DNA from: Acidimicrobiaceae bacterium
Lineage (GTDB): Bacteria; Actinomycetota; Acidimicrobiia; Acidimicrobiales; RAAP-2
NCBI GenBank assembly: GCA_027315315.1
Contig: DAHUYG010000026.1
Coordinates: 62,001-126,000 of the forward strand
Length of the DNA stretch: 64,000 nt
Direction: 5' to 3'
The notes under the pieces were generated by a model. It made no database searches and was not told the DNA's origin. It saw nothing but the letters and a program-made list of their open reading frames with translations. Positions within the stretch are counted from its first letter, which is position 1. Every line of letters starts with the position of its first letter. Below are positions 1-64,000 of the stretch, piece after piece. The position numbers and the translations under genes were made by a program.

Positions 1-1087
1 TGATCGTCGCGGGATCCAGGCTCACGTGGAGGTACAGGCCCTGGGCCCGACAGGCGCGAGCCATCGCACCACCCTGGCCGGGGGGAAGCTGCACGCCGTA
101 GACAAGCCCACGGCCTCGGGTATCGAGGACCTTCTCGGGATGCCGCTCGCGGATGGCTGCGAGCCCCTGGCCCAGCCGATCAGCCACCAACCGCACGTGC
201 CACGCAAGCAAGGGGTCGAGGTAGCGCTCGGCCGTGTACGCGGCGATAGCCGCCGCGATCTCGCCGCCCGAGAAGCTCGAGCGATGCACCGGGGGCCTCG
301 AGTCAAAGGTGGCGTAGAGCTCCTCCGAACAGCTGAGCGCGCCGAGCGGGTAGTAACCGCCGGTCAGCCCCTTGCCGGTCACCATGACGTCGGGCACCAC
401 GCCGTGACGCTCGAAGGCCCAGAGGTCACCGGTGCGAAGGAGCCCTCCTTGTACTTCGTCGAAGATCAACATGGCGCCACGCTCGTCGCACAATTCGCGA
501 ACCGCCCGCAGGTAACCTTCGGGCTGCTCGAACACGCCTGTCGGCACCTGGATCGCTTCGATGCACACCGCGGCAACCGAGTCGTCCACGAGGGCGTCAA
601 GCGATTCGATCGAACCGAAGGTTGCCTTTGGGATCATCCCCGCCATCGGCGTGTACAGCTCGGGACGAAGCGCAGGATCGTCCATCGCCAACGCGAAGCC
701 GATCGCCCCGTAGTAGCCGCCGGTGAGCGAGACGAGGCCGCTCCGGCCGGTGCGTCGCTTGACCAGCTTGCAGGCAACCTCGAAGGCCTCCGACGCGCTG
801 GGCGTGAAAAAACTCCGAGGAAGGGCATCGGGCAGCAGCTCAGCGAAGCGTGCTTCGCCTTCGAGTCGACGTTCCGAACGCATCGACCACAGACCCGTGT
901 CGTGGGTGAGAACGATGTCCGCGATGGCCTGGGCCATCGCCCGGTCGCCGAAACCGAGGTTGAAAACGCCACCAGACACGTGCCAGGCCAGCAGGCGAAG
1001 GCCCTCCTCGTCGATCAGCCATGCACCGCGCCGGTCGTGTTGGGGCCAACCATGGCGGGAAGGGTTCGGAGCCTCGGTTGCGGTCAT
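1..1087 (-). CDS. Class III aminotransferase (PLP-dependent), 3' end truncated by window edge
   Basis: Own translation of the minus strand from ATG at 1087: MTATEAPNPSRHGWPQHDRRGAWLIDEEGLRLLAWHVSGGVFNLGFGDRAMAQAIADIV...IFDEVQGGLLRTGDLWAFERHGVVPDVMVTGKGLTGGYYPLGA...HRSSFSGGEIAAA. Typical class III aminotransferase motifs (DEVQxGxxRTG, KGLxGGxxPLGA). Absent from the ORF track because it runs off the window. Confidence 0.88.
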   Translation of the reverse strand, partial: MTATEAPNPSRHGWPQHDRRGAWLIDEEGLRLLAWHVSGGVFNLGFGDRAMAQAIADIVLTHDTGLWSMRSERRLEGEARFAELLPDALPRSFFTPSASEAFEVACKLVKRRTGRSGLVSLTGGYYGAIGFALAMDDPALRPELYTPMAGMIPKATFGSIESLDALVDDSVAAVCIEAIQVPTGVFEQPEGYLRAVRELCDERGAMLIFDEVQGGLLRTGDLWAFERHGVVPDVMVTGKGLTGGYYPLGALSCSEELYATFDSRPPVHRSSFSGGEIAAAIAAYTAERYLDPLLAWHVRLVADRLGQGLAAIRERHPEKVLDTRGRGLVYGVQLPPGQGGAMARACRAQGLYLHVSLDPATI

Positions 1088-1116
1088 CGAACCACGACCG
1101 ATCGGCCTCGTGGCCC

Positions 1117-1130
1117 CTGGACTATGCCAG
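1117..1130. promoter_or_regulatory. Putative GntR/HutC operator (CTGGACTATGCCAG)
   Basis: Reverse complement CTGGCATAGTCCAG fits the TGGNATAGNCCA core seen at 1142, 3629 and 4737; lies 30 bp upstream of the aminotransferase start. Confidence 0.5.
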
Positions 1131-1141
1131 TTGTCATGGTC

Positions 1142-1155
1142 CTGGTATAGGCCAA
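1142..1155. promoter_or_regulatory. Putative GntR/HutC operator (CTGGTATAGGCCAA)
   Basis: Differs from the 4737 site at one position in the 12-bp core; second site upstream of the aminotransferase. Confidence 0.5.
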
Positions 1156-1194
1156 GCCCGAAGGCACGTCAAGGCCACCGGGGACATGCCTCGC

Positions 1195-3498
1195 TCAGTC
1201 CAACTGTGACTCGATCTCGAGCCGGTTCACCAGGCTGCCCGGCGCCTGGGCACCCGGCACCACCTCGACCGAGAAGACGACACCGGTGAACGGGAAGCTC
1301 CCGTGCGCGGCGTAACGGTTGGTCACTCGGCTTCGCCGGTCCCTCCCGAGATCCAGTCCCCCGCCTACTCGGGCGAAGGTGGGCGTCTTGTCCAGTTCGC
1401 ACCACTCGGCACCGTCGAGGACGAGGCGAATGCGCCCCTCCCCCGATCCGAGCGCCCGGTGTTGCATCTCGAACACCACGACCTCTGACACCGGGACCGC
1501 CGTGGTGACCTCGAGCGCCTCCTCGGGCCAGCGCCCGAAGGCGAAGTGCAGTCCGCCGTCCAGCGCGTACAAAGAGAAGCCGGCCAGGACGTCGCCGAGA
1601 GCGAAGATGACGCCCTCGTCTCCAGATCCCAGGGAGAAGGTGGCCCGAAGGACGAAATCCCGGTCGGCGACAAGTGGTGCGATCGTCGAGACCGGCACGC
1701 TGGCCCCGGTTCGAAAGATTCTGGGAGTGGAGATCACTCGTTCCAGGAATGGCGGAATCGTGAGGTTGCGTCGAGGCCCGCGATTGTCGAGGGGGTAGAC
1801 CCAGTTGGCCCGAGCCTCCTCGTCAAACCCCTTGACGAGCTCGGCCAACTTCGAGGGCTCCTGCGCCGCAAGATCCACAGTCTCGCTCGGATCGGCGGCA
1901 AGATCGAACAGCATCCAGTTGTCGAGATCCATCTCCCGGTCGGGTGGCTGAAGCGAGACGGCCTTCCAATCGCCGTCGATCAAGCCGCGATTGCCTTGGA
2001 GCTCGTAATGCTGCCGCCGGCGCCGTCCCTCCAGTGCTCGGCCGCGCAGGACCGCCGAGAAGCTTTGACCATCCATCGACCGAGTGTCATTGCCGCGGAA
2101 CGACGAGGGGTAGGCGGCCCCCGCCAGCTCGAGCAGCGTCGGCATCAGGTCGGTGACGTGGACCCAATCCCGAACGATGCGTCCCCCGGTTCCAGTGCCG
2201 GCGGGCCAATGCACCACGAGGGGGACGCGGATCCCACCATTCATCGTTGTCCGCTTGAACATCCGGAACGGCGTGTTGCATGCCTCTGCCCAACCAGTCG
2301 GATACACCGGCATCGAATCCGGCCCACCGAGTCTGTCGGCCTCGAGCAACGCCAGCGCCGTCGCATCCGAATCACCACCAGCGCCGTATCGCCCTTCGAG
2401 GCGGTTCGGGCTTCCGTGGGGGCCTCCGGCGGCATTCGCCCCATTGTCGGAGGTGACGACGATCACGGTGTTGTCGAGAACACCCGCAGCGGAGAGAAAG
2501 TCCACAAGACGCCCGAGGTTGTGGTCGATTGACTCGACGATGCCCGCATAAAGCTCCATATACCGCGCACAGAGCTGCCGCTGCTCACTGGACAACGATT
2601 CCCAGTCGGGCACAGCGGGGGTGTGCGGGGGAATCCTGAACCGCTCATCGATGATGCCGAGCTGCCTTTGGCGCTCGAACCGTCGGCTTCGGATGACATC
2701 CCATCCATCGTCGTACTTGCCGCGATAACGAGGCCGGTCCCCACGAGGAACCTGTAACGGAACGTGCGGAGCATTCTCCGCGAGGTACAAGAAGAACGGC
2801 CGGTCCGGCTTGGAGCCAAGGTGATCCGTCACGTACGCGATTGCACGATCCGTCCAGGCGCGCGTCGTATAGAAGTCGTCGGGGTATTCATCCAGATCCA
2901 CGAACTCGTCCCCCTCGACGAGATGAGAGGGCGTGAAGTAGCTGGACTCGGCGGCCAAGAACCCGAAGAACCGGTCGAACCCCCGATGGGTCGGCCACGA
3001 TCGACGAACACCAGTCGGCGACGCCTGGTACGTCGGCGTGTTGTGCCACTTCCCGACGGCCATCGTTCCGTATCCATGAAGATGCAGCACCTCGGCGAGC
3101 GTGGGTGCATTGGGAGAGATCTCACCCGCCTGATAACCCGGGTAGCCAGGATTATTCGAGCTGAGCCATCCGGCACCCACCGAGTGCGGGTTCTTGCCGC
3201 TCAAAAGCGCGGCACGCGCCGGTGTGCACATTGGCACGGTCGTGTAGCCCGTGAAGGCAAGGCCCCTCCCCGCGAGGGCGTCGATCGAAGGGGTTTCCAA
3301 TTCGGCGCCGAAACACCCAAAATCGGAGAACCCGAGATCATCAAGAAGAATGATGACGATATTCGGTGAATCATCAGGTGGGTGGCGCTCTTCGGGCCAC
3401 CAGGGAGTCGAATCTTTCAGGGTATTACCGATGCGCCCACCGAACGATCTGTAGTCCGCTAGATCCACCGATGTAGAAACCTCATAGGCATTTGCCAC
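1195..3498 (-). CDS. Type I arylsulfatase, long form with C-terminal extension
   Basis: 767 aa; NIVIILLDDLGFSDFG, FGly motif CTPARAALLSGKN, GKWHNTP; no obvious N-terminal signal peptide. Confidence 0.93.
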   Translation of the reverse strand: MANAYEVSTSVDLADYRSFGGRIGNTLKDSTPWWPEERHPPDDSPNIVIILLDDLGFSDFGCFGAELETPSIDALAGRGLAFTGYTTVPMCTPARAALLSGKNPHSVGAGWLSSNNPGYPGYQAGEISPNAPTLAEVLHLHGYGTMAVGKWHNTPTYQASPTGVRRSWPTHRGFDRFFGFLAAESSYFTPSHLVEGDEFVDLDEYPDDFYTTRAWTDRAIAYVTDHLGSKPDRPFFLYLAENAPHVPLQVPRGDRPRYRGKYDDGWDVIRSRRFERQRQLGIIDERFRIPPHTPAVPDWESLSSEQRQLCARYMELYAGIVESIDHNLGRLVDFLSAAGVLDNTVIVVTSDNGANAAGGPHGSPNRLEGRYGAGGDSDATALALLEADRLGGPDSMPVYPTGWAEACNTPFRMFKRTTMNGGIRVPLVVHWPAGTGTGGRIVRDWVHVTDLMPTLLELAGAAYPSSFRGNDTRSMDGQSFSAVLRGRALEGRRRRQHYELQGNRGLIDGDWKAVSLQPPDREMDLDNWMLFDLAADPSETVDLAAQEPSKLAELVKGFDEEARANWVYPLDNRGPRRNLTIPPFLERVISTPRIFRTGASVPVSTIAPLVADRDFVLRATFSLGSGDEGVIFALGDVLAGFSLYALDGGLHFAFGRWPEEALEVTTAVPVSEVVVFEMQHRALGSGEGRIRLVLDGAEWCELDKTPTFARVGGGLDLGRDRRSRVTNRYAAHGSFPFTGVVFSVEVVPGAQAPGSLVNRLEIESQLD

Positions 3499-3628
3499 GT
3501 CGCTACTGGTCTCCCTCTCTTTGGGTCGATTCCTCGGTTTTCCACTTCGGTTCAGCCCACCCTAAGGCCGCGTCCCGCTCCCATACCCAGTTGACAAGGA
3601 TCTCCCGGTCGACTCGGCGCCATGGGGC

Positions 3629-3642
3629 CTGGTCTATCCCAA
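3629..3642. promoter_or_regulatory. Putative GntR/HutC operator (rc TTGGGATAGACCAG)
   Basis: Matches TGGNATAGNCCA; intergenic between sulfatase 1 and the GntR gene. Confidence 0.5.
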
Positions 3643-3937
3643 GGCTAACATCAAACCGCCACACGAGGCCGAATGGACGCCTTCCCCGCATCACGCTCGC
3701 GGGAAGCCGAGTGGTACGGGTTGGTGGTTTTAGCTCATATTCGTGAGCCAACGTTCAGCGATCATGCGGTAAGAACCTGATCGGTGGCGGCTGATCCATT
3801 GCGTAAGCAACTCGCCGTGGGGGCATGCATCGTCGGTCAGCGTGGGAACGCGATACCCGGAGCACCGCCATGATGTCCCCGGCTCGACACCGACAAAACC
3901 CTAAATCCACGGGCTCGAGACCTACAATGCACCCCCG

Positions 3938-4642
3938 ATGACCTCGCCCGACCCGTCAGGACGTCTGGCGCCGATGTGGCCATCCATGCGAATCGCAGAG
4001 GAACTCGCGGGGCAGTACGAGGGACAACCAGCCGATACGCCGCTGCCCTCCGAGCGCCTGCTGGCAAAGCACTTTGGGGTCCAGAGGCCCACCGTCCGGG
4101 TTGCATTGGAACACCTGGCGCAGCGAGGCACGATTTACCGGCGTGAGCGATCGGGTTGGTTCGTCAATCGGCCCCGTATCCGCTACAACCCCTTGGTCCC
4201 TCCCGTCGCCCCGAGCGACCGGCGCCATGTCGAAGTCGTCACAACGGATCCCGAGGGACAACCGCCTCCGCCCTACCCCAACCTCGCCTTCTTGGCCTTG
4301 CGGAAGTACTTCTTGGACGGCCGTCTGATCGTGGCCGAGCATCTCTATCTCCGTCCGGATCTCGTCGAAGCCCTCGCTGGAACCGACCTCACTCGGCGGG
4401 TCGTCGACTACCTCGCCGATCTCGGTCAGCGATGTGGAGTGGACGTGACACACGATCGGTTGGATCTGGTACCCGCGGTGGTCGGTTCCGAGCTCGCCGC
4501 GACCCTGGAGATGCCGTCGCGCTCCTCGATGCTCGAGATCACCCGCGTGCACTACAGCGGGAAAGAGGTGATCGGCGTCGACCTGGAACATTGGCGGTCA
4601 GATGTGGTCACCGTCACCATCGACACGCGGTATACGTCCTGA
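3938..4642 (+). CDS. GntR family (HutC subfamily, UTRA-like C-terminus) transcriptional regulator
   Basis: 234 aa; N-terminal wHTH (MRIAEELAGQYEGQPADTPLPSERLLAKHFGVQRPTVRVALEHLAQRGTIYRRERSGWFV) plus a UTRA-like ligand domain. Confidence 0.9.
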   Translation: MTSPDPSGRLAPMWPSMRIAEELAGQYEGQPADTPLPSERLLAKHFGVQRPTVRVALEHLAQRGTIYRRERSGWFVNRPRIRYNPLVPPVAPSDRRHVEVVTTDPEGQPPPPYPNLAFLALRKYFLDGRLIVAEHLYLRPDLVEALAGTDLTRRVVDYLADLGQRCGVDVTHDRLDLVPAVVGSELAATLEMPSRSSMLEITRVHYSGKEVIGVDLEHWRSDVVTVTIDTRYTS

Positions 4643-4718
4643 CGTCGCGCCCGCCACGTGCTCGCGGTCCGCAAGAGCCCCGTTTTCTCGCGTATCAGCT
4701 TGTGCGACAGTCGCCCGC

Positions 4719-4750
4719 TTGACACAAACGGCGTGTCTGGTATAGACCAT
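4719..4750 (+). promoter_or_regulatory. Promoter of sulfatase 2 with overlapping GntR operator
   Basis: TTGACA (4719-4724), 16-nt spacer, TATAGA (4741-4746); palindromic operator CTGGTATAGACCAT (4737-4750) covers the -10. Confidence 0.6.
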
Positions 4751-4786
4751 CCCGAGTACAAGTACGGGCGGAGGTAGCAGGACAAT

Positions 4787-6136
4787 ATGACGTCGTCGAA
4801 GCCGAACATTGTCTTTATGCTCCTCGACAATCTGGGGTTCGGTGACCCGGGTTGCTATGGCGGCGGCGTAGTGCGGATGGCCCCGACACCCAGAGTCGAT
4901 GCCCTGGCCGCTCAGGGCCTCCGGTTGACCAACTTCAATGTCGAACACGCCTGCACCCCGACTCGGGCCGCCCTGATGACCGGTCGGCTGCCGGTTCGCA
5001 GCGGTTGCGACAGGGTCCGCATCGGCGTCAAGAATGGGCTGGCACCCTGGGAATACACGATGGCGAACATGCTTGCCGACGTGGGCTACTCGACCGCGGT
5101 CTATGGCAAGTGGCACCTCGGGAACGTCCCCGATCGGCACCCAACCGCCCTCGGGTTCGATGAGTGGTACGGCATCCAGGACAGTACCGATCCGGTCTTC
5201 GACTTCTTCAATGCCGATCGTGGCATTTTCGTCAGGGAAACCAAGGTCTGGGAAGGACGCGCCGGGAGCCCCGCCGCTCCAATCAGTGACTACGACCCCG
5301 AGCATCGGGCGTTGATGGACGGGGAGATCACCGACCGGGCTTGCCGGTATATCGAAGAACATGCTGGTGGCGATAAGCCTTTTTTCCTGTACATCCCATT
5401 CACGATGATTCATCACCCGGCGCTTCCCCATCCCGACTTTGCGGGTGTTTCAGGCAACGGGCCGTTCGCCGACTGCATGTACGAGGTGGACAGCTACACC
5501 GGCCGCGTCATCGACGCGGTCGACGCTGCTGGCATCGGCGAGGACACGGTCATCGTCTGGGCGAGTGACAACGGGCCGCCATCTCACGGGACCCTCGGAC
5601 CCCAAGGAGATCCCGGGCCATTCAGAGGCTGCCTCGGTACCGCCTACGAGGGACAGATGCGTGTGCCATGCATCATCCGGTGGCCTCAGCGCGTCGCCGC
5701 TGGCCAGGTGAGCAATGACATCGTCTCGATCCTCGACTTCTACGCGACCTTCGCTGCAATCGCCGGCGGAAAGGTACCGACGGATCGGGCCATCGACTCG
5801 ATGGACATCACCCCCCTGCTCGAAGGTGGTCGTTCGCCGCGGGAATGGATCATCGCGTTCGTCGGGAACACGCTTGCAGCGATCAAGTGGCACCAGTACA
5901 AGGTCCACTACGTCGAGTATGGAACCACGCCCGGCAAGCGCTACAAGATCGACCTCGAGTTCCCGCAGCTTTACAACGTCGCCGCCGACCCGAAGGAAGA
6001 GTGGGACATCTTCGGCACCAACCTGTGGATCTCCGAGGTCACGCATCACATCGTCCACGACTACCGGGAAAGCGTGAAGCGGTTTCCCCATGTACCTCTC
6101 GGTGGAGACGGGCCGGCGCCGGTGCGCCAGCGCTGA
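4787..6136 (+). CDS. Type I arylsulfatase, short form
   Basis: 449 aa; PNIVFMLLDNLGFGDPGCYGG, FGly motif CTPTRAALMTGR, GKWHLGN; no signal peptide evident. Confidence 0.93.
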   Translation: MTSSKPNIVFMLLDNLGFGDPGCYGGGVVRMAPTPRVDALAAQGLRLTNFNVEHACTPTRAALMTGRLPVRSGCDRVRIGVKNGLAPWEYTMANMLADVGYSTAVYGKWHLGNVPDRHPTALGFDEWYGIQDSTDPVFDFFNADRGIFVRETKVWEGRAGSPAAPISDYDPEHRALMDGEITDRACRYIEEHAGGDKPFFLYIPFTMIHHPALPHPDFAGVSGNGPFADCMYEVDSYTGRVIDAVDAAGIGEDTVIVWASDNGPPSHGTLGPQGDPGPFRGCLGTAYEGQMRVPCIIRWPQRVAAGQVSNDIVSILDFYATFAAIAGGKVPTDRAIDSMDITPLLEGGRSPREWIIAFVGNTLAAIKWHQYKVHYVEYGTTPGKRYKIDLEFPQLYNVAADPKEEWDIFGTNLWISEVTHHIVHDYRESVKRFPHVPLGGDGPAPVRQR

Positions 6137-6177
6137 GCACCCGGTTCACCGGGGCGGGCCCGGTCGGGCCAGGTGAC

Positions 6178-7161
6178 TCAGCTCGTCGCCAGGGGAAAGT
6201 GACACGCCACTCGATGGCCCGCCGAGAGTATCCGAAGTTCGGGCACCTCTTCGGCACACCGTTCCTGGGCGTACGGGCATCGAGTGCGGAACCGGCAACC
6301 ACTCGGTGGATTGAACGGCGACGGGATCTCTCCGGCATCCGAGCGGTCGGGCGCCGTCGCCGTTTCGCTCACCGCTGCGAGCAGCGATGCCGTATAGGGA
6401 TGTGCCGGGCTCCGATAGATCACGTCGCTTCGACCGTGCTCGCAAAGACGCCCCAGGTACATCACCCCCACCCAGTCGCTCACGTGCTTTACGACCGTGA
6501 GATCGTGGGCGATGAAGAGGTACGTCAGACCAAGTTCCTGGCGTAGGTCTTCGAGCAGGTTCAAGATTTGCGCGCGAATCGAGACGTCGAGCGACGAGAC
6601 CGCCTCGTCACAGATGACGAGCGAGGGCGAAAGGGCGAGCGCACGAGCGATCCCAACCCGTTGGGCCTGCCCTCCCGAAAGGTTGCCCGGCTTGCGATCG
6701 CCGTATTGCTTCGGGTCCAGTCCGACGACGCTCAGAAGCTCGTCAACCCTCGCCGCTCGCTCCGTGCGAGTGCCCATATGGTTGACTCGCAATGGCTCGG
6801 CGACCAGGTCCCGCACCTTCCAGCGCGGATCGAGCGACGAATAGGGGTCCTGGAAGACCATTTGCACCTCGCGCCGGGCCTTGCGCAGCGACTGCCCGTG
6901 CAGCGCCGTCATGTTCACCCCTCGCAGGAGGACCTCGCCGCGGGTCGGCCTCGGAGCCTGGATGATGACCCGGGCGGTCGTCGACTTCCCGCACCCACTC
7001 TCTCCAACCAGCCCGAGCGTCTCGCCCTCGTGCACGCTGAAGGAGACATCCGAAACGGCCGAAAGTGGAACCCGGTGACCCGGCACGTGGAACTCCTTGG
7101 AGACGCCACGTAGCTCGAGCAGTGGGGCTCCGGCATCCGCTGCATTGTTCGCATTGCTCAT
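6178..7161 (-). CDS. Peptide/Opp-Dpp type ABC transporter ATP-binding protein (OppF/DppF-like)
   Basis: Walker A GESGCGKST, LSGGQAQRVGIARAL, Walker B; ATG at 7161 overlaps the upstream stop (ATGA). The track start at 7194 is longer. Confidence 0.93.
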   Translation of the reverse strand: MSNANNAADAGAPLLELRGVSKEFHVPGHRVPLSAVSDVSFSVHEGETLGLVGESGCGKSTTARVIIQAPRPTRGEVLLRGVNMTALHGQSLRKARREVQMVFQDPYSSLDPRWKVRDLVAEPLRVNHMGTRTERAARVDELLSVVGLDPKQYGDRKPGNLSGGQAQRVGIARALALSPSLVICDEAVSSLDVSIRAQILNLLEDLRQELGLTYLFIAHDLTVVKHVSDWVGVMYLGRLCEHGRSDVIYRSPAHPYTASLLAAVSETATAPDRSDAGEIPSPFNPPSGCRFRTRCPYAQERCAEEVPELRILSAGHRVACHFPLATS

Positions 7162-8168
7162 GACTGCACTCCGAGGGGATACCAGCACGCCCAACGGTGC
7201 CCAGGTTCACCCTCGGTCAGAGGTGGGGTGGTCGAGCACCGATCGACGGCCCGGGGACAGCGCGGTGCGAAGGCGCAACCCGGCGATGGCATCGACGGGT
7301 CGGGAGGTGCTCCCTCGATGCTCGCAAGTCGGGAGTGTGAGAGCGCGTCGATTCTCGGGATGGCATCCATCAGGGCCTGCGTGTACGGCATGCGGATCGC
7401 GCTCATGAGCGAAGCGGTGGGTGCCGCCTCGACAATACGTCCCCCATACATCACCGCCAGATCATCGGTGTGCCGCGCTGCGATGCCGAGGTCGTGGGTG
7501 ATGAGGACCACTCCCATGCCATAGCGCTCTTTCAGGTCATCGAGGAGGCGGAGAATCTGGGTCTGGGTAGTCACGTCCAGCGCGGTGGTCGGCTCGTCGG
7601 CGAAGAGCACCGACGGCCGGGCCGAGAGCGCCATGGCGATCATGACCCGTTGACGCATGCCTCCCGAGAGTTGGTGCGGATAGTCGCTGGCCCGTCGCTC
7701 GGGGTCCGGGACTCGGACCGAGCGGAGCAGGTCGATGGCAGTCGACCAGGCCGCCTTTCGACCCACCCGGTGGTGGTGACGAACGGCTTCGGCGACTTGG
7801 CTCCCGACACGCATCGTTGGATTGAGCGAGCTCATGGGGTCCTGGAACACCATGGCCATCTTGACGCCCCGCCGTCGTCGCAGCTGATCCTCGGGCATGC
7901 CGACCAGCTCTTCGCCGTCGAGCCGGACCGACCCCGAAATCGTGGCCGAATGACCGAGCAGGCCCATGATCGCGCGCACCGTCACCGACTTTCCGGATCC
8001 CGACTCCCCCACGATCCCGAGCGTCTTTCCGGGCCTTACCCGCAGCGACACGTCGTTGACTGCGTGCACCTCTTTCGCTCTCACGTTGAACGTGACGCGC
8101 AGGTGCTCGAGAACGAGCGCCGCGTCGGTGTCGACCGTCGACACCACCTTGCCTTCGGTCGAGGTCAC
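7158..8168 (-). CDS. Peptide/Opp-Dpp type ABC transporter ATP-binding protein (OppD/DppD-like)
   Basis: GESGSGKSVT, LSGGMRQRVMIAMAL; GTG start at 8168 or 8171 overlaps the permease stop. The N-terminal half of the 600-aa track ORF is a shadow of the permease. Confidence 0.92.
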   Translation of the reverse strand: MTSTEGKVVSTVDTDAALVLEHLRVTFNVRAKEVHAVNDVSLRVRPGKTLGIVGESGSGKSVTVRAIMGLLGHSATISGSVRLDGEELVGMPEDQLRRRRGVKMAMVFQDPMSSLNPTMRVGSQVAEAVRHHHRVGRKAAWSTAIDLLRSVRVPDPERRASDYPHQLSGGMRQRVMIAMALSARPSVLFADEPTTALDVTTQTQILRLLDDLKERYGMGVVLITHDLGIAARHTDDLAVMYGGRIVEAAPTASLMSAIRMPYTQALMDAIPRIDALSHSRLASIEGAPPDPSMPSPGCAFAPRCPRAVDRCSTTPPLTEGEPGHRWACWYPLGVQS

Positions 8169-9040
8169 CACAGCTCCCCACCGCTGAAACGGGAGCGAAT
8201 CCCGTCTCCCAGCATGTTGAGCGAAGTGATCGCGACGAACAAGAAGGCGCCGGGCACGAGCGCCATCTGTGGGGCAACCGTGAGGTAGGCCTTGCCGTCG
8301 GCAATCATCGCCCCCCAGCTCGCCTGGGGTGGGCGGATGCCGAGGCCCAGGAAGCTGAGCGAGGCTTCGACGATCATGGCCACACCAATGGTGAGGAGTC
8401 CATAGGTCATCAGGCGACCCCAGATATTGGGCAGCACGTGGCGGAAGATGAGGTGGGTCTTGCCCGCTCCGCTGAGCTCTCCGGCAAGAAGGAATTCTCG
8501 CTCCTTGAATTGCATGGTGCCGGACCGGGCAACCCGCGCGTAGGAGGGAACGGTGAAGAACGCGATCGCCAAGATCACATTGCGTTCGCTCGGTCCGAGA
8601 TAGGTCGCGACGGTGAGCGCAAGGATCAGCGATGGGAACGCAAGCAGGATGTCGAGCACGCGCATGATGACCGAGTCGAGCCATCCCCCAGTGAACCCCG
8701 ACACCATCCCGAGGAGCCCGCCGAGGCCGAGGCCGATCGCGACCGACGAGATGCCGACCACGAAGGAGGTTTGCCCCCCATAGAGCGACCGGCTGAGCAG
8801 GTCGCGGCCGAGCTCGTCGGTTCCGAATAGGTGCCCGGGCGCACCGAGGCCCACGTGGGGGACACCGAGGTTCACAACGTTGGGCCCCGGCACACCGAAG
8901 ATCTGGGGCCCGAGAAAGCAGGCGCCGAGGAGGAGCACGAGCACGGTGCCGGGGATCCACAGCGCCCAGTCGAGGTGCCGGGGACGCCCAATTGTGAGGA
9001 GCCCACTACGACGCCCCTCGAGCGCGACGACCTCATCCAT
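8165..9040 (-). CDS. ABC transporter permease (DppC/OppC-like)
   Basis: Hydrophobic protein with the BPD inner-membrane signature region; start MDEVVALEG at 9040 preferred over 9091 because it overlaps the upstream stop (ATGGATGA). Confidence 0.9.
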   Translation of the reverse strand: MDEVVALEGRRSGLLTIGRPRHLDWALWIPGTVLVLLLGACFLGPQIFGVPGPNVVNLGVPHVGLGAPGHLFGTDELGRDLLSRSLYGGQTSFVVGISSVAIGLGLGGLLGMVSGFTGGWLDSVIMRVLDILLAFPSLILALTVATYLGPSERNVILAIAFFTVPSYARVARSGTMQFKEREFLLAGELSGAGKTHLIFRHVLPNIWGRLMTYGLLTIGVAMIVEASLSFLGLGIRPPQASWGAMIADGKAYLTVAPQMALVPGAFLFVAITSLNMLGDGIRSRFSGGELW

Positions 9041-9992
9041 CGGTGCTTGCCCTGCGGATTCGGGGATCCAACGCTGAGTAGAGCATGTCAACGCCGAGGT
9101 TGATCACCACGAAGGCCACCGCCACGAATACGACGATTCCCTGGACGACCGTGATATCTCGTTCGGTGATCGAGTTGATCAGGAGGTTCCCGACGCCCGG
9201 GAGCGCGAAGAGCACCTCGACGATGACTGCACCACTGATCAGCTTTCCGATGTTCACACCGACCACGGTGATGAGCACGAAGAGAGAATTGCGAAGGACG
9301 TGCACGAAGACGATCCTCGAGCGCGGCAAACCCTTGGCTCGGGCGGTCGTGACGTAGTCCTCACGCATCTGCTCCAACATGTCGCCGCGGAGGATCCGCA
9401 TATGCACCGCGAATTCCCCGATTCCGAGCGTTGCTGCCGGAAGGATCACGGTTCGGAGGTTGCCGGTGAAGCTCTGGGTCAGCGGGATCCAACCGGTGGC
9501 CGGAAGCCAGTGAAGGTCGACCGAGACGATGAGGATGAGCAGGATCCCGAAGAGAAAGGGCGGAGCGGAGATCCCACCGAATGCGAGCAGGCTGAGGAAC
9601 CGGTCCACCCAGGGGTTACGAATCACGACGGCGAACAGCGCGAACGTCACCGCGAAGATGAGCGCGACGATCTGCGCGACGAGGATGACCTCGAGGGTCA
9701 CCGGGATGGCCTGACCGATCAAGCTCGACACGCTCGCATGGCTGAGGAGCGAGTCCCCGAGGTTCCCCTGCACCGCCTGGGTCAACCAGTGCCAGTAGCG
9801 ATCCCACAGCGGTTGGGTCAGCCCGTCCTGGCGGTCCACGATCCGGATCTGCTTGGGGGTCGCGCCCGGGCCGAGGATCGCCAGGGCGACATTTCCCGGG
9901 AGCAGATTGAGAAGCACGAACGTGAGCATGCTCACGCCAAGCAGCACCGGGATCGCGTGCAGCAGCCTCCGAGCGACTGTTCCGAGGATCAT
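9033..9992 (-). CDS. ABC transporter permease (DppB/OppB-like)
   Basis: 319 aa; LHAIPVLLGVSMLTFVLLNLLPG N-terminus typical of DppB. Confidence 0.93.
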   Translation of the reverse strand: MILGTVARRLLHAIPVLLGVSMLTFVLLNLLPGNVALAILGPGATPKQIRIVDRQDGLTQPLWDRYWHWLTQAVQGNLGDSLLSHASVSSLIGQAIPVTLEVILVAQIVALIFAVTFALFAVVIRNPWVDRFLSLLAFGGISAPPFLFGILLILIVSVDLHWLPATGWIPLTQSFTGNLRTVILPAATLGIGEFAVHMRILRGDMLEQMREDYVTTARAKGLPRSRIVFVHVLRNSLFVLITVVGVNIGKLISGAVIVEVLFALPGVGNLLINSITERDITVVQGIVVFVAVAFVVINLGVDMLYSALDPRIRRASTDG

Positions 9993-10026
9993 CGCAGCAG
10001 GTTCGGCACGCTGATCGCGTGGCCGA

Positions 10027-11613
10027 TCAGCTCATCCACGCCCCTGCCAGCTGCATGTAGTTGTTGGCGAGGTTCGGCACGCCGTGGAGCGTACTGACCG
10101 ACACCCGCCACCAGTCGGCGGCCGACAAGTAGTCACGGGGTGCGTCCAGTGCGAGCTGTTGGGCCAGTTCGGCAAAGATCTTCTTGCGTAGCGACTGGGA
10201 GGTCGCGGCCCGCTCCTGGAAGAGGTAGGCGTCGACGGTCTGGTCGTTGACCTGCGAGGAGTTGGTCGGGCTGCCGGACAGGAAGAAGATGAAGACGTTC
10301 TGATCGGGCTCGTACCCGCCGGCCCAGCGATACAGCATGGCCTGGTAGTTCCCCTTGTCGGATGCCTGGATCAGGGCCACGTTCTGCAGCACGCTGATCT
10401 GGGCGTGGATGCCGGCCTGGGCCCACTGGCTCTGGAGCGCCTCGGCCTCGGACAAGGCAATGGGGTCGTTCGCCCTGATGGTGAGGGTGAACGACAGCCC
10501 GCCGAGCTGGCCCACCAGGGCCTTGGCCTTGTTGAGGTTGTACGTCTGGTACCCCTTCACCTTGCCCGGATATGCCCAGGACTGCGGCGTGAACGGCGAC
10601 TCGATTCCGGTGGTGTACTTCCCGTTGAAGAGGGCCTGGTTGATCTGGTTCGGATTCGTCGCGTAGTTGATCGCTTCGCGGGCGAGCACGTTGTTCAGCG
10701 GAGCGACCTGGGTCTGGAACTGCACGTAGTTGGTGCCGACTCCGCCGAGGTCAGTGACCGTGAACTGCGGATTTGACTGGACCGCCGAGAGTTGGGCCGG
10801 GTTGACGTCCTCGTCGTCCTGGATCACGCCCGATTGCAAGCTGCTGAGCCTCGTGTTGGCGTCCGTCATCACCTTGAAGGTGACGCTGCTCAGGTAGGGC
10901 TCGGGCTTGTCCCAATAGCCGCTCCATGCGTTGAGGGTCGCCGAGTTGCCGGCCACCACCGTGCCGAGCTTGAAGGGGCCCGCTCCGACCGGGTGCAGCC
11001 CGTAGTTTGCGCCCTCGGATTGGGCGGCCGTGGGCGACACCATCATCCCGGGAGGGCCGGCCAAGACCGAGGGGAAGGTCGAGTCCGGGGTGGAGAGCTG
11101 CACCGTGATCTTGTTCGCCCCGCTGGCCGTGGCCGACTTGATTTCCTCGACCGAGGAATAGCACAGGCAATCGTTAGCCGGGTTGCTCACCCGCTCGAGG
11201 TTGTAGACCACCGCCGCGGCGTTCAGCGGAGTCCCGTCTTGGAACTTGAGGCCCTTGCGCAGGGTGATGACCCAAGTCTTGTCGCCGTTTTCGCCCTTCA
11301 GGTTGGTGGCCAGATCGGGAAGGACCTTCCCGCCGTCCCCGATTTGCATGAGCGAGCCGTAGAGCGACTCGTCGACGTCGTAGGAGACGAAGTTGTTCTG
11401 CTGCAGCGGATCGAAGTTCGTCCATGCCGCCTCCACGCCGATCGAGAGGTTGCCACCCTTCTTCGGCTTGGCCGAGTGCTTCGCGGCCACCGCCGGGCCG
11501 GCGGTGGCTACCGCGACCCCGGCCACGAGCGCAAAGACCGCCCCAATCATCGAGAGCTTCGCGAGGCCAATGCGCCGCATTTTCCCCTCCTGTGGTGTGT
11601 TTGTTCGTCGCAC
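10027..11613 (-). CDS. ABC transporter substrate-binding protein (peptide/nickel/opine family, SBP_bac_5-like)
   Basis: Sec signal peptide (MIGAVFALVAGVAVATAGPAVAA), GGNLSIGVEAAWTNFDPLQ, TWVITLRKGLKFQDGTPLNAAAVVYNLER. Start may be 11580 (MRRIGLAKL). Confidence 0.92.
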   Translation of the reverse strand: MRRTNTPQEGKMRRIGLAKLSMIGAVFALVAGVAVATAGPAVAAKHSAKPKKGGNLSIGVEAAWTNFDPLQQNNFVSYDVDESLYGSLMQIGDGGKVLPDLATNLKGENGDKTWVITLRKGLKFQDGTPLNAAAVVYNLERVSNPANDCLCYSSVEEIKSATASGANKITVQLSTPDSTFPSVLAGPPGMMVSPTAAQSEGANYGLHPVGAGPFKLGTVVAGNSATLNAWSGYWDKPEPYLSSVTFKVMTDANTRLSSLQSGVIQDDEDVNPAQLSAVQSNPQFTVTDLGGVGTNYVQFQTQVAPLNNVLAREAINYATNPNQINQALFNGKYTTGIESPFTPQSWAYPGKVKGYQTYNLNKAKALVGQLGGLSFTLTIRANDPIALSEAEALQSQWAQAGIHAQISVLQNVALIQASDKGNYQAMLYRWAGGYEPDQNVFIFFLSGSPTNSSQVNDQTVDAYLFQERAATSQSLRKKIFAELAQQLALDAPRDYLSAADWWRVSVSTLHGVPNLANNYMQLAGAWMS

Positions 11614-11730
11614 CGCAGCCCTGGACCGCTCCGCTCGTCGAGGTTCTCGACTTACGGTGGCCGGCCCCCCGGGACCATCGGTGTGCTACCTGAATTTACG
11701 AACAGGTAGGAAGATCAACATTTCGTTAGA

Positions 11731-11766
11731 ACTGTAGGACATTCGTTATATCCTGGTCAAGACCAG
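11731..11766 (-). promoter_or_regulatory. Putative promoter/operator of the ABC importer operon
   Basis: Palindrome CTGGTCAAGACCAG (11753-11766) overlaps TTGACC (-35-like, 11760-11755); TACAGT (-10-like, 11736-11731) after 18 nt on the minus strand. Confidence 0.4.
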
Positions 11767-11826
11767 TTGGCCGCGCTAGGCATGAATCCGGCGTGTTTCG
11801 ACCGCCGCGGGCCCCTTTGACCGGGG

Positions 11827-13053
11827 TCAGGTTCCGGCGGCCACGCCGATCGCCCCGGTCCGGCGGAGCTGGTCCACCACGTCCTCCCCCACACCGAGCT
11901 CGGTGAGGACCTCCACCGTGTGCGCACCGAGGTCGGGAGGGGCGCCGCCAGGTCGCAACGCCGAATCGGACATCCGCAATGGCGGCCCGACCGTCCGCAA
12001 TCGGCCAACGCGCTGATGGTCGGTCGAGATGAGGAATTCGTTCGCTTCGACCTGTGGATCGTCGAAGATCTGTTCTTGGAGTTGGAGTGGGCAAACCGGG
12101 ATCTCGGCCGTCTCGAGCGTCGCCAACCACTGGGCGGTGGTTTTCGACGCGAATGCCTCCTTGGCACCGGCCCCGGCACCGTTGGCCGCCGCGGCCTCGT
12201 CGACCAGGCTCCTGAGGCGCCTGCGGGCCTTCTCTCCGAACCCGCCGACGGCCATGTAGCCGTCGGCCGTCCGCACCAGTCCGTAGTACGTGTTCGGAGG
12301 CTCGCCGCGTGCCTGGCGACGCCGATCCATCACCTCTTCCCAGGTGCGTCCTTCCGCGAATGCGTCGCGCAGCCAACGGGTCAGGTCCCCGCGCCAATCG
12401 TCGTCGGACTCGACCGAGATCAGATGGTTGTTCTGGAGAAGCAGCGCCGCTTGCAGCAGGGCGGTGTCGAGGCGCTGGCCCCGGCCTGTCCGCTCGCGGT
12501 GGAAGAGCGCCGCGGCCACCCCGAAGGACAACAGCAGAGCGGCCGTGTAGTCGATGATCGGTTCGGCGTGCGCCACCGGGGCGGTGAACCCGTCCTGACA
12601 CAGGCCCGAGTAGGCCTGCACCGCGATGTCCACCCCCACCATCGAGGCTCGTGGCCCCTCGGACCCGAACGCCGTGTTCGCCGCATAGATCACCCGGGGA
12701 TTGAGGTTGGAGAGGGTGTCGTAGTCCAGACCCAGGCGTTCGGCCCCGCCGGGCCGGAAGTTCGCCAGCACGACGTCGGCGCTGGAGAGCAGACGCTCGA
12801 GCACCTCTCGCACCTCGGGTCGTGACAGGTCGATGCTGATCGAACGCTTGCCCCGGTTCTTGTTCAGGAACTGACGGCTGTCGCCGGTGGACAACATGGC
12901 GTTCGTGCGCGACGGGTCGCCCGTCAACGGCTCCACCTTGATCACGTCGGCCCCGGCATCCGCGAGCAACTGGCCACAGAACGGCACGGCGATCAGCTGT
13001 CCGAACTCCACGACACGAATGCCCGAGAAGGGCCCTGAGACGCTGCTCGTCAT
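11827..13053 (-). CDS. CaiB/BaiF family CoA-transferase (class III)
   Basis: MTSSVSGPFSGIRVVEFGQLIAVPFCGQLLADAGADVIKVEPLTGDPSR...FLNKNRGKRSISIDL; start at 13053 gives an ATGA overlap. Confidence 0.92.
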   Translation of the reverse strand: MTSSVSGPFSGIRVVEFGQLIAVPFCGQLLADAGADVIKVEPLTGDPSRTNAMLSTGDSRQFLNKNRGKRSISIDLSRPEVREVLERLLSSADVVLANFRPGGAERLGLDYDTLSNLNPRVIYAANTAFGSEGPRASMVGVDIAVQAYSGLCQDGFTAPVAHAEPIIDYTAALLLSFGVAAALFHRERTGRGQRLDTALLQAALLLQNNHLISVESDDDWRGDLTRWLRDAFAEGRTWEEVMDRRRQARGEPPNTYYGLVRTADGYMAVGGFGEKARRRLRSLVDEAAAANGAGAGAKEAFASKTTAQWLATLETAEIPVCPLQLQEQIFDDPQVEANEFLISTDHQRVGRLRTVGPPLRMSDSALRPGGAPPDLGAHTVEVLTELGVGEDVVDQLRRTGAIGVAAGT

Positions 13054-14081
13054 CGTGCCGCCCCCTCGAGGCTGGAGGACATGTGGGCCTCGGCTACTCG
13101 CCAGGCCCCCAGGGCGGCCTCTTCGGCCGGGTAGTCGAAGCTCCCCCCGAAGGCGGGCGAGATGTCCTCCCCACCGTGCTCGGCCAGCCATCGGGCCGTG
13201 CGTCGGGTCGCCTCTTCGGTTCCGACCACGTCGGTGTACCCGAGCACGTGGCGGGCGGCGCCAAGGTCGAGCACGAGCGAAGACTTCTCCGCCAACGGAT
13301 AGACGCCCCGGCACCACTGCGCGGGGACCCCGATCAAATCCATCTCTGCCTCCAGTTCCTCGATGATGACCCTGGCCACGTGGCGGGCGCTCAGAACCGC
13401 CTCGTCGCCCGCGTTGAACGCCCGGCCGGCGGCATCGGGCACGGTCGCCGCCAGGACCACGAGCCGGGCGACGTTGTCGCAGAACCCGCGTTGGAAATAG
13501 GTCGCCCCATCGTGGGGCATGAGCATGAAGGTTCGGCCGTCCAGCACGCGGCGCACCACCGCCCACTCGTGGGCGAGGGGCGCCCGGGGCCCGTAGATGC
13601 CCGGGTAGCGCACGATCACGGCCTCGAAGTCACCCTCCGCATGCTGCTCGAAGAGTTGATCCTCCCCCGCAGCGACCCGTCCGGTGTAGCCGCCCGCGTC
13701 GTACTGACGAGGCGCGTCCTCCCGGACCGGGAGCGGCACCTCGCCGTTCGGGGTGGGCCGCATGGTGCCGGCGTAGACCGGCTGGCCGGTCACCCCCACG
13801 AGGCGCCCGGTACGTCCGGCGAGCAGGCGTGCCAGGACCCTCAGGCGTCCCGAGGTGCAGACGGCCACGTCGAACTCGCGGCCCGAGAGGACGGCAGTGG
13901 CGTCCGCCTCGTCGCGCGGGTCACCGAGCAGCACCTCGACCGGCCCGTCGAAGGTGGCCGGATGCGCCCCGGTGTGGAAGATCGATACTCGGCGTCCGAG
14001 GGCGAGGAGCCCGTTGACGATCGGCACCCCGGTCGGGCCGGTGCCCCCGACGACGAGCACGCGGGTCTGGGCGTCGCTCAC
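13050..14081 (-). CDS. NAD-dependent epimerase/dehydratase family protein
   Basis: Rossmann motif VLVVGGTGPTGVPIVNGLLALG; 343 aa; GTG start overlaps the preceding stop. Confidence 0.82.
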   Translation of the reverse strand: MSDAQTRVLVVGGTGPTGVPIVNGLLALGRRVSIFHTGAHPATFDGPVEVLLGDPRDEADATAVLSGREFDVAVCTSGRLRVLARLLAGRTGRLVGVTGQPVYAGTMRPTPNGEVPLPVREDAPRQYDAGGYTGRVAAGEDQLFEQHAEGDFEAVIVRYPGIYGPRAPLAHEWAVVRRVLDGRTFMLMPHDGATYFQRGFCDNVARLVVLAATVPDAAGRAFNAGDEAVLSARHVARVIIEELEAEMDLIGVPAQWCRGVYPLAEKSSLVLDLGAARHVLGYTDVVGTEEATRRTARWLAEHGGEDISPAFGGSFDYPAEEAALGAWRVAEAHMSSSLEGAAR

Positions 14082-15163
14082 CTGGGACCGGCTTCCGCCA
14101 GGGTGGCCTCGGCCTCGTCGACAAGGCTGCTCATCGTCTCGGCGACGGTCCTCGGCGCGTGAAGGTAGGCCACGCTCTGCCCCGCCGGTGTGTGCATGAG
14201 CGGCTCAACCCGGTGCCGGTGGATGGCACCGAGCACGTCACCGACCAGGATGTCCTGATAGGGCATGGAGAGTGGCGTCGGCGCGGCCGCCCCCGACCAT
14301 TCGTCGCTCCATGCGGTGCGGATCTGGCGCAGGGGTTTCCCGCTGTTCGCACGCGAGATCAGGGTGTCGTCGGAGCCCGCTGCGAACAGCTTGGCCTGCA
14401 CGATGGGATCCATGTCCGCCTCGACACATCCCAGCCACACGGTGCCGGTCCAGACCCCCTGTGCGCCGAGCATGAGCGCCGCCGCCACGTGGCGCCCGGT
14501 CGCGACGCCGCCGGCTGCGATCACCGGGACCGGGGCCACTGCGTCGACCACCTGGGGCACGAGCGAGAAGGTGCCGATTTGCCCGGTGTGGGCCCCGGCG
14601 TCGTATCCCTGGGCCACCACGAGATCGGCCCCGGCGTCGACGGCTCGCCGTGCGTGGTCCGGCTTGCCGACGAGTGAGACGACCGTCTTGCCCTCGCGCT
14701 TTGCCCGGGCCACCACGGCCGGTGGGCTCCCGATGCCCATCGCGAACATGTTCACGTCCGAGCGAAGGACGGCGTCGATCTGCGCTGTCGCAACCTCTTC
14801 GGAACGAACGAAGCGGGACCGCATGCCCGGCTCATTGTCGCTGTCGGGGATCCCGTAGCGCGCTCGGAGGTCGCGTACGAACTGCCGGTGCTCCTCGGGG
14901 ATGCGGGCCTCGATCTGGTCTCGGTCGTTGTCCTCGGGCATGCCCTTGGGTAGGACCAGGTCAACGCCGAAGGGGCGCCCACCCACGCGCTCGCGGATCT
15001 CGGAGAGTTCGGCCTCGATCTCCTCGGGGAAGCGACGGGTCGCGCCATAGACCCCGACACCTCCGGCGAGACATACCTCGACGACGACGTCGACGCTGTG
15101 GGCGAACGCGAAGATCGCGTGTTCACAGCCGATCCGACGCGATAGCTCTGTGCTCAGCGACAT
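14078..15163 (-). CDS. Nitronate monooxygenase / 2-nitropropane dioxygenase-like FMN protein
   Basis: VSLVGKPDHARRAVDAGADLVVAQGYDAGAHTGQIGTFSLVPQVVDAV-APVPVIAAGGVATGRHVAAALMLGAQGVWTGT. Confidence 0.88.
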   Translation of the reverse strand: MSLSTELSRRIGCEHAIFAFAHSVDVVVEVCLAGGVGVYGATRRFPEEIEAELSEIRERVGGRPFGVDLVLPKGMPEDNDRDQIEARIPEEHRQFVRDLRARYGIPDSDNEPGMRSRFVRSEEVATAQIDAVLRSDVNMFAMGIGSPPAVVARAKREGKTVVSLVGKPDHARRAVDAGADLVVAQGYDAGAHTGQIGTFSLVPQVVDAVAPVPVIAAGGVATGRHVAAALMLGAQGVWTGTVWLGCVEADMDPIVQAKLFAAGSDDTLISRANSGKPLRQIRTAWSDEWSGAAAPTPLSMPYQDILVGDVLGAIHRHRVEPLMHTPAGQSVAYLHAPRTVAETMSSLVDEAEATLAEAGPR

Positions 15164-15187
15164 CAGCCAATCCTCCCGTGCAGGTAA

Positions 15188-17455
15188 CTACTGCTGTCCG
15201 ATCGCGGCCCGTTGGGCGGCGTCCCGGTCGTCGGCGGGCCCGCGGCCGTGCACCTCGAGGACGACCCGCTTGATCGTGCCGGTGAACGCGAAGGGACTCT
15301 CGTAGGCCGGACTGACCGGCGTCTGGGTGTCCTGCCCGCAGTCCATCGGCTCGAGGCCCGTCGTCACCGGACAGGTCCTCGGCACGTGGGCTCGACCGAC
15401 CTCGACCCCGTCCACCGTGAGGGTGGCGTCGCCGGTCAGGCGCCCGGTGAGCTCGAAGTGCATCGCGACCGTGCAGGCCCCGAGCGGGAGCTCGATTTCG
15501 GAGGTGACGACCGTTCGTTCGAGCTCGACGTAGTTGTACTCGTAGACAAGTCGGTTGTCCTTCACATAGAGCGTCCAGCCGGCGAACCGGCCGCCGACGG
15601 CCAGCAGGACCCCCTCGTCGCCGGCGTCCTCCCGCAGGATCTCGGCGATGATCGTGTGGCTGCGATTCCTGGTCGGACCGGCCGCCTGGGGATGGATGCC
15701 CGACATCCCCTGGTGATAGACGAACCGGCTCGGCCCGGGCCGCCGAAGGCTCCGACCCACGCCGCGATCGTCGAGGGGCAAGACGTTGTGGCGGCCGGCC
15801 TCCACCCACCAGCGGTCGATGAGCTCCTCGACCTTCTCGGGATGCGTCGAGGCCAGGTCGTTGAGCTCCGAGAAATCCTCGTCGATGTGGTACAGCTCCC
15901 AGCGATCCTCGTCAAAGGGCGCCGGTCGCACGACGTGCACGTCGCGCTGGTGGCAGGCGACCGCCTTCCATCCGTCGACCCAGATCGCCCGGTTGCCGAA
16001 CATCTCGTAGTACTGCGGACCCCGGCGCGTCGGGGCGTCGGGCTCGGAGAACGTGTATTGGAAGCTCGTCCCCTCGATCGGTAGCTGCGGCTCACCATTG
16101 ACGACCTCGGGCGCCTCGATCCCGAGCGCCTCGAGAATGGTGGGCACGACGTCGGTGACGTGGTGGTACTGCCGGCGGATGGCGCCGGGATCGGCGATGC
16201 GGGCCGGCCAGCGGACGATGAGCGGGTCTCGCACGCCGCCCGCGTGCACCCAGCGCTTGTACCACTGGAAGGGGGTGTTGCCAACCTGGGCCCAGCCGAT
16301 TGGATAGTGATTGAAGCTGGTGGGCCCGCCGATCTCGTCGATGCGGGCGAGGTTCGCCTCCATGGTCGCCTCGATGCCGTTGAAGAACATCCACTCGCTC
16401 AAGAGACCGTGGTCGCCCCCCTCCGCGCTCGCACCATTGTCCGAGAGGAGCACGACCATCGTGTCGTCGAGGACCTCGAGTTCTCCAAGGAAGGCGATGA
16501 GACGGCCGATCTGCTCATCTGTGTGGGTGAGGAAGCCTGCGTACACCTCCATCATCCGCGCATAGAGCCGCCGGGCGTCGGCTGAGAGGTCCTCCCATGC
16601 CGGGACGGCCTTGTCGCGCGGGGCGAGCCGGGCACTGGAGGGCGCGATGCCGAGCTCGCGTTGGCGTGCGAACCATTCTTCGCGCGTGGCATCCCAGCCC
16701 TTGGCGTAGCGACCGGCGTAACGCTCGATGTACTCGGGGGCCACGTGGTGCGGAGCGTGCCCCGCGCCGAAGGCGACGTATGAGAAGAACCGCTTGCCCT
16801 GGGCCGCCGACTGCTGGTCTCGGATGAACGCGATCGCGTGGTCGACGATGTCCGCCGAGAGGTGGTACCCCTCCTCGGGGGTCCGCGGGGGATCGACCCG
16901 GTGGTTGTCCGAAACCAGGTCCGGATGCCATTGGTTGTTGTCGCCGCCGAGGAAGCCGTAGTAGCGGTCGAATCCCCTTCCAAGTGGCCAGTGGTCGAAG
17001 GGACCGGCCATCGTCTGGTGGTCTGCCGTCACGAGATGCCACTTCCCGGTGGCAAAGGCGTTGTAGCCGTGCGGCGCCAGCATCTCTTGGAGCATCGCGG
17101 CCTTCTTGGTGACAAAGCCGCGGCTGTTCGGATAGCCGTTTGCGTGCTCGGCGATCGACGCCATCCCCACGGTGTGGTGGTTGCGCCCGGTCAAGAGGCA
17201 CGCCCGTGTCGGCGAGCACAACGTGGTCGTGTGGAAGTTGTTGTAGCGCAGACCCTCGGCCGCCAGCCGGTCCATGTGCGGGGTATCGATGTCCGACCCG
17301 AAGCAGCCGAGCTGTGAGAACCCGACATCGTCGAGCACGATCATGACGATGTTGGGCGCGCCGTCCGGCGCGCTCGGGTCCGGCGGCCACCAGGGCACCG
17401 AGTCGGTCCAGGTAGTTCCGATCCTGCCCCCGAAGTGTGGTTCGGTCATCGACAT
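15188..17455 (-). CDS. Type I arylsulfatase, long form (paralogue of 1195-3498)
   Basis: 755 aa; FGGRIGTTWTDSVPWWP, NIVMIVLDDVGFSQLG, FGly motif CSPTRACLLTGRN, GKWHL. Confidence 0.93.
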   Translation of the reverse strand: MSMTEPHFGGRIGTTWTDSVPWWPPDPSAPDGAPNIVMIVLDDVGFSQLGCFGSDIDTPHMDRLAAEGLRYNNFHTTTLCSPTRACLLTGRNHHTVGMASIAEHANGYPNSRGFVTKKAAMLQEMLAPHGYNAFATGKWHLVTADHQTMAGPFDHWPLGRGFDRYYGFLGGDNNQWHPDLVSDNHRVDPPRTPEEGYHLSADIVDHAIAFIRDQQSAAQGKRFFSYVAFGAGHAPHHVAPEYIERYAGRYAKGWDATREEWFARQRELGIAPSSARLAPRDKAVPAWEDLSADARRLYARMMEVYAGFLTHTDEQIGRLIAFLGELEVLDDTMVVLLSDNGASAEGGDHGLLSEWMFFNGIEATMEANLARIDEIGGPTSFNHYPIGWAQVGNTPFQWYKRWVHAGGVRDPLIVRWPARIADPGAIRRQYHHVTDVVPTILEALGIEAPEVVNGEPQLPIEGTSFQYTFSEPDAPTRRGPQYYEMFGNRAIWVDGWKAVACHQRDVHVVRPAPFDEDRWELYHIDEDFSELNDLASTHPEKVEELIDRWWVEAGRHNVLPLDDRGVGRSLRRPGPSRFVYHQGMSGIHPQAAGPTRNRSHTIIAEILREDAGDEGVLLAVGGRFAGWTLYVKDNRLVYEYNYVELERTVVTSEIELPLGACTVAMHFELTGRLTGDATLTVDGVEVGRAHVPRTCPVTTGLEPMDCGQDTQTPVSPAYESPFAFTGTIKRVVLEVHGRGPADDRDAAQRAAIGQQ

Positions 17456-17477
17456 CGAGATTCCGTCCTTCCGCCCG

Positions 17478-19082
17478 TCAACTGCGCACCTGTGAGTCGG
17501 CGCCCTGGGACACGCCCGGCGCCTTCGTGGCAGCCGCAGGGCGGGTCCGACCCTCCCAATACGGATCGCGAAGCTTGTGCTTCTTCAACTTCCCCGACGC
17601 CTCCCGTGGGAGCTCGTCGAGCACGTCGATCGCCCGCGGGCATTTGAACCCGGCCAGCCGTCCCCGGCACCACTCGATGAGCTCCGAGGGCTGGGCCGTG
17701 CTACCCGCGCTGAGCGTCACGGCGGCGTGCACCGCCTCGCCCCACTCCTCGTCGGGGATCCCGAAGACCGCGCAGTCCTCGACCGCCGGGTGCTCCGACA
17801 ACGTTGCCTCGACCTCGGCCGGGTAGATGTTGACGCCGCCCGAGATGATGAGGTCCACGCCCCGGTCGCTCAGAAAGACGAATCCGTCCTCGTCGAGCCA
17901 GCCGACGTCGTTCACGGTGAAGCGGCCGTCGGCCAGGCGGCTCGACCGGGTCTTATCGGGGTCCCCGAGGTATTCGGGCGCGCCGTCCGCTCGGCGGAAG
18001 TACAGGGTCCCCGCCTCCCCCACCGGGAGGTCTTCGCCGTTCTCCCCGACGACCGACACCTCGAGCATCGGGTGGGGCCGACCGACCGTGCCGGGATGCG
18101 CGAGCCATTCCTCGCTCGTGGCCTTGAGCGGCCCGGTGCCCTCGCTCGAGCCGAAGTACTCGACGATCACGGGCCCGAACCACTCGATCATCGCCCGCTT
18201 GGCCCACGCGGGGCACGGGGCGGCGCCATGACACACCGTGCGCAGCGAGGACACGTCGGTTCGCTCCCGGATCTCCTCGGGGAGCCGCAGCATTCGCACG
18301 AACTGGGTCGGGACCATGTGGGTGCTCGTGATCCGATGGCGATCGATGAGATCGAGCGCGTCAGCCGCGTCGAATCGCTCCATGAGCACCGCCGCCTGTC
18401 CATGAGTGAGCCCGAACATCAGGTGTCCGGGCGGTGCTGCGTGGTAGAGCGGACACGCCACCAGGTGCGCCCCCCCGTCCTCGTAGCCGTAGAAGTCGCC
18501 GGTCCGGCGGTAGCGGTCGATCACCGACTCGACCGAGCCGCCCTGGTCGGAGCGGAGAATGCCCTTGGGTCGGCCAGTGGTGCCCGAGCTATAGAGGATG
18601 ACCCCGCCGCCCGGCCCCTCGGCGGGCGGCTCGCTCGATTGGGCCGCCAGCAACTCGTCGAAGCTCGAGCCGGCGACGAGCACAGTCGGTACCCCGGCCG
18701 CGGCTGCGGCCTCCCGGCCTACCGCCTCGTCCTCGGGATCGGTGACCAGGACCTGCGCACCGCTGTCCTTCAAGATATAGGCGACCTCGGGAGCGGTCAG
18801 GTGCCAGTTGAGCGGGACGAGCCGGGTCCCCGCCCACACGTTGGCGAGCAGGGTCTGCACCCACTCGATGCGGTTGCGGGCGAGCACCGCTACCACGCCG
18901 CCCGGCTCGAGCAGCTGGCGGAGGCCGTTGGCAGCCCGGATGCCGGACTCCTCAAGCTCGGCCCACGTCCACGAGCCCCTCGGCGAGATCACGGCGACCG
19001 CCTCGGGGTCGCTGGCCGTCCGTTCGAAGAGGAACTTGGGCGCCATCATGTCCTCCGGTGTTCGGTGCCGGCGTGCGCACAT
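17478..19082 (-). CDS. AMP-dependent synthetase/ligase (acyl-CoA synthetase-like)
   Basis: VILYSSGTTGRPKG, YFGSSEGTG, WLDEDGFVFLSDRGVDLIISGGVNIYPAEVE, PREASGKLKKHKLR. Start may be MMAPKF near 19049. Confidence 0.93.
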   Translation of the reverse strand: MCARRHRTPEDMMAPKFLFERTASDPEAVAVISPRGSWTWAELEESGIRAANGLRQLLEPGGVVAVLARNRIEWVQTLLANVWAGTRLVPLNWHLTAPEVAYILKDSGAQVLVTDPEDEAVGREAAAAAGVPTVLVAGSSFDELLAAQSSEPPAEGPGGGVILYSSGTTGRPKGILRSDQGGSVESVIDRYRRTGDFYGYEDGGAHLVACPLYHAAPPGHLMFGLTHGQAAVLMERFDAADALDLIDRHRITSTHMVPTQFVRMLRLPEEIRERTDVSSLRTVCHGAAPCPAWAKRAMIEWFGPVIVEYFGSSEGTGPLKATSEEWLAHPGTVGRPHPMLEVSVVGENGEDLPVGEAGTLYFRRADGAPEYLGDPDKTRSSRLADGRFTVNDVGWLDEDGFVFLSDRGVDLIISGGVNIYPAEVEATLSEHPAVEDCAVFGIPDEEWGEAVHAAVTLSAGSTAQPSELIEWCRGRLAGFKCPRAIDVLDELPREASGKLKKHKLRDPYWEGRTRPAAATKAPGVSQGADSQVRS

Positions 19083-19140
19083 TCCGTGGACGCCCGCGCA
19101 ACATTGCTGGTGTGGTGCATTCTCGGTCGGACTCCCGTGG

Positions 19141-19869
19141 TCAAGACGATGGTGGTGAGGTGTCGGCCTTGGGTCGGAGACCTTCGAGCATCCGTACGAA
19201 CACTCGCTCCGCCTCGTTGTCGAGTTCGTCGGGGGGCAGGCCGAACTCCGCGATGTAGTTGTCCCGGAAGATGCAGTAACCGAGCTGCGCCGACATTGAG
19301 ACCGCGTGGATCGCCGCCGCGTTCAGCTCGGGGTCGATCTCACCGCTCTCCTGATAGCGCACGAGGTCCCGCAGGGCGTCGGCCAGCGTGGGGAACACCT
19401 GGAGCTCGTCGTCTCCATCAAGCACCAAGAGGGCCTCGACCCGGGCGAAGACGGGGTCCTCGATCGCAGCTCGGAACACGAGGCGCCGCCGCTCGACGAA
19501 GGGAAGAGTCCGGACCAACCGGAGCATCCGTTGGCGACTTTCCCGCAGCGTGCGGAGCGCGGCGCGCATCAACGCTCGGCGCGAACCGAAGTACTGGTAC
19601 ACGAGGGCACGGTTGAGGCCGGCTTCGGATGCGACCTCCCGCAAACTGATCCCGGCCAGAATGCCGTCGCGGGCGACCAGTCGAAGCGCCGCCGCCTCGA
19701 GGGCACCCTCTGTAGCCCGACGGTCCCGGGTGCTCCGCCGCTCGGGAACACCCGGGTGGCTCAGAGCGTCGAGCGGGCCGGAGTGGGGCTTCGGCGTCCC
19801 CTCAGCCGACGGAGGCGGATGGTCGGGGACAGTCTGCTTCTCGTCCTCCGCCACGATGTCCACCCCCAC
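19141..19869 (-). CDS. TetR family transcriptional regulator
   Basis: RATEGALEAAALRLVARDGILAGISLREVASEAGLNRALVYQYFGSRRALMRAAL HTH. Confidence 0.88.
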   Translation of the reverse strand: MGVDIVAEDEKQTVPDHPPPSAEGTPKPHSGPLDALSHPGVPERRSTRDRRATEGALEAAALRLVARDGILAGISLREVASEAGLNRALVYQYFGSRRALMRAALRTLRESRQRMLRLVRTLPFVERRRLVFRAAIEDPVFARVEALLVLDGDDELQVFPTLADALRDLVRYQESGEIDPELNAAAIHAVSMSAQLGYCIFRDNYIAEFGLPPDELDNEAERVFVRMLEGLRPKADTSPPSS

Positions 19870-20313
19870 AGTCTCATCATATTGTTAGCTCAACTCTCAC
19901 CTTGACACAACGGTCGAGCTCACCTGCCGCCTGCGAACCATGGATGGGTCGATCTCGGCAGACCACCTCGGCCAGACCTGGTCCGCTCCTCTGGTGCCAG
20001 CGCGCCGAGGAACACCGGTGCGACATCATGGCGATTGCGAGCACGGCCATGCCGGTAGCAAGGCGGGCCCGACCGCGAGGTTGATTCATGTTCCGGCTTC
20101 TTCGGCGGTCCCGGCGAACGCCGCGTCAATCAGGAAGAGGTCAGCCGAACGGGGCTCCCAGGGGGCTGTGCTCGACACACTCCAACACTCAATGTGCACC
20201 GCGACCGCCGCGGCCCGACACCTCCACCTCGAACTCGCCACAGAGAAGGGCGGCACCTGTCTCTATTCGCTTCCAGGTGACCCTCCAGGGGCTGGGGCTC
20301 TACTGTCGGCTCC

Positions 20314-21096
20314 GTGATCGATCGCGGGCGCCACATCCAGGTCGAGTCGGATCGTTTCGGCGTTGTCCTTGCCGCTACCGACCCCGGGACGAGGGTGCCG
20401 ACATGTCCGGAGTGGAACGCTTCCGACCTGCTCAAACACCTTACTCAGGTCCATCAATTCTGGGCCGCGGTGATTGGCGACCGGTTGACAGCGGAGGCGG
20501 TAGGCGAGTTCGAGGAGGGCCAGCCCGCGTTGCCAGACGACCCGGCTCAGCTCCAGGACCTTCGTCGTCAGGCCACTGCAGACCTGCTTTCGGCCTTGAG
20601 GAGTCGTGATCCGTTGGAGCAGGCGTGGAGTTGGTTCCCCCACGACCAGACCGTCGATTTCACCTGGCGGATGCAGACCCACGAAGCCACAATGCACCGC
20701 GTCGATGCGGAGTTGGCCGCCGGCCTTCCGATCAGTCCGATCGACCCTGAGGTGGCAGCCGACGGGATAGATCACGCGATCAACGTGATGTGGGCCTGGG
20801 CCCCAGCTGACGTCGAGCGACGCGTCACCGCTACGATCGAGCTGAAGGCCACCGACACAGACCAGAGTTGGCTTGTGAAGACCGTCCGCTGGTCTGGTCA
20901 GGTGTGGGGTCAGAGCTTCGACAACCAGGTCGGCTGCGAGCAAGTTGACGTCGGGCAACCCGATGCAACTGTCGCCGGGACCGCAGAGGACCTGGATCTG
21001 CTGGTTTGGACCCGCGCTGAGCGAAGCGTCGTTCGCTCCGGGGACCAGCACGCACTGAGCGAGCTCCAAGCGATGCTCGACGACGGAATCAAGTAG
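20314..21096 (+). CDS. Maleylpyruvate isomerase/DinB-fold mycothiol-dependent family protein
   Basis: RVPTCPEWNASDLLKHLTQVHQFWAAVI N-terminus typical of the actinobacterial TIGR03083-like family; GTG start. Confidence 0.75.
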   Translation: MIDRGRHIQVESDRFGVVLAATDPGTRVPTCPEWNASDLLKHLTQVHQFWAAVIGDRLTAEAVGEFEEGQPALPDDPAQLQDLRRQATADLLSALRSRDPLEQAWSWFPHDQTVDFTWRMQTHEATMHRVDAELAAGLPISPIDPEVAADGIDHAINVMWAWAPADVERRVTATIELKATDTDQSWLVKTVRWSGQVWGQSFDNQVGCEQVDVGQPDATVAGTAEDLDLLVWTRAERSVVRSGDQHALSELQAMLDDGIK

Positions 21097-21267
21097 TCGG
21101 TCGCAACAGAACGGCGGGGCGTCTGTTTGCGTGACAAGCTGGGCGCAAACGAGCGAAGTCGGCCCTCGGCGAGCACGCGTCGAGCGACCCACAGATGACC
21201 CTCGGATGGGAAACCCGTCGGCCAGACGCCGATCGCTTAGCGTTTCGTCTATGACCCGCTCCGAGGC

Positions 21268-22251
21268 GTGGCCGAAGTGCACGAGCTCCTGATCGCCACC
21301 AACCCCGACGACGAGTCGCGGCTCGGTTACCTGATCAAGGTGCCGCTCGGGGATGGGATCGTGTTGCGCACCTCCGACACTTGGCCGCGTACAAGGGCCT
21401 TGTATTGCTATCCGGTTCCCTCCGAAGAGTGGCCGGGTGAGCCAAACATCGTGGAGCGGGTCCCGCTACGAGCCTGCACCCGTCGGGGTGCGGCTATCGA
21501 GCTCGTCGCTGCCCGATCAAGGGAAAATCGCTCCCAGTTGGTCTTCACGACCGCCCGCGGCCGTGACGCAGTGTTCTGGCAGTCACCGCGCACCCGCAAG
21601 CAAGCCCGGCCAGCGGTGGGCTTGCCGAGCGCCCGGGCAGCCGGAATTCCCGAGCTCGAGATCGTCGTCGACGCCCACGAACGCTACGCCTACAAGTTTG
21701 CCAACCATCAGGTTCGCACCCTCACGAGGGGCCTCCCGTGCGGCGACTATGCCATCGTCCTCGACGGAGCGCTCACCGCAGCGGTCGAACGCAAGTCGGT
21801 CTCCGACCTGCTCTCGAGTCTGAGCTCCGGGCGACTTCGGTACGCCCTCGGCGAGCTGGCCGCTCTTCCCCGTGCCGCCGTGGTCGTGGAGGACCGGTTG
21901 TCCCAGGTCTACAAACAGCGATACCTGCGACCGGCGATGGTGGCCGACGGTCTGGCCGAACTGCAGGTCCGCTGGCCAAATGTGCCGATCGTCTTCTGTG
22001 AGACCCGCAGCCTGGCCGAGGAGTGGACGTACCGCTTCTTGGCCGCATCCTTCGCCTGGGCCGCGGCCGAGAGCATTGCCATGGAGCGGATAGGCATCCA
22101 GGACGCCGGTCCTCCTGCGTCCCTTGTCGCCTCCCCCACAGCCGCGGAAGTTCGGGCCTGGGCTCGGGCCAACGGGATCACGGTGAGCGACAAGGGGCGG
22201 ATTCCCGCCGAAGTGCGCCGCGCCTGGGAGTGCGCCCACAGGCCGACCTGA
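21268..22251 (+). CDS. ERCC4-domain nuclease fused to a C-terminal Lsr2-type DNA-binding domain
   Basis: ELEIVVDAHERYAYKFANHQVRTLTRGLPCGDYAIVLDGALTAAVERKSVSDLLSSL (GD...ERKxxxD) and C-terminal AEVRAWARANGITVSDKGRIPAEVRRAWE, resembling the Lsr2 IREWARxNGxxVSxRGRIPAxVxxAY module. Confidence 0.82.
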   Translation: MAEVHELLIATNPDDESRLGYLIKVPLGDGIVLRTSDTWPRTRALYCYPVPSEEWPGEPNIVERVPLRACTRRGAAIELVAARSRENRSQLVFTTARGRDAVFWQSPRTRKQARPAVGLPSARAAGIPELEIVVDAHERYAYKFANHQVRTLTRGLPCGDYAIVLDGALTAAVERKSVSDLLSSLSSGRLRYALGELAALPRAAVVVEDRLSQVYKQRYLRPAMVADGLAELQVRWPNVPIVFCETRSLAEEWTYRFLAASFAWAAAESIAMERIGIQDAGPPASLVASPTAAEVRAWARANGITVSDKGRIPAEVRRAWECAHRPT

Positions 22252-22423
22252 GCCCCGCCCGCGAAGAGAAGCATCTCTCCAGGTTTCCCAGGCCGATTCA
22301 AACTGGAACTGGGCTTCGGGCGACCCGACAGTGCTGGGCCGTTCGATCGTGGAGACCAGCCACAACGGCCCGGCACCCGGGTGGGGCGCCCCGGCCGGGA
22401 ATCGAGCCCGGAGATCCCGCTTA

Positions 22424-22438
22424 GTCAGGGCAGGTCTG
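22424..22438. repeat. 15-bp direct repeat copy 1 (GTCAGGGCAGGTCTG)
   Basis: Identical to 22508-22522. Confidence 0.85.
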
Positions 22439-22507
22439 CCATCCAGGCCCAGGGTGCCCGAGAAGAGTTTCAGCCAGCTGTAACGACGCGCTGGTACTGT
22501 GGTGTCG

Positions 22508-22522
22508 GTCAGGGCAGGTCTG
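22508..22522. repeat. 15-bp direct repeat copy 2 (GTCAGGGCAGGTCTG)
   Basis: Identical to 22424-22438, 84-bp period. Confidence 0.85.
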
Positions 22523-22532
22523 TTGTCGTGCG

Positions 22533-22555
22533 AAGGGGCTCCGTGGGAGCCCCTT
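22533..22555. other. Perfect 10-bp stem-loop (AAGGGGCTCC GTG GGAGCCCCTT), terminator-like without a clear U tract
   Basis: Direct inspection. Confidence 0.7.
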
Positions 22556-22664
22556 CTGCGCGCCAGGCTCCGGGCGCGGCGAATCTCCAAGTTTGTTGTA
22601 GCGGAGAGCGTTCGTCACAAGGTTTTGCAACGATTCGCGCCGGGGAATTGCGAGCATCCCTTCG

Positions 22665-22736
22665 AGGCGGCGGGCGGAATCGAACCGCCGTACGGGGCTT
22701 TGCAGGCCCCTGCCTAAACCACTCGGCCACGCCGCC
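22665..22736 (-). tRNA. tRNA-Cys (GCA)
   Basis: Minus strand GGCGGCG TG GCCGAGTGGTTTAGGC A GGGGC CTGCAAA GCCCC GTAC GGCGG TTCGATT CCGCC CGCCGCC T: perfect acceptor, anticodon and T stems, anticodon GCA, discriminator U73; CCA not encoded. Confidence 0.96.
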
Positions 22737-22824
22737 GGAGGCGATGAGCCTACCGGAGACCCCGATTTGCCTCAGCTCTCTCGTGGCAGTTGAGCGGGGC
22801 GTCATGCTCTCGTACCGTCACGCC

Positions 22825-23232
22825 ATGGCGATCGAACTGATTCCTCTCTGCACCCTCGACATCACGCTCCGGGACCCGATCATGGTGGGCGAGGGACCCT
22901 CGGGCACAAGGCTGATCTACGAGGTGGCCAGCGCACAGGTCTCCGGGGAGCGCCTCAGCGGCAAGGCGCACGGGCAGGCCTCCGGAGACTGGGTCACGGT
23001 CACCGGCACCGTCGCCACCCTCGACGTCCGGGCGACCTTCGAGACCGAGGACGGGGCGCTCGTCCTCGTGCAGTACCGAGGCAGGACGGACATCGCCGAG
23101 GGGACGATCTACGTTGCCCCGCTGTTCGAGACTGGCGACCCGCGATACGCCTGGCTCAACTCGGTGCAGGCCGTCGGCAAGGGCCGGCTCGATGGCACAC
23201 ATCTCACCTACGAGTGGTACGAGGTTCGATAG
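22825..23232 (+). CDS. DUF3237-like small protein
   Basis: MAIELIPLCTLDITLRDPIMVGEGPSGTRLIYEVASAQVSGERLSGK...GTIYVAPLFETGDPRYAWLNSVQAVGKG...YEWYEVR. Upstream part of the 283-aa track ORF crosses the tRNA and is not coding. Confidence 0.8.
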   Translation: MAIELIPLCTLDITLRDPIMVGEGPSGTRLIYEVASAQVSGERLSGKAHGQASGDWVTVTGTVATLDVRATFETEDGALVLVQYRGRTDIAEGTIYVAPLFETGDPRYAWLNSVQAVGKGRLDGTHLTYEWYEVR

Positions 23233-23262
23233 CTCCCCTCGAGCCGGTCGGCTCTGGCCCTG

Positions 23263-23469
23263 CTAGCGGCGCCGTCGCCCGAGGGCCCACACGAGGCCGC
23301 CGATGATCGCCACGATGAGGACGATCTTGACGAACTCCCACAGTGCGCCGGCGACGAAGTGCAAGACGGCGAACCCGATGACGACGGTCACGACGCCGGC
23401 GGCGACGACCAGCACGCTGTCGAAGAGGCGGAGTCCAGAGCCCTTGGCCTTGACCGGCTTGTTGGACAC
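23263..23469 (-). CDS. Small hypothetical membrane protein
   Basis: 68 aa with two hydrophobic helices. Confidence 0.6.
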   Translation of the reverse strand: MSNKPVKAKGSGLRLFDSVLVVAAGVVTVVIGFAVLHFVAGALWEFVKIVLIVAIIGGLVWALGRRRR

Positions 23470-23504
23470 AACGACCTCCCATCAACCGCTGCTACGTTCC
23501 GGCC

Positions 23505-25850
23505 ATGGCCGAGGTCTCCCTCAGGGAACGTCGCCAACGACTGCTCGAACGTCCCGACCTCGCCGGAACGGCCTTTTGTCGAGCTTACGCCGAACAGGCC
23601 GACGAGTGGTTGGTCAGCCTTGCGAACCGAGCCACCGAGGGCAGCACCCGCTCGCTCGCCCTGCTGGCGGTGGGCGGCTACGGCCGCGGCGAACTCTGCC
23701 CGTTCAGTGACCTCGACGTCGTGCTCGTGCACGACGGACACCGGAACGTAGGCGAGGTCGCCGACGCGATCTGGTACCCGGTCTGGGACGAGGGGGTCCA
23801 CCTCGACCACAGCGTGCGACGACCTACGGAGGTCCTCGCCGCAGCCGAGGGTGACCTCCGGGTGGCACTCGGCCTCCTCGACGCCCGTCTCGTGTGGGGA
23901 GATTCGAGGGTGGCGGACCCGCTCATCGGCGAAGCGGTCTCCCTCTGGCGCACGAAGCTCGGGGACAAGTGGCTGCCGACGCTCTCCGAGCAGATGGCCG
24001 AGCGGCACCGGATCCAGGGCGAGGTCGCCTTCCTGCTCGAGCCGGATCTAAAGGAGGCACGCGGCGGGCTCCGGGACGCGAGCGTGCTCCGGGCGATCGC
24101 CGCCTACGCCCCGAAGCTCGCTGGCCACGTCGACATGCGCTCCATCGAACCGGCCGCCTCGGTGCTCATCGCGATCCGGGTCGAACTGCACCGCCGGGCC
24201 GGACGGGCGCTCGACAAGCTGCTCCTCCAGGAGCAGGACCACGTCGCCTCCGTCCTCGGCTACAAGGACGCCGACGACCTGATGGCCTCGGTCTCGCGGG
24301 TCGGACGCACCATCGCCTGGGCGGTCGAGGACGCTTGGCGGCGCCAAGCATCATGGCGGCCGGCCCGCGAACAGCGTTTCGGCCGGCGGCGACCCCGGAC
24401 CGTCGTCCAGCCGGCGCCGGTCGAGGTCGAGCCGGGGATCGAACTCATCGGTGTCGAGGTCGCGCTCACCGAGGCCGCCGGCATCGTCGACGACTCCTCG
24501 CTCCCGCTGCGCCTCGCCGCGGTGGCGGCGGAACGGGACCTTCCGATCGCCAGGTCAGCGCTGCGTCGGCTGGCCGACCGCCTGCCCCCGGCACCCGATC
24601 CCTGGCCGATCGAGACACGCGAGACGCTGGTGCGCCTCCTGCGTGTAGGGCGGCCGGCGATCGCTGCGGTCGAATCTCTCGACCAAGAAGACCTGGTGAC
24701 ACGCCTGCTCCCCGAATGGGCCCCAGTCCGTTCCCGACCACAACGAAACGCCCTCCACCGCTTCACCGTCGACCGACACCTGCTCGAGGCGGCGGCCAAC
24801 GCGGCGCAACTCGCTGGGCGCGTCCAACGGCCCGACCTCCTCGTGGTTGGCGCGCTCCTCCACGACATCGGGAAGGGTTACCCGGGGGACCATACCGAGG
24901 CCGGCGTCGATCTCGTCGGGCGCATCGGTGTGCGGATGGGCTTCTCGGGACGCGACACCGACGTGCTCGTCGCCATGGTCCGCCATCACCTCCTGCTCCC
25001 AGACGTGGCCACGAGGCGGGACCTCGACGATCCGATGACCATCGAGCGGGTTGCCCACGCCGTGGGCGACCCCGTGACCCTCGAGCTCCTTGGGGCCTTG
25101 GCCGAGGCGGACGGCCTCGCAACCGGCTCGGCGGCGTGGGGGCCGTGGAAGGCCGGCCTCGTCGCCGAGCTCGTCGCACGCACACGGGCCTACCTCGGGG
25201 GTGAGCCGCTGCCCGCCGTCGATGGCCGGGTCGCCGAGAGCCAGGCTCGCTTGGTGGCCGAGGTGCGCGAGGGCGGGGGCGCCGCCGTCGTGCTCGACCC
25301 GCCGCTCGTCACGGTGGCGGCCCCCGATCGGCCCGGGCTGCTCGCGTCGGTCGCCGGTGTGCTCGCCCTCCACGGGCTCGACGTGCGGAGCGCCGATGCG
25401 ACGAGCGGGGACGGCGTCGCCGTCGAGGTCTTCGCGGTCGAGGTTCAAAGGGGATCGTGGCCCGATTCGGCACGTCTTCGCGAGGACCTCGAGGCGGTCC
25501 TCGACGACCGCCTGGTCCTCGAGGAACGCCTGGCGGCCCGGGCCCGGGCCTACGCGGGTGAGCGCCGGGTGTGGACCGCCCGGCCGATCGCTCCCCAGGT
25601 GCTCACCGACAACGAGGCTTCGGCCTCCTCGACCGTGCTCGAGATCCGGGCCCCCGACGAGATCGGCCTGCTCCACCGCGTGACCCAGGCGCTCTTCGAC
25701 TCGGACCTCGATGTCGTTTCGGCCCGGATGTCGACCTTCGGCCCGGAGGTCGTCGACGCCTTCTACGTCCGCACGGCGACCGGGGAAAAGGTGACCGATC
25801 CGGACCGGATCCGCTCCGTCGAAGCCGCGGTGCTCTCGGCCGTCCGGTGA
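23505..25850 (+). CDS. glnD: [Protein-PII] uridylyltransferase / UTase-UR (GlnD)
   Basis: 781 aa; nucleotidyltransferase GGYGRGELCPFSDLDVVLVHD, HD domain LLHDIGKGYPGDHTEAG, two C-terminal ACT domains. Confidence 0.95.
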   Translation: MAEVSLRERRQRLLERPDLAGTAFCRAYAEQADEWLVSLANRATEGSTRSLALLAVGGYGRGELCPFSDLDVVLVHDGHRNVGEVADAIWYPVWDEGVHLDHSVRRPTEVLAAAEGDLRVALGLLDARLVWGDSRVADPLIGEAVSLWRTKLGDKWLPTLSEQMAERHRIQGEVAFLLEPDLKEARGGLRDASVLRAIAAYAPKLAGHVDMRSIEPAASVLIAIRVELHRRAGRALDKLLLQEQDHVASVLGYKDADDLMASVSRVGRTIAWAVEDAWRRQASWRPAREQRFGRRRPRTVVQPAPVEVEPGIELIGVEVALTEAAGIVDDSSLPLRLAAVAAERDLPIARSALRRLADRLPPAPDPWPIETRETLVRLLRVGRPAIAAVESLDQEDLVTRLLPEWAPVRSRPQRNALHRFTVDRHLLEAAANAAQLAGRVQRPDLLVVGALLHDIGKGYPGDHTEAGVDLVGRIGVRMGFSGRDTDVLVAMVRHHLLLPDVATRRDLDDPMTIERVAHAVGDPVTLELLGALAEADGLATGSAAWGPWKAGLVAELVARTRAYLGGEPLPAVDGRVAESQARLVAEVREGGGAAVVLDPPLVTVAAPDRPGLLASVAGVLALHGLDVRSADATSGDGVAVEVFAVEVQRGSWPDSARLREDLEAVLDDRLVLEERLAARARAYAGERRVWTARPIAPQVLTDNEASASSTVLEIRAPDEIGLLHRVTQALFDSDLDVVSARMSTFGPEVVDAFYVRTATGEKVTDPDRIRSVEAAVLSAVR

Positions 25851-25893
25851 GGTCCTAAGGGGCGCTCGAAACGGTCGACACCGAGGCCGCCGG

Positions 25894-27078
25894 GTGAGCG
25901 TTCGGATCGCAACGCCGGGGGTACGATGCACTGCGATGCAGCGCGAGCCCGCCCACCGAAAGTCCGCCACCCGGCGTTGGCCGGCCGTGGTCGCCGTGGT
26001 GGCGGCCGTGCTGGTCGTCGGGGGCGGGGCGACCGGGTTCGTCCTGCTCGGCAGGAACAACACGCCGATCGCGACCACCGCCGCTGCGAGACAGAGCCTC
26101 CCCTTCGATGTCGTCGCGACCACCCCGACGGCCAGCACTGGCCAGGTCCCCTCGGGCACGACCGTCACCGTGTCGTTCAGCTCCCCCATCGCCCCGAACA
26201 GCCCGATGCCGACGCTCAGTCCGACGGTGCCCGGTGCCTGGTCGCTCCTTTCACCGAGCGAGCTCGAGTTCGTGCCCTCGGCGCCCCTGGTCCCGGGCGC
26301 GACAGAGTCCGTTGTGATCCCGGGCGGCTCGGGCGGCATGGTCAGTGCGGACGGGGTCCGACTGGCGAGTTCGACGACGGTCCCCTTCAACGTGCAAACC
26401 GGCTCGGTCCTCCGCCTCCAGCAGCTCCTGGCCGAGCTCGGCTACCTGCCGCTCACCTTCACCCCCGCGGCCCCCCTGACCTCGCTCAGCCAGGAGGCCA
26501 ACGTGCAGCAGGGGACGTTCGGGTGGCGCTGGCCGAACCAGCCGGCCTCCCTCACCTCGTTGTGGACGCCGGGCCAGATGAACGTCATCACCAAGGGCGC
26601 CATCATGGACTTCGAGGACCAGAACGGGCTGAAGACCGACGGCCAGCCGGGGCCGACCGTCTGGACCGCCCTCCTCGCCGACGCGGCGGGCGGGCGCAGC
26701 GACGCCAACCCCTACCGCTACGTCTACGTGTCCGAGTCCCAGCCCGAGTCGGTCACCGTGTACCAGTCGGGCTCGGTCGTCTACCAGTCCGTCGCCAACA
26801 CCGGCATCGCCGCGGCACCGACGGACCAGGGCACCTATCCCGTGTATCTGCGCTACACCTCGACGACGATGTCGGGCACCAACCCCGACGGCAGCCACTA
26901 CAGCGATCCGGGGGTCCCCTGGGTCAGCTACTTCAACGGGGGTGACGCCCTGCACGGCTTCGTCCGCTCCACCTACGGGTGGCCCCAGAGCCTCGGCTGC
27001 GTCGAGATGCCGATCTCGAACGCCGCTGTCGTGTACCCCTACACCCCGATCGGCACCCTCGTCACCGTCGGCAACTAG
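25894..27078 (+). CDS. L,D-transpeptidase with N-terminal TM, peptidoglycan-binding-like domain and YkuD domain
   Basis: N-terminal TM, LRLQQLLAELGYLPLTF, YkuD-type HGFVRSTYGWPQSLGCVEM. Start may be MQREPAHRK at about 25936. Confidence 0.85.
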   Translation: MSVRIATPGVRCTAMQREPAHRKSATRRWPAVVAVVAAVLVVGGGATGFVLLGRNNTPIATTAAARQSLPFDVVATTPTASTGQVPSGTTVTVSFSSPIAPNSPMPTLSPTVPGAWSLLSPSELEFVPSAPLVPGATESVVIPGGSGGMVSADGVRLASSTTVPFNVQTGSVLRLQQLLAELGYLPLTFTPAAPLTSLSQEANVQQGTFGWRWPNQPASLTSLWTPGQMNVITKGAIMDFEDQNGLKTDGQPGPTVWTALLADAAGGRSDANPYRYVYVSESQPESVTVYQSGSVVYQSVANTGIAAAPTDQGTYPVYLRYTSTTMSGTNPDGSHYSDPGVPWVSYFNGGDALHGFVRSTYGWPQSLGCVEMPISNAAVVYPYTPIGTLVTVGN

Positions 27079-28355
27079 TCCCCCGACGACGGGCCCCACC
27101 ACTCGGGGGCCGCGCGCTCGTCCAGGGTCGACACCGGTCCCACGGCCCGCTTGCCGAAGCGGGTCCTGATCGCGGCGAGCGCCCGGGCCACCTCCTCCCA
27201 GGAGATCTGCAGCGCGGCGCCCCGCTCGGCGCGCTCGGCCTCCTCGAACCCGAAGCTCAGCTGGCGGGCCGCGTTCGCCGGTCCGAGGCCCGAGAGGCTC
27301 ACCCCGAGCAGGCGCACGCCGGCCACGAGGTCCACCGCCTCGAGCAGGGCCTCGGCGACCGCCGCGATGGCTGCGCCGGCGTCGAGCGGGAGGTCCAGGG
27401 TGTGCGAGCGGGTGAGGGTCGTGAAGTCACCGAAGCGAACCTTGAGGGTCACCGTGCGGCCGGCAAGGCCCTCCCGGGCGAGCACCTCGGCCACGGCGTC
27501 GGACATCGCAACCAGCTTGGCCCGGAGCTCGCCGATCTCGGTGACGTCCCTCGCGAAGGTCTGCTCGTGGCCGATCGACTTGGCCTCGCGTCCGGCGACG
27601 ACCGGGCTCGGGTCGTGTCCCATGGCGAGCGCTGCGAGGTGCGCTCCGTGCGAGCGGCCGAGCTGGCGGACGAGCACCGCCTCACCGACGCGGGCGATGT
27701 CGCCGACCGTCTTCACGCCGAGGCCGTGGAGACGCTTGGCCGTCGCCGGGCCCACCCCCCAGAGTGCCTCGATCGGGAGCGCGTGGAGGAAGTCGAGCTC
27801 GTCGCCGGGCTCGACCACCCGCACGCCCGGCCCGACCTCGACGGCCTCCGGGCTCACCGTGGGCTTCGCCGCCTCCGAAGCGAGCTTCGCGATGAGCTTC
27901 GAGCGGCCAACCCCGACGCTGCAGCGCAACGAGAGCTCGGCGGCGATGCGGTCGCGCAACGTCCGGGCGATCTCGAGGGGCGAGCCGAGGAGCCGGCGCG
28001 AGCCGGTCACGTCCAAGAAGGCCTCGTCGAGGCCGATGGGCTCGACGAGCGGGGTGACCGACAAGAACATCTCGTGCAGCTGGGTGCTCACTTCGCCGTA
28101 GCGGGCGTGTCGCCCGTCGAGGAACACCGCGTTCGGACACAGCTCGCGGGCCCGGAACATGGGCATGGCGGAACGGACCCCGTAGCGGCGGGCCTCATAG
28201 GTGCACGAAGCCACCACCCCACGGCCGCCCGTGCCGCCCACGATGACCGGCCTGCCTGCGAGTTCGGGGTGGTCGAGGAGCTCCACCGAGGCGAAGAAGG
28301 CGTCCATGTCGACGTGGAGGATGGCCGGCACGAGCTCCATCGAGCGGTCGACCAT
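27075..28355 (-). CDS. dinB: DNA polymerase IV (Y-family)
   Basis: ILHVDMDAFFASVELLDHPELAGRPVIVGG, SYE-type CTYEARRYGVRSAMP, PIGLDEAFLDVTGS. Confidence 0.95.
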   Translation of the reverse strand: MVDRSMELVPAILHVDMDAFFASVELLDHPELAGRPVIVGGTGGRGVVASCTYEARRYGVRSAMPMFRARELCPNAVFLDGRHARYGEVSTQLHEMFLSVTPLVEPIGLDEAFLDVTGSRRLLGSPLEIARTLRDRIAAELSLRCSVGVGRSKLIAKLASEAAKPTVSPEAVEVGPGVRVVEPGDELDFLHALPIEALWGVGPATAKRLHGLGVKTVGDIARVGEAVLVRQLGRSHGAHLAALAMGHDPSPVVAGREAKSIGHEQTFARDVTEIGELRAKLVAMSDAVAEVLAREGLAGRTVTLKVRFGDFTTLTRSHTLDLPLDAGAAIAAVAEALLEAVDLVAGVRLLGVSLSGLGPANAARQLSFGFEEAERAERGAALQISWEEVARALAAIRTRFGKRAVGPVSTLDERAAPEWWGPSSGD

Positions 28356-28362
28356 CGCTGCC

Positions 28363-29079
28363 CTAGGGACCGATGAAGAGCCGACGGAACCCCTCGGCGT
28401 AGGGGACCCCGGCCCTCGACCCCTCCTCGGCGGCGCGGCCCCGCACCACGTCGTCGGCCCAGCTGTCGGACTCGGGCAGCTGGCTGCGGTGGCACCCGAC
28501 CGCCTCGACCTTCACGTCGATCGTCTCGGTGACATCGACGTAGACGTCGGGCTCGAGGGTGCCCGAGAGGTAGGCCACCTGGACCTGGTGTGCCGATCCA
28601 CGCTCCGGGAAGTAGTGCGGAAGGGCCGCCGCCGGCGAGAGGGCGTCGAGGAGCGCCCACCCGAGCTCGCGGTGGTCGTGGTGATTGAAATAGTGCTGCC
28701 CGAAGAAGATCGCCGTCGGATCGTGTCCGAGGACAACCTCGGGACGGATGCGCCGTATCCAGGCCACCAGCTCCGAGCGGAGCTCGGCCGTGTTCTGGAG
28801 CTCGCCATCGAGCAGCCGGAGGCTCTCGTGGGACGCGAGGCCGACGACCCCGGCGGCCGCCGCGACCTCCTCGGCCCGCACCCGGGCCAACTCTGCGGGT
28901 CTGGCGTCGGGGTCCGGCGTGCCCCTGGCCCCGTCGGCGCACACCACGAGGTGCACCGCGCAGCCGGCCTTCGCCCAACGGGCGAGGGTGCCTGCGCAGG
29001 CCACGTCGGCGTCGTCGGGGTGCGCATAGACCGCGAGCGCAGACTCGGGGACCGAATCGAGCCGCTCGACCATCGTCAA
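28363..29079 (-). CDS. PIG-L family deacetylase (LmbE-like)
   Basis: ALAVYAHPDDADVACAGTLARWAKAG...VLGHDPTAIFFGQHYFNHHDHRELGWALLDAL. Confidence 0.92.
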   Translation of the reverse strand: MTMVERLDSVPESALAVYAHPDDADVACAGTLARWAKAGCAVHLVVCADGARGTPDPDARPAELARVRAEEVAAAAGVVGLASHESLRLLDGELQNTAELRSELVAWIRRIRPEVVLGHDPTAIFFGQHYFNHHDHRELGWALLDALSPAAALPHYFPERGSAHQVQVAYLSGTLEPDVYVDVTETIDVKVEAVGCHRSQLPESDSWADDVVRGRAAEEGSRAGVPYAEGFRRLFIGP

Positions 29080-29546
29080 CCGCGTTGTTTGGGCTCGGTG
29101 GTCTTGGACAACAGACCGACCTCGCGCTCGAAGTCACCCACGTCCTCGAACCCCTTGTACACGCTCGCGAAGCGCACGTAGGCCACGTCGTCGAGTGCCT
29201 TCAGCTGTTCGAGCACCGCCAGGCCGACCTGTTGGGAGCTGGGCTCGTTGCCCCGCTCGCGCAGGGTGTCCTCGACGCGCTGTGCGAGCTCGGCCATCGC
29301 CTCCTCGGATACCGGGCGGTTCTTGCAGGCCGCTCGCACCCCGGCGACGATCTTGGTGCGGTCGAAGGGTTCCCGATCTCCGGTCCGCTTCACGACCCAG
29401 ACGGGCAGCTCGTCCACGCGCTCAAAGGTGGTGAACCGCCGGGCGCAGCTCAGACACTCCCGCCGCCTCCGGATCGCCGCGCCCTCGTCGGCCAGTCGCG
29501 AGTCGACCACGCGGTCGTCGTCGACCGAGCACCACGGACACCGCAC
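29076..29546 (-). CDS. nrdR: Transcriptional repressor NrdR
   Basis: MRCPWCSVDDDRVVDSRLADEGAAIRRRRECLSCARRFTTFERV zinc ribbon plus ATP-cone. Confidence 0.97.
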   Translation of the reverse strand: MRCPWCSVDDDRVVDSRLADEGAAIRRRRECLSCARRFTTFERVDELPVWVVKRTGDREPFDRTKIVAGVRAACKNRPVSEEAMAELAQRVEDTLRERGNEPSSQQVGLAVLEQLKALDDVAYVRFASVYKGFEDVGDFEREVGLLSKTTEPKQRG

Positions 29547-29594
29547 CGCCCCGACGTTACTTCGCGTGCCTTTGCCCCCCGCCGGCGCCGGCGC

Positions 29595-30029
29595 TCAGGG
29601 AAGGACGATGTGCTCGCCCACGACGACGGTGCTCGAGCCGGTCTGCGCCACCATCTCGGCCAGCAGCGGGCCGGGCCTCGAGGGATCGAGACGCCCGGCG
29701 ATCGACGCCAGGGTGTCACCGGATCGCACCGTGTAGATCTCGCCCGCCACCAGCCGTGGCGTGGTCGTCCCAGCGAGCGCCGCGACCGGGACGGCGAGCC
29801 CGCCGAGGAGGCCCAGGAGCACTGCGACCAGGGCGGTACGGCGCAACCGGGCCCGGCGGGCCGGCGAGAGGGCCAGCGAAGCCGGAGCGCCCGGGGGACC
29901 CGCAACCACCTGCGCACCCGGGTCCGCCGCCCGGCTGTTCCCGCCGGGGATTGGGACCAGCCGGAGCGCCGGCCCGGTGTCAGTGAGGGCGTCCAGGTCC
30001 TCCCAACCGGGCAGCGGGGCGATCGCCAT
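29595..30029 (-). CDS. LysM-domain membrane protein
   Basis: TM segment plus EIYTVRSGDTLASIAGRLDPSRPGPLLAEMVAQTG; located between nrdR and lexA as in many actinobacteria. Confidence 0.85.
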   Translation of the reverse strand: MAIAPLPGWEDLDALTDTGPALRLVPIPGGNSRAADPGAQVVAGPPGAPASLALSPARRARLRRTALVAVLLGLLGGLAVPVAALAGTTTPRLVAGEIYTVRSGDTLASIAGRLDPSRPGPLLAEMVAQTGSSTVVVGEHIVLP

Positions 30030-30070
30030 CAGGCCGATCCCCCTCGGGCCGGCACCGACCCCCCGATTGT

Positions 30071-30084
30071 CGAACGTCTGTTCG
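30071..30084. promoter_or_regulatory. LexA (SOS) box 1 CGAACGTCTGTTCG
   Basis: Actinobacterial CGAAC-N4-GTTCG consensus. Confidence 0.9.
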
Positions 30085-30103
30085 CCACATCGCTATCTCA
30101 CCA

Positions 30104-30117
30104 CGAACATCTGTTCG
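30104..30117. promoter_or_regulatory. LexA (SOS) box 2 CGAACATCTGTTCG
   Basis: Consensus match; occupies the spacer of a TTGACA-N17-TGAGAT promoter reading toward the LysM gene. Confidence 0.9.
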
Positions 30118-30131
30118 TGTCAAGGAAATCT

Positions 30132-30145
30132 CGAACAGATGTTTG
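30132..30145. promoter_or_regulatory. LexA (SOS) box 3 CGAACAGATGTTTG
   Basis: Overlaps TTGTAT (-35-like, 30143-30148) of the lexA promoter. Confidence 0.85.
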
Positions 30146-30178
30146 TATCGGCCGCCGGGGTTCTGTATTGTCGCTCGG

Positions 30179-30192
30179 CAAACACCTGTTCG
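30179..30192. promoter_or_regulatory. LexA (SOS) box 4 CAAACACCTGTTCG
   Basis: Just downstream of TATTGT (-10-like, 30166-30171), covering the expected TSS. Confidence 0.85.
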
Positions 30193-30238
30193 CCGATCCC
30201 CCAACCAGGGATCGGTTGACCGCACGGAGGGAGACCAG

Positions 30239-30868
30239 GTGGCCGAGACCCTGAGCGGGAAGCGGCGGGAAATCCTCGACTTCATCGCCGGCTGCCTGCG
30301 CGAGCGCGGCTATCCGCCCTCGGTGCGCGAGATCGGCGAGGCGGTCGGGCTCAACTCCTCGGCGACGGTGCACACCCACCTCGCAGTGCTCCAGCGTGAG
30401 GGGTTCCTCGAGCGCGACCCGACGAAGCCGCGGGCGATCAAGGTGCGCTACGACCCCTCCTCCAAGGCCGCCGTCGAGCCCGACCGGGTGCGCCACGTGC
30501 CGCTGGTGGGCGACGTCGCGGCCGGCACCGGCGTCCTCGCGCTCGAACGGGTCGAGGAGGTCTTCCCGCTGCCCGAGACCTTCACCGGCACCGGCCCGAC
30601 ATTCATGCTTCGGGTCCGCGGGGACTCGATGGTCGAGGCCGGGATCCTCGATGGGGACTACGTGGTGGTTCGCCACCAAGAGGACGCCGAGAACGGCGAC
30701 GTGGTCGTGGCCGGCATCCCCGACGAGGAGGCCACGGTCAAGGTGTTCGCGCGCAAGCGGGGCAAGATCGTGCTCTCCCCGGCCAACTCGGCAATGGCCC
30801 CCATGTCCTTCGAGCCCGACGAGGTGTCGGTCTACGGCAGGGTGCTGACGGTCCTCCGCCGGCTGTAG
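30239..30868 (+). CDS. lexA: LexA repressor
   Basis: GTG at 30239 after GGAGGGAG; VAETLSGKRREILDFIAGCLRERGYPPSVREIGEAVGLNSSATVHTHLAVLQREGFL; S24 peptidase GDSMVEAGILDGDYVVVR. Confidence 0.96.
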   Translation: MAETLSGKRREILDFIAGCLRERGYPPSVREIGEAVGLNSSATVHTHLAVLQREGFLERDPTKPRAIKVRYDPSSKAAVEPDRVRHVPLVGDVAAGTGVLALERVEEVFPLPETFTGTGPTFMLRVRGDSMVEAGILDGDYVVVRHQEDAENGDVVVAGIPDEEATVKVFARKRGKIVLSPANSAMAPMSFEPDEVSVYGRVLTVLRRL

Positions 30869-30869
30869 C

Positions 30870-31937
30870 TCATCGACCGATCAGCGCTGCGAGCCTCGAC
30901 CAGGCGGCATCGAGCGATTCCCTGGTGACGTGCTCGTCGGCCTGGTGGGCGAGATCGGGATCGCCCGGTCCAAAGTTGGTGGCCGGGATGCCGTGGGCTG
31001 CGAAGGTCGCGACGTCGGTCCACCCGAGCTTGGCCCGCGGCGGTTGCCCGGTGGCGGCGAGCAGCCTCGCGAGCACCGGATGCGTCAGCTTCGGATGGGC
31101 ACTCGGCGCCGTGTCGAGCACTTCGTAGGAGTCGCCCTGCCCCGGATCGATGAGATCGCCGAACAGCTCGCGCAGGTAGCTTCGGGCGAGCTGTTCGTCC
31201 CGGTCGGGGGCGAAGCGGAAGTTGACGGCGATCTGGACCCGATCGGGCACCACGTTGGCGGCGACCCCGCCCTCGATGCCGACCACCGACAGCCGCTCGG
31301 TGTACTCACAGCCGTCGAGCACGACCGAGCGGGGCTCCCATGTCGCGACCAGCGCGATCAGCGGTGCGGCCCGGTGGATGGCGTTGCGCCCGAGGTGCGC
31401 GCGGGCCGTGTGGGCCCGCTTGCCCCCGAGCACGATGCGCACCTTGACCGCGCCCTGGCATCCCGCCTCGACGAGGCTCGCCGTCGGCTCGCAGAGGATC
31501 GCGGCGTCCGCCTTGAGGAGCTCGGGGCGATCCTCGAAGAGCTGCACCAGCCCGTTCTCGGACCGATCGATCTCCTCGCCCCGGTAGAAGCACCAGGTCA
31601 GGTCGTATTCCGGCTCGGCGACGGTCGTCGCGAGCTCGAGCATGATCGCGACGCCCCCCTTCATGTCGCACGATCCGAGCCCGAAGAGGGTGTCGCCCTC
31701 GACCCGCGGCTCGGCGTTGCCGGCCACCGGCACCGTGTCGAGGTGCCCGGCGATCGCGACCCGCTCGGCGCGTCCGAGCTCGGTGCGGGCGATGACGTTG
31801 TCACCGATCCGCTCCACGCCGAGCCACGGCGTGGAGCGCAATGCGGCCTCGACGTGATCGGCGATGGCCTGCTCGTTGCGGGAGACCGAGGGGATGGCGA
31901 CGAGCTCGGCGGTCTTCTCGACCAGGTCCGGCGTCAC
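30870..31937 (-). CDS. dapE: Succinyl-diaminopimelate desuccinylase (M20 peptidase)
   Basis: AIAGHLDTVPVAGNAEPRVEGDTLFGLGSCDMKGGVAIMLELA; GTG start at 31937 overlaps the dapD stop. N-terminal part of the track ORF is a shadow. Confidence 0.9.
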   Translation of the reverse strand: MTPDLVEKTAELVAIPSVSRNEQAIADHVEAALRSTPWLGVERIGDNVIARTELGRAERVAIAGHLDTVPVAGNAEPRVEGDTLFGLGSCDMKGGVAIMLELATTVAEPEYDLTWCFYRGEEIDRSENGLVQLFEDRPELLKADAAILCEPTASLVEAGCQGAVKVRIVLGGKRAHTARAHLGRNAIHRAAPLIALVATWEPRSVVLDGCEYTERLSVVGIEGGVAANVVPDRVQIAVNFRFAPDRDEQLARSYLRELFGDLIDPGQGDSYEVLDTAPSAHPKLTHPVLARLLAATGQPPRAKLGWTDVATFAAHGIPATNFGPGDPDLAHQADEHVTRESLDAAWSRLAALIGR

Positions 31938-32770
31938 GCGCTCACGCCGTGCTGGCGCAGGATCTCGTTCAACTGCGACTTGTCGTGCCGCTCTCCGGTG
32001 GTCAGCCGCCTGATGACGAGGACGCAGGGCAAGAAGAACTCGCCCCCCGGGTAGCGGCGCTTCCGGTTGGCCGGGACGGCCACGCACCACGGGGGCACGA
32101 CGCCCCGGCTGAGCTCCTCGCCGGTCTCGGCGTCGATCACCGGGATGCCCGGGTTCAAGATGGTGCCCTCGCTCAGCACCGAGCCCTCCCCCACTCTCGC
32201 CCCCTGCGTCACCATGGAGCGGCTGCCGATCATCGCGTCGTCCCCGATCACCACCGGGACCGCATTGGGGGGCTCGAGCACCCCCCCGATGCCGACCCCC
32301 CCCGAGAGGTGGACCCGGGCGCCGATCTGGGCGCAGGACCCGACGGTCTCCCAGGTGTCGACCATCGACCGCTCGCCCACGTACGCGCCGATGTTCACGT
32401 AGCTCGGCATCAGCACGACGCCGGGCGCGAGGTACGAGCCCCACCTGGCCGAGCCGCCCGGGACGACCCGGACCCCCGAGGCGGCGAAGTCCCTCTTGAG
32501 CGGCAGGCGGTCCGCGTACTCGAAGGGTCCGACCTCGATCGTCTGCAGCTCGCGCAGGGCGAAGACGAGCAGGATCGCCTTCTTCAGCCACTCGTGCACG
32601 ACGACCTCGTCGTCGGGCCCGATCTCGGCCACCCGGGCCTCGCCCGAGTCGAGCAGGCCGATCGCCTCCTCGACCCTCGCCAGGGCCTCCTTGTCGGAGG
32701 GCCCGAGCTCCGAGATGCGCTCGTAGAGGGCCTCGATGTCGCGCTCGAGCGGCCCGGGGGTGGGATCCAT
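31934..32770 (-). CDS. dapD: 2,3,4,5-tetrahydropyridine-2,6-dicarboxylate N-succinyltransferase
   Basis: Left-handed beta-helix hexapeptides: GSCAQIGARVHLSGGVGIGGVLEPPNAVPVVIGDDAMIGSRSMVTQGARVGEGSVLSEGTILNPGIPVIDAETGE. Confidence 0.93.
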   Translation of the reverse strand: MDPTPGPLERDIEALYERISELGPSDKEALARVEEAIGLLDSGEARVAEIGPDDEVVVHEWLKKAILLVFALRELQTIEVGPFEYADRLPLKRDFAASGVRVVPGGSARWGSYLAPGVVLMPSYVNIGAYVGERSMVDTWETVGSCAQIGARVHLSGGVGIGGVLEPPNAVPVVIGDDAMIGSRSMVTQGARVGEGSVLSEGTILNPGIPVIDAETGEELSRGVVPPWCVAVPANRKRRYPGGEFFLPCVLVIRRLTTGERHDKSQLNEILRQHGVSA

Positions 32771-32808
32771 GCGCCAGATGGTACTGAGGGTCGGCGGTGC
32801 GGCCCGGC

Positions 32809-33954
32809 TCAGCCGGCCGCCGACCAGCCCGAGGCGGCGAGCCGCGCTGCAGCCAGGGCCAGGCGCTCCATGGGCTGGACGACGGCGACCCGGACGTGGC
32901 CGGCGCCGTCGGGCCCGTAGAACTCGCCAGGGCTGACGAGCAGGCCGGCGTGGCGGGCCAGCGCCTCGGTGAGTGCCCAGCCGTCCCCCAGGGACCCGGG
33001 CACCGGCACCCAGAGGTAGAAGCTCCCCTCGGGGAGGCTGACCGGGCAGCCGGCCGCCCCGAGCGCGGCCGCCATCGCCGCGAGCCGTTCGAGGTACCGC
33101 TCCCGCTGCTCGGCGACGTGCCGGTCGTCGCCGAGCGCTGCGACCGCGCCGGCCTGGACCGGTCCGGGCACCATCAGTCCGGCGTGGCGCCGCAGCTCGG
33201 TCAGATAGGTGACGAGCTCGGGGTCCCCGGCGTAGAAGCCGACCCGCGCGCCGGCCAGGTTCGAGCGCTTGGACAGCGAGTGCACCGCCAGGACCCCCTC
33301 GGTCCCGTGCTCGAGGATGGAGCGGGCCGGCCCGCTCCAGGTGAACTCGCTGTAGCACTCGTCGGAGAGCACCGGCACGCCGTGGCGGCGTCCCCAGGCG
33401 GCCGCCGCCGCAAGGTCGTCCAGGCCGCCGGTCGGGTTCGACGGCGAGTTGCTCCAGAGGGCGAGCGCCCGCTCGGCGTCGGCCGGGTCGATCCGTTCGA
33501 GGTCGAGGCCCGAACCGTCGGGGTCCCGTGGCGCCACGGGCACCGGTCGACACCCGGCAAGCATCGCCCCCATGGCATAGGTCGGGTAGGAGACCGCCGG
33601 GTAAAGCAACACGTCGCGACCGGGGTCGCGCAGGTGCAGGTACTGGGCGACCGAGGCCACGAACTCCTTGGTCCCGACGCACGCGGAGACCCCCTCGATC
33701 CCGATCTCGACCCCGAAGCGTCGCCCCATCCACGCACAGGCCGCCCGGCGGAGGGCGCCGCTCCCGGCCGATTCGGGATAGCCGCGCTCGGTACCCGAGC
33801 TCGCCATCGCCGAGAGCACGAAGTCCGGCGGCGGGTCGCACGGCGTGCCGACCGAGCAGTCGACCATGCCCCCCTCGTGGGCACGGGCGAGCTTCTCCAC
33901 GTCGCGGAGGCGATGGAAGGGGTACGGCGGCGGCTCGAAGCCCCCCGGGCTCAC
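32809..33954 (-). CDS. dapC: Class I/II aminotransferase, probable succinyldiaminopimelate transaminase
   Basis: VSPGGFEPPPYPFHRL...VCVGTKEFVASVAQYLHLRDPGRDVLLYPAVSYPTYAMGAMLAG...LWSNSPSNPTGGL...HSLSKRSNLAGARVGFYAGD; GTG start overlaps the hflX stop. Confidence 0.88.
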   Translation of the reverse strand: MSPGGFEPPPYPFHRLRDVEKLARAHEGGMVDCSVGTPCDPPPDFVLSAMASSGTERGYPESAGSGALRRAACAWMGRRFGVEIGIEGVSACVGTKEFVASVAQYLHLRDPGRDVLLYPAVSYPTYAMGAMLAGCRPVPVAPRDPDGSGLDLERIDPADAERALALWSNSPSNPTGGLDDLAAAAAWGRRHGVPVLSDECYSEFTWSGPARSILEHGTEGVLAVHSLSKRSNLAGARVGFYAGDPELVTYLTELRRHAGLMVPGPVQAGAVAALGDDRHVAEQRERYLERLAAMAAALGAAGCPVSLPEGSFYLWVPVPGSLGDGWALTEALARHAGLLVSPGEFYGPDGAGHVRVAVVQPMERLALAAARLAASGWSAAG

Positions 33955-35231
33955 GACGCCGCCACGAACTCGGAGAACCTGGCCCGGCCGGCCTCGTCGA
34001 GGAGCACCGTCAGGGTGGCCGCGTCCTCGCCGGCCTCCTGGTCGACCACCTCGCCCTCCCGATGGACTGCGGCGAGCACGTCGCCCCGGGCATAGGGGAT
34101 GACCAGGCGGACGACCCGGTCGCTCAGGCGCACCCGGTCGGCGACCGCCCGCAGGAACCCGCCGATCCCCTCGCCGGTCATCGCCGAGATGCACACCGCC
34201 CCCTCGTGCTTGGAGAGGAGCCGGGCGGCGTCGGGCGCCCGGTCGAGCTTGTTGACGACCAGGAGCTCGGGGATCTCGCCGGCACCGATCTCGGCCAGGA
34301 CCGCCCGCACCGCCGCCATCTGGCCCTCGGGGTCGCCGGCCGAGCCGTCGACGACGTGGACGAGGAGGTCGGCCAGGGTGATCGACTGCAGCGTCGAGTG
34401 GAACGCCTCGACGAGTTGGTGCGGCAGCTTGCGCACGAACCCGACGGTGTCGGTCACGAGCACCGTTTCGCCGCCGGGCAGCGCGAGCTGGCGGGTGCGA
34501 GGGTCGAGGGTCGAGAAGAGCCGGTTCTCGGTGAGCACGCCGGCCCCCGTGAGCCGGTTGAGCAGCGTCGACTTGCCGGCGTTGGTGTACCCGACGAGTG
34601 CGAGCTCCCGAAAGCGCGACCTCGTCCGGGCCCGTCGCTGCACCCCCCTCGTCCGCCCGACCTGGGCGAGGTCCGCCTCGAGCCGGTGCATCCGCCGGAC
34701 GAGCCGGCGGCGGTCGACCTCGAGCTGGGTCTCGCCCGGACCGCGGGTGCCGATCCCGCCGGCCTGCTGGCTGAGGGCGTGGCCGCGACCGCGCAGGCGG
34801 GGCAGGCGGTAGCGCAGGAGCGCCAGCTCGACCTGGGCCTTGCCCTCGGGGGTCCGGGCGTTCTGGGCGAAGATGTCGAGGATCACCGCGGTCCGGTCGA
34901 TCGCCGTGCGCCCGAGGATCGCCTCCAGGTTCCGCTGCTGGGCCGGCGTGAGCTCCTCGTCGAAGACCACGGTGTCGGCGTCGACGGTCCTGCTCACCTC
35001 GGCCAGCTCCTCGGCCTTCCCCCGGCCGACGAAGGTGGCCGAGTCCGGGCGGTCGCGGCGCTGGACCACGCGCGCCGCAACGTCGGCGCCGGCGGTGTCG
35101 ACGAGGAGCGCGAGCTCGTCGAGCCCCGACTCCACCTCGTCGAGCTCGGTGCCGGGCAGCGCCACGCCGACGAGGACGATGCGCTCCCGGAAGCTCCGTT
35201 CGATGATGCTGCCGGGGAACTGCTGGCTCAC
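33951..35231 (-). CDS. hflX: GTPase HflX
   Basis: GGIGTRGPGETQLEVDRRRL, ALVGYTNAGKSTLLNRLTGA, DTVGFVRKLPHQLVEAFHSTL. Confidence 0.95.
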   Translation of the reverse strand: MSQQFPGSIIERSFRERIVLVGVALPGTELDEVESGLDELALLVDTAGADVAARVVQRRDRPDSATFVGRGKAEELAEVSRTVDADTVVFDEELTPAQQRNLEAILGRTAIDRTAVILDIFAQNARTPEGKAQVELALLRYRLPRLRGRGHALSQQAGGIGTRGPGETQLEVDRRRLVRRMHRLEADLAQVGRTRGVQRRARTRSRFRELALVGYTNAGKSTLLNRLTGAGVLTENRLFSTLDPRTRQLALPGGETVLVTDTVGFVRKLPHQLVEAFHSTLQSITLADLLVHVVDGSAGDPEGQMAAVRAVLAEIGAGEIPELLVVNKLDRAPDAARLLSKHEGAVCISAMTGEGIGGFLRAVADRVRLSDRVVRLVIPYARGDVLAAVHREGEVVDQEAGEDAATLTVLLDEAGRARFSEFVAAS

Positions 35232-36049
35232 GACAAGCCCTCCCGGTCGACGACGACGTCGGCGACGTGACGGACCGGGCCGCCGAGGCGCACCGGGTCT
35301 CCCTCGGTGGCCCCGAGGGAGACCTCGAGGGTCCCGCCGGGATTCCGGACCCGGACCCTCTCCCCGACGATGCCCCAGAAACGGGCGACGGCGGCCGCGG
35401 CGCAGCTGCCGCTGCCGCACGCCCAGGTCTCCCCCACCCCACGCTCGAAGACCCGCATCGTGAGTTCGTCGTCGCCGGGCCCGGGGGCCACGAACTCCAC
35501 GTTGATGCCCTCGGCGAACCCGGCGGCCAGCTCGGCCCCGACCCGGGGCACGTCGATCGTCGCCGGGTCCTCGCAGCGCACCACGAGGTGCGGGTTGCCG
35601 GCGTCGGCCCGCTGCATCTCGAGCCCGTCGCTCGAGGTCGAGGGGCCACCCACGAGTCGCACCCCGGCCAGCTCGACCTCTGCGAACCCGGGGGCTCCGG
35701 GCTCGCCGGCGCGGTACTCGACCCTGGCCGGCCCGCCGCCGGTGGCCACGCCGAAGCGGCCACCTGGCACCAGTCCCGCCTCGACCGCCGCCTGGGCCAG
35801 GCATCGCAGCCCGTTGCCGCTCGTCTCGGCGACGCTCCCGTCCGCGTTTCGAAGCTCCATCGTGAGCTCGGCTCCCCCGCCGCCGAGCGTGATGCGGATC
35901 ACCCCGTCGGCACCCACCCCCCGGCGGCGGTCACAGAGGTTGCGCACCTCGCTCTCCGAGAGCGCGACCCGGTCCTCGGGGTCGACCAGCACCAGGAAGT
36001 CGTTGCCGGCGCCCTCATGCTTGGAGAGTCGCAGGGTCTCGGGGGCCAC
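35228..36049 (-). CDS. dapF: Diaminopimelate epimerase
   Basis: LSKHEGAGNDFLVLVDP, ETSGNGLRCLAQAAVEAGL, GVGETWACGSGSCAAAAVA (both catalytic Cys motifs). Confidence 0.94.
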   Translation of the reverse strand: MAPETLRLSKHEGAGNDFLVLVDPEDRVALSESEVRNLCDRRRGVGADGVIRITLGGGGAELTMELRNADGSVAETSGNGLRCLAQAAVEAGLVPGGRFGVATGGGPARVEYRAGEPGAPGFAEVELAGVRLVGGPSTSSDGLEMQRADAGNPHLVVRCEDPATIDVPRVGAELAAGFAEGINVEFVAPGPGDDELTMRVFERGVGETWACGSGSCAAAAVARFWGIVGERVRVRNPGGTLEVSLGATEGDPVRLGGPVRHVADVVVDREGLS

Positions 36050-36053
36050 CTTC

Positions 36054-37019
36054 TTAGTCTCGCACCCGCCCTGTGGCGCCCGAGCGGGGCGAGCGGTCGA
36101 GGAGCTGCCCGACGCCGAGCGCGGGGTCCTCTCCGGGCGCGAGCCAACTGATGCGGGGGTCGCGGCGGAACCACGCCCACTGCCGGCGGGCGAGGGCCCG
36201 GGTGCGCTGGGCCACCCGCTCGAGCGCCTCCTCGAGGCCGCACGCCCCCTCGAGATGCTCGAGCAGCTCCTTGTAGCCGAGCGCCTGGCGGGCCGTGCGC
36301 GACAGCCCACCGGGCCGCTCGGCCAGGGCGCGCACCTCCTCCAGCCACCCCGCCTCCAACCACCGGCCGAGGCGCTCCTCGATCCGACGATCGACCGCCG
36401 CGGGTTGAAAGGCGATCCCGATCTGCTGGAAGCGCGTCGGCCGATAGCGCTCGAGCCCCGGGCCGAAGGAGGAGAACGGCCGGCCCGAACCAATCGTCAC
36501 CTCGAGGGCGCGGACGATCCGCCTGCGGTTGTCGGGCCCGATGCGCGACGCCCCGAGCGGGTCGAGCGCGACAAGCCGGGCGTGGAGGGCGGCGGGGCCA
36601 CCGACCTCGGCCTCCGCGTCGAGCGCCGCCGCGACGTCGGGGTAGCGACCCGGCAGCGAGAGGTCGTCGACCACGGCCCGCACATAGAGCCCGGTCCCGC
36701 CCACGAGGAGGGCCCGCGCGCCGCGCTCCTCGATGTGGGCGAGCGCCCGGCCGGCGGCGGCCTTGAACATGGAGACCGTGAACTCCTCGTTGGGCTCGAC
36801 GAGGTCGAGGAGGTGGTGCGTGACGCGGGCGCGCTCGGCCGCGGTGGGCTTGGCGGTCGCGACGTCCATGCCCCGGTAGACGGTCATCGAGTCGACGGCC
36901 AGGATCTCGACGTCGGGGCGCGACGACGCCGCCTCGAACGCGGCCGTCGACTTGCCCGAGGCGGTGGTCCCGACCAGGACGACGGGGGTGGCCCCGGCGC
37001 GGGACCGGCCGGCGGTCAG
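36054..37019 (-). CDS. miaA: tRNA dimethylallyltransferase, probable CTG start
   Basis: VVLVGTTASGKSTAAFEAA, DSMTVYRGMDVATAKP, LLVGGTGLYVRAVVDDL. In-frame CTG at 37019 forms CTGA with the miaB stop; no ATG/GTG/TTG near the P-loop. Confidence 0.9.
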   Translation of the reverse strand: MTAGRSRAGATPVVLVGTTASGKSTAAFEAASSRPDVEILAVDSMTVYRGMDVATAKPTAAERARVTHHLLDLVEPNEEFTVSMFKAAAGRALAHIEERGARALLVGGTGLYVRAVVDDLSLPGRYPDVAAALDAEAEVGGPAALHARLVALDPLGASRIGPDNRRRIVRALEVTIGSGRPFSSFGPGLERYRPTRFQQIGIAFQPAAVDRRIEERLGRWLEAGWLEEVRALAERPGGLSRTARQALGYKELLEHLEGACGLEEALERVAQRTRALARRQWAWFRRDPRISWLAPGEDPALGVGQLLDRSPRSGATGRVRD

Positions 37020-38404
37020 CGGATGGCGACCGGGATCCGGCTGCGGTGCCGCGGCGGCGTCACCAAGCCGGTCGCCTCGGCGCGCAGGTGGTGGGGGGCG
37101 GCCCCCGTGATCATCACGTCGAGGAGCGCGCCTGGGGCCGGGGGCCGCGCGGGATCCCCCGGCGCGAAGTGGGCGATCTTGCCCTGACGGGTGCGGGCGG
37201 CGAGCACCGCCGGGTTCCGGCGGCTCGGACCCTCGACGAGCACGCGCTCGACGCGCCCGATGCGTGCCTCGTGCTTGGCCAGGGCCGAGCGCTCGACGAC
37301 CACCCGCAGGCGCTTGAAACGCTCCGCGACCACCTCCTCGGGGACGAAGTCCTCGCGCCGCTCGGCGGCGCGGGTCCCCGGACGCGGCGAGAAGATGAAC
37401 GTGTACGCGCTGTCGAACTGCGCCTCGGCCGCGACGTCGAGCGTGCGTTCGAAGTCCTCGTCGGTCTCGCCGGGGAAGCCCACGATGATGTCGGTGCTGA
37501 CCGCGAGGTCGGGGACCGCGCGGCGCACGGCGGACAGGCGCTCGAGGTATCGCCGGGCGCTGTACCCACGACGCATGGCTGCGAGCACCCGGTCGCTGCC
37601 CGACTGGAGCGGGAGGTGGAGCTGCTCGCACACGGCCGGCGTCTCGGCCATCGCCGCCATCGTCTCGGGCCGCAGGTCCTTCGGGTGCGGCGAAGTGAAC
37701 CGGACCCGGTCGATCCCCTCGACCTCCCCCACGGCGCGCAGCAGCTGGGCGAAGAGCGGCGCGCGGCGCGTGAGGTCACGCCCGTAGGAATTGACGTTCT
37801 GGCCGAGCAGGATCACCTCGAGCACCCCGCGTCGCGCCAACGCCTCCACCTCCGCCACGATCGCCTCCATCGGGCGGCTGACCTCCCGGCCGCGCACCGA
37901 TGGCACGATGCAAAAGGCGCACGAGTTGTCGCACCCGGTCTGGATCGTGATCCACGCCGCATAGGGCAGCTCCCGCAGGGGCGCCGCGAGGTGCGCCGGC
38001 GGTTCGTCGGGATCGGGTGCGTCGAGGATCTCGGTGATCGGGCCCTCCCGCTCGCTCCGGGCCAGCAGGAGCGGCGCGTTGGCGAGGTTGTGGGTGCCGA
38101 AGACGACGTCGACATGGGGCGCCCGTTCCCGGATCAGGTGGCGGTCCTTCTGGGCCAGGCAGCCCCCGACGGCGATCTTCAGGCCCGGTCGGCGGTCGGC
38201 CAGCTCCTTCAACCGGCCGAGCTCGCCGTAGAGCCGGTTGTCGGCGTTCTCCCGGATGCAGCAGGTGTTGAAGACGAGGACGTCGACCTCCTCGAGGTCC
38301 TCGGTCGGTTCCATCCCGCTCGCGAGGAGGAGGCCGGCCAGCCGCTCGGAGTCGTGCTCGTTCATCTGGCACCCGAAGGTACGGATCGCGAACTTCGACG
38401 CCAC
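37016..38404 (-). CDS. miaB: tRNA-2-methylthio-N6-dimethylallyladenosine synthase (radical SAM)
   Basis: FAIRTFGCQMNEHDSERLAGLL, GCDNSCAFCIVPSVRGREVSRP, TRAM C-terminus. Confidence 0.96.
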   Translation of the reverse strand: MASKFAIRTFGCQMNEHDSERLAGLLLASGMEPTEDLEEVDVLVFNTCCIRENADNRLYGELGRLKELADRRPGLKIAVGGCLAQKDRHLIRERAPHVDVVFGTHNLANAPLLLARSEREGPITEILDAPDPDEPPAHLAAPLRELPYAAWITIQTGCDNSCAFCIVPSVRGREVSRPMEAIVAEVEALARRGVLEVILLGQNVNSYGRDLTRRAPLFAQLLRAVGEVEGIDRVRFTSPHPKDLRPETMAAMAETPAVCEQLHLPLQSGSDRVLAAMRRGYSARRYLERLSAVRRAVPDLAVSTDIIVGFPGETDEDFERTLDVAAEAQFDSAYTFIFSPRPGTRAAERREDFVPEEVVAERFKRLRVVVERSALAKHEARIGRVERVLVEGPSRRNPAVLAARTRQGKIAHFAPGDPARPPAPGALLDVMITGAAPHHLRAEATGLVTPPRHRSRIPVAIR

Positions 38405-38425
38405 CGGGAAAGTGTAGGTCCGGCC

Positions 38426-39379
38426 CTAGTTGTCCTGGTCGAAGTCGAACACGGTCCCAGGAGTCGGGACGTCGGGACCATTGTCCGAAGCGGCCGTTGA
38501 CCCCCACTCCGAGGGGGGCGGCAGCCTGGCCCCCTCGCCCACGACGAGCCCCGCCCGGTCTGGGTGCAAGAGGAGGGCCCTGCCGGCCACGCCCGACTCC
38601 GCCATGGCCGCCTTGGCCTGCTGGCGCAGCGCCGCCCCAGCGTCGATCGTGGTGATCCCGAGGAGCGCCGGTCCCGCACCGGACCAGCACGCCATCAACG
38701 CGCCGGCGGACAAGAGGGCATGCAAGAGCTTGGGGGCCTCCGGGAAGAGCGGGCTCCGATAGTCCTGGTGGAGCCGGTCCTCCCCCGCCTCGCGCGAGAG
38801 CATCCGGTGGTCGGCCATGCCCGCAAGCAGGAGGCCGAAGCGCCCGAGGTTGAACGTGGCGTCGGCGATGCCGACCTGGTGGGGAAGCGCCTGGCGGGCC
38901 CGGGCGGTCGACAGCGGCCGCTCGGGCACGATGGCCACGATGGCGATCTGGGGGTCGAGGGGCATCTCGACGGCGCGGACCGCACCGCGCACCTTGGCTG
39001 CGACGACCAGCCCCCCGAGCACGCTGGCGGCGGCGTTCTCGGGGTGCCCGTCCTCCTGGGCCGCGATCGCCAGGGGGTCTCGGGCCCCGGCGGCGGCGGC
39101 GGCCGCCACCGCCAGGGCGGCCGAGGAACCGAGCCCTCGGCCGACGGGCACCTGGGAGCGGACGGTGATCGCCATGCGGTCGTGGCCCTTCACGTCCATG
39201 GCGACGCGCGCCGCGAGATGGCCGGCGTCGTCGGAGATGCCGGCGCCCTCCCCCTCGCTGTTCACGATCAACTTCGACGCCGGCTCGATCTCGACCTCGA
39301 CGTAGCGATCGAGCGCGAGCGCGATCGTGTCGAAACCGGGGCCGAGGTTGGCCGCGGAGGCCGGGGCCCTGGCAAGCAC
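38426..39379 (-). CDS. thrB: Homoserine kinase (GHMP kinase)
   Basis: RAPASAANLGPGFDTIALALDRY, VPVGRGLGSSAALAVAAAAAAG, SGAGPALLGI. Confidence 0.88.
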   Translation of the reverse strand: MLARAPASAANLGPGFDTIALALDRYVEVEIEPASKLIVNSEGEGAGISDDAGHLAARVAMDVKGHDRMAITVRSQVPVGRGLGSSAALAVAAAAAAGARDPLAIAAQEDGHPENAAASVLGGLVVAAKVRGAVRAVEMPLDPQIAIVAIVPERPLSTARARQALPHQVGIADATFNLGRFGLLLAGMADHRMLSREAGEDRLHQDYRSPLFPEAPKLLHALLSAGALMACWSGAGPALLGITTIDAGAALRQQAKAAMAESGVAGRALLLHPDRAGLVVGEGARLPPPSEWGSTAASDNGPDVPTPGTVFDFDQDN

Positions 39380-39383
39380 GGGG

Positions 39384-40958
39384 TCAGAATATGCGCTCGA
39401 GGAGGCTCAGGCCCGGGAGGTCGCTCGCGGTCACCACCCCGACCCCGAGCCGCTCGGTGCCCAGGCTGACCCGCAGCACCCCCACCGAGGAGCCGGCCGG
39501 CGCCCCGAGCCGAGGATCGTGGGAGACGACGAGCGAGCGCACGACCCTCTCCCCCGGCCAGGCCGGCACCGCGTCCGAGGAAATGGTCACGACGGCCGAG
39601 GAGCGGCCCCTGGCCCCAGCGGTCCCGACCCGCTCCCCCCGGGCCACGGCCTGGTAGCGTCGGATGCCGCCGGCGACCGACCGGGCGAGCGCGAGCGCTT
39701 CGAGCCCGGCCCCGGCGATGACATCGACGCCATCGTGATAGCCGACGACCGCCGCCAGCACCGTGACCGGCTTTCCGGCGACCACGGTGTGGAGGGCCAA
39801 CACGTCGCATCCGCCCGCCGCCGAGGTGAACCCGGACTTCACGCCGACGACCCCATCGATCCCGACGAGCGGCGTGTAGGAACCCACCGTGCCGCTGACC
39901 GGCAGGGTGACCGTCGTCTGCTCGACGATCTGCGCAACCACCGGGTCGGCCATGTCGAGCGTGGCCACCTTCAGCTGGTCAGCTGGCGTCGACATGCTCT
40001 GGGGCGAGTACCCGCTCGCATCGGCGTAGGTGGTGTCGTGCATGCCGAGCGCTGCGGCGGCCTGGTTCATCTTGGGCACGAAGGCCGAGACGCTTCCGGC
40101 GTCGAAGATCGCGAGGAGGTCGGCGAAGTTGTTCGCCGAGTGGATGAGCATCCCCTCGAGGAGCTGGCGCTCGGTCAACACCTCGCCGACGGCCACCGGG
40201 ATGTTCGCCTGGTCGGTCGCGACGTCCTGCTCGTACTGCTCGACGTCGCTCTCGCCGATGGTGATGGTCGGACCGTCCTCACCGGGGGCAAGAGGGTGGT
40301 CACCCAGCACGACGTGCGCCGTCATCAGCTTGGTCAGGCTGGCGACCGGCACCTCCGACTGCGCTTCCCCGTCGGCCGAGACGCCGAGGACCGGGATGGA
40401 GAACGCCGACTGCACCCCGCTCGGCCAGGCGATCGTCGGTGGTCCGCCGGGGACGACCCCCGAGGTGGCGACCGACCCCATGATGGTCGTCCTGGGCTCG
40501 CCGGCGTGGAGACGATCCGAGATCACGATGGCCGATGCCCCGGCGAGCACCACCACGACCGCCAGCACGGCGAACACCAAGCGGTGGGGCCGACGCGAGC
40601 GGCGGTGCTGGGGACCCCCCTTGTGCTCCGCCCTGGCACTCGGCTCCCCACCGCCGAGCGGCTCGGCTTCCCTCGTCGGGTCGCCGGCGGGCGGGGCACC
40701 GACGAGGGAAGCCGTGACCGGTGCGTCGATGGTTCTAGGCGGGGCAACGAGGGCCGGGGTCTCCCCTTGCACCGGCGCATCCGGAACGGCGGGCACCGCC
40801 TCGGGCGTGCCCGGGGTCTCGGGCGCTGGCGCCCCCTCCGAGGGGTCGATTCCGCTCGGGACGGGACCCTCCGGGGGTGCTTCGACGAGGGCGGTGGGGT
40901 GCGGTTCGGAGTTCGGCGGAGGTGTGGAGTCGCTCGACGCCCCCCGTCGAAATTTCAC
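39384..40958 (-). CDS. D-alanyl-D-alanine carboxypeptidase (S11 family) with long N-terminal cytosolic region
   Basis: ASLTKLMTAHV (SxxK), IHSANNFADLL (SxN), GVKSGFTSAAGGC (KSG); TM near residue 150. Confidence 0.9.
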   Translation of the reverse strand: MKFRRGASSDSTPPPNSEPHPTALVEAPPEGPVPSGIDPSEGAPAPETPGTPEAVPAVPDAPVQGETPALVAPPRTIDAPVTASLVGAPPAGDPTREAEPLGGGEPSARAEHKGGPQHRRSRRPHRLVFAVLAVVVVLAGASAIVISDRLHAGEPRTTIMGSVATSGVVPGGPPTIAWPSGVQSAFSIPVLGVSADGEAQSEVPVASLTKLMTAHVVLGDHPLAPGEDGPTITIGESDVEQYEQDVATDQANIPVAVGEVLTERQLLEGMLIHSANNFADLLAIFDAGSVSAFVPKMNQAAAALGMHDTTYADASGYSPQSMSTPADQLKVATLDMADPVVAQIVEQTTVTLPVSGTVGSYTPLVGIDGVVGVKSGFTSAAGGCDVLALHTVVAGKPVTVLAAVVGYHDGVDVIAGAGLEALALARSVAGGIRRYQAVARGERVGTAGARGRSSAVVTISSDAVPAWPGERVVRSLVVSHDPRLGAPAGSSVGVLRVSLGTERLGVGVVTASDLPGLSLLERIF

Positions 40959-40970
40959 CCCGTTTGCCTA

Positions 40971-43370
40971 CTACGCCGCGCCGTCATCCAGTTCGTCGGG
41001 GCTCATGAGCACTGCACGAGCCTTGGAGCCCTCGGAGGGGCCGACCACGCCGCGCCGCTCGAGGAGGTCCATGAGGCGGCCGGCCCGCGCGAAGCCGACC
41101 CGGAGCTTGCGCTGCAACATGGAGGTCGACCCGAGCTGGGACCGGACGACCAGCTCGAGGGCGGCCTGGAGCAGCTCATCATCGTCGTCATCGGCACCGC
41201 TGCGGCCAGGAGCGCGCTCTTGGAGGTCCGAGATCGCCACCACCGGTTCGGTCGTCTTGCCCTGGCGACGCCAGTGGGCGACCGCGGCACGGATCTCCTC
41301 CTCTGAGACCCAGGGGGCCTGGAGCCGGCGGGTCACGCTCGAGGACGCGGTGAGCAGCAGCATGTCGCCCTTCCCGATCAGGCGCTCTGCGCCCGGCTGG
41401 TCCAAGATGACCCGGCTGTCGGCGAGCGACGACACGGCGAAGGCCATCCGGCTCGGGATGTTGGCCTTGATGACCCCGGTGATGACGTCGACCGAGGGCC
41501 GCTGGGTGGCGAGCACGAGATGGATCCCAACCGCCCGGGCCATCTGGGCGATGCGGACCACCGACTCCTCGACGTCGCGGGCGGCGACCATCATGAGGTC
41601 GTTCAGCTCGTCCACGACGACGAGCACGTAGGGGAGCCGCCGGGGCATCCCCGACTCGCCCTCGTCGAGGTCCTCGGCCTCTTCCTCGTCCTCCTCGAGG
41701 TCCTCACCGTCGTGATGGCGGACCCGCTCGGCCACGTCGCGCAGGCGCTGCTTGATGTCGGCCGCCGAGTGCGGGCGAGGTCCGATCGCCCCGCTGTCGA
41801 ACGCCTCGTTGTACCCGCCGATGTCCCGCATGCCGTACTCGGCCAGCAGCTCGTAGCGCTGCTCCATCTCCTTGACCGCCCACGCCAGTGCGTTGGCGGC
41901 CTTCTTCGGATTGGTCACGACGGGGGTCAAAAGGTGCGGCAGGCCGTTGTAGTGCTCGAGCTCGACGCGCTTTGGGTCCACCAGGATCAGTCGCACCTGA
42001 TCGGGGGTCGCCCGGAAGAGGACCGAGGTGATGATCGAGTTGATGCACGAGGACTTGCCCGCCCCCGTCGCCCCCGAGATCAGCACGTGGGGCATCTCGG
42101 CCATGTTCGCCAAAACCGCCCGACCCGAGATGTCCCGGCCGAGCGCCACCTCCAAGGGGTGGTGAGCCCGGCGGGCCTCCTCGGAGGTGAGGACATCGCC
42201 CAGCGCCACCAACTGGCGTTGGTGGTTGGGCACCTCGACGCCGACGGCCGACTTGCCCGGGATCGGTGCGAGGATCCGGACGTCGGGCGCCGCCATCGCA
42301 TACGCGATGTCGCGGTGCAGGCTCGTGAACCGGGCCACCTTGATGCCCGAACCGAGCTCGAGCTCGTAGCGCGTCACCGTCGGTCCGACGGTGCGACCGA
42401 CGAGCCGGGTCGGCACGCCGTGCGCGGCCAGCGCGTTCACCAGCGCCTCGCCGGCCGCCTCGAGCTGGTGCTCGTCCTGGCGGTACTCGCGGGCCCGGTG
42501 CAGGATGCTGAGCGGCGGGAGCTTCCACTCCCCCACGCTCGGCGAGAAGACGGGTTCGTCGGCCTCCTTCGCCCGGCGCCGACTCGGCCGCGGCGCACCA
42601 ACCGCTGCGACGTCGGCCGCCTCGGGCTCCTCTTCCTCCTCGAGCTCGCCCTCCTCCTCGTCGTCGTAGGCGCCTTGGACCGAGGGTGCGACCGGCGGCA
42701 CGAGCGTGAGCGGCTGGGCCTCGGGGCGCTTGGGGACCGCGGCCCGCACCGTGCGGGCGAGGAACGACAAACTGGTGCCGAGGAAGGAGAAGAAGCTCCG
42801 CAGGGACATCCCGGTCGCCAGCACGACGGCGATCGCGGCGGCAGCAGCGAAGAGGACGCCCGCCCCGGCGGTGCCCGCGCCGTGCGCGAGTCCGTGGCCC
42901 ACGACCGCGCCCACGTACCCCCCGGCGTCCCGAAGGTTCGCAGTGCTGGCGCTCGGCCCGGGCGTGCCGCCGGCCAGATCGGCCAGGCCGCAGGTGGAGA
43001 GGAGACCGAGGGTGACCGCCACGGCCGCCCGCAACGGATCGGCGGCCCGACGCCCGACGATCACTGCCGCGGCCACCGCGACCCCGGTCGGGGGCACGAG
43101 GTAGCGGATCCACCCGATGACCGCCCCGAGCCCGTGGTCGATGCCCCGACCGAGCGAGCCCGCGGCGTGCCCGTAGAGGGCGAGGGCGAGCAGTACGCCG
43201 ACGGTGGCGAGACCGATCGCCCAGAGGTCGGCTGCGTGGTCGGCGAAGAAGGTGGTGTCCCAGACCGACGGGCGGGCGGGCGCCTTTGCGCGTGAGCGGG
43301 CACCACCCCGCCGGGACGACCGCGCATGGCTCGTGCGGCGTTGAGAGGCCGTTGAACGCTTGGTCGCCAC
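40971..43370 (-). CDS. ftsK: DNA translocase FtsK/SpoIIIE
   Basis: N-terminal TMs, GATGAGKSSCINSIITSVL Walker A, VVVDELNDLMM, ATQRPSVDVITGVIKANIPSRMAF, C-terminal gamma domain. Confidence 0.95.
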   Translation of the reverse strand: MATKRSTASQRRTSHARSSRRGGARSRAKAPARPSVWDTTFFADHAADLWAIGLATVGVLLALALYGHAAGSLGRGIDHGLGAVIGWIRYLVPPTGVAVAAAVIVGRRAADPLRAAVAVTLGLLSTCGLADLAGGTPGPSASTANLRDAGGYVGAVVGHGLAHGAGTAGAGVLFAAAAAIAVVLATGMSLRSFFSFLGTSLSFLARTVRAAVPKRPEAQPLTLVPPVAPSVQGAYDDEEEGELEEEEEPEAADVAAVGAPRPSRRRAKEADEPVFSPSVGEWKLPPLSILHRAREYRQDEHQLEAAGEALVNALAAHGVPTRLVGRTVGPTVTRYELELGSGIKVARFTSLHRDIAYAMAAPDVRILAPIPGKSAVGVEVPNHQRQLVALGDVLTSEEARRAHHPLEVALGRDISGRAVLANMAEMPHVLISGATGAGKSSCINSIITSVLFRATPDQVRLILVDPKRVELEHYNGLPHLLTPVVTNPKKAANALAWAVKEMEQRYELLAEYGMRDIGGYNEAFDSGAIGPRPHSAADIKQRLRDVAERVRHHDGEDLEEDEEEAEDLDEGESGMPRRLPYVLVVVDELNDLMMVAARDVEESVVRIAQMARAVGIHLVLATQRPSVDVITGVIKANIPSRMAFAVSSLADSRVILDQPGAERLIGKGDMLLLTASSSVTRRLQAPWVSEEEIRAAVAHWRRQGKTTEPVVAISDLQERAPGRSGADDDDDELLQAALELVVRSQLGSTSMLQRKLRVGFARAGRLMDLLERRGVVGPSEGSKARAVLMSPDELDDGAA

Positions 43371-43467
43371 GGTCAGTGCACGCTATCGCCGGGCCCCCCG
43401 GGGCCCGCGGATCCCGGCGACGTCGTGAACTGCCGGGATGCTGTGGATGCTGCGCAACGCCTCCCCC

Positions 43468-43496
43468 TTGGCGAGCGAACATATGTTCGCTACCAT
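43468..43496 (+). promoter_or_regulatory. LexA-regulated, probably leaderless promoter (TTGGCG-N17-TACCAT with SOS palindrome in spacer)
   Basis: Perfect 16-bp palindrome GCGAACATATGTTCGC (43475-43490) fills the spacer; ATG at 43503. Confidence 0.8.
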
Positions 43497-43502
43497 TGCC
43501 CG

Positions 43503-44561
43503 ATGGGCTCGCCCGAGCACTCCGACGGCTTGCGCTGGCAGCTGGCCGACGACGAGGAGGCCGGCGCGTTGTTCCCCGACGAGCGGCGGGCGACCCGCCA
43601 CCGCGGCACCGGCGAGTACCGCGGCCTCGAATTCCTCCACGTGAACGCGAGGCGGATCATCAACTCGGTGCCGGGGGACTCCCTCGGGTTCCGCTACACC
43701 ATCAACCCCTATCGCGGGTGCTCGCATGCCTGCGTGTACTGCTTCGCCCGCCCGACCCACGAATACCTCGGGCTCGGGATCGGCGAGGACTTCGAGCGCA
43801 AGATCGTCGTGAAGGTGAACGCCGTCGAGCGCCTACGCGCCGAGCTGACCTCGCCAAACTGGCACGGGGACCTGATCGCCATGGGGACCAACACCGATCC
43901 GTACCAAGCGGCCGAGGGCAAGTACCACCTGACCCGAGGGATCATCGAGGTCCTCGGGGAGGCGAAGAACCCCTTCAGCATCCTCACCAAGTCCACGCTC
44001 GTGCTCCGGGACCTTCCCCGGCTCGAGGCGGCCGCTGCGGCGACCTCGGTCCGGCTCGACTTCTCCATCGGCACCCTTGATCGAGAGGTGTGGCGCTCGA
44101 CCGAGCCGGGCACTCCTCCGCCGGACCGCCGGATCGAGGCGGTCCGGCGGCTGAACGCGGCGGGGATCCCCTGCGGCGTGCTCGTCGCACCGATCCTGCC
44201 CGGGATCTCCGATCGCGAGGACCAGCTCCGGGCGGTCATCGAGGCGAGCCTGGCCGCCGGTGCGCGCTCGGTGACGGCCGTGCCGTTGCACCTGCGCGGC
44301 TCGGTCAGGGAGCACTACCTCGGGTGGTTGGAACGGACCCATCCCGAGCTCGTCGCCCGCCACGAGCGGCTGTTCGCGCGCGGGGCGTACCAGCCCCGCG
44401 CCGAGCGCGACCGGGTGGCCCGGCTCGTCTCGGGGATGCTGCCGCCTCGCAACGAGCCGGGGCCGCCCGTGGTCGGTCGGGGTGAGCGGACCGCGAGCCC
44501 GGTCCAAGAGCCGCCCGCGCGGTCCGACACCGGGATCCCGGTCCAGCTTCGGCTGGTCTAG
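43503..44561 (+). CDS. Rv2578c-like / SPL-family radical SAM protein
   Basis: FRYTINPYRGCSHACVYCFARPTHEYLG (CxxxCxxC), MGTNTDPYQAAEGKYHLTRGIIEVL. Start moved from 43425 to ATG 43503. Confidence 0.9.
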   Translation: MGSPEHSDGLRWQLADDEEAGALFPDERRATRHRGTGEYRGLEFLHVNARRIINSVPGDSLGFRYTINPYRGCSHACVYCFARPTHEYLGLGIGEDFERKIVVKVNAVERLRAELTSPNWHGDLIAMGTNTDPYQAAEGKYHLTRGIIEVLGEAKNPFSILTKSTLVLRDLPRLEAAAAATSVRLDFSIGTLDREVWRSTEPGTPPPDRRIEAVRRLNAAGIPCGVLVAPILPGISDREDQLRAVIEASLAAGARSVTAVPLHLRGSVREHYLGWLERTHPELVARHERLFARGAYQPRAERDRVARLVSGMLPPRNEPGPPVVGRGERTASPVQEPPARSDTGIPVQLRLV

Positions 44562-44658
44562 CTGGGAGGGCCCGACCCGCAGTCTCGTTTCGGGTCGGCG
44601 GCGGGGACCGTTGGTAAGGTCGGCCGGCATCCGCGTCGGTCCTTGGACGGTGAAATCG

Positions 44659-45465
44659 ATGAACGAAGCGCTCGCGTCCCACCCAGCCGAGGGGGGCGCC
44701 GTCGCATCGGCGCCGGGGACGGCTGGCGGTGCCCCGGGACAGCCCCGTCAGGGCGTCCATCCACTCGTGGGCCTGCTGGAGAAGGTGGCGGGCGACACCG
44801 CCGGGTTGGAGGTGCTCTACGAGGCCCTCGACCTCGTGGCCAAGCACTTCGACCTGGAAGACGTCCTCGTTGCCGTCGACAACGACACCGTTGGCCGTCA
44901 GGTCTTTCGGCTCGGACGGCTCCCGGTGGGTCCGGCCGAGCTCGGCCGGCTGGGCGATGGTCGCGAGTTCGTCTCGACCCCCGACTCGGTGCCACGCCCA
45001 ACCCAGAGCCTGGTGGCCGGCATCGCGGCGGTGGCCCTGGCGGCCGATGTGGCCCGCCGCCAGCTCGTGCGGGACCGGGCGACGGGGCTCCTCTCGCGCG
45101 CCGTCTTCAACGAGGCCCTCCGCTCGGCCGCCGCCCAGAGCTCCCGGTACGGCTGGATCTTCACCGTGATGGTGCTGCGGGTGGCGGGCGACCGGCCGCC
45201 CGACCGGCAGATCCGGCGCCTCGGGTACGCCTTCGGGCGGGCCCTGCGGACCGGGGACACGGGCGGCCGACTGCGCGACGCGACCTTCACGGCGTTGCTC
45301 CCGAACGCAACCGCCGAGTCGCTGCACGCGCTCGTCGGGCGCTTCTCGGCCGAGTCGGGGGTCCCGGTCGAATCGATACAGTTCGCCAGCGCCACCGCAC
45401 CCAAGGACTCGGTCGATCCGGCCGAGCTGTTCCGGCTCGCGGCGGCGAGGCTGCGTGAGTCCTGA
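44659..45465 (+). CDS. Degenerate GGDEF-like domain protein
   Basis: VRDRATGLLSRAVFNEAL resembles the GGDEF-domain N-terminal DxLTGLxNR segment, but the signature is replaced by GGRLRDATFTALLP. Confidence 0.6.
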   Translation: MNEALASHPAEGGAVASAPGTAGGAPGQPRQGVHPLVGLLEKVAGDTAGLEVLYEALDLVAKHFDLEDVLVAVDNDTVGRQVFRLGRLPVGPAELGRLGDGREFVSTPDSVPRPTQSLVAGIAAVALAADVARRQLVRDRATGLLSRAVFNEALRSAAAQSSRYGWIFTVMVLRVAGDRPPDRQIRRLGYAFGRALRTGDTGGRLRDATFTALLPNATAESLHALVGRFSAESGVPVESIQFASATAPKDSVDPAELFRLAAARLRES

Positions 45466-45521
45466 GCCGGCCCGACCACGCGATCGCGACGAGCAACGAC
45501 AACGAGGGGGAAGAAGCGACA

Positions 45522-46139
45522 GTGAGCCATGATCTCGCCGAGTTGGAGCTCGAGCTGCGCCTCTTGCCAGGCGTCCTGAACGTCGGATTCGGCCCCGAGG
45601 AGCAGGGGGGGCACGTGGCCCTCAGCGTGGTCGCCCGCGACGCCGAGCCTGATCTCGAGCTCGTGGCGACCCGGATCGCCCGGGCCTTCCGGCAGTCGGC
45701 CACCGTCGAGATCCTCGATCTCTCGCCGCCGCGCCCGAGCGTCGGGGTGGTGACCCCGATGCCGGCGACGGTCTCCGACGAGCGGGTGGCCCTCGTCGAG
45801 AGCCGCGTCAACGAGGCGACCGGCGAGGCATCGGTGGTGCTCTCCTGGATGGGGAACTCGGCCAACGGCCACGGCGCGTCGGGCACCCTGGTCGGCCCGG
45901 CGGTCGCCACGCTCCAGGCGCTCGCCGGCCTCGGGATCGCGATCGACGCCCGCCTGGCCTCGGTGAGCTCGGGCCAGGGCATCGACAATCCCCCCGTGCG
46001 CGTGGTGCTTCGCTCGGAATTGGGCGAGGCCGAGTTCGTCGGCGTGGCCCGCGCCAACAGCGAGGCCGAATCGGCGGCCCGAGCGACCCTCGCGGCGTTC
46101 AACCGCTACGTCGGAGGGCTCGGCGCCCGCTTGAACTGA
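45522..46139 (+). CDS. Hypothetical protein
   Basis: 205 aa, MSHDLAELELELRLLPGVLNVGFGPEEQGGHVALSV..., strong coding pattern, no family recognised with confidence. Confidence 0.7.
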   Translation: MSHDLAELELELRLLPGVLNVGFGPEEQGGHVALSVVARDAEPDLELVATRIARAFRQSATVEILDLSPPRPSVGVVTPMPATVSDERVALVESRVNEATGEASVVLSWMGNSANGHGASGTLVGPAVATLQALAGLGIAIDARLASVSSGQGIDNPPVRVVLRSELGEAEFVGVARANSEAESAARATLAAFNRYVGGLGARLN

Positions 46140-46276
46140 CTGTGCTCCCTCGGGCGGCGAACGGCGACTGTTTCGTACCGAATCCCTGGTAAATGCCATT
46201 GGTGTGATTTAACATTGCCGTCTTCGAGGCGCAGAGCAGCCACAGCTTCGAGCCAGGGACAAGAAGCGAGGGCGCA

Positions 46277-49174
46277 GTGAGCCACATGATGCTGCCGGGT
46301 AGCACCCATCTCCTGGGCGCGGCGTATTTCGACGCCTCGTCGGGCCTGACATTCGAGGTGCACCACCCGATGGCGCGGCCCGATGTGTGGCGCGAGTACC
46401 TCGACGGCGCCGAGGCCGAGTACGCAAAGCACGGCGTCGGACAGGCCTTCCATCGGGCCGAGATCGAAGAGGCGCAGGGCGTCTCCATGTTCTTCGTCGG
46501 CCGCCGGCCCGACGGCACGGTGGCGGCCGGGATCCGGTGCCACGGACCCCTCACCACGATCGAGGAGTCCGAGTCGTTGCGCGAGATGTGCGACTCGGTG
46601 GAGATCGCCTACCTCACGGCGTGCGTCGAGCGGTTCTTGCCCTTCGGCGTGGTCGAGCAGAAGGGCGCGTGGAGCGCGGTGAAGGGCGTCGGGCCCCGGG
46701 CCATGTTCACCACCTTCAACCGCTGCAACCTCTACGCCATGGAGTGGCTCCGCTGCGAGTTCGCGATCTGCACCGTGCGCGAGCAGCTGAAGTCGACCAT
46801 CCACGCGAACGGCGGCCGCCAGCTCGGCACCCACAGCGTGCCGTTCCCGAGCGAGAAGCACCGCACCGTGATGATGGCCTACCGTCGCTGTCGGACGTCG
46901 GGCGCGGCCAAACCCATGCAGGCGACCGCCGAGCGCATCGAGCTCGGTCAGCTCTCCCGCTCGACGGCGCCTGGGCTCGAGCCCCTGCTCCCGGCGCTCG
47001 ACCGGGAGTCGTGGGGGCCGATGGTGTTGCGCTCGGACTCCCGCACCGACCGGGCGATCGCCCAGCGCCTGGCGGCCGGCCCGGTCCAGGCGATCGACCA
47101 GCTCGAGTCCCAGCGCGACGAGCTGCGGAGCCTCCGTCCTGCGGTGGGGCACGAGATCCTCGACGAGCCCTCGCGCTGGGTCTACTACCCGTGGCGCCGG
47201 ACGATGGTGAAGACGATCGGCCCGCTGGGCTTCGATCTCCTGCGCCTGGACCGCAATCGCAACAAGATCACCCGTGCCGAGCAGGAGAAGCTCCGCAAGG
47301 TGCGCATCGGGGTGGTCGGCCTGAGCGTCGGACACGCCATCGCGCACCTGCTCGCGATGGAGGGCCTCTGCGGCGAGCTGCGGCTCGCCGACTTCGACGA
47401 CCTGGCGGTGAGCAACCTCAACCGGATCCCCGCCACGCTCCTCGACCTCGGCATCAACAAGACGGTGGTCGCCGCCCGCCGGATCGCCGAGATCGATCCG
47501 TTCCTCAAGGTCTCGATCTGGCCGAAGGGGATCGACACCGACAACATCGAGCAGTTCCTGGAGGGCCTCGACATCGTGATCGAGGAGTGCGACTCGCTGG
47601 ATGTGAAGGTGCTCGTGCGCAGCGCTGCCCGTCGCCGGGGCATCCCCGTGATCATGGAGACGAGCGACCGCGGGTTGCTCGACGTCGAGCGGTTCGACGT
47701 GGAGCCCGACCGAGCCCCCTTCCACGGCCTCTTGGCCGGCGTCGATCTCGACGCCATCGCCGGGCTGTCGATGCGCGAGAAGGTGCCCTACGTGGTCCAG
47801 ATCCTCGAACCCGACCAGGTCTCGGCGCGCGGTGCCGCCTCGATGGCCGAGGTGGGGACCTCGCTCACCGCCTGGCCACAGCTCGCCGGCGACGTGACGC
47901 TCGGCGCGGCGACGACGGCCGCCGCGGTGCTCCGGCTGGTCCGCGAGGGGACGCTCGCCTCGGGGCGCGTCCGCGTCGACACCGACGCCCTGCTCTCGGC
48001 GCTCGCCGACCCCTTGACCCCGGACCTCATCGAGCCGGGGACCCCCGAGCTCCCCCAGCTCCCCGAGGACCCGGGCCAGCGGATCGCCTACGCGGCGAGC
48101 CGGGCCCCCTCGGGAGGCAACGTCCAGCCATGGTCCTTCGCGCTCGACGAGCGCAGCTTCAGCATCTACCTCGATCCCGCCAAGTCCGTGACCATGGACG
48201 TCGCCTACCGGGGCTCGTACGTGGCGATCGGTGCCGCGCTCTTCAGCGCCAGGGTGGCCGCATCGTCCGAGAGCGTGCTCGGCCCGCTCGACCTGTTCCC
48301 AGACGAGCGCTTCGACGGGCCCGTCGGGGTGCTGCACCTCGGCTCGGGCCACGACGTCGAGCTCGCCGGGCTGTTCGACGCGCTGCTGCGCCGCACGACG
48401 AACCGGCGCCGGGGTACCGCCGAGCCCGTCGACTCCGAACTGCTCGCGCGGCTGGCCGAGGAGGCCGAGGCCGAGCAGGGCGGGCTCCACACGATCACCA
48501 ACCGCCGCTCGATCGAGGCTGCCGGCGAGCTCCTGGCCGAGTCGGACCGGCTCCGCTTCCTCACCCCGGCGACCCACCGCGAGATGATGAGCGAGCTGCG
48601 CTGGCCGGGCCGGGACTCGCTCGAAACCGGCATCGACGTGCGCACCCTCGAGCTCGACGGCGCAGACATGGCCGCGCTGCAGCTCGCGAGGCGGGCCGAC
48701 GTCATGGAGAAGCTCGCCGACTGGGACGCCGGGCGGGCGCTCGGGGACAGCACCCGGCGCTCGATCGGCTCGTCCTCGGCCCTCGTGGCCGTGACCACCA
48801 GGGGCTCGGCTCCGGTCGACTTCGTCCGGGTGGGGGCGGCGGTCATGCGGGTGTGGCTGGCGGCCGAGCGGGCCGGGCTCGCGGTGCACCCCACCTCGCC
48901 CCTCTTCATCTACGCCCACGGCGGTGACAACTTCCGTGCCCTCGTCGGGAACCACCGGGCGAGGGGCCTGGCCTCGATCGCTTCGGACTTCCGGGCCCTC
49001 TTCGGCCTGGCCGGTCCCGAGCAGCTGGGCCTCGTCCTTCGACTCAGTCACGCCGAAGCGCCGAGTCTCCGGAGCCTGCGGCTCCCGCTCGAGACGGTGC
49101 TCTCGAGCCGGGCGGGCGCCCCCACCCCCCATCGCCAGGGATTTCTCGACCGGGGGGCCGGCCCGGGCCGCTGA
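46277..49174 (+). CDS. Rv1355c-like fusion: N-terminal GNAT-like region, ThiF/E1-like Rossmann domain, C-terminal nitroreductase-like domain
   Basis: 965 aa; E1-like LRKVRIGVVGLSVGHAIAHLLAMEG...LADFDDLAVSNLNR; nitroreductase-like RIAYAASRAPSGGNVQPWSFALDERSFSIYLD. Confidence 0.82.
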   Translation: MSHMMLPGSTHLLGAAYFDASSGLTFEVHHPMARPDVWREYLDGAEAEYAKHGVGQAFHRAEIEEAQGVSMFFVGRRPDGTVAAGIRCHGPLTTIEESESLREMCDSVEIAYLTACVERFLPFGVVEQKGAWSAVKGVGPRAMFTTFNRCNLYAMEWLRCEFAICTVREQLKSTIHANGGRQLGTHSVPFPSEKHRTVMMAYRRCRTSGAAKPMQATAERIELGQLSRSTAPGLEPLLPALDRESWGPMVLRSDSRTDRAIAQRLAAGPVQAIDQLESQRDELRSLRPAVGHEILDEPSRWVYYPWRRTMVKTIGPLGFDLLRLDRNRNKITRAEQEKLRKVRIGVVGLSVGHAIAHLLAMEGLCGELRLADFDDLAVSNLNRIPATLLDLGINKTVVAARRIAEIDPFLKVSIWPKGIDTDNIEQFLEGLDIVIEECDSLDVKVLVRSAARRRGIPVIMETSDRGLLDVERFDVEPDRAPFHGLLAGVDLDAIAGLSMREKVPYVVQILEPDQVSARGAASMAEVGTSLTAWPQLAGDVTLGAATTAAAVLRLVREGTLASGRVRVDTDALLSALADPLTPDLIEPGTPELPQLPEDPGQRIAYAASRAPSGGNVQPWSFALDERSFSIYLDPAKSVTMDVAYRGSYVAIGAALFSARVAASSESVLGPLDLFPDERFDGPVGVLHLGSGHDVELAGLFDALLRRTTNRRRGTAEPVDSELLARLAEEAEAEQGGLHTITNRRSIEAAGELLAESDRLRFLTPATHREMMSELRWPGRDSLETGIDVRTLELDGADMAALQLARRADVMEKLADWDAGRALGDSTRRSIGSSSALVAVTTRGSAPVDFVRVGAAVMRVWLAAERAGLAVHPTSPLFIYAHGGDNFRALVGNHRARGLASIASDFRALFGLAGPEQLGLVLRLSHAEAPSLRSLRLPLETVLSSRAGAPTPHRQGFLDRGAGPGR

Positions 49175-49316
49175 ACCGGGCCGCTGGGGCCGGCCCGCTA
49201 CCGATGGGTGGCGCGGCCCCGCCACCGGGCAAAGGTCCACGTCACGGGGCCCCCGGGCCCGTAGGCTCGCAAGAGCTGATTTTTCGCGCCGGCACAGGGC
49301 GTCCGAGGACCGAGCG

Positions 49317-51632
49317 ATGAGCGAGCTTCCCCCACCCCACGTAGACGACAGCGCAGGCGACGGCACGCCCTTCGATCCCGCCGACCCGCCGGTGATCATC
49401 GCGGGCCTGTCGCAGCTGCTCGCCTGGTCGAAGGCCATCGTCCTCGTCCCGCTGCGCGACCAGGCCCCGGCCGGCTCCGAGGGCTGCAACTGGATCGTCG
49501 AGGGCCAACCCGAGTCGGCCGCGCTCTCGATCGGGAAGCTCCTGACCGACCGCCTCCGCGCCGCTGGACCCCTCGGCTATCTGGAGCCCGACCAGGACGC
49601 CTCGCCCGAGACTGCGTCCTGGTCGCTGTGGGCCGAACCGGTGCGCATCGGACCGGGGAGCGCGGTCGGTGCCCTCGGCGTCGCCCGCAACCGCGCCGAG
49701 CGCTGGACCGAGAACGACGTCTCGACGGTGCGGGTGTTCGCTGCGCTGTGCGGTTCGGCGTGGGCCCGGGCCTCGGCCGAGTACCAGGGCAGCCTCGACG
49801 AGCTCGTCATCCGGGCCGCCGACCGCCTGATGGTGGCGACGGCGGCCAACTACAAAGAGACGCTGACCGAGATCCTGACCGAGCTGGCCGAGTTCCTGCG
49901 GGCCGACGTGGCGTTCATCCGCAAGAACGACCGGATCGCCGACACGAGCGTGCTGGTCGCCGAGTACCCGGCCCGGGACTTCATCCCGGACCCCGACCCA
50001 CTGGCCGTGGTCTCGTTCAGCTCGGACCCGGTCTTCGAGCGCCTGCGGGACCTGAAGGAGCCCTTCGTCCTTCGCCAGTCGGCCGCCCCCGACGACTACA
50101 ACGAGCGGGTCGTCGACGGCTCGGGCGTCACCGACTGGTCCGGCGCGGTCGTCCCGCTCTTGAAGGGGGAGGTGACCGACGGCTCGCTCGGGTTCATGCA
50201 GTTCTACGACGCCAAGTGGACCCAGCCCCAGATCAACGCCCTGCAGGCCATCGCGTCCATGCTGGTCCAGCTCGACGCCCGCATCGACGCCGAGACCCGC
50301 CTCCAGCACCTTGCGCTGCACGACGACCTGACCGGCCTGCCGAACCGCCGGGCCCTGATCGAGGAGCTCGAGCGCCGGCTCAACAACGGGCGGACCCCGG
50401 TCGCCCTCCTCTTCTTGGACCTCGACCGCTTCAAGTACATGAACGACTATCTCGGGCATCTGGCCGGCGACCGCGTGCTCGTCACCACCGCGGATCGCAT
50501 CAGGATGTCGGTGCGGCCCGGGGACTTCACGGCCCGCCTCGGCGGCGACGAGTTCCTGGTCGTCATGAACGGCGCCGGGGGCGAGCTCGCATGCATGGCC
50601 ACCGCCAACCGCCTTCTCTCGCTCGTCTCCAAGCCGCTCGAGGTCGCCTCCCAGCACGTCTCGCACACCGCGAGCGTGGGGATCGCGGTGGCCAACCCGG
50701 GCGAGATGAGCGCGGTGCAGCTCCTCGGGAACGCCGACGTCGCCCTCTTCGCCGCCAAGACCCAGGGTCGCAACCGGGCCGTCGTCTTCGACGACGTGCT
50801 CCGACTCGCCGTCGACGAGCGCACCGGCACCGAGATGATGCTGCGCGAGGCCATTGCGAGCGGGGGCCTGCGCCTCTACTACCAGCCCGAGATCGACATG
50901 ACCACGGGAAAGATCCTGGGCGTCGAGGCCCTCATCCGCTGCGTGCACCCCGAGCGGGGGGTCATCCCGGCCGGGCAGTTCATCACGGTCGCCGAGGAGA
51001 CCGGGCTCGTGGTCGACCTCGGCCGGTGGGTGATCGAGGAGTCCTGCCGCCAGATGCGGGTGTGGCGCGACCGCTACCCCGGGCTCGACCTGCTCATGCG
51101 CATCAACATGTCGCCGGCTCAGCTGTCCTCGCCCGGCATCACCGAGCACATCAGCCGGTGCCTGCGCCAGTCGAACCTGCTCGGCTCGGCGCTGTGCCTC
51201 GAGATCACCGAGCACGTGGTGATGCAGGACGTCGACCGGGCCATCGCGATCCTCGACGAGTTCCGGACCCTCGGCCTGCGCCTCGCCATGGACGACTTCG
51301 GGACCGGCTTCTCCTCCATGGCCCAGCTGAAGCGCATCCCGATCGACACCCTCAAGATCGACATGAGCTTCGTGATCGGGCTCGCCCAGGACCCCGGCGA
51401 CCAGGCGATCGTCGAGGCGATCGTGCACCTCGGCGAGTCCTTCGGGCTCGACCTGGTGGCCGAGGGCGTGGAGAACGAGGCCGACATGCACGAGCTCATC
51501 CGGCTCGGCTGCGTCCGGGCCCAGGGCTTCCTGCTCGCGAAGCCCGCCCCGGCCTCCGAGCTCGACCCGCTGCTGTGGCGCGGCGGGATCGACCTCGCCC
51601 GGCTCGGTGGCGCTGTCCGAAAGACCGGCTAG
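49317..51632 (+). CDS. GAF-GGDEF-EAL bifunctional cyclic-di-GMP protein
   Basis: 771 aa from ATG 49317; HDDLTGLPNRRALIEEL, ARLGGDEFLVVM, YYQPEIDMTTGKILGVEALIR, AMDDFGTGFSSMAQLKRIPIDTLKID. Confidence 0.92.
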   Translation: MSELPPPHVDDSAGDGTPFDPADPPVIIAGLSQLLAWSKAIVLVPLRDQAPAGSEGCNWIVEGQPESAALSIGKLLTDRLRAAGPLGYLEPDQDASPETASWSLWAEPVRIGPGSAVGALGVARNRAERWTENDVSTVRVFAALCGSAWARASAEYQGSLDELVIRAADRLMVATAANYKETLTEILTELAEFLRADVAFIRKNDRIADTSVLVAEYPARDFIPDPDPLAVVSFSSDPVFERLRDLKEPFVLRQSAAPDDYNERVVDGSGVTDWSGAVVPLLKGEVTDGSLGFMQFYDAKWTQPQINALQAIASMLVQLDARIDAETRLQHLALHDDLTGLPNRRALIEELERRLNNGRTPVALLFLDLDRFKYMNDYLGHLAGDRVLVTTADRIRMSVRPGDFTARLGGDEFLVVMNGAGGELACMATANRLLSLVSKPLEVASQHVSHTASVGIAVANPGEMSAVQLLGNADVALFAAKTQGRNRAVVFDDVLRLAVDERTGTEMMLREAIASGGLRLYYQPEIDMTTGKILGVEALIRCVHPERGVIPAGQFITVAEETGLVVDLGRWVIEESCRQMRVWRDRYPGLDLLMRINMSPAQLSSPGITEHISRCLRQSNLLGSALCLEITEHVVMQDVDRAIAILDEFRTLGLRLAMDDFGTGFSSMAQLKRIPIDTLKIDMSFVIGLAQDPGDQAIVEAIVHLGESFGLDLVAEGVENEADMHELIRLGCVRAQGFLLAKPAPASELDPLLWRGGIDLARLGGAVRKTG

Positions 51633-53314
51633 ACCGCCAGGACGACCGGGATGATGAGCGGGCGCCGCCGCGTCCGCTCGCTCACGAAGCCCCCGAGCGC
51701 CCGCCGCACCGCCCGGCCCAGCACATCGACGTCCCGGGCGCCGTCGGCCATCGCCTTGGCCAGGGTCTCGGACACCACGGTGGCCGCCTCCTCCAGGAGA
51801 TCCTCGGCCTCCGGGGCGTGCACCCAGCCCCGCGTGATCACCCGGGGCGAGCCGACCACCTGGGTCGAGTGCAGGTCGACGTTGGCCACCACCATGACGA
51901 CGCCCTCGTCGGCCAGCATCCGCCGGTCCCGCAGCACCCCGTGGCCGACGTCGCCCACGTTGCCGTCCACGTAGAGATAGCCGGCCGGCACGGTCCCATC
52001 GCGGCGCAGGCCGTCGGTGTCGAGCACCACGGCGTCGCCGTCCTCACAGAGCAGCACCTGGTCGGCCGGCACCCCCATCGAGGTGGCCAGCTGGGCGTTG
52101 TGAGCCATGTGGCGATACTCGCCGTGCACCGGCACGTAGGCGGCGGGTCTCGTGACCGAGAGCAGCGTCCGGATCTCGCCCTGTCGGGCGTGCCCGCTCA
52201 CGTGGACCGGCGCCGTGCCCGAGTGGATGACCTCGGCGCCCCGACGGTGCAGCTGGTCGATGACCCGGCCGACCGACCACTCGTTGCCCGGGATCGGGTG
52301 CGCGCTGATGACCACGACGTCGTCGGGCTCGATCTGCATGCGCTTGTTCTCGCCGGTGGCCATGAGCGAGAGCGCCGACATCGGCTCGCCCTGGGAGCCG
52401 GTCGAGATCACGCACACCCGACCCGGCTCGAGCCCGCCGATGTCCTCGATCTCGACGACGTCGCCGTCGTCGAGATGCAGGATGCCGAGCGAGCGGGACA
52501 GCTCGACGTTCTGGAGCATCGAGCGCCCGAGGAACGCGACGCGCCGGCCGTTGGCCACGGCCGCGTCGACGATCTGCTGGACCCGGTGCAGGTGGCTGGC
52601 GAAGCACGCCACCAACAGCCGCCGGCCGGGGCGGGCCTCGAAGAGCTGGCGGAGCGTCTCGCCGACGGTCGACTCCGAGGGGGTGAACCCGGGCTCCTCG
52701 GCGTTCGTCGAATCGCACAGGAGGAGCCGGATCCCCGGCCCCTCGGCGAGCGCCCCGAAGCGGGCGAGGTCGGTCCGCCGGCCGTCGACCGGCTGGAGGT
52801 CCAGCTTGAAGTCTCCCGAGTGCAAGATGACGCCCTGGGGGGTGTGGAACGCGAGGGCGTAGGAGTGCGGCACCGAATGGGTGACCGGGATGAACTCCAC
52901 GTCGCAGGGGCCGATGCGCCGGCGCTCGCCGTCGGCGACCGGGATCAGCTCGGTGCGCTCGAGCAGTCCGGCCTCCTTGATGCGGGAGCTGGCCAGGCTC
53001 ACGCTCAGCTGCGAGCCGTAGATGGGCACCGAGAGGTCCCGGAGCAAGAAGGCGAGCCCGCCGGTGTGGTCCTCGTGCCCGTGGGTGAGCACCACCGCGT
53101 CGACCCGCTGCGCGTTGGCGTGCAGGTAGGAGAAGTCGGGCAGGACGAGGTCGACCCCGGGCATGTCGGGGTCCGGGAACATGATCCCGCAGTCGAGCAC
53201 CAGGATCCGCCCGTCGACCTCGATGCACGCGCAGTTCCGGCCGATCTCGCCCAGGCCCCCGAGGAACACCACCCGGACCGGGGCCGGCGTGCCACCCCCG
53301 CCCGTCGCGGCCAC
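51629..53314 (-). CDS. rnj: Ribonuclease J
   Basis: VRVVFLGGLGEIGRNCACIEVDGRILVLDCGIMFPD, LTHGHEDHTGGLAFLLRDL, ISTGSQGEPMSALSLMA; GTG at 53314 gives about 561 aa. Confidence 0.94.
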   Translation of the reverse strand: MAATGGGGTPAPVRVVFLGGLGEIGRNCACIEVDGRILVLDCGIMFPDPDMPGVDLVLPDFSYLHANAQRVDAVVLTHGHEDHTGGLAFLLRDLSVPIYGSQLSVSLASSRIKEAGLLERTELIPVADGERRRIGPCDVEFIPVTHSVPHSYALAFHTPQGVILHSGDFKLDLQPVDGRRTDLARFGALAEGPGIRLLLCDSTNAEEPGFTPSESTVGETLRQLFEARPGRRLLVACFASHLHRVQQIVDAAVANGRRVAFLGRSMLQNVELSRSLGILHLDDGDVVEIEDIGGLEPGRVCVISTGSQGEPMSALSLMATGENKRMQIEPDDVVVISAHPIPGNEWSVGRVIDQLHRRGAEVIHSGTAPVHVSGHARQGEIRTLLSVTRPAAYVPVHGEYRHMAHNAQLATSMGVPADQVLLCEDGDAVVLDTDGLRRDGTVPAGYLYVDGNVGDVGHGVLRDRRMLADEGVVMVVANVDLHSTQVVGSPRVITRGWVHAPEAEDLLEEAATVVSETLAKAMADGARDVDVLGRAVRRALGGFVSERTRRRPLIIPVVLAV

Positions 53315-53435
53315 CCCGGCACGCCGGGGACCGCGCTGGCGCCGGCGACCCGGACGGCGCGTGGCGACATGGAGATGCTGTTCGAGGAAGCGGCCCGAAC
53401 CGCCGGCGCCCCCGGGCCGGCCCTCCTGGTCCCGC

Positions 53436-54362
53436 TCAGGCAAGCGTCGCGCCCAGGCCCTCGAGCACGCGCCGGGCCCTGTCCTCGAGCTCGGGGGTCC
53501 CGGGGGGGAGCGGCAGCCGGCACTCCCCCACCCCGAGCCCGAGCAGGCGGCACGCCGCCTTGGCCGGCATCGGGTTGGGGTACTGCTCGCAAGACTCGAA
53601 GGCGAACGACTCGGCCAGGCGGGCGTTCGCCTGGCGCGCACCCGACACGTCGCCCTTCTGGTGGGCGGCCAGCATGCCGGCGATCTCGCGCCCGGCCCAG
53701 TGCGAGGCGACGCTCACGAGGCCCACCGCCCCGACGGCCATCATGGCCAACGCGAGGTCGTCCTCCCCGCTGTAGATCTCGAAGCTCGACGGCACCATCG
53801 CGCCGAGCCGCGCCGCGTCGGCCACGTCGCCGGCCGAGGCCTTCACGGCCACGATGTTCGACACGTGGTGCGCGAGCCACGCCATGGTGTCGTTGGTCAC
53901 CCGGCGGCCGGTGCGGATCGGGATGTCGTAGACCATGACCGGCAGGTCGGTCGCGCCCGCCACCGCCTCCATGTGGCGCCGGATTCCCTCCTGGGGCGGC
54001 CGGTTGTAATACGGGGTGACCACGAGGAGCCCGTCGACGCCGACGTCGGTGGCCCGGCGCGCCGCCTCGATCGAATGCGCGGTGTCGTTGTTGCCCGCGC
54101 CGGCCACCACCGGCACGCGCACGGCCTCCTTCACGCAGCGGAAGAGGTCGAGCTTCTCGTCGTCGGTGAGCGTCGGACCCTCGCCGGTCGTGCCGGCGAC
54201 GACGAGCCCGTCCGAGCCGTGGTCCACCAGCCACACCGCGAGCCTTCCGGCCGCGTCGAGATCGAGGGCGTCCTCCTCGTCGAAGGGCGTGACCATCGCC
54301 GTCAGGAGCGTGCCGAACCGCGGCCGCTCAGCGCTGTCCATCGACTCAGGGTACCAGCCCAC
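53436..54362 (-). CDS. dapA: 4-hydroxy-tetrahydrodipicolinate synthase
   Basis: FGTLLTAMVTPFDEEDALDLDAAGRLAVWLVDHGSDGLVVAGTTGEGPTL, VVTPYYNRPPQEGI, IVAVKASAGD. Confidence 0.95.
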   Translation of the reverse strand: MGWYPESMDSAERPRFGTLLTAMVTPFDEEDALDLDAAGRLAVWLVDHGSDGLVVAGTTGEGPTLTDDEKLDLFRCVKEAVRVPVVAGAGNNDTAHSIEAARRATDVGVDGLLVVTPYYNRPPQEGIRRHMEAVAGATDLPVMVYDIPIRTGRRVTNDTMAWLAHHVSNIVAVKASAGDVADAARLGAMVPSSFEIYSGEDDLALAMMAVGAVGLVSVASHWAGREIAGMLAAHQKGDVSGARQANARLAESFAFESCEQYPNPMPAKAACRLLGLGVGECRLPLPPGTPELEDRARRVLEGLGATLA

Positions 54363-54404
54363 CTGCGGACGACCCCCGAGCGTCGGGGCGCCCGGGTGGC
54401 GCGC

Positions 54405-55574
54405 TCAGGCGACCGCGCGGGCCACCGGCGAGCCGTCGGCGAAGGCGTCGGCGTCCTCGGTCGAGTCCTCGAGATGCTCGAACGCGATGACCCCCATCTC
54501 GGTGAACTTCTGGCGGAGCCAGCCGTCGGCCGCGTCGAGGAGCCCGAGCTTGCGCAGGTTCGGCACGATCTTAGAGAACAGGAGGATCTGGAAGTCGTCG
54601 TTGGCCGGATCCTGGCGCTCGTTGATGGCCACGATGTCCTTCCAGGGCACCTCCAGGCGGTCCCAGACCTCCTGGGAGCGCAGCCGGTCTCGCATCCGCA
54701 CCGCCGCCTCGAAGGCGAACTCCTGGCGCTCGCGCAGCTCGGCCGCGGAGAGCTCCGAGTAGAGCTCCTGGAGGCTGAGCACGCCGAAGGCCACGTGGCG
54801 GGCCTCGTCGGCCATCACGTAGCGGAGCATCTTCTTCAAGAGCGGCTCCTCGGAGATCTGGTGCATGAACCCGAACGCCGCAAGCGCCAGGCCCTCCACC
54901 ATGATTTGCATCCCGAGATAGGTCATGTCCCAGCGCGAGTCGGCGATGATGTCGTCGAGCAGCATGCCGAGGTGGGCGTTCATCGGGTAGTGGCCCGAGA
55001 GCTTCTCGTCGAGGTAGCGCGAGAACACCTCGACGTGGCGGGCCTCGTCGACCACCTGGGTCGCCGCGTAGTACTTGGCGTCGATCCACGGCACCGTCTC
55101 GACGATCTTGGCCGTACAGAGGAGCGCACCCTGCTCGCCGTGCATGAACTGGCTGAGGGTCCAGTTCTGGCTCTCCACCCCGAAGCGCACCCACTGCTTC
55201 TCGTCCCACTTGGCGAGCGCGGTGCCGGCGAGCACCTTCTCGTCCCAGCCCATCTGGGTCGGGTTGGTGGCGAAGTTGGCCATCACCTGGGCCTCCTGGT
55301 CGACGGGGGTCTCCCAGGGCAGGTCGGTGGTGGCGTTCCACTGCGCCGACTTGGCCTTCTCGTAGAGCTTGTCCAGCTTCTCCAGCCGTCCCTTGTCGTA
55401 GTCCCAGGTGAACTCGGCGTCGCAGTTGTCGTGGACGGCGTGGCGGCCGCTCTCCTCTTGATGGCCGATGACCGACAAGATGGCCTCGAGATCGTTCACA
55501 TCGGCGCGGCCGATGATCTCCTCGGTGCTGCGCATCTCGCCTGGGTCCTTCGGCTGGTCGATCTCGGTCGTCAT
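54405..55574 (-). CDS. Ferritin-like diiron-domain protein
   Basis: Helical protein with paired ExxH motifs DEARHVEVF and DEARHVAFG; ATG at 55574 overlaps the TetR stop (ATGA). N-terminal third of the track ORF is a shadow. Confidence 0.82.
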   Translation of the reverse strand: MTTEIDQPKDPGEMRSTEEIIGRADVNDLEAILSVIGHQEESGRHAVHDNCDAEFTWDYDKGRLEKLDKLYEKAKSAQWNATTDLPWETPVDQEAQVMANFATNPTQMGWDEKVLAGTALAKWDEKQWVRFGVESQNWTLSQFMHGEQGALLCTAKIVETVPWIDAKYYAATQVVDEARHVEVFSRYLDEKLSGHYPMNAHLGMLLDDIIADSRWDMTYLGMQIMVEGLALAAFGFMHQISEEPLLKKMLRYVMADEARHVAFGVLSLQELYSELSAAELRERQEFAFEAAVRMRDRLRSQEVWDRLEVPWKDIVAINERQDPANDDFQILLFSKIVPNLRKLGLLDAADGWLRQKFTEMGVIAFEHLEDSTEDADAFADGSPVARAVA

Positions 55575-56323
55575 CTGGTTCTCCGTGTGCTCGCTCGTGG
55601 GTCGGTGATCTTCACTTCGTCTGGCTCGAGGCTGCTGTCCGTGGGTTGGGCGGGGTTGCAAAGCGCGAGCACACCGGGCAGCACGAAGCGGCCCACCAGG
55701 TGCTCGACATCGGCGCGGCTGGTCGGGTCGAGGCGCCCGGTCTCCTCGCACAGGTAGCTCATCGTGATGCGCGCCGCCCACTCGGCGGCCCGGGCGGCCT
55801 GGTCGGGCTCGAGCCAGCGACCGAGGAACGGCGCTGCGAACGACGATGCGAGCGCGAGCACGCGGTCCATCGAGTCGAAGCAGAGGTGGGGCAGGATGAC
55901 GCCGGGCTCGTGGTCGAGGAGGTAGCGCAGGGCCCGGTGGTCCTCGAGCCGACGGGCCGCCTCCACGATGCCGACGACCAGGACCTCCTCGAGGTCGTGG
56001 GCCTCGCCCATGGCGACAGCCAGATCGGAGAAGAACCTCGCGGCCTCGGTGTCGACTGTCGCCGCCAGGATCGCCTCGCGGCCGCCGGGGAAGGCCCGGT
56101 ACACGGTGGCGCGCGACAGTCCAGCCCAGCTCGCGATGTCGTCGAGGGTGGTCTTGGCCAGGCCCTGGGTCGCGAGGCACCCGAGGGTGGCGTCCACGAT
56201 CCGGACCCGCTGGGAGGAGCGGTCGTCGGCCCCGAGGTGCCGCACGCGGGCGCTCGGCGCGTCTGGGTGGGCCGGGCTGTCGTCGGCCGACGCGATGCGC
56301 GAAACCCCCGTGGACACAGGCAC
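55571..56323 (-). CDS. TetR family transcriptional regulator
   Basis: RVRIVDATLGCLATQGLAKTTLDDIASWAGLSRATVYRAFPGGREAILAATV. GTG 56323 preferred to the track ATG at 56377, see findings. Confidence 0.85.
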   Translation of the reverse strand: MPVSTGVSRIASADDSPAHPDAPSARVRHLGADDRSSQRVRIVDATLGCLATQGLAKTTLDDIASWAGLSRATVYRAFPGGREAILAATVDTEAARFFSDLAVAMGEAHDLEEVLVVGIVEAARRLEDHRALRYLLDHEPGVILPHLCFDSMDRVLALASSFAAPFLGRWLEPDQAARAAEWAARITMSYLCEETGRLDPTSRADVEHLVGRFVLPGVLALCNPAQPTDSSLEPDEVKITDPRASTRRTR

Positions 56324-56553
56324 CAGCTGAAACGATAAGGCGATGGGTGTCTCAGTGTCAACGCGTCTCAGCACCACCGGGCCCGCGGCCGGGCGGGCGG
56401 CCCGCCCCCCGGCGACGGTCGGTCCCGGTCGGCCCGGCGTGCCGGGGGCAGAGAACCACCCTCGCGGGGGGTCGTTCCGCTAGCTTGTGCCCCGATGCGA
56501 CGCCTCCGCCCGATCCCGGCCCCGGGGTCGGGCCGCTAGGCACCGGGCGACCC

Positions 56554-57411
56554 GTGGCCCGCTTCCGCGCCCATCGCGCCGACGACGAGCTCGGCCCGCC
56601 GGCCCGCTCGGCCGCCGAGCAGCGCGCCGAAGAGATCCGTGCGTTGAGCGCCCGGGTGGCGGGCGACGCCACCGAGCCGCTCGGGGTCTACGCGTTCCGC
56701 CCCGAGGAGCCCGAGGCACTGCTCGCCCTGTCGGTCGAAGAGCGCGTCTTCGAGGAGGCTATCGGCGACACCGCAGCGGCCGTCGTGGCCGACGAGTTCA
56801 CCCCCTATGACCACGCCAGCCTGCTCTTCTGCGTGCTCGACCAGCACCGCAAGGCGCCGGCGGCCATGCTCCGGCTGATCCTGCCCTCGCGGGCGGGGCT
56901 GAAGACCCTGAACGACACGACGAGGATCTGGGAGGCCCCCCTCGACGCGCTGTTCGCCGGGTCGGGCATCGACTACGACCCGAACCACACCTGGGACCTC
57001 GCGACGCTCGCAATAGGCCCCGAGTACCGGGCGGCGGCCTTCCAGGGGACCGTGACGATGGCGCTGTGCCAGGCGGTGTCCATGCTCGGGGCGCGGCTCG
57101 GGTTCCCCTGGGCCGTCTCGGTGCTCCACGTGCCGGTGCTCCGCATGCTCCAGTGGAAGCTCCAGCGGCCGTTCAACGAGTTCGAGGGGCTCGAGCCCCG
57201 CCCCTACCTGGACTCGCCGGCCAGCCTGCCGGCCTGGATGCACCTCCCCGAATGGCACCGCCGCCTGGCCGAGCGCGACCGGGTGCTCCACCAGATGATG
57301 ACCGAGGGCACCGGGCTCGAGCCGGCGGTGCGCCCCCCGGACTGGGACCGGGCGGCCGAGCTGGCCGCCGAGGTCAGCGCCCTGGCCGACCTGCGCCTCC
57401 ATCTCCGGTAA
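56554..57411 (+). CDS. Hypothetical protein, possible GNAT/autoinducer-synthase-like fold
   Basis: 285 aa; AAAVVADEFTPYDHASLLFCVLDQHRKAPAAMLRLILPSRAGLKTLNDTTRIW; GTG start. Confidence 0.65.
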   Translation: MARFRAHRADDELGPPARSAAEQRAEEIRALSARVAGDATEPLGVYAFRPEEPEALLALSVEERVFEEAIGDTAAAVVADEFTPYDHASLLFCVLDQHRKAPAAMLRLILPSRAGLKTLNDTTRIWEAPLDALFAGSGIDYDPNHTWDLATLAIGPEYRAAAFQGTVTMALCQAVSMLGARLGFPWAVSVLHVPVLRMLQWKLQRPFNEFEGLEPRPYLDSPASLPAWMHLPEWHRRLAERDRVLHQMMTEGTGLEPAVRPPDWDRAAELAAEVSALADLRLHLR

Positions 57412-59767
57412 CCAGGCGCAGACCGTGGCGGGGCGAGATCGCCCGCACCGTTGCGATGACCTCCTCGGCGTCCACCGGCCGTGAGTACAAGAACCCCTGG
57501 GCGAGGTCGCAGCCGAGCTGGCGCAGCGTGCGCTCCTGGGACTCGTGCTCGACCCCCTCGGCGATGGTGACCGCCTCGAGGGCGCGGGCCATCGAGCAGA
57601 TCGCGGCCACGAGGGTGGCGTCCGTCGGGTCGCTCGAGGTCAGGCCCTCGACGAAGCGCCGGTCGATCTTCACGTAGTCGACCGGGAACTGCTTCAGGTA
57701 GGGCAGCGAGGCGTACCCGTTGCCGAAGTCGTCGATGGCGAGGCGGACGCCGAGCTCCTTCATCCGGATCACGAGCCCCACCCCCTCGGCCGGGTTGTCC
57801 ATGAGGGTCGACTCGCTGAGTTCGACGCACAGCGCATCGGGCTCGAGCCCGGTCTCGGCGAGCGCTCGGCGGACCCGCGCCGGGAGGGCGGTCGATTTTA
57901 GGTGCAGGGCCGATACGTTCACCGACACGAAGAGCGCCTGGGCGCCGGGCACCTCGCGCCAGCGGGCCAGCTGGCGGGCCGACTCGCGGATGACCCAGTC
58001 GCCGATCTCGGTCAACAGGCCGCTCGCCTCGGCGCACTCGATGAAGAAGGACGCCGGGACGAGGCCCCTCGTCGGGCGGTCCCAACGCAGCAGCGCCTCG
58101 AGGCCGGCCACCACCGGTCCGTCCTCCGAGAGGCTCACGATGGGCTGGTACATGAGGCAGAACTCGTCGCGCTCGAGGGCGCGGCGCAGGTCGTGCTCGA
58201 GCGCGAGGCGATCGGCGATGCGGTCCCGCATCGAGGGGTCGAAGACCGTCACCATGTCGCGCCCGGCCGCCTTCGCCTGGTACATGGCGGTGTCGGCGTC
58301 GCGCAGGAGGGTCTCGGCGTCGACGCCCGGCTCGGCCGACGAGCCGAGCGACACCCCGACGCTCGCCGACACCAAGAGGTCGGCGCCATAGATCCGGAAG
58401 GGAGCGCCGAGCGCGGTGTGCGCCCGCTCGGCCTCGTGGCGTGCGGCGCCGCCGGTGGCCACCGGGAACAGGACGACGGCGAACTCGTCCCCGCCCACGC
58501 GAGCGACGTTCCCCCGGCCCTGAAAGGCTCGCTCGAGCCGCTCCCCCACCTCGACGAGGAGCTGGTCGCCGCAGCTGTAGCCGTGGGCGTCGTTCACCAT
58601 CTTGAACCGGTCGATGTCGAGGAAGATCACGGCCACGCCGTCGCCGGCCCGGGCCCCCTCGGCCAGCGCCGCGCTGACCGAGCGCTCGGCCAGGGAGCGG
58701 TTGCCGAGCCCGGTGAGCGGGTCGTGGGTGACCTCGTGGGTGAGCCGCGCCTGGGTCTGCGCCCCGCCGGCCACCGCACGCCAGACCCGCAGTGCGGCGA
58801 CGGACACCGACACGGCTCCGAAGATGCCCAACGCGAGTCGTTGGTAGCCCGAGCGGCTCGATTCGCTGAGGCCGATGCCCGCGAGTAGGGCCGGAGCGAG
58901 GACGACCGCGACCAGCCGGGCCCTCGAATCGGTCGGCTCGTGGGTCGGGCTCCAGCGTCCGCCGAAGAGCCGGCGCATGGTGGGGTGCAAGAAGGCGACC
59001 CCGAAGCAGCTCGCCGCGAGGATGAACGGGACGCCGAGGAGCGAGTGGGTGATGGCCGCCCGCCGCACGTCGGCGACCAGGTAGAGGACTTCGCCGACGG
59101 TCAGCCACCCGGCCGCGGCGATGAGGAAGCGTCCCGAGATCGACCGGCGGGCCCGGGGCAGGATCCCGATGAGCACCACGGCGAGGCCGTAGACGCCGAG
59201 CGCTGGGAAGAGCGCCAGCATGGCCCGCTCGAAGGTCGGCATCTGGAGGCTGGGCGCCGCCGGCTCGACGAGGTAGGTCCACAGCACGACATACGCGCTC
59301 ACGCCGCCCACGAGTCCCTCGAGCACCATGTCGGGGTTGCGCCGGTCGTGGGGGTGCGGCGCCCGGGCGAGGACGGTCAGGGCAAAGGCCACGAGCGCGG
59401 CCCCGACCAACCAGAGCACGTCGGGCAGGAGCGCCCGTTGCGCCGCCACCATCCCGAGGGTGTGGCGGTCGAGCCGGACCCACCCGCCGAGGCCGAGCAG
59501 GACCACCCCGGCGAGGAGCACCTCCCAGGGACCGCGGCGGGGCGGGGCGTGGAGCCGGAGCCCCGCGAGCATCGCCCCGAGCGTGCCCAGCGCGACGAGC
59601 ACCAGCGCGACCTCCCGGACGCGCCAGGGCCCCGGGACCGCGTCGAGCACGGCGAGCGCCGCGCCGGCGGCCCCAAAGCCGCTCGCCGCGAGCGTGGAGC
59701 GCTCGGCCCGGGGGCGCCCGGCGGGTCGCGGCGTCATGCCCTGGCCTCGGGTCGCATGGCCGCCCAT
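57374..59767 (-). CDS. Multi-TM GGDEF-EAL cyclic-di-GMP protein
   Basis: Multiple N-terminal TMs; HDPLTGLGNRSLAERSV, ARVGGDEFAVVLFP, MYQPIVSLSEDGPVVAGLEALLRW, AIDDFGNGYASLPYLKQFPVDYVKID. Confidence 0.92.
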   Translation of the reverse strand: MGGHATRGQGMTPRPAGRPRAERSTLAASGFGAAGAALAVLDAVPGPWRVREVALVLVALGTLGAMLAGLRLHAPPRRGPWEVLLAGVVLLGLGGWVRLDRHTLGMVAAQRALLPDVLWLVGAALVAFALTVLARAPHPHDRRNPDMVLEGLVGGVSAYVVLWTYLVEPAAPSLQMPTFERAMLALFPALGVYGLAVVLIGILPRARRSISGRFLIAAAGWLTVGEVLYLVADVRRAAITHSLLGVPFILAASCFGVAFLHPTMRRLFGGRWSPTHEPTDSRARLVAVVLAPALLAGIGLSESSRSGYQRLALGIFGAVSVSVAALRVWRAVAGGAQTQARLTHEVTHDPLTGLGNRSLAERSVSAALAEGARAGDGVAVIFLDIDRFKMVNDAHGYSCGDQLLVEVGERLERAFQGRGNVARVGGDEFAVVLFPVATGGAARHEAERAHTALGAPFRIYGADLLVSASVGVSLGSSAEPGVDAETLLRDADTAMYQAKAAGRDMVTVFDPSMRDRIADRLALEHDLRRALERDEFCLMYQPIVSLSEDGPVVAGLEALLRWDRPTRGLVPASFFIECAEASGLLTEIGDWVIRESARQLARWREVPGAQALFVSVNVSALHLKSTALPARVRRALAETGLEPDALCVELSESTLMDNPAEGVGLVIRMKELGVRLAIDDFGNGYASLPYLKQFPVDYVKIDRRFVEGLTSSDPTDATLVAAICSMARALEAVTIAEGVEHESQERTLRQLGCDLAQGFLYSRPVDAEEVIATVRAISPRHGLRLVTGDGGAGRPGR

Positions 59768-59807
59768 TATCGGGCGGACGCGTGCCCACCAGGGGGGATG
59801 GGAGGCC

Positions 59808-60389
59808 TCAGCGACGGGCGGGGGGCAGGATCCCGCCCAGGAGCTCGACGCGCACCAGGCGGGCCACCTGCTCGGGGTCCTCCAGATCCCAGCGCCCGGG
59901 CGCGCTCATGTAGGAGAGGACCATCCGGGCGAGGAAGTCCGCCGCCTCCTCCACGCCCACCCCCGGGGCCAGCCGGTGGCGCTCGAGGTAGGGGGTGAGG
60001 AAGGCCGAGACCAGCCGCACCGTGCCGTCGGTCTTCACCGTGATGGCCGGCAGCAGGACGTCGGGCTCGGTCTGGAGGACCCGCTGGAGCACCTCGTGCC
60101 CGGTGATCGCGCGGTGGGCGAAGGTGAGCCCCCGCTCGATCACCTCCTCGAGGGTGGCGGCGTCCTTCACCTCGTCGTAGAGGCGGCCGAAGAACCGGTC
60201 GTACTCCCAGCCGACGGCGGCCCCGATCAGCTCGTCGCGTCCCCCCGGGAAGTAGCGGTACAGCGTCGAGCGCGACAGGCCCGACTCGCGTCCCACGTCC
60301 TCCACCGAGGTCTTGGCGAGCCCCCAACGGGCGACGCAGGCGTAGGCCGCCTCGAGGATCCGCTCCCTCGTGTCGGGCGCGTCCGCCAC
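59808..60389 (-). CDS. TetR family transcriptional regulator
   Basis: TRERILEAAYACVARWGLAKTSVEDVGRESGLSRSTLYRYFPGGRDELIGAAV. Confidence 0.9.
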   Translation of the reverse strand: MADAPDTRERILEAAYACVARWGLAKTSVEDVGRESGLSRSTLYRYFPGGRDELIGAAVGWEYDRFFGRLYDEVKDAATLEEVIERGLTFAHRAITGHEVLQRVLQTEPDVLLPAITVKTDGTVRLVSAFLTPYLERHRLAPGVGVEEAADFLARMVLSYMSAPGRWDLEDPEQVARLVRVELLGGILPPARR

Positions 60390-60392
60390 GGC

Positions 60393-61202
60393 CTAGGGAT
60401 CGAGCAGGGCGCCCAGGCCGAAGGTGAGCCCGGGCCGCTCGGCGACCCGGCGGATCGCGAGCAGCACGCCGGGCATGAACGAGCGCCGGTCGAATGAGTC
60501 GTGGCGGATGGTCAGGGTCTGGCCGGACGCCCCGAAGACGACCTCCTCGTGGGCCACGAGCCCGGGCAGCCGGACGGCGTGGATCCTGATCCCCATCGGC
60601 CCGAGGCCGCCCCGGGCGCCCTCGAGGTGCACCTCGGTGGTCGGGTCCGCGCTGAACGGGCCGGCGCCGGAGGCCTCCCTCGCCAAGGCGATGCGTTCGG
60701 CGGTGTGCAGCGCCGTGCCCGAGGGGGCGTCGACCTTGGCGTCGTGGTGCAGCTCGACGATCTCCACGTTGTCCATGACCGGCGCCGCCAGCTCGCAGAA
60801 GCGGGTGAGGAGCGCCGCGCCCAGTGCGAAGTTGGGGGCGATCACGCAGTTGGCCGCCGAGGCCTCGAACACCGCGCTGGCCCGCTCGACCACCGACGGT
60901 GCGATCCCGCTCGTGCCGACCACGGCGTGGATGCCGTGGTCGGCGTAGAACTCGAGCCGCTCGGACATCCCGGCGGCGACCGTGAAGTCGACCACCACCT
61001 CGCAGAGGGCCGCATCGAGGGACGCGAGGCCGTCGGTCACCGCCAGGGCCGGGGACTGGCCGTCCAAGATGTCCGAGAGCTCGAGCCCGGCCGCGGCGGG
61101 GTCCACCGCGCAGGCCAGCTCCAGATCCTCGGCCTCCTGGACCGCAGCGCAGGTCGTCCGGCCCATCCTGCCGGCAGCACCGACCACGCCCACCCTGATC
61201 AT
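60393..61202 (-). CDS. dapB: 4-hydroxy-tetrahydrodipicolinate reductase
   Basis: MIRVGVVGAAGRMGRTTCAAV, VVDFTVAAGMSERLEFYADHGIHAVVGTSG, IVELHHDAKVDAPSGTALHTAE; ATG 61202 overlaps the upstream stop. Confidence 0.95.
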   Translation of the reverse strand: MIRVGVVGAAGRMGRTTCAAVQEAEDLELACAVDPAAAGLELSDILDGQSPALAVTDGLASLDAALCEVVVDFTVAAGMSERLEFYADHGIHAVVGTSGIAPSVVERASAVFEASAANCVIAPNFALGAALLTRFCELAAPVMDNVEIVELHHDAKVDAPSGTALHTAERIALAREASGAGPFSADPTTEVHLEGARGGLGPMGIRIHAVRLPGLVAHEEVVFGASGQTLTIRHDSFDRRSFMPGVLLAIRRVAERPGLTFGLGALLDP

Positions 61203-63949
61203 TTGCCGAAGGCTACCGGCCCCGGCCCGCTCGGACCCGGGGCCCGCCGGCGCCACAGGGCGAGGGCTCCCAAGGCCGCCAGGGCGAGGACGCCCAGCGC
61301 CGAGGCCACGCCCCCGAGCTCGAGCCCCGAGGGCCAGTAGCTGAACACGAGCCTCCAGCGCCCGGCGGGCACCCGCACCGCCTGGACGAGGCCGTGGCTC
61401 GACACCCTCAGGGTCCGGGTCGGGCCGCCCCCGAGGGGCGTGGCCCTCACCCGCCATCCGGCCAGGTACGCCTCGCTGCGGACCACCATGACCGGCACCG
61501 GGGCGTCGACGATGTCGGTCTCGGTCCCCCACGCCGTGGTCGAGACCCGCCGAGCCGTGGCGCCCGTCGCCCCGAGGGTGCGCACCGGCGGCGCCATGTC
61601 GTCGGTCCGGAAGCGTGCATAGCCGTGCCAGAGCCCGGTAAGGCTCCACCGGGACTGTCCGACCGCCTGTTGGAACGGTCCGTCGAGGACGAATCGGTCG
61701 CCGGCCGACGTGGTCACCGACGAGGCGTCGCTCACCAGCCGGGCGTCGCCCCGCACCACGATCCCCCCGGCGCGCTCGGGCGCGACGAAGCTCACCAACG
61801 AGCCGCCGCCGGCCGGGCGCACCCGCTCGGCCGGGAACCGGCTCGCCCCGTCCCCCGAGAGCACGCCGAGCTCAATCGGGCCGGTCGGTCGCCCGTGAGC
61901 GAAGACGATCCGGACGCTTCTGAGCGTCAGGTTGCGGCCGAAGTAGAGGTCCCGTGCGTCCGCGGTGCCCTCGGGCGCCAGGGGTCCGGCGCACCGGGGC
62001 GGGGGGACATTGGCGACGCCGGGCACGATCCGCTGGAGCAAGAAGCCCGAGCTGACGAAGAGCGTGTGGAGCCGCAGCGGCACGAACACGCCGCGCGCCA
62101 GCGCGCAGGGGTCCATGGTGTCCTGGAGGTGCGTGCCGGTCAGGCCCTCGTAGTTGACGCTCACGATCGACCCGTAGCCCTGCACGCTGTCGAGACCGGT
62201 CAGGCCGTTGGTGTCGGGCGCCGAGAGGTAGCTGAGCAACGTGGTGTTGGCGCCCACGATCGCAAAGCGCCCGGTCGTGCCCACCTCGGCGGCCGCCGAG
62301 GCCCTCGACGGCGAGACGGCGCCGCCGGCGAACATGCCCGTGGAGCAGGTGAGCGCGAACAGGCCGAGGTCGGCCGCGACGACTGCGCACAGGAGCCTGC
62401 GGGCCGCCACCGGCCGCCACCGGCGCCATGCCCAGAGGACCGCGAGCGCACCCAGCGCCACGACGGCCTGTGCCGCCATCCACACCCGCTCGTCGGCCGC
62501 GCGGACCGGGTCGGCCCCGTAGGCGACGAGCACCGTCGCCGGGAAGGCGACCGAGACGATCGCGGCGAGAAAGGCGGCCGCCGGCCCGATGGCCGGGACG
62601 AGGCGCTCGCGGAGCCACTGCGCGCCGCCCCCGACGCGCTCGCGCCACTCCCCGGCCAAGAACAGTTCGAGGAAGAAGCCGAAGACGACGGCGAGCGCGA
62701 GGTCCACAATGCCGAGGCTCCGGCTGTCGAGACGAACCTTGTTGTAGAAGGGGATGAGCACAAAGACGTGCCCGAGCGGGGTGAAGGTCCCCCACGAGAG
62801 CAGCAGCCCGAGCGCCCCGAGCGCGATCCACGGACGCCAGTCCCGGGCCCGGGGGTCCGAGCGGCGCCCGATCGAACGGATGGCCAAGGTGAAGAAGGCC
62901 GCGAGGGCGAGCAGCCCCATGTAGCCGGTGACCTCGGGCAGGTTGTAGCCGATCGCGAACGGCGGCTGGCCGAGGATGGCGTTGCCGCCGAACAGGTTCG
63001 GGACGAGCATGAGGACCGTCCAGGACGCCCGCAGCGAGCCCAGGCCGAAGTAGGCGTAGTCCTCATGCGCCCGCTCGGAGGCGAGGATGAAGGTACGCCC
63101 CGGCAAGAGCTGCGCCGCGCCGATGACCGCGCCCCAGGCCGCCGCCAACACCCCGTAGGCGACCAGTTGGAGCCGGTGCAGCGGGCGCACCGGGGCGCCC
63201 GGATAGGACCGCAGCGCCAGCCAGACCAAGACGAACGGCGTGACGATCTCGGCCTCGGCCATGCCCCGGGGCTCCCCGGTGAGAAAGACGAGGCCGTAGA
63301 TCGCGGCGAGCAATGCGACCCAGGGCCACGGTGATGACCGTGTCCCGGCCGTCGGGCCGTCGAGGGAGATCGGGCGGGTGCCCATCACCGCCTCGGCCAG
63401 CCGGATCTCGGCCAGGACGGCGAGCGGCATCCACGCCATCCCCTGGATGATTCCGACGTGGACCAGCTGGCCAGTCATCGCCCCGCCGAACTGGTAGGTG
63501 ACGGCGGCCAGGAGCGCACCCATCGGCCGGATCTCGAAGTGGCGGAGCAGCGCGTACATGCCGAGCCCGGCCGCCCAATAGATCCCAAGGAGGTTGAGCA
63601 CCCAGGCGAGCACCCCGGGAAGCACCGCGAAGAGCAGGGTGCCCGGATAGAAGGACCCCGCGTTCAACCCGCCCATGAGCGGCGAGCCCGACCAGATCGT
63701 GGGGTTCCACAGCGGGAGGTGCCCGTGGGCGATGTCCTGGCCCGAGAGCACGCGCAGCGGGTAGTTCTGCAGCAGGTTGTCGAAGCTGATCGGCGGGTGC
63801 CCCGTCGCGGCTGGGACCGCGAAGACGAGGACGGGCAGGACGACCAGGAAGCTGACCGCGCCGGCGTTGGGCGACCGACACCACCTGGCCAGCCTCGAGC
63901 CGGTGCCGACCTCGTCGTGGACGGCCGTCGCCGTCCCCCCGTTCGCCAC
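61199..63949 (-). CDS. YfhO-like multi-pass membrane protein
   Basis: 916 aa, many TMs; PPISFDNLLQNYPLRVLSGQDIAHGHLPLWNPTIWSGSPLMGGLNAGSFYPGTLL. Confidence 0.85.
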   Translation of the reverse strand: MANGGTATAVHDEVGTGSRLARWCRSPNAGAVSFLVVLPVLVFAVPAATGHPPISFDNLLQNYPLRVLSGQDIAHGHLPLWNPTIWSGSPLMGGLNAGSFYPGTLLFAVLPGVLAWVLNLLGIYWAAGLGMYALLRHFEIRPMGALLAAVTYQFGGAMTGQLVHVGIIQGMAWMPLAVLAEIRLAEAVMGTRPISLDGPTAGTRSSPWPWVALLAAIYGLVFLTGEPRGMAEAEIVTPFVLVWLALRSYPGAPVRPLHRLQLVAYGVLAAAWGAVIGAAQLLPGRTFILASERAHEDYAYFGLGSLRASWTVLMLVPNLFGGNAILGQPPFAIGYNLPEVTGYMGLLALAAFFTLAIRSIGRRSDPRARDWRPWIALGALGLLLSWGTFTPLGHVFVLIPFYNKVRLDSRSLGIVDLALAVVFGFFLELFLAGEWRERVGGGAQWLRERLVPAIGPAAAFLAAIVSVAFPATVLVAYGADPVRAADERVWMAAQAVVALGALAVLWAWRRWRPVAARRLLCAVVAADLGLFALTCSTGMFAGGAVSPSRASAAAEVGTTGRFAIVGANTTLLSYLSAPDTNGLTGLDSVQGYGSIVSVNYEGLTGTHLQDTMDPCALARGVFVPLRLHTLFVSSGFLLQRIVPGVANVPPPRCAGPLAPEGTADARDLYFGRNLTLRSVRIVFAHGRPTGPIELGVLSGDGASRFPAERVRPAGGGSLVSFVAPERAGGIVVRGDARLVSDASSVTTSAGDRFVLDGPFQQAVGQSRWSLTGLWHGYARFRTDDMAPPVRTLGATGATARRVSTTAWGTETDIVDAPVPVMVVRSEAYLAGWRVRATPLGGGPTRTLRVSSHGLVQAVRVPAGRWRLVFSYWPSGLELGGVASALGVLALAALGALALWRRRAPGPSGPGPVAFGK

Positions 63950-63957
63950 CGTGTCCC

Positions 63958-64000
63958 CTAGGCGATGTGGCCGTGGAGGCCGAGCGCCGAGAGGTCGAAG
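63958..64000 (-). CDS. C-terminal end of an unidentified gene (…FDLSALGLHGHIA*)
   Basis: Only 13 codons before TAG inside the window; coding status inferred from context. Confidence 0.3.
   Translation of the reverse strand, partial: FDLSALGLHGHIA

Follow-up and report, generated by a model that had tools for sequence, protein, structure and literature searches.

The window (the whole stretch of 64,000 nucleotides that we analysed) lies on contig 34 of a metagenome-assembled Acidimicrobiaceae genome (G000; 2.47 Mb, 92% complete). It carries a gene for a 965-residue protein in which three enzyme-like parts are joined, and this gene is flanked by one encoding a 205-residue protein and by one encoding a GAF-GGDEF-EAL protein (Table 1). 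A preliminary description, made from the letters of this DNA, had proposed that the long open reading frame encodes such a three-part fusion. That the frame is real is indicated by its strong coding bias (GC of 0.71, 0.50 and 0.94 at codon positions 1, 2 and 3, respectively), by the alignment of a relative in locus L003, 86% identical, from residue 1 onward, and by the detection of all three domains.

Table 1 Features of the synthase locus (coordinates are those of the window)
Feature	Coordinates	Strand	Basis
205-aa protein upstream of the synthase	45522..46139	+	tblastn matches in L003-L006, L009-L013, L032 and L040
Single-chain acyl-oxazolone synthase (predicted TrzA-TrzS fusion), 965 aa, GTG start	46277..49174	+	Pfam, NCBIfam, alignment of relatives
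FeeM/TrzA-like GNAT acyltransferase domain, residues 13-228	46313..46960	+	AlphaFold2 model, fold match to FeeM (2g0b)
ThiF/E1-like adenylating cyclase domain (predicted), residues about 315-570	47219..47986	+	Pfam PF00899, Foldseek, ATP-site residues
Codon of D439, ThiF ATP-site Asp, equivalent to D217 of M. smegmatis TrzS	47591..47593	+	Alignment
Flavin-dependent oxidase (nitroreductase-superfamily) desaturase domain (predicted), residues 595-944	48059..49108	+	PF00881, Acg homologue 2ymv
Codon of R760, probable equivalent of M. smegmatis TrzS R540	48554..48556	+	Invariance, spacing
Codon of H871, position of M. smegmatis TrzS Q651	48887..48889	+	Alignment, spacing
GAF-GGDEF-EAL protein, Rv1354c orthologue by position and sequence	49317..51632	+	Pfam; GGDEF and EAL motifs intact

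The larger part of the protein, residues 243-944, is spanned by the NCBIfam model NF005901 ('Rv1355c family') almost over its full length (model positions 8-720 of 722; 893.9 bits and E 7.5e-269, with a curated cut-off of 476 bits), and is ~50% identical to TrzS of Mycolicibacterium, Rhodococcus and Nocardia. The resemblance to Rv1355c had thus been recognised correctly in the preliminary description. The label 'uncharacterised' that was attached to this family no longer holds: Rv1355c is now TrzS, an acyl-tryptazolone cyclase-desaturase that together with Rv1356c (TrzA) produces N-acyl tryptazolones (PMC12856293), a role for Rv1355c having been predicted earlier (PMC10404671).

Searches with the N-terminal part, either alone or as a 32-member alignment, gave no usable sequence match in Pfam, NCBIfam or the PDB, and the GNAT fold of this domain was recognised by structure prediction and fold search only. 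In particular, the AlphaFold2 model (pLDDT 87.7) has as its best fold match in the PDB FeeM (2g0b; E 5.6e-7, TM 0.71 by target length, 12% identity), itself a stand-alone protein, followed by other GNATs and by the acyl-homoserine-lactone synthases TofI, BjaI and MesI. The structure prediction therefore bears out the earlier proposal of a GNAT or autoinducer-synthase-like N terminus, for which a missing GNAT fold had been named as the contrary outcome. The proposed extent of ~270 residues does not stand, as the domain ends near residue 228 and residues 243-314 are already of the Rv1355c type. Nor is the N terminus an additional unit, as had been thought; rather, it is the counterpart of the partner enzyme TrzA (Rv1356c), for which Mycobacteriales have a separate gene next to trzS. 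Residues 1-228 are 25-33% identical over ~200 residues to the separate TrzA of Mycobacteriales (tblastn), and a TrzA-type gene lies directly upstream of trzS in the loci retrieved from Mycolicibacterium, Rhodococcus, Rhodococcoides and Nocardia. Moreover, P31, W38, F72, G85, R87, G90, P91, G124 and E127 are invariant in a joint alignment of the fused and split acyltransferases.

In the middle of the protein, residues 325-459 match the Pfam ThiF family (PF00899, E 6.3e-25). Foldseek matches to this domain include AclA (9egb), ThiF, MoeB and TcdA, and also Uba4, with TcdA as the closest sequence match in the PDB. In an N-acylated amino acid borne on a modified nucleoside, TcdA activates the carboxylate for cyclisation, and to have TcdA as the closest relative fits an ATP-driven carboxylate cyclisation by the ThiF domain. 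All of the 20 fused proteins aligned have R326, D374, N380, R383, K395 and D439, and the same ATP-site residues are kept in the split and outgroup sequences that we checked. The ThiF/E1-like nature of the middle part, against which a lack of conservation in the E1 pocket would have spoken, is accordingly upheld by the Pfam match and by an alignment in which the pocket is intact. (Note that the altered GxGxxG loop, GLSVGH, that had caught attention earlier is real but is a family-wide trait, G348, S350, G352 and H353 being invariant in the 20 fused proteins.) The D217A variant of M. smegmatis TrzS yields neither cyclised nor desaturated product (PMC12856293).

The C-terminal domain, suspected from the outset to be nitroreductase-like, matches the Pfam Nitroreductase family (PF00881) with an E value of 3.5e-6, above the curated cut-off, and the Acg homologue 2ymv both in sequence (E 2.9e-16) and in fold (TM 0.74). 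Acg was also the template on which TrzS was modelled in the literature (PMC12856293). R760 and H871 are 111 residues apart, equal to the spacing of residues 540 and 651 in M. smegmatis TrzS, and it is by this spacing that we tentatively equate them. R760 is invariant in the fused, split and outgroup sequences checked, and the R540A variant of M. smegmatis TrzS is impaired in desaturation (PMC12856293). Position 871, presumed to lie at the FMN/substrate site, is His in the clade of the window and Gln in most relatives.

Because residues 243-944 belong to the TrzS family and residues 1-228 are homologous to TrzA, the product of the gene next to trzS in Mycobacteriales, we consider it highly probable that the 965-residue protein is a natural one-chain TrzA-TrzS acyl-oxazolone synthase, with its chemistry assigned by homology. 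In the window and in its relatives the TrzA-like and TrzS-like parts form one reading frame with no intervening stop. We envisage that the GNAT domain would N-acylate an aromatic amino acid with acyl-CoA (or acyl carrier protein) as the acyl donor; L-tryptophan is the most likely acceptor, given that the TrzS part is a member of the Trz family. The ThiF domain would then use ATP to activate the carboxylate, allowing the amide oxygen to attack and to close an oxazolone (azlactone) ring, and the C-terminal FMN domain would introduce an exocyclic C=C in an O2-dependent step, yielding a lipid of the N-acyl tryptazolone type. The fusion would presumably channel the acyl-amino acid intermediate. For the split homologues all three reactions have been demonstrated by others. 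In TrzS, cyclisation precedes desaturation in an obligate order, and whether this fixed order stems from the fusion of the two activities is left unsettled by the authors, who did not obtain M. tuberculosis TrzS in sufficient amount (PMC12856293). Of the modified peptide or amino-acid-derived product suggested in the preliminary description, the homology to TrzA and TrzS favours the amino-acid-derived one, and we found nothing pointing to a peptide.

Two points weigh against carrying the TrzA/TrzS chemistry over unchanged: with 25-33% identity to TrzA-type genes, the acyltransferase part could differ in both acceptor and donor, and the Gln651 of TrzS, at the presumed FMN/substrate site, is replaced by H871. 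We infer the preferred amino acid and acyl chain length of the fused enzyme, and Tyr or Phe acceptors are possible because the acyltransferase domain is distant from TrzA. It is a serious possibility, if not the one that we favour, that the same three steps are carried out on tyrosine, phenylalanine or another acceptor, with longer acyl chains, to give an oxazolone of the tyrazolone, phenazolone or a new type. Besides the divergence of the acyltransferase domain and the exchange at position 871, it is in keeping with such an acceptor that FeeM makes N-acyl tyrosine and that both OxzAB and TyzACB produce tyrazolones. What argues for tryptophan instead is that the cyclase-desaturase part falls within the TrzS family NF005901 and that the TrzS cluster lies apart from the tyrazolone cluster in a sequence similarity network (PMC12856293).

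The form in which the product accumulates could also differ. No oxazolones were detectable in described N-acyl tyrosine pathways whose genes include ones of the ThiF and nitroreductase types, and none were observed in producers of thalassotalic/kyonggic acid and stieleriacine that have such genes (PMC12479983), so that the isolated end product might be an open-chain N-acyl-2,3-dehydro amino acid, with the oxazolone as a transient that is hydrolysed. Tryptazolones are easily hydrolysed in acid; gentle extraction nevertheless reveals them in M. smegmatis and R. jostii RHA1 cells (PMC12856293), and we think a stable open-chain product unlikely. We give almost no credence to the idea that the ThiF domain functions as a genuine E1 for a ubiquitin-like or sulfur-carrier protein and that the other domains modify a protein or peptide conjugate. 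The E1-type ATP site is kept, and ThiF, MoeB and Uba4 are among the fold matches, as this idea would have it, but no match to a carrier protein of either kind was obtained among those neighbouring genes that were scanned with Pfam, and the ThiF region has two cysteines only (C365 and C438), without the zinc-binding CxxC pair of the MoeB/ThiF kind. Furthermore, the nearest PDB sequence match, TcdA, is a carboxylate cyclase, and the characterised homologues use acyl amino acids.

Taken as a one-chain TrzA-TrzS synthase, the protein has its closest known counterpart in the TrzA and TrzS pair (Rv1356c/Rv1355c, also of M. smegmatis and R. jostii RHA1), whose operon encodes these three domains in this order, with the same GAF-GGDEF-EAL gene next in line. 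In addition to the ~50% identity of the TrzS parts, the ATP-site Asp is kept, as, probably, is the FMN-site Arg. The two differ in that TrzA and TrzS are two polypeptides of Mycobacteriales with Gln651, whereas the window encodes one polypeptide of an Acidimicrobiaceae bacterium with His at this position, and in the low identity of TrzA to the acyltransferase part. OxzA and OxzB of Pseudoalteromonas rubra likewise combine an N-acyltransferase with a ThiF-oxidase fusion and catalyse reactions of like type (PMC10404671, PMC12856293); there, however, the acyltransferase gene is separate, the ThiF part belongs to another cluster, and Tyr and Phe are the substrates, giving tyrazolones and phenazolones. 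The same three activities are found in TyzA, TyzB and TyzC of M. tuberculosis, which make C12:0-tyrazolone, but as three separate proteins and with an order of cyclisation and desaturation that is not obligate. The 989-residue NCBIfam model NF011425 (PRK14852), to which no function is assigned, possibly shares the three-part plan: it aligns with the window protein in the ThiF part (about model positions 309-470) and, equally spaced, in the nitroreductase part (about 612-798), with ~300 residues ahead of ThiF and an N-terminal part that has no match to that of the window protein. (The window protein scores 97.9 bits against PRK14852, for which the cut-off is 1337, and was rejected as a member.) PRK14852 was considered as a candidate for an older family of this three-part kind, but none of its members was found in the genomes reached.

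In the literature searched we found no published description of the three-domain fusion, although an earlier mention is possible since the original OxzAB paper was not among our results. What is new here is the predicted single-chain variant, and what is known is the recently characterised TrzA/TrzS pathway. The function of acyl-oxazolones is an open question in the biology of M. tuberculosis (PMC12856293), and a single-chain enzyme from an environmental lineage would be a simpler object than the split pair for work on structure, channelling and mechanism.

The fusion, in one frame, occurs in at least 21 genomes of actinobacteria, which belong to two classes. Among the 41 nearest genomes, that of the window included, 13 have the synthase, in all cases fused. 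In an even draw of 397 Actinomycetota genomes TrzS was present in 16, of which three belong to the family of the window and three to family f65, of another class, all with the fused form; in the other 10, which belong to family f50, TrzS is always a separate protein. (Note that a 17th match in this draw, in G120, was a weak match to ThiF only and was not counted.) A class-level draw added three further genomes of the window's family with the fused form (G533, G598 and G639). The split form was seen in named loci of Mycobacteriaceae and Nocardiaceae, in Mycobacteriales as two adjacent genes, and forms one clade in the trees of both the TrzS part and the acyltransferase part. Since this split Mycobacteriales clade is nested inside the fused forms in the TrzS-part tree, the tree suggests that an ancestral fusion was split to give the gene pair of mycobacteria. 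However, a single fused clade was not rejected in an AU test (p 0.26) and the acyltransferase tree has no outgroup, and we therefore leave fusion versus fission undecided. In two genomes of the Mycobacteriales type trzA and trzS are several kb apart, with the GAF-GGDEF-EAL gene beside trzA in one (G398; L048, L066) and beside trzS in the other (G412; L056, L065). A different arrangement occurs in Streptomyces sp. ISL-43, where a 1205-codon stop-to-stop frame (L036:4434-8048) contains a ThiF part, a nitroreductase part and, at the C terminus, a long extension; this frame has no acyltransferase match, and the extension has no match in Pfam.

The most informative part of the gene context, on which the preliminary description was silent, is the GAF-GGDEF-EAL neighbour, whose orthologue Rv1354c is a bifunctional diguanylate cyclase/phosphodiesterase (PMC2994820). 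Wherever a fused locus has enough flanking sequence, the gene adjoins that of the synthase on the same strand, and it does so in nearly all loci of Mycobacteriales as well. In the f65 lineage (L043, L045 and L047) it is located upstream rather than downstream of the synthase, so that the two genes either stayed neighbours despite rearrangement or became neighbours again through it. The flanks of three distant TrzS-like loci, from a gammaproteobacterium (L033), Streptomyces (L036) and Planotetraspora (L037), lack the GAF-GGDEF-EAL gene. The sensory N-terminal part of the protein occurs in exactly the same 13 of the 41 relatives as the synthase (Fisher p 6e-11), and a search with an alignment of the GAF region scored in 18 of the 397 genomes of the phylum, namely in 16 of 16 with TrzS and in 2 of the 381 others (Fisher p 1e-26); these p-values exaggerate the association, as related genomes are not independent, but it extends over at least two classes. 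The assemblies of the two scoring genomes that lack a synthase match are both fragmented. As judged by the translations, the GAF-GGDEF-EAL gene lies beside a gcvH-like gene in one (G399; L078) and beside a dnaE-like gene in the other (G169; L079), which indicates that the c-di-GMP enzyme can exist without the synthase. Because the genome of the window has only 8 EAL domains, we estimate that adjacency by chance would be of the order of 1% per genome (for about 2,400 genes).

The simplest reading of this coupling, which we offer as a hypothesis, is a functional link in which control runs from c-di-GMP to the lipid or, by way of the GAF domain, from the lipid to the c-di-GMP enzyme; alternatively, the genes may be co-inherited as a block with no such link. 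More tentatively, and with some doubt on our part, the GAF domain of the neighbour might read the acyl-oxazolone, or the N-acyl amino acid from which it is made, as a signal or metabolic cue. If so, synthase and receptor would form a unit resembling LuxI-LuxR in logic, with c-di-GMP as its output, kept from Acidimicrobiaceae to Mycobacterium and represented in M. tuberculosis by Rv1356c-Rv1355c-Rv1354c. The assignment of the enzyme is well founded on homology; the idea of a signalling role is hypothetical. The c-di-GMP neighbours of the M. tuberculosis genes were mentioned previously (PMC12856293), and our literature search found no report of a phylum-wide coupling. The near-perfect association across the phylum extends the remark of those authors and makes for a strong, testable link between the lipid and c-di-GMP.

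With regard to the other surroundings of the gene, no Rfam match to a riboswitch, for c-di-GMP or otherwise, was obtained near the synthase gene at E 0.5, nor any consensus match to a promoter; a weak terminator-like site is present between the synthase and GAF-GGDEF-EAL genes (49264-49277). In Acidimicrobiaceae the gene for the 205-residue protein, which has no Pfam match, is conserved immediately ahead of that for the synthase, with 56-81% identity among close relatives and about 30-35% in others; it was not seen beside the split mycobacterial genes, and may be part of the same unit as the synthase. Within 15 kb around the synthase there are three genes of the GGDEF family, at 44482-45465 (+), 49317-51632 (+) and 57374-59767 (-), of which the first has a GGDEF domain that is weak and apparently degenerate and the other two encode full GGDEF-EAL proteins. 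Between ftsK and this c-di-GMP region lies a gene (43425-44561, +) for a radical SAM protein weakly similar to spore photoproduct lyase, and on the other side of the synthase the product of 54405-56180 (-) has an AurF-like diiron oxygenase domain, with a Pfam score slightly below the curated cut-off.
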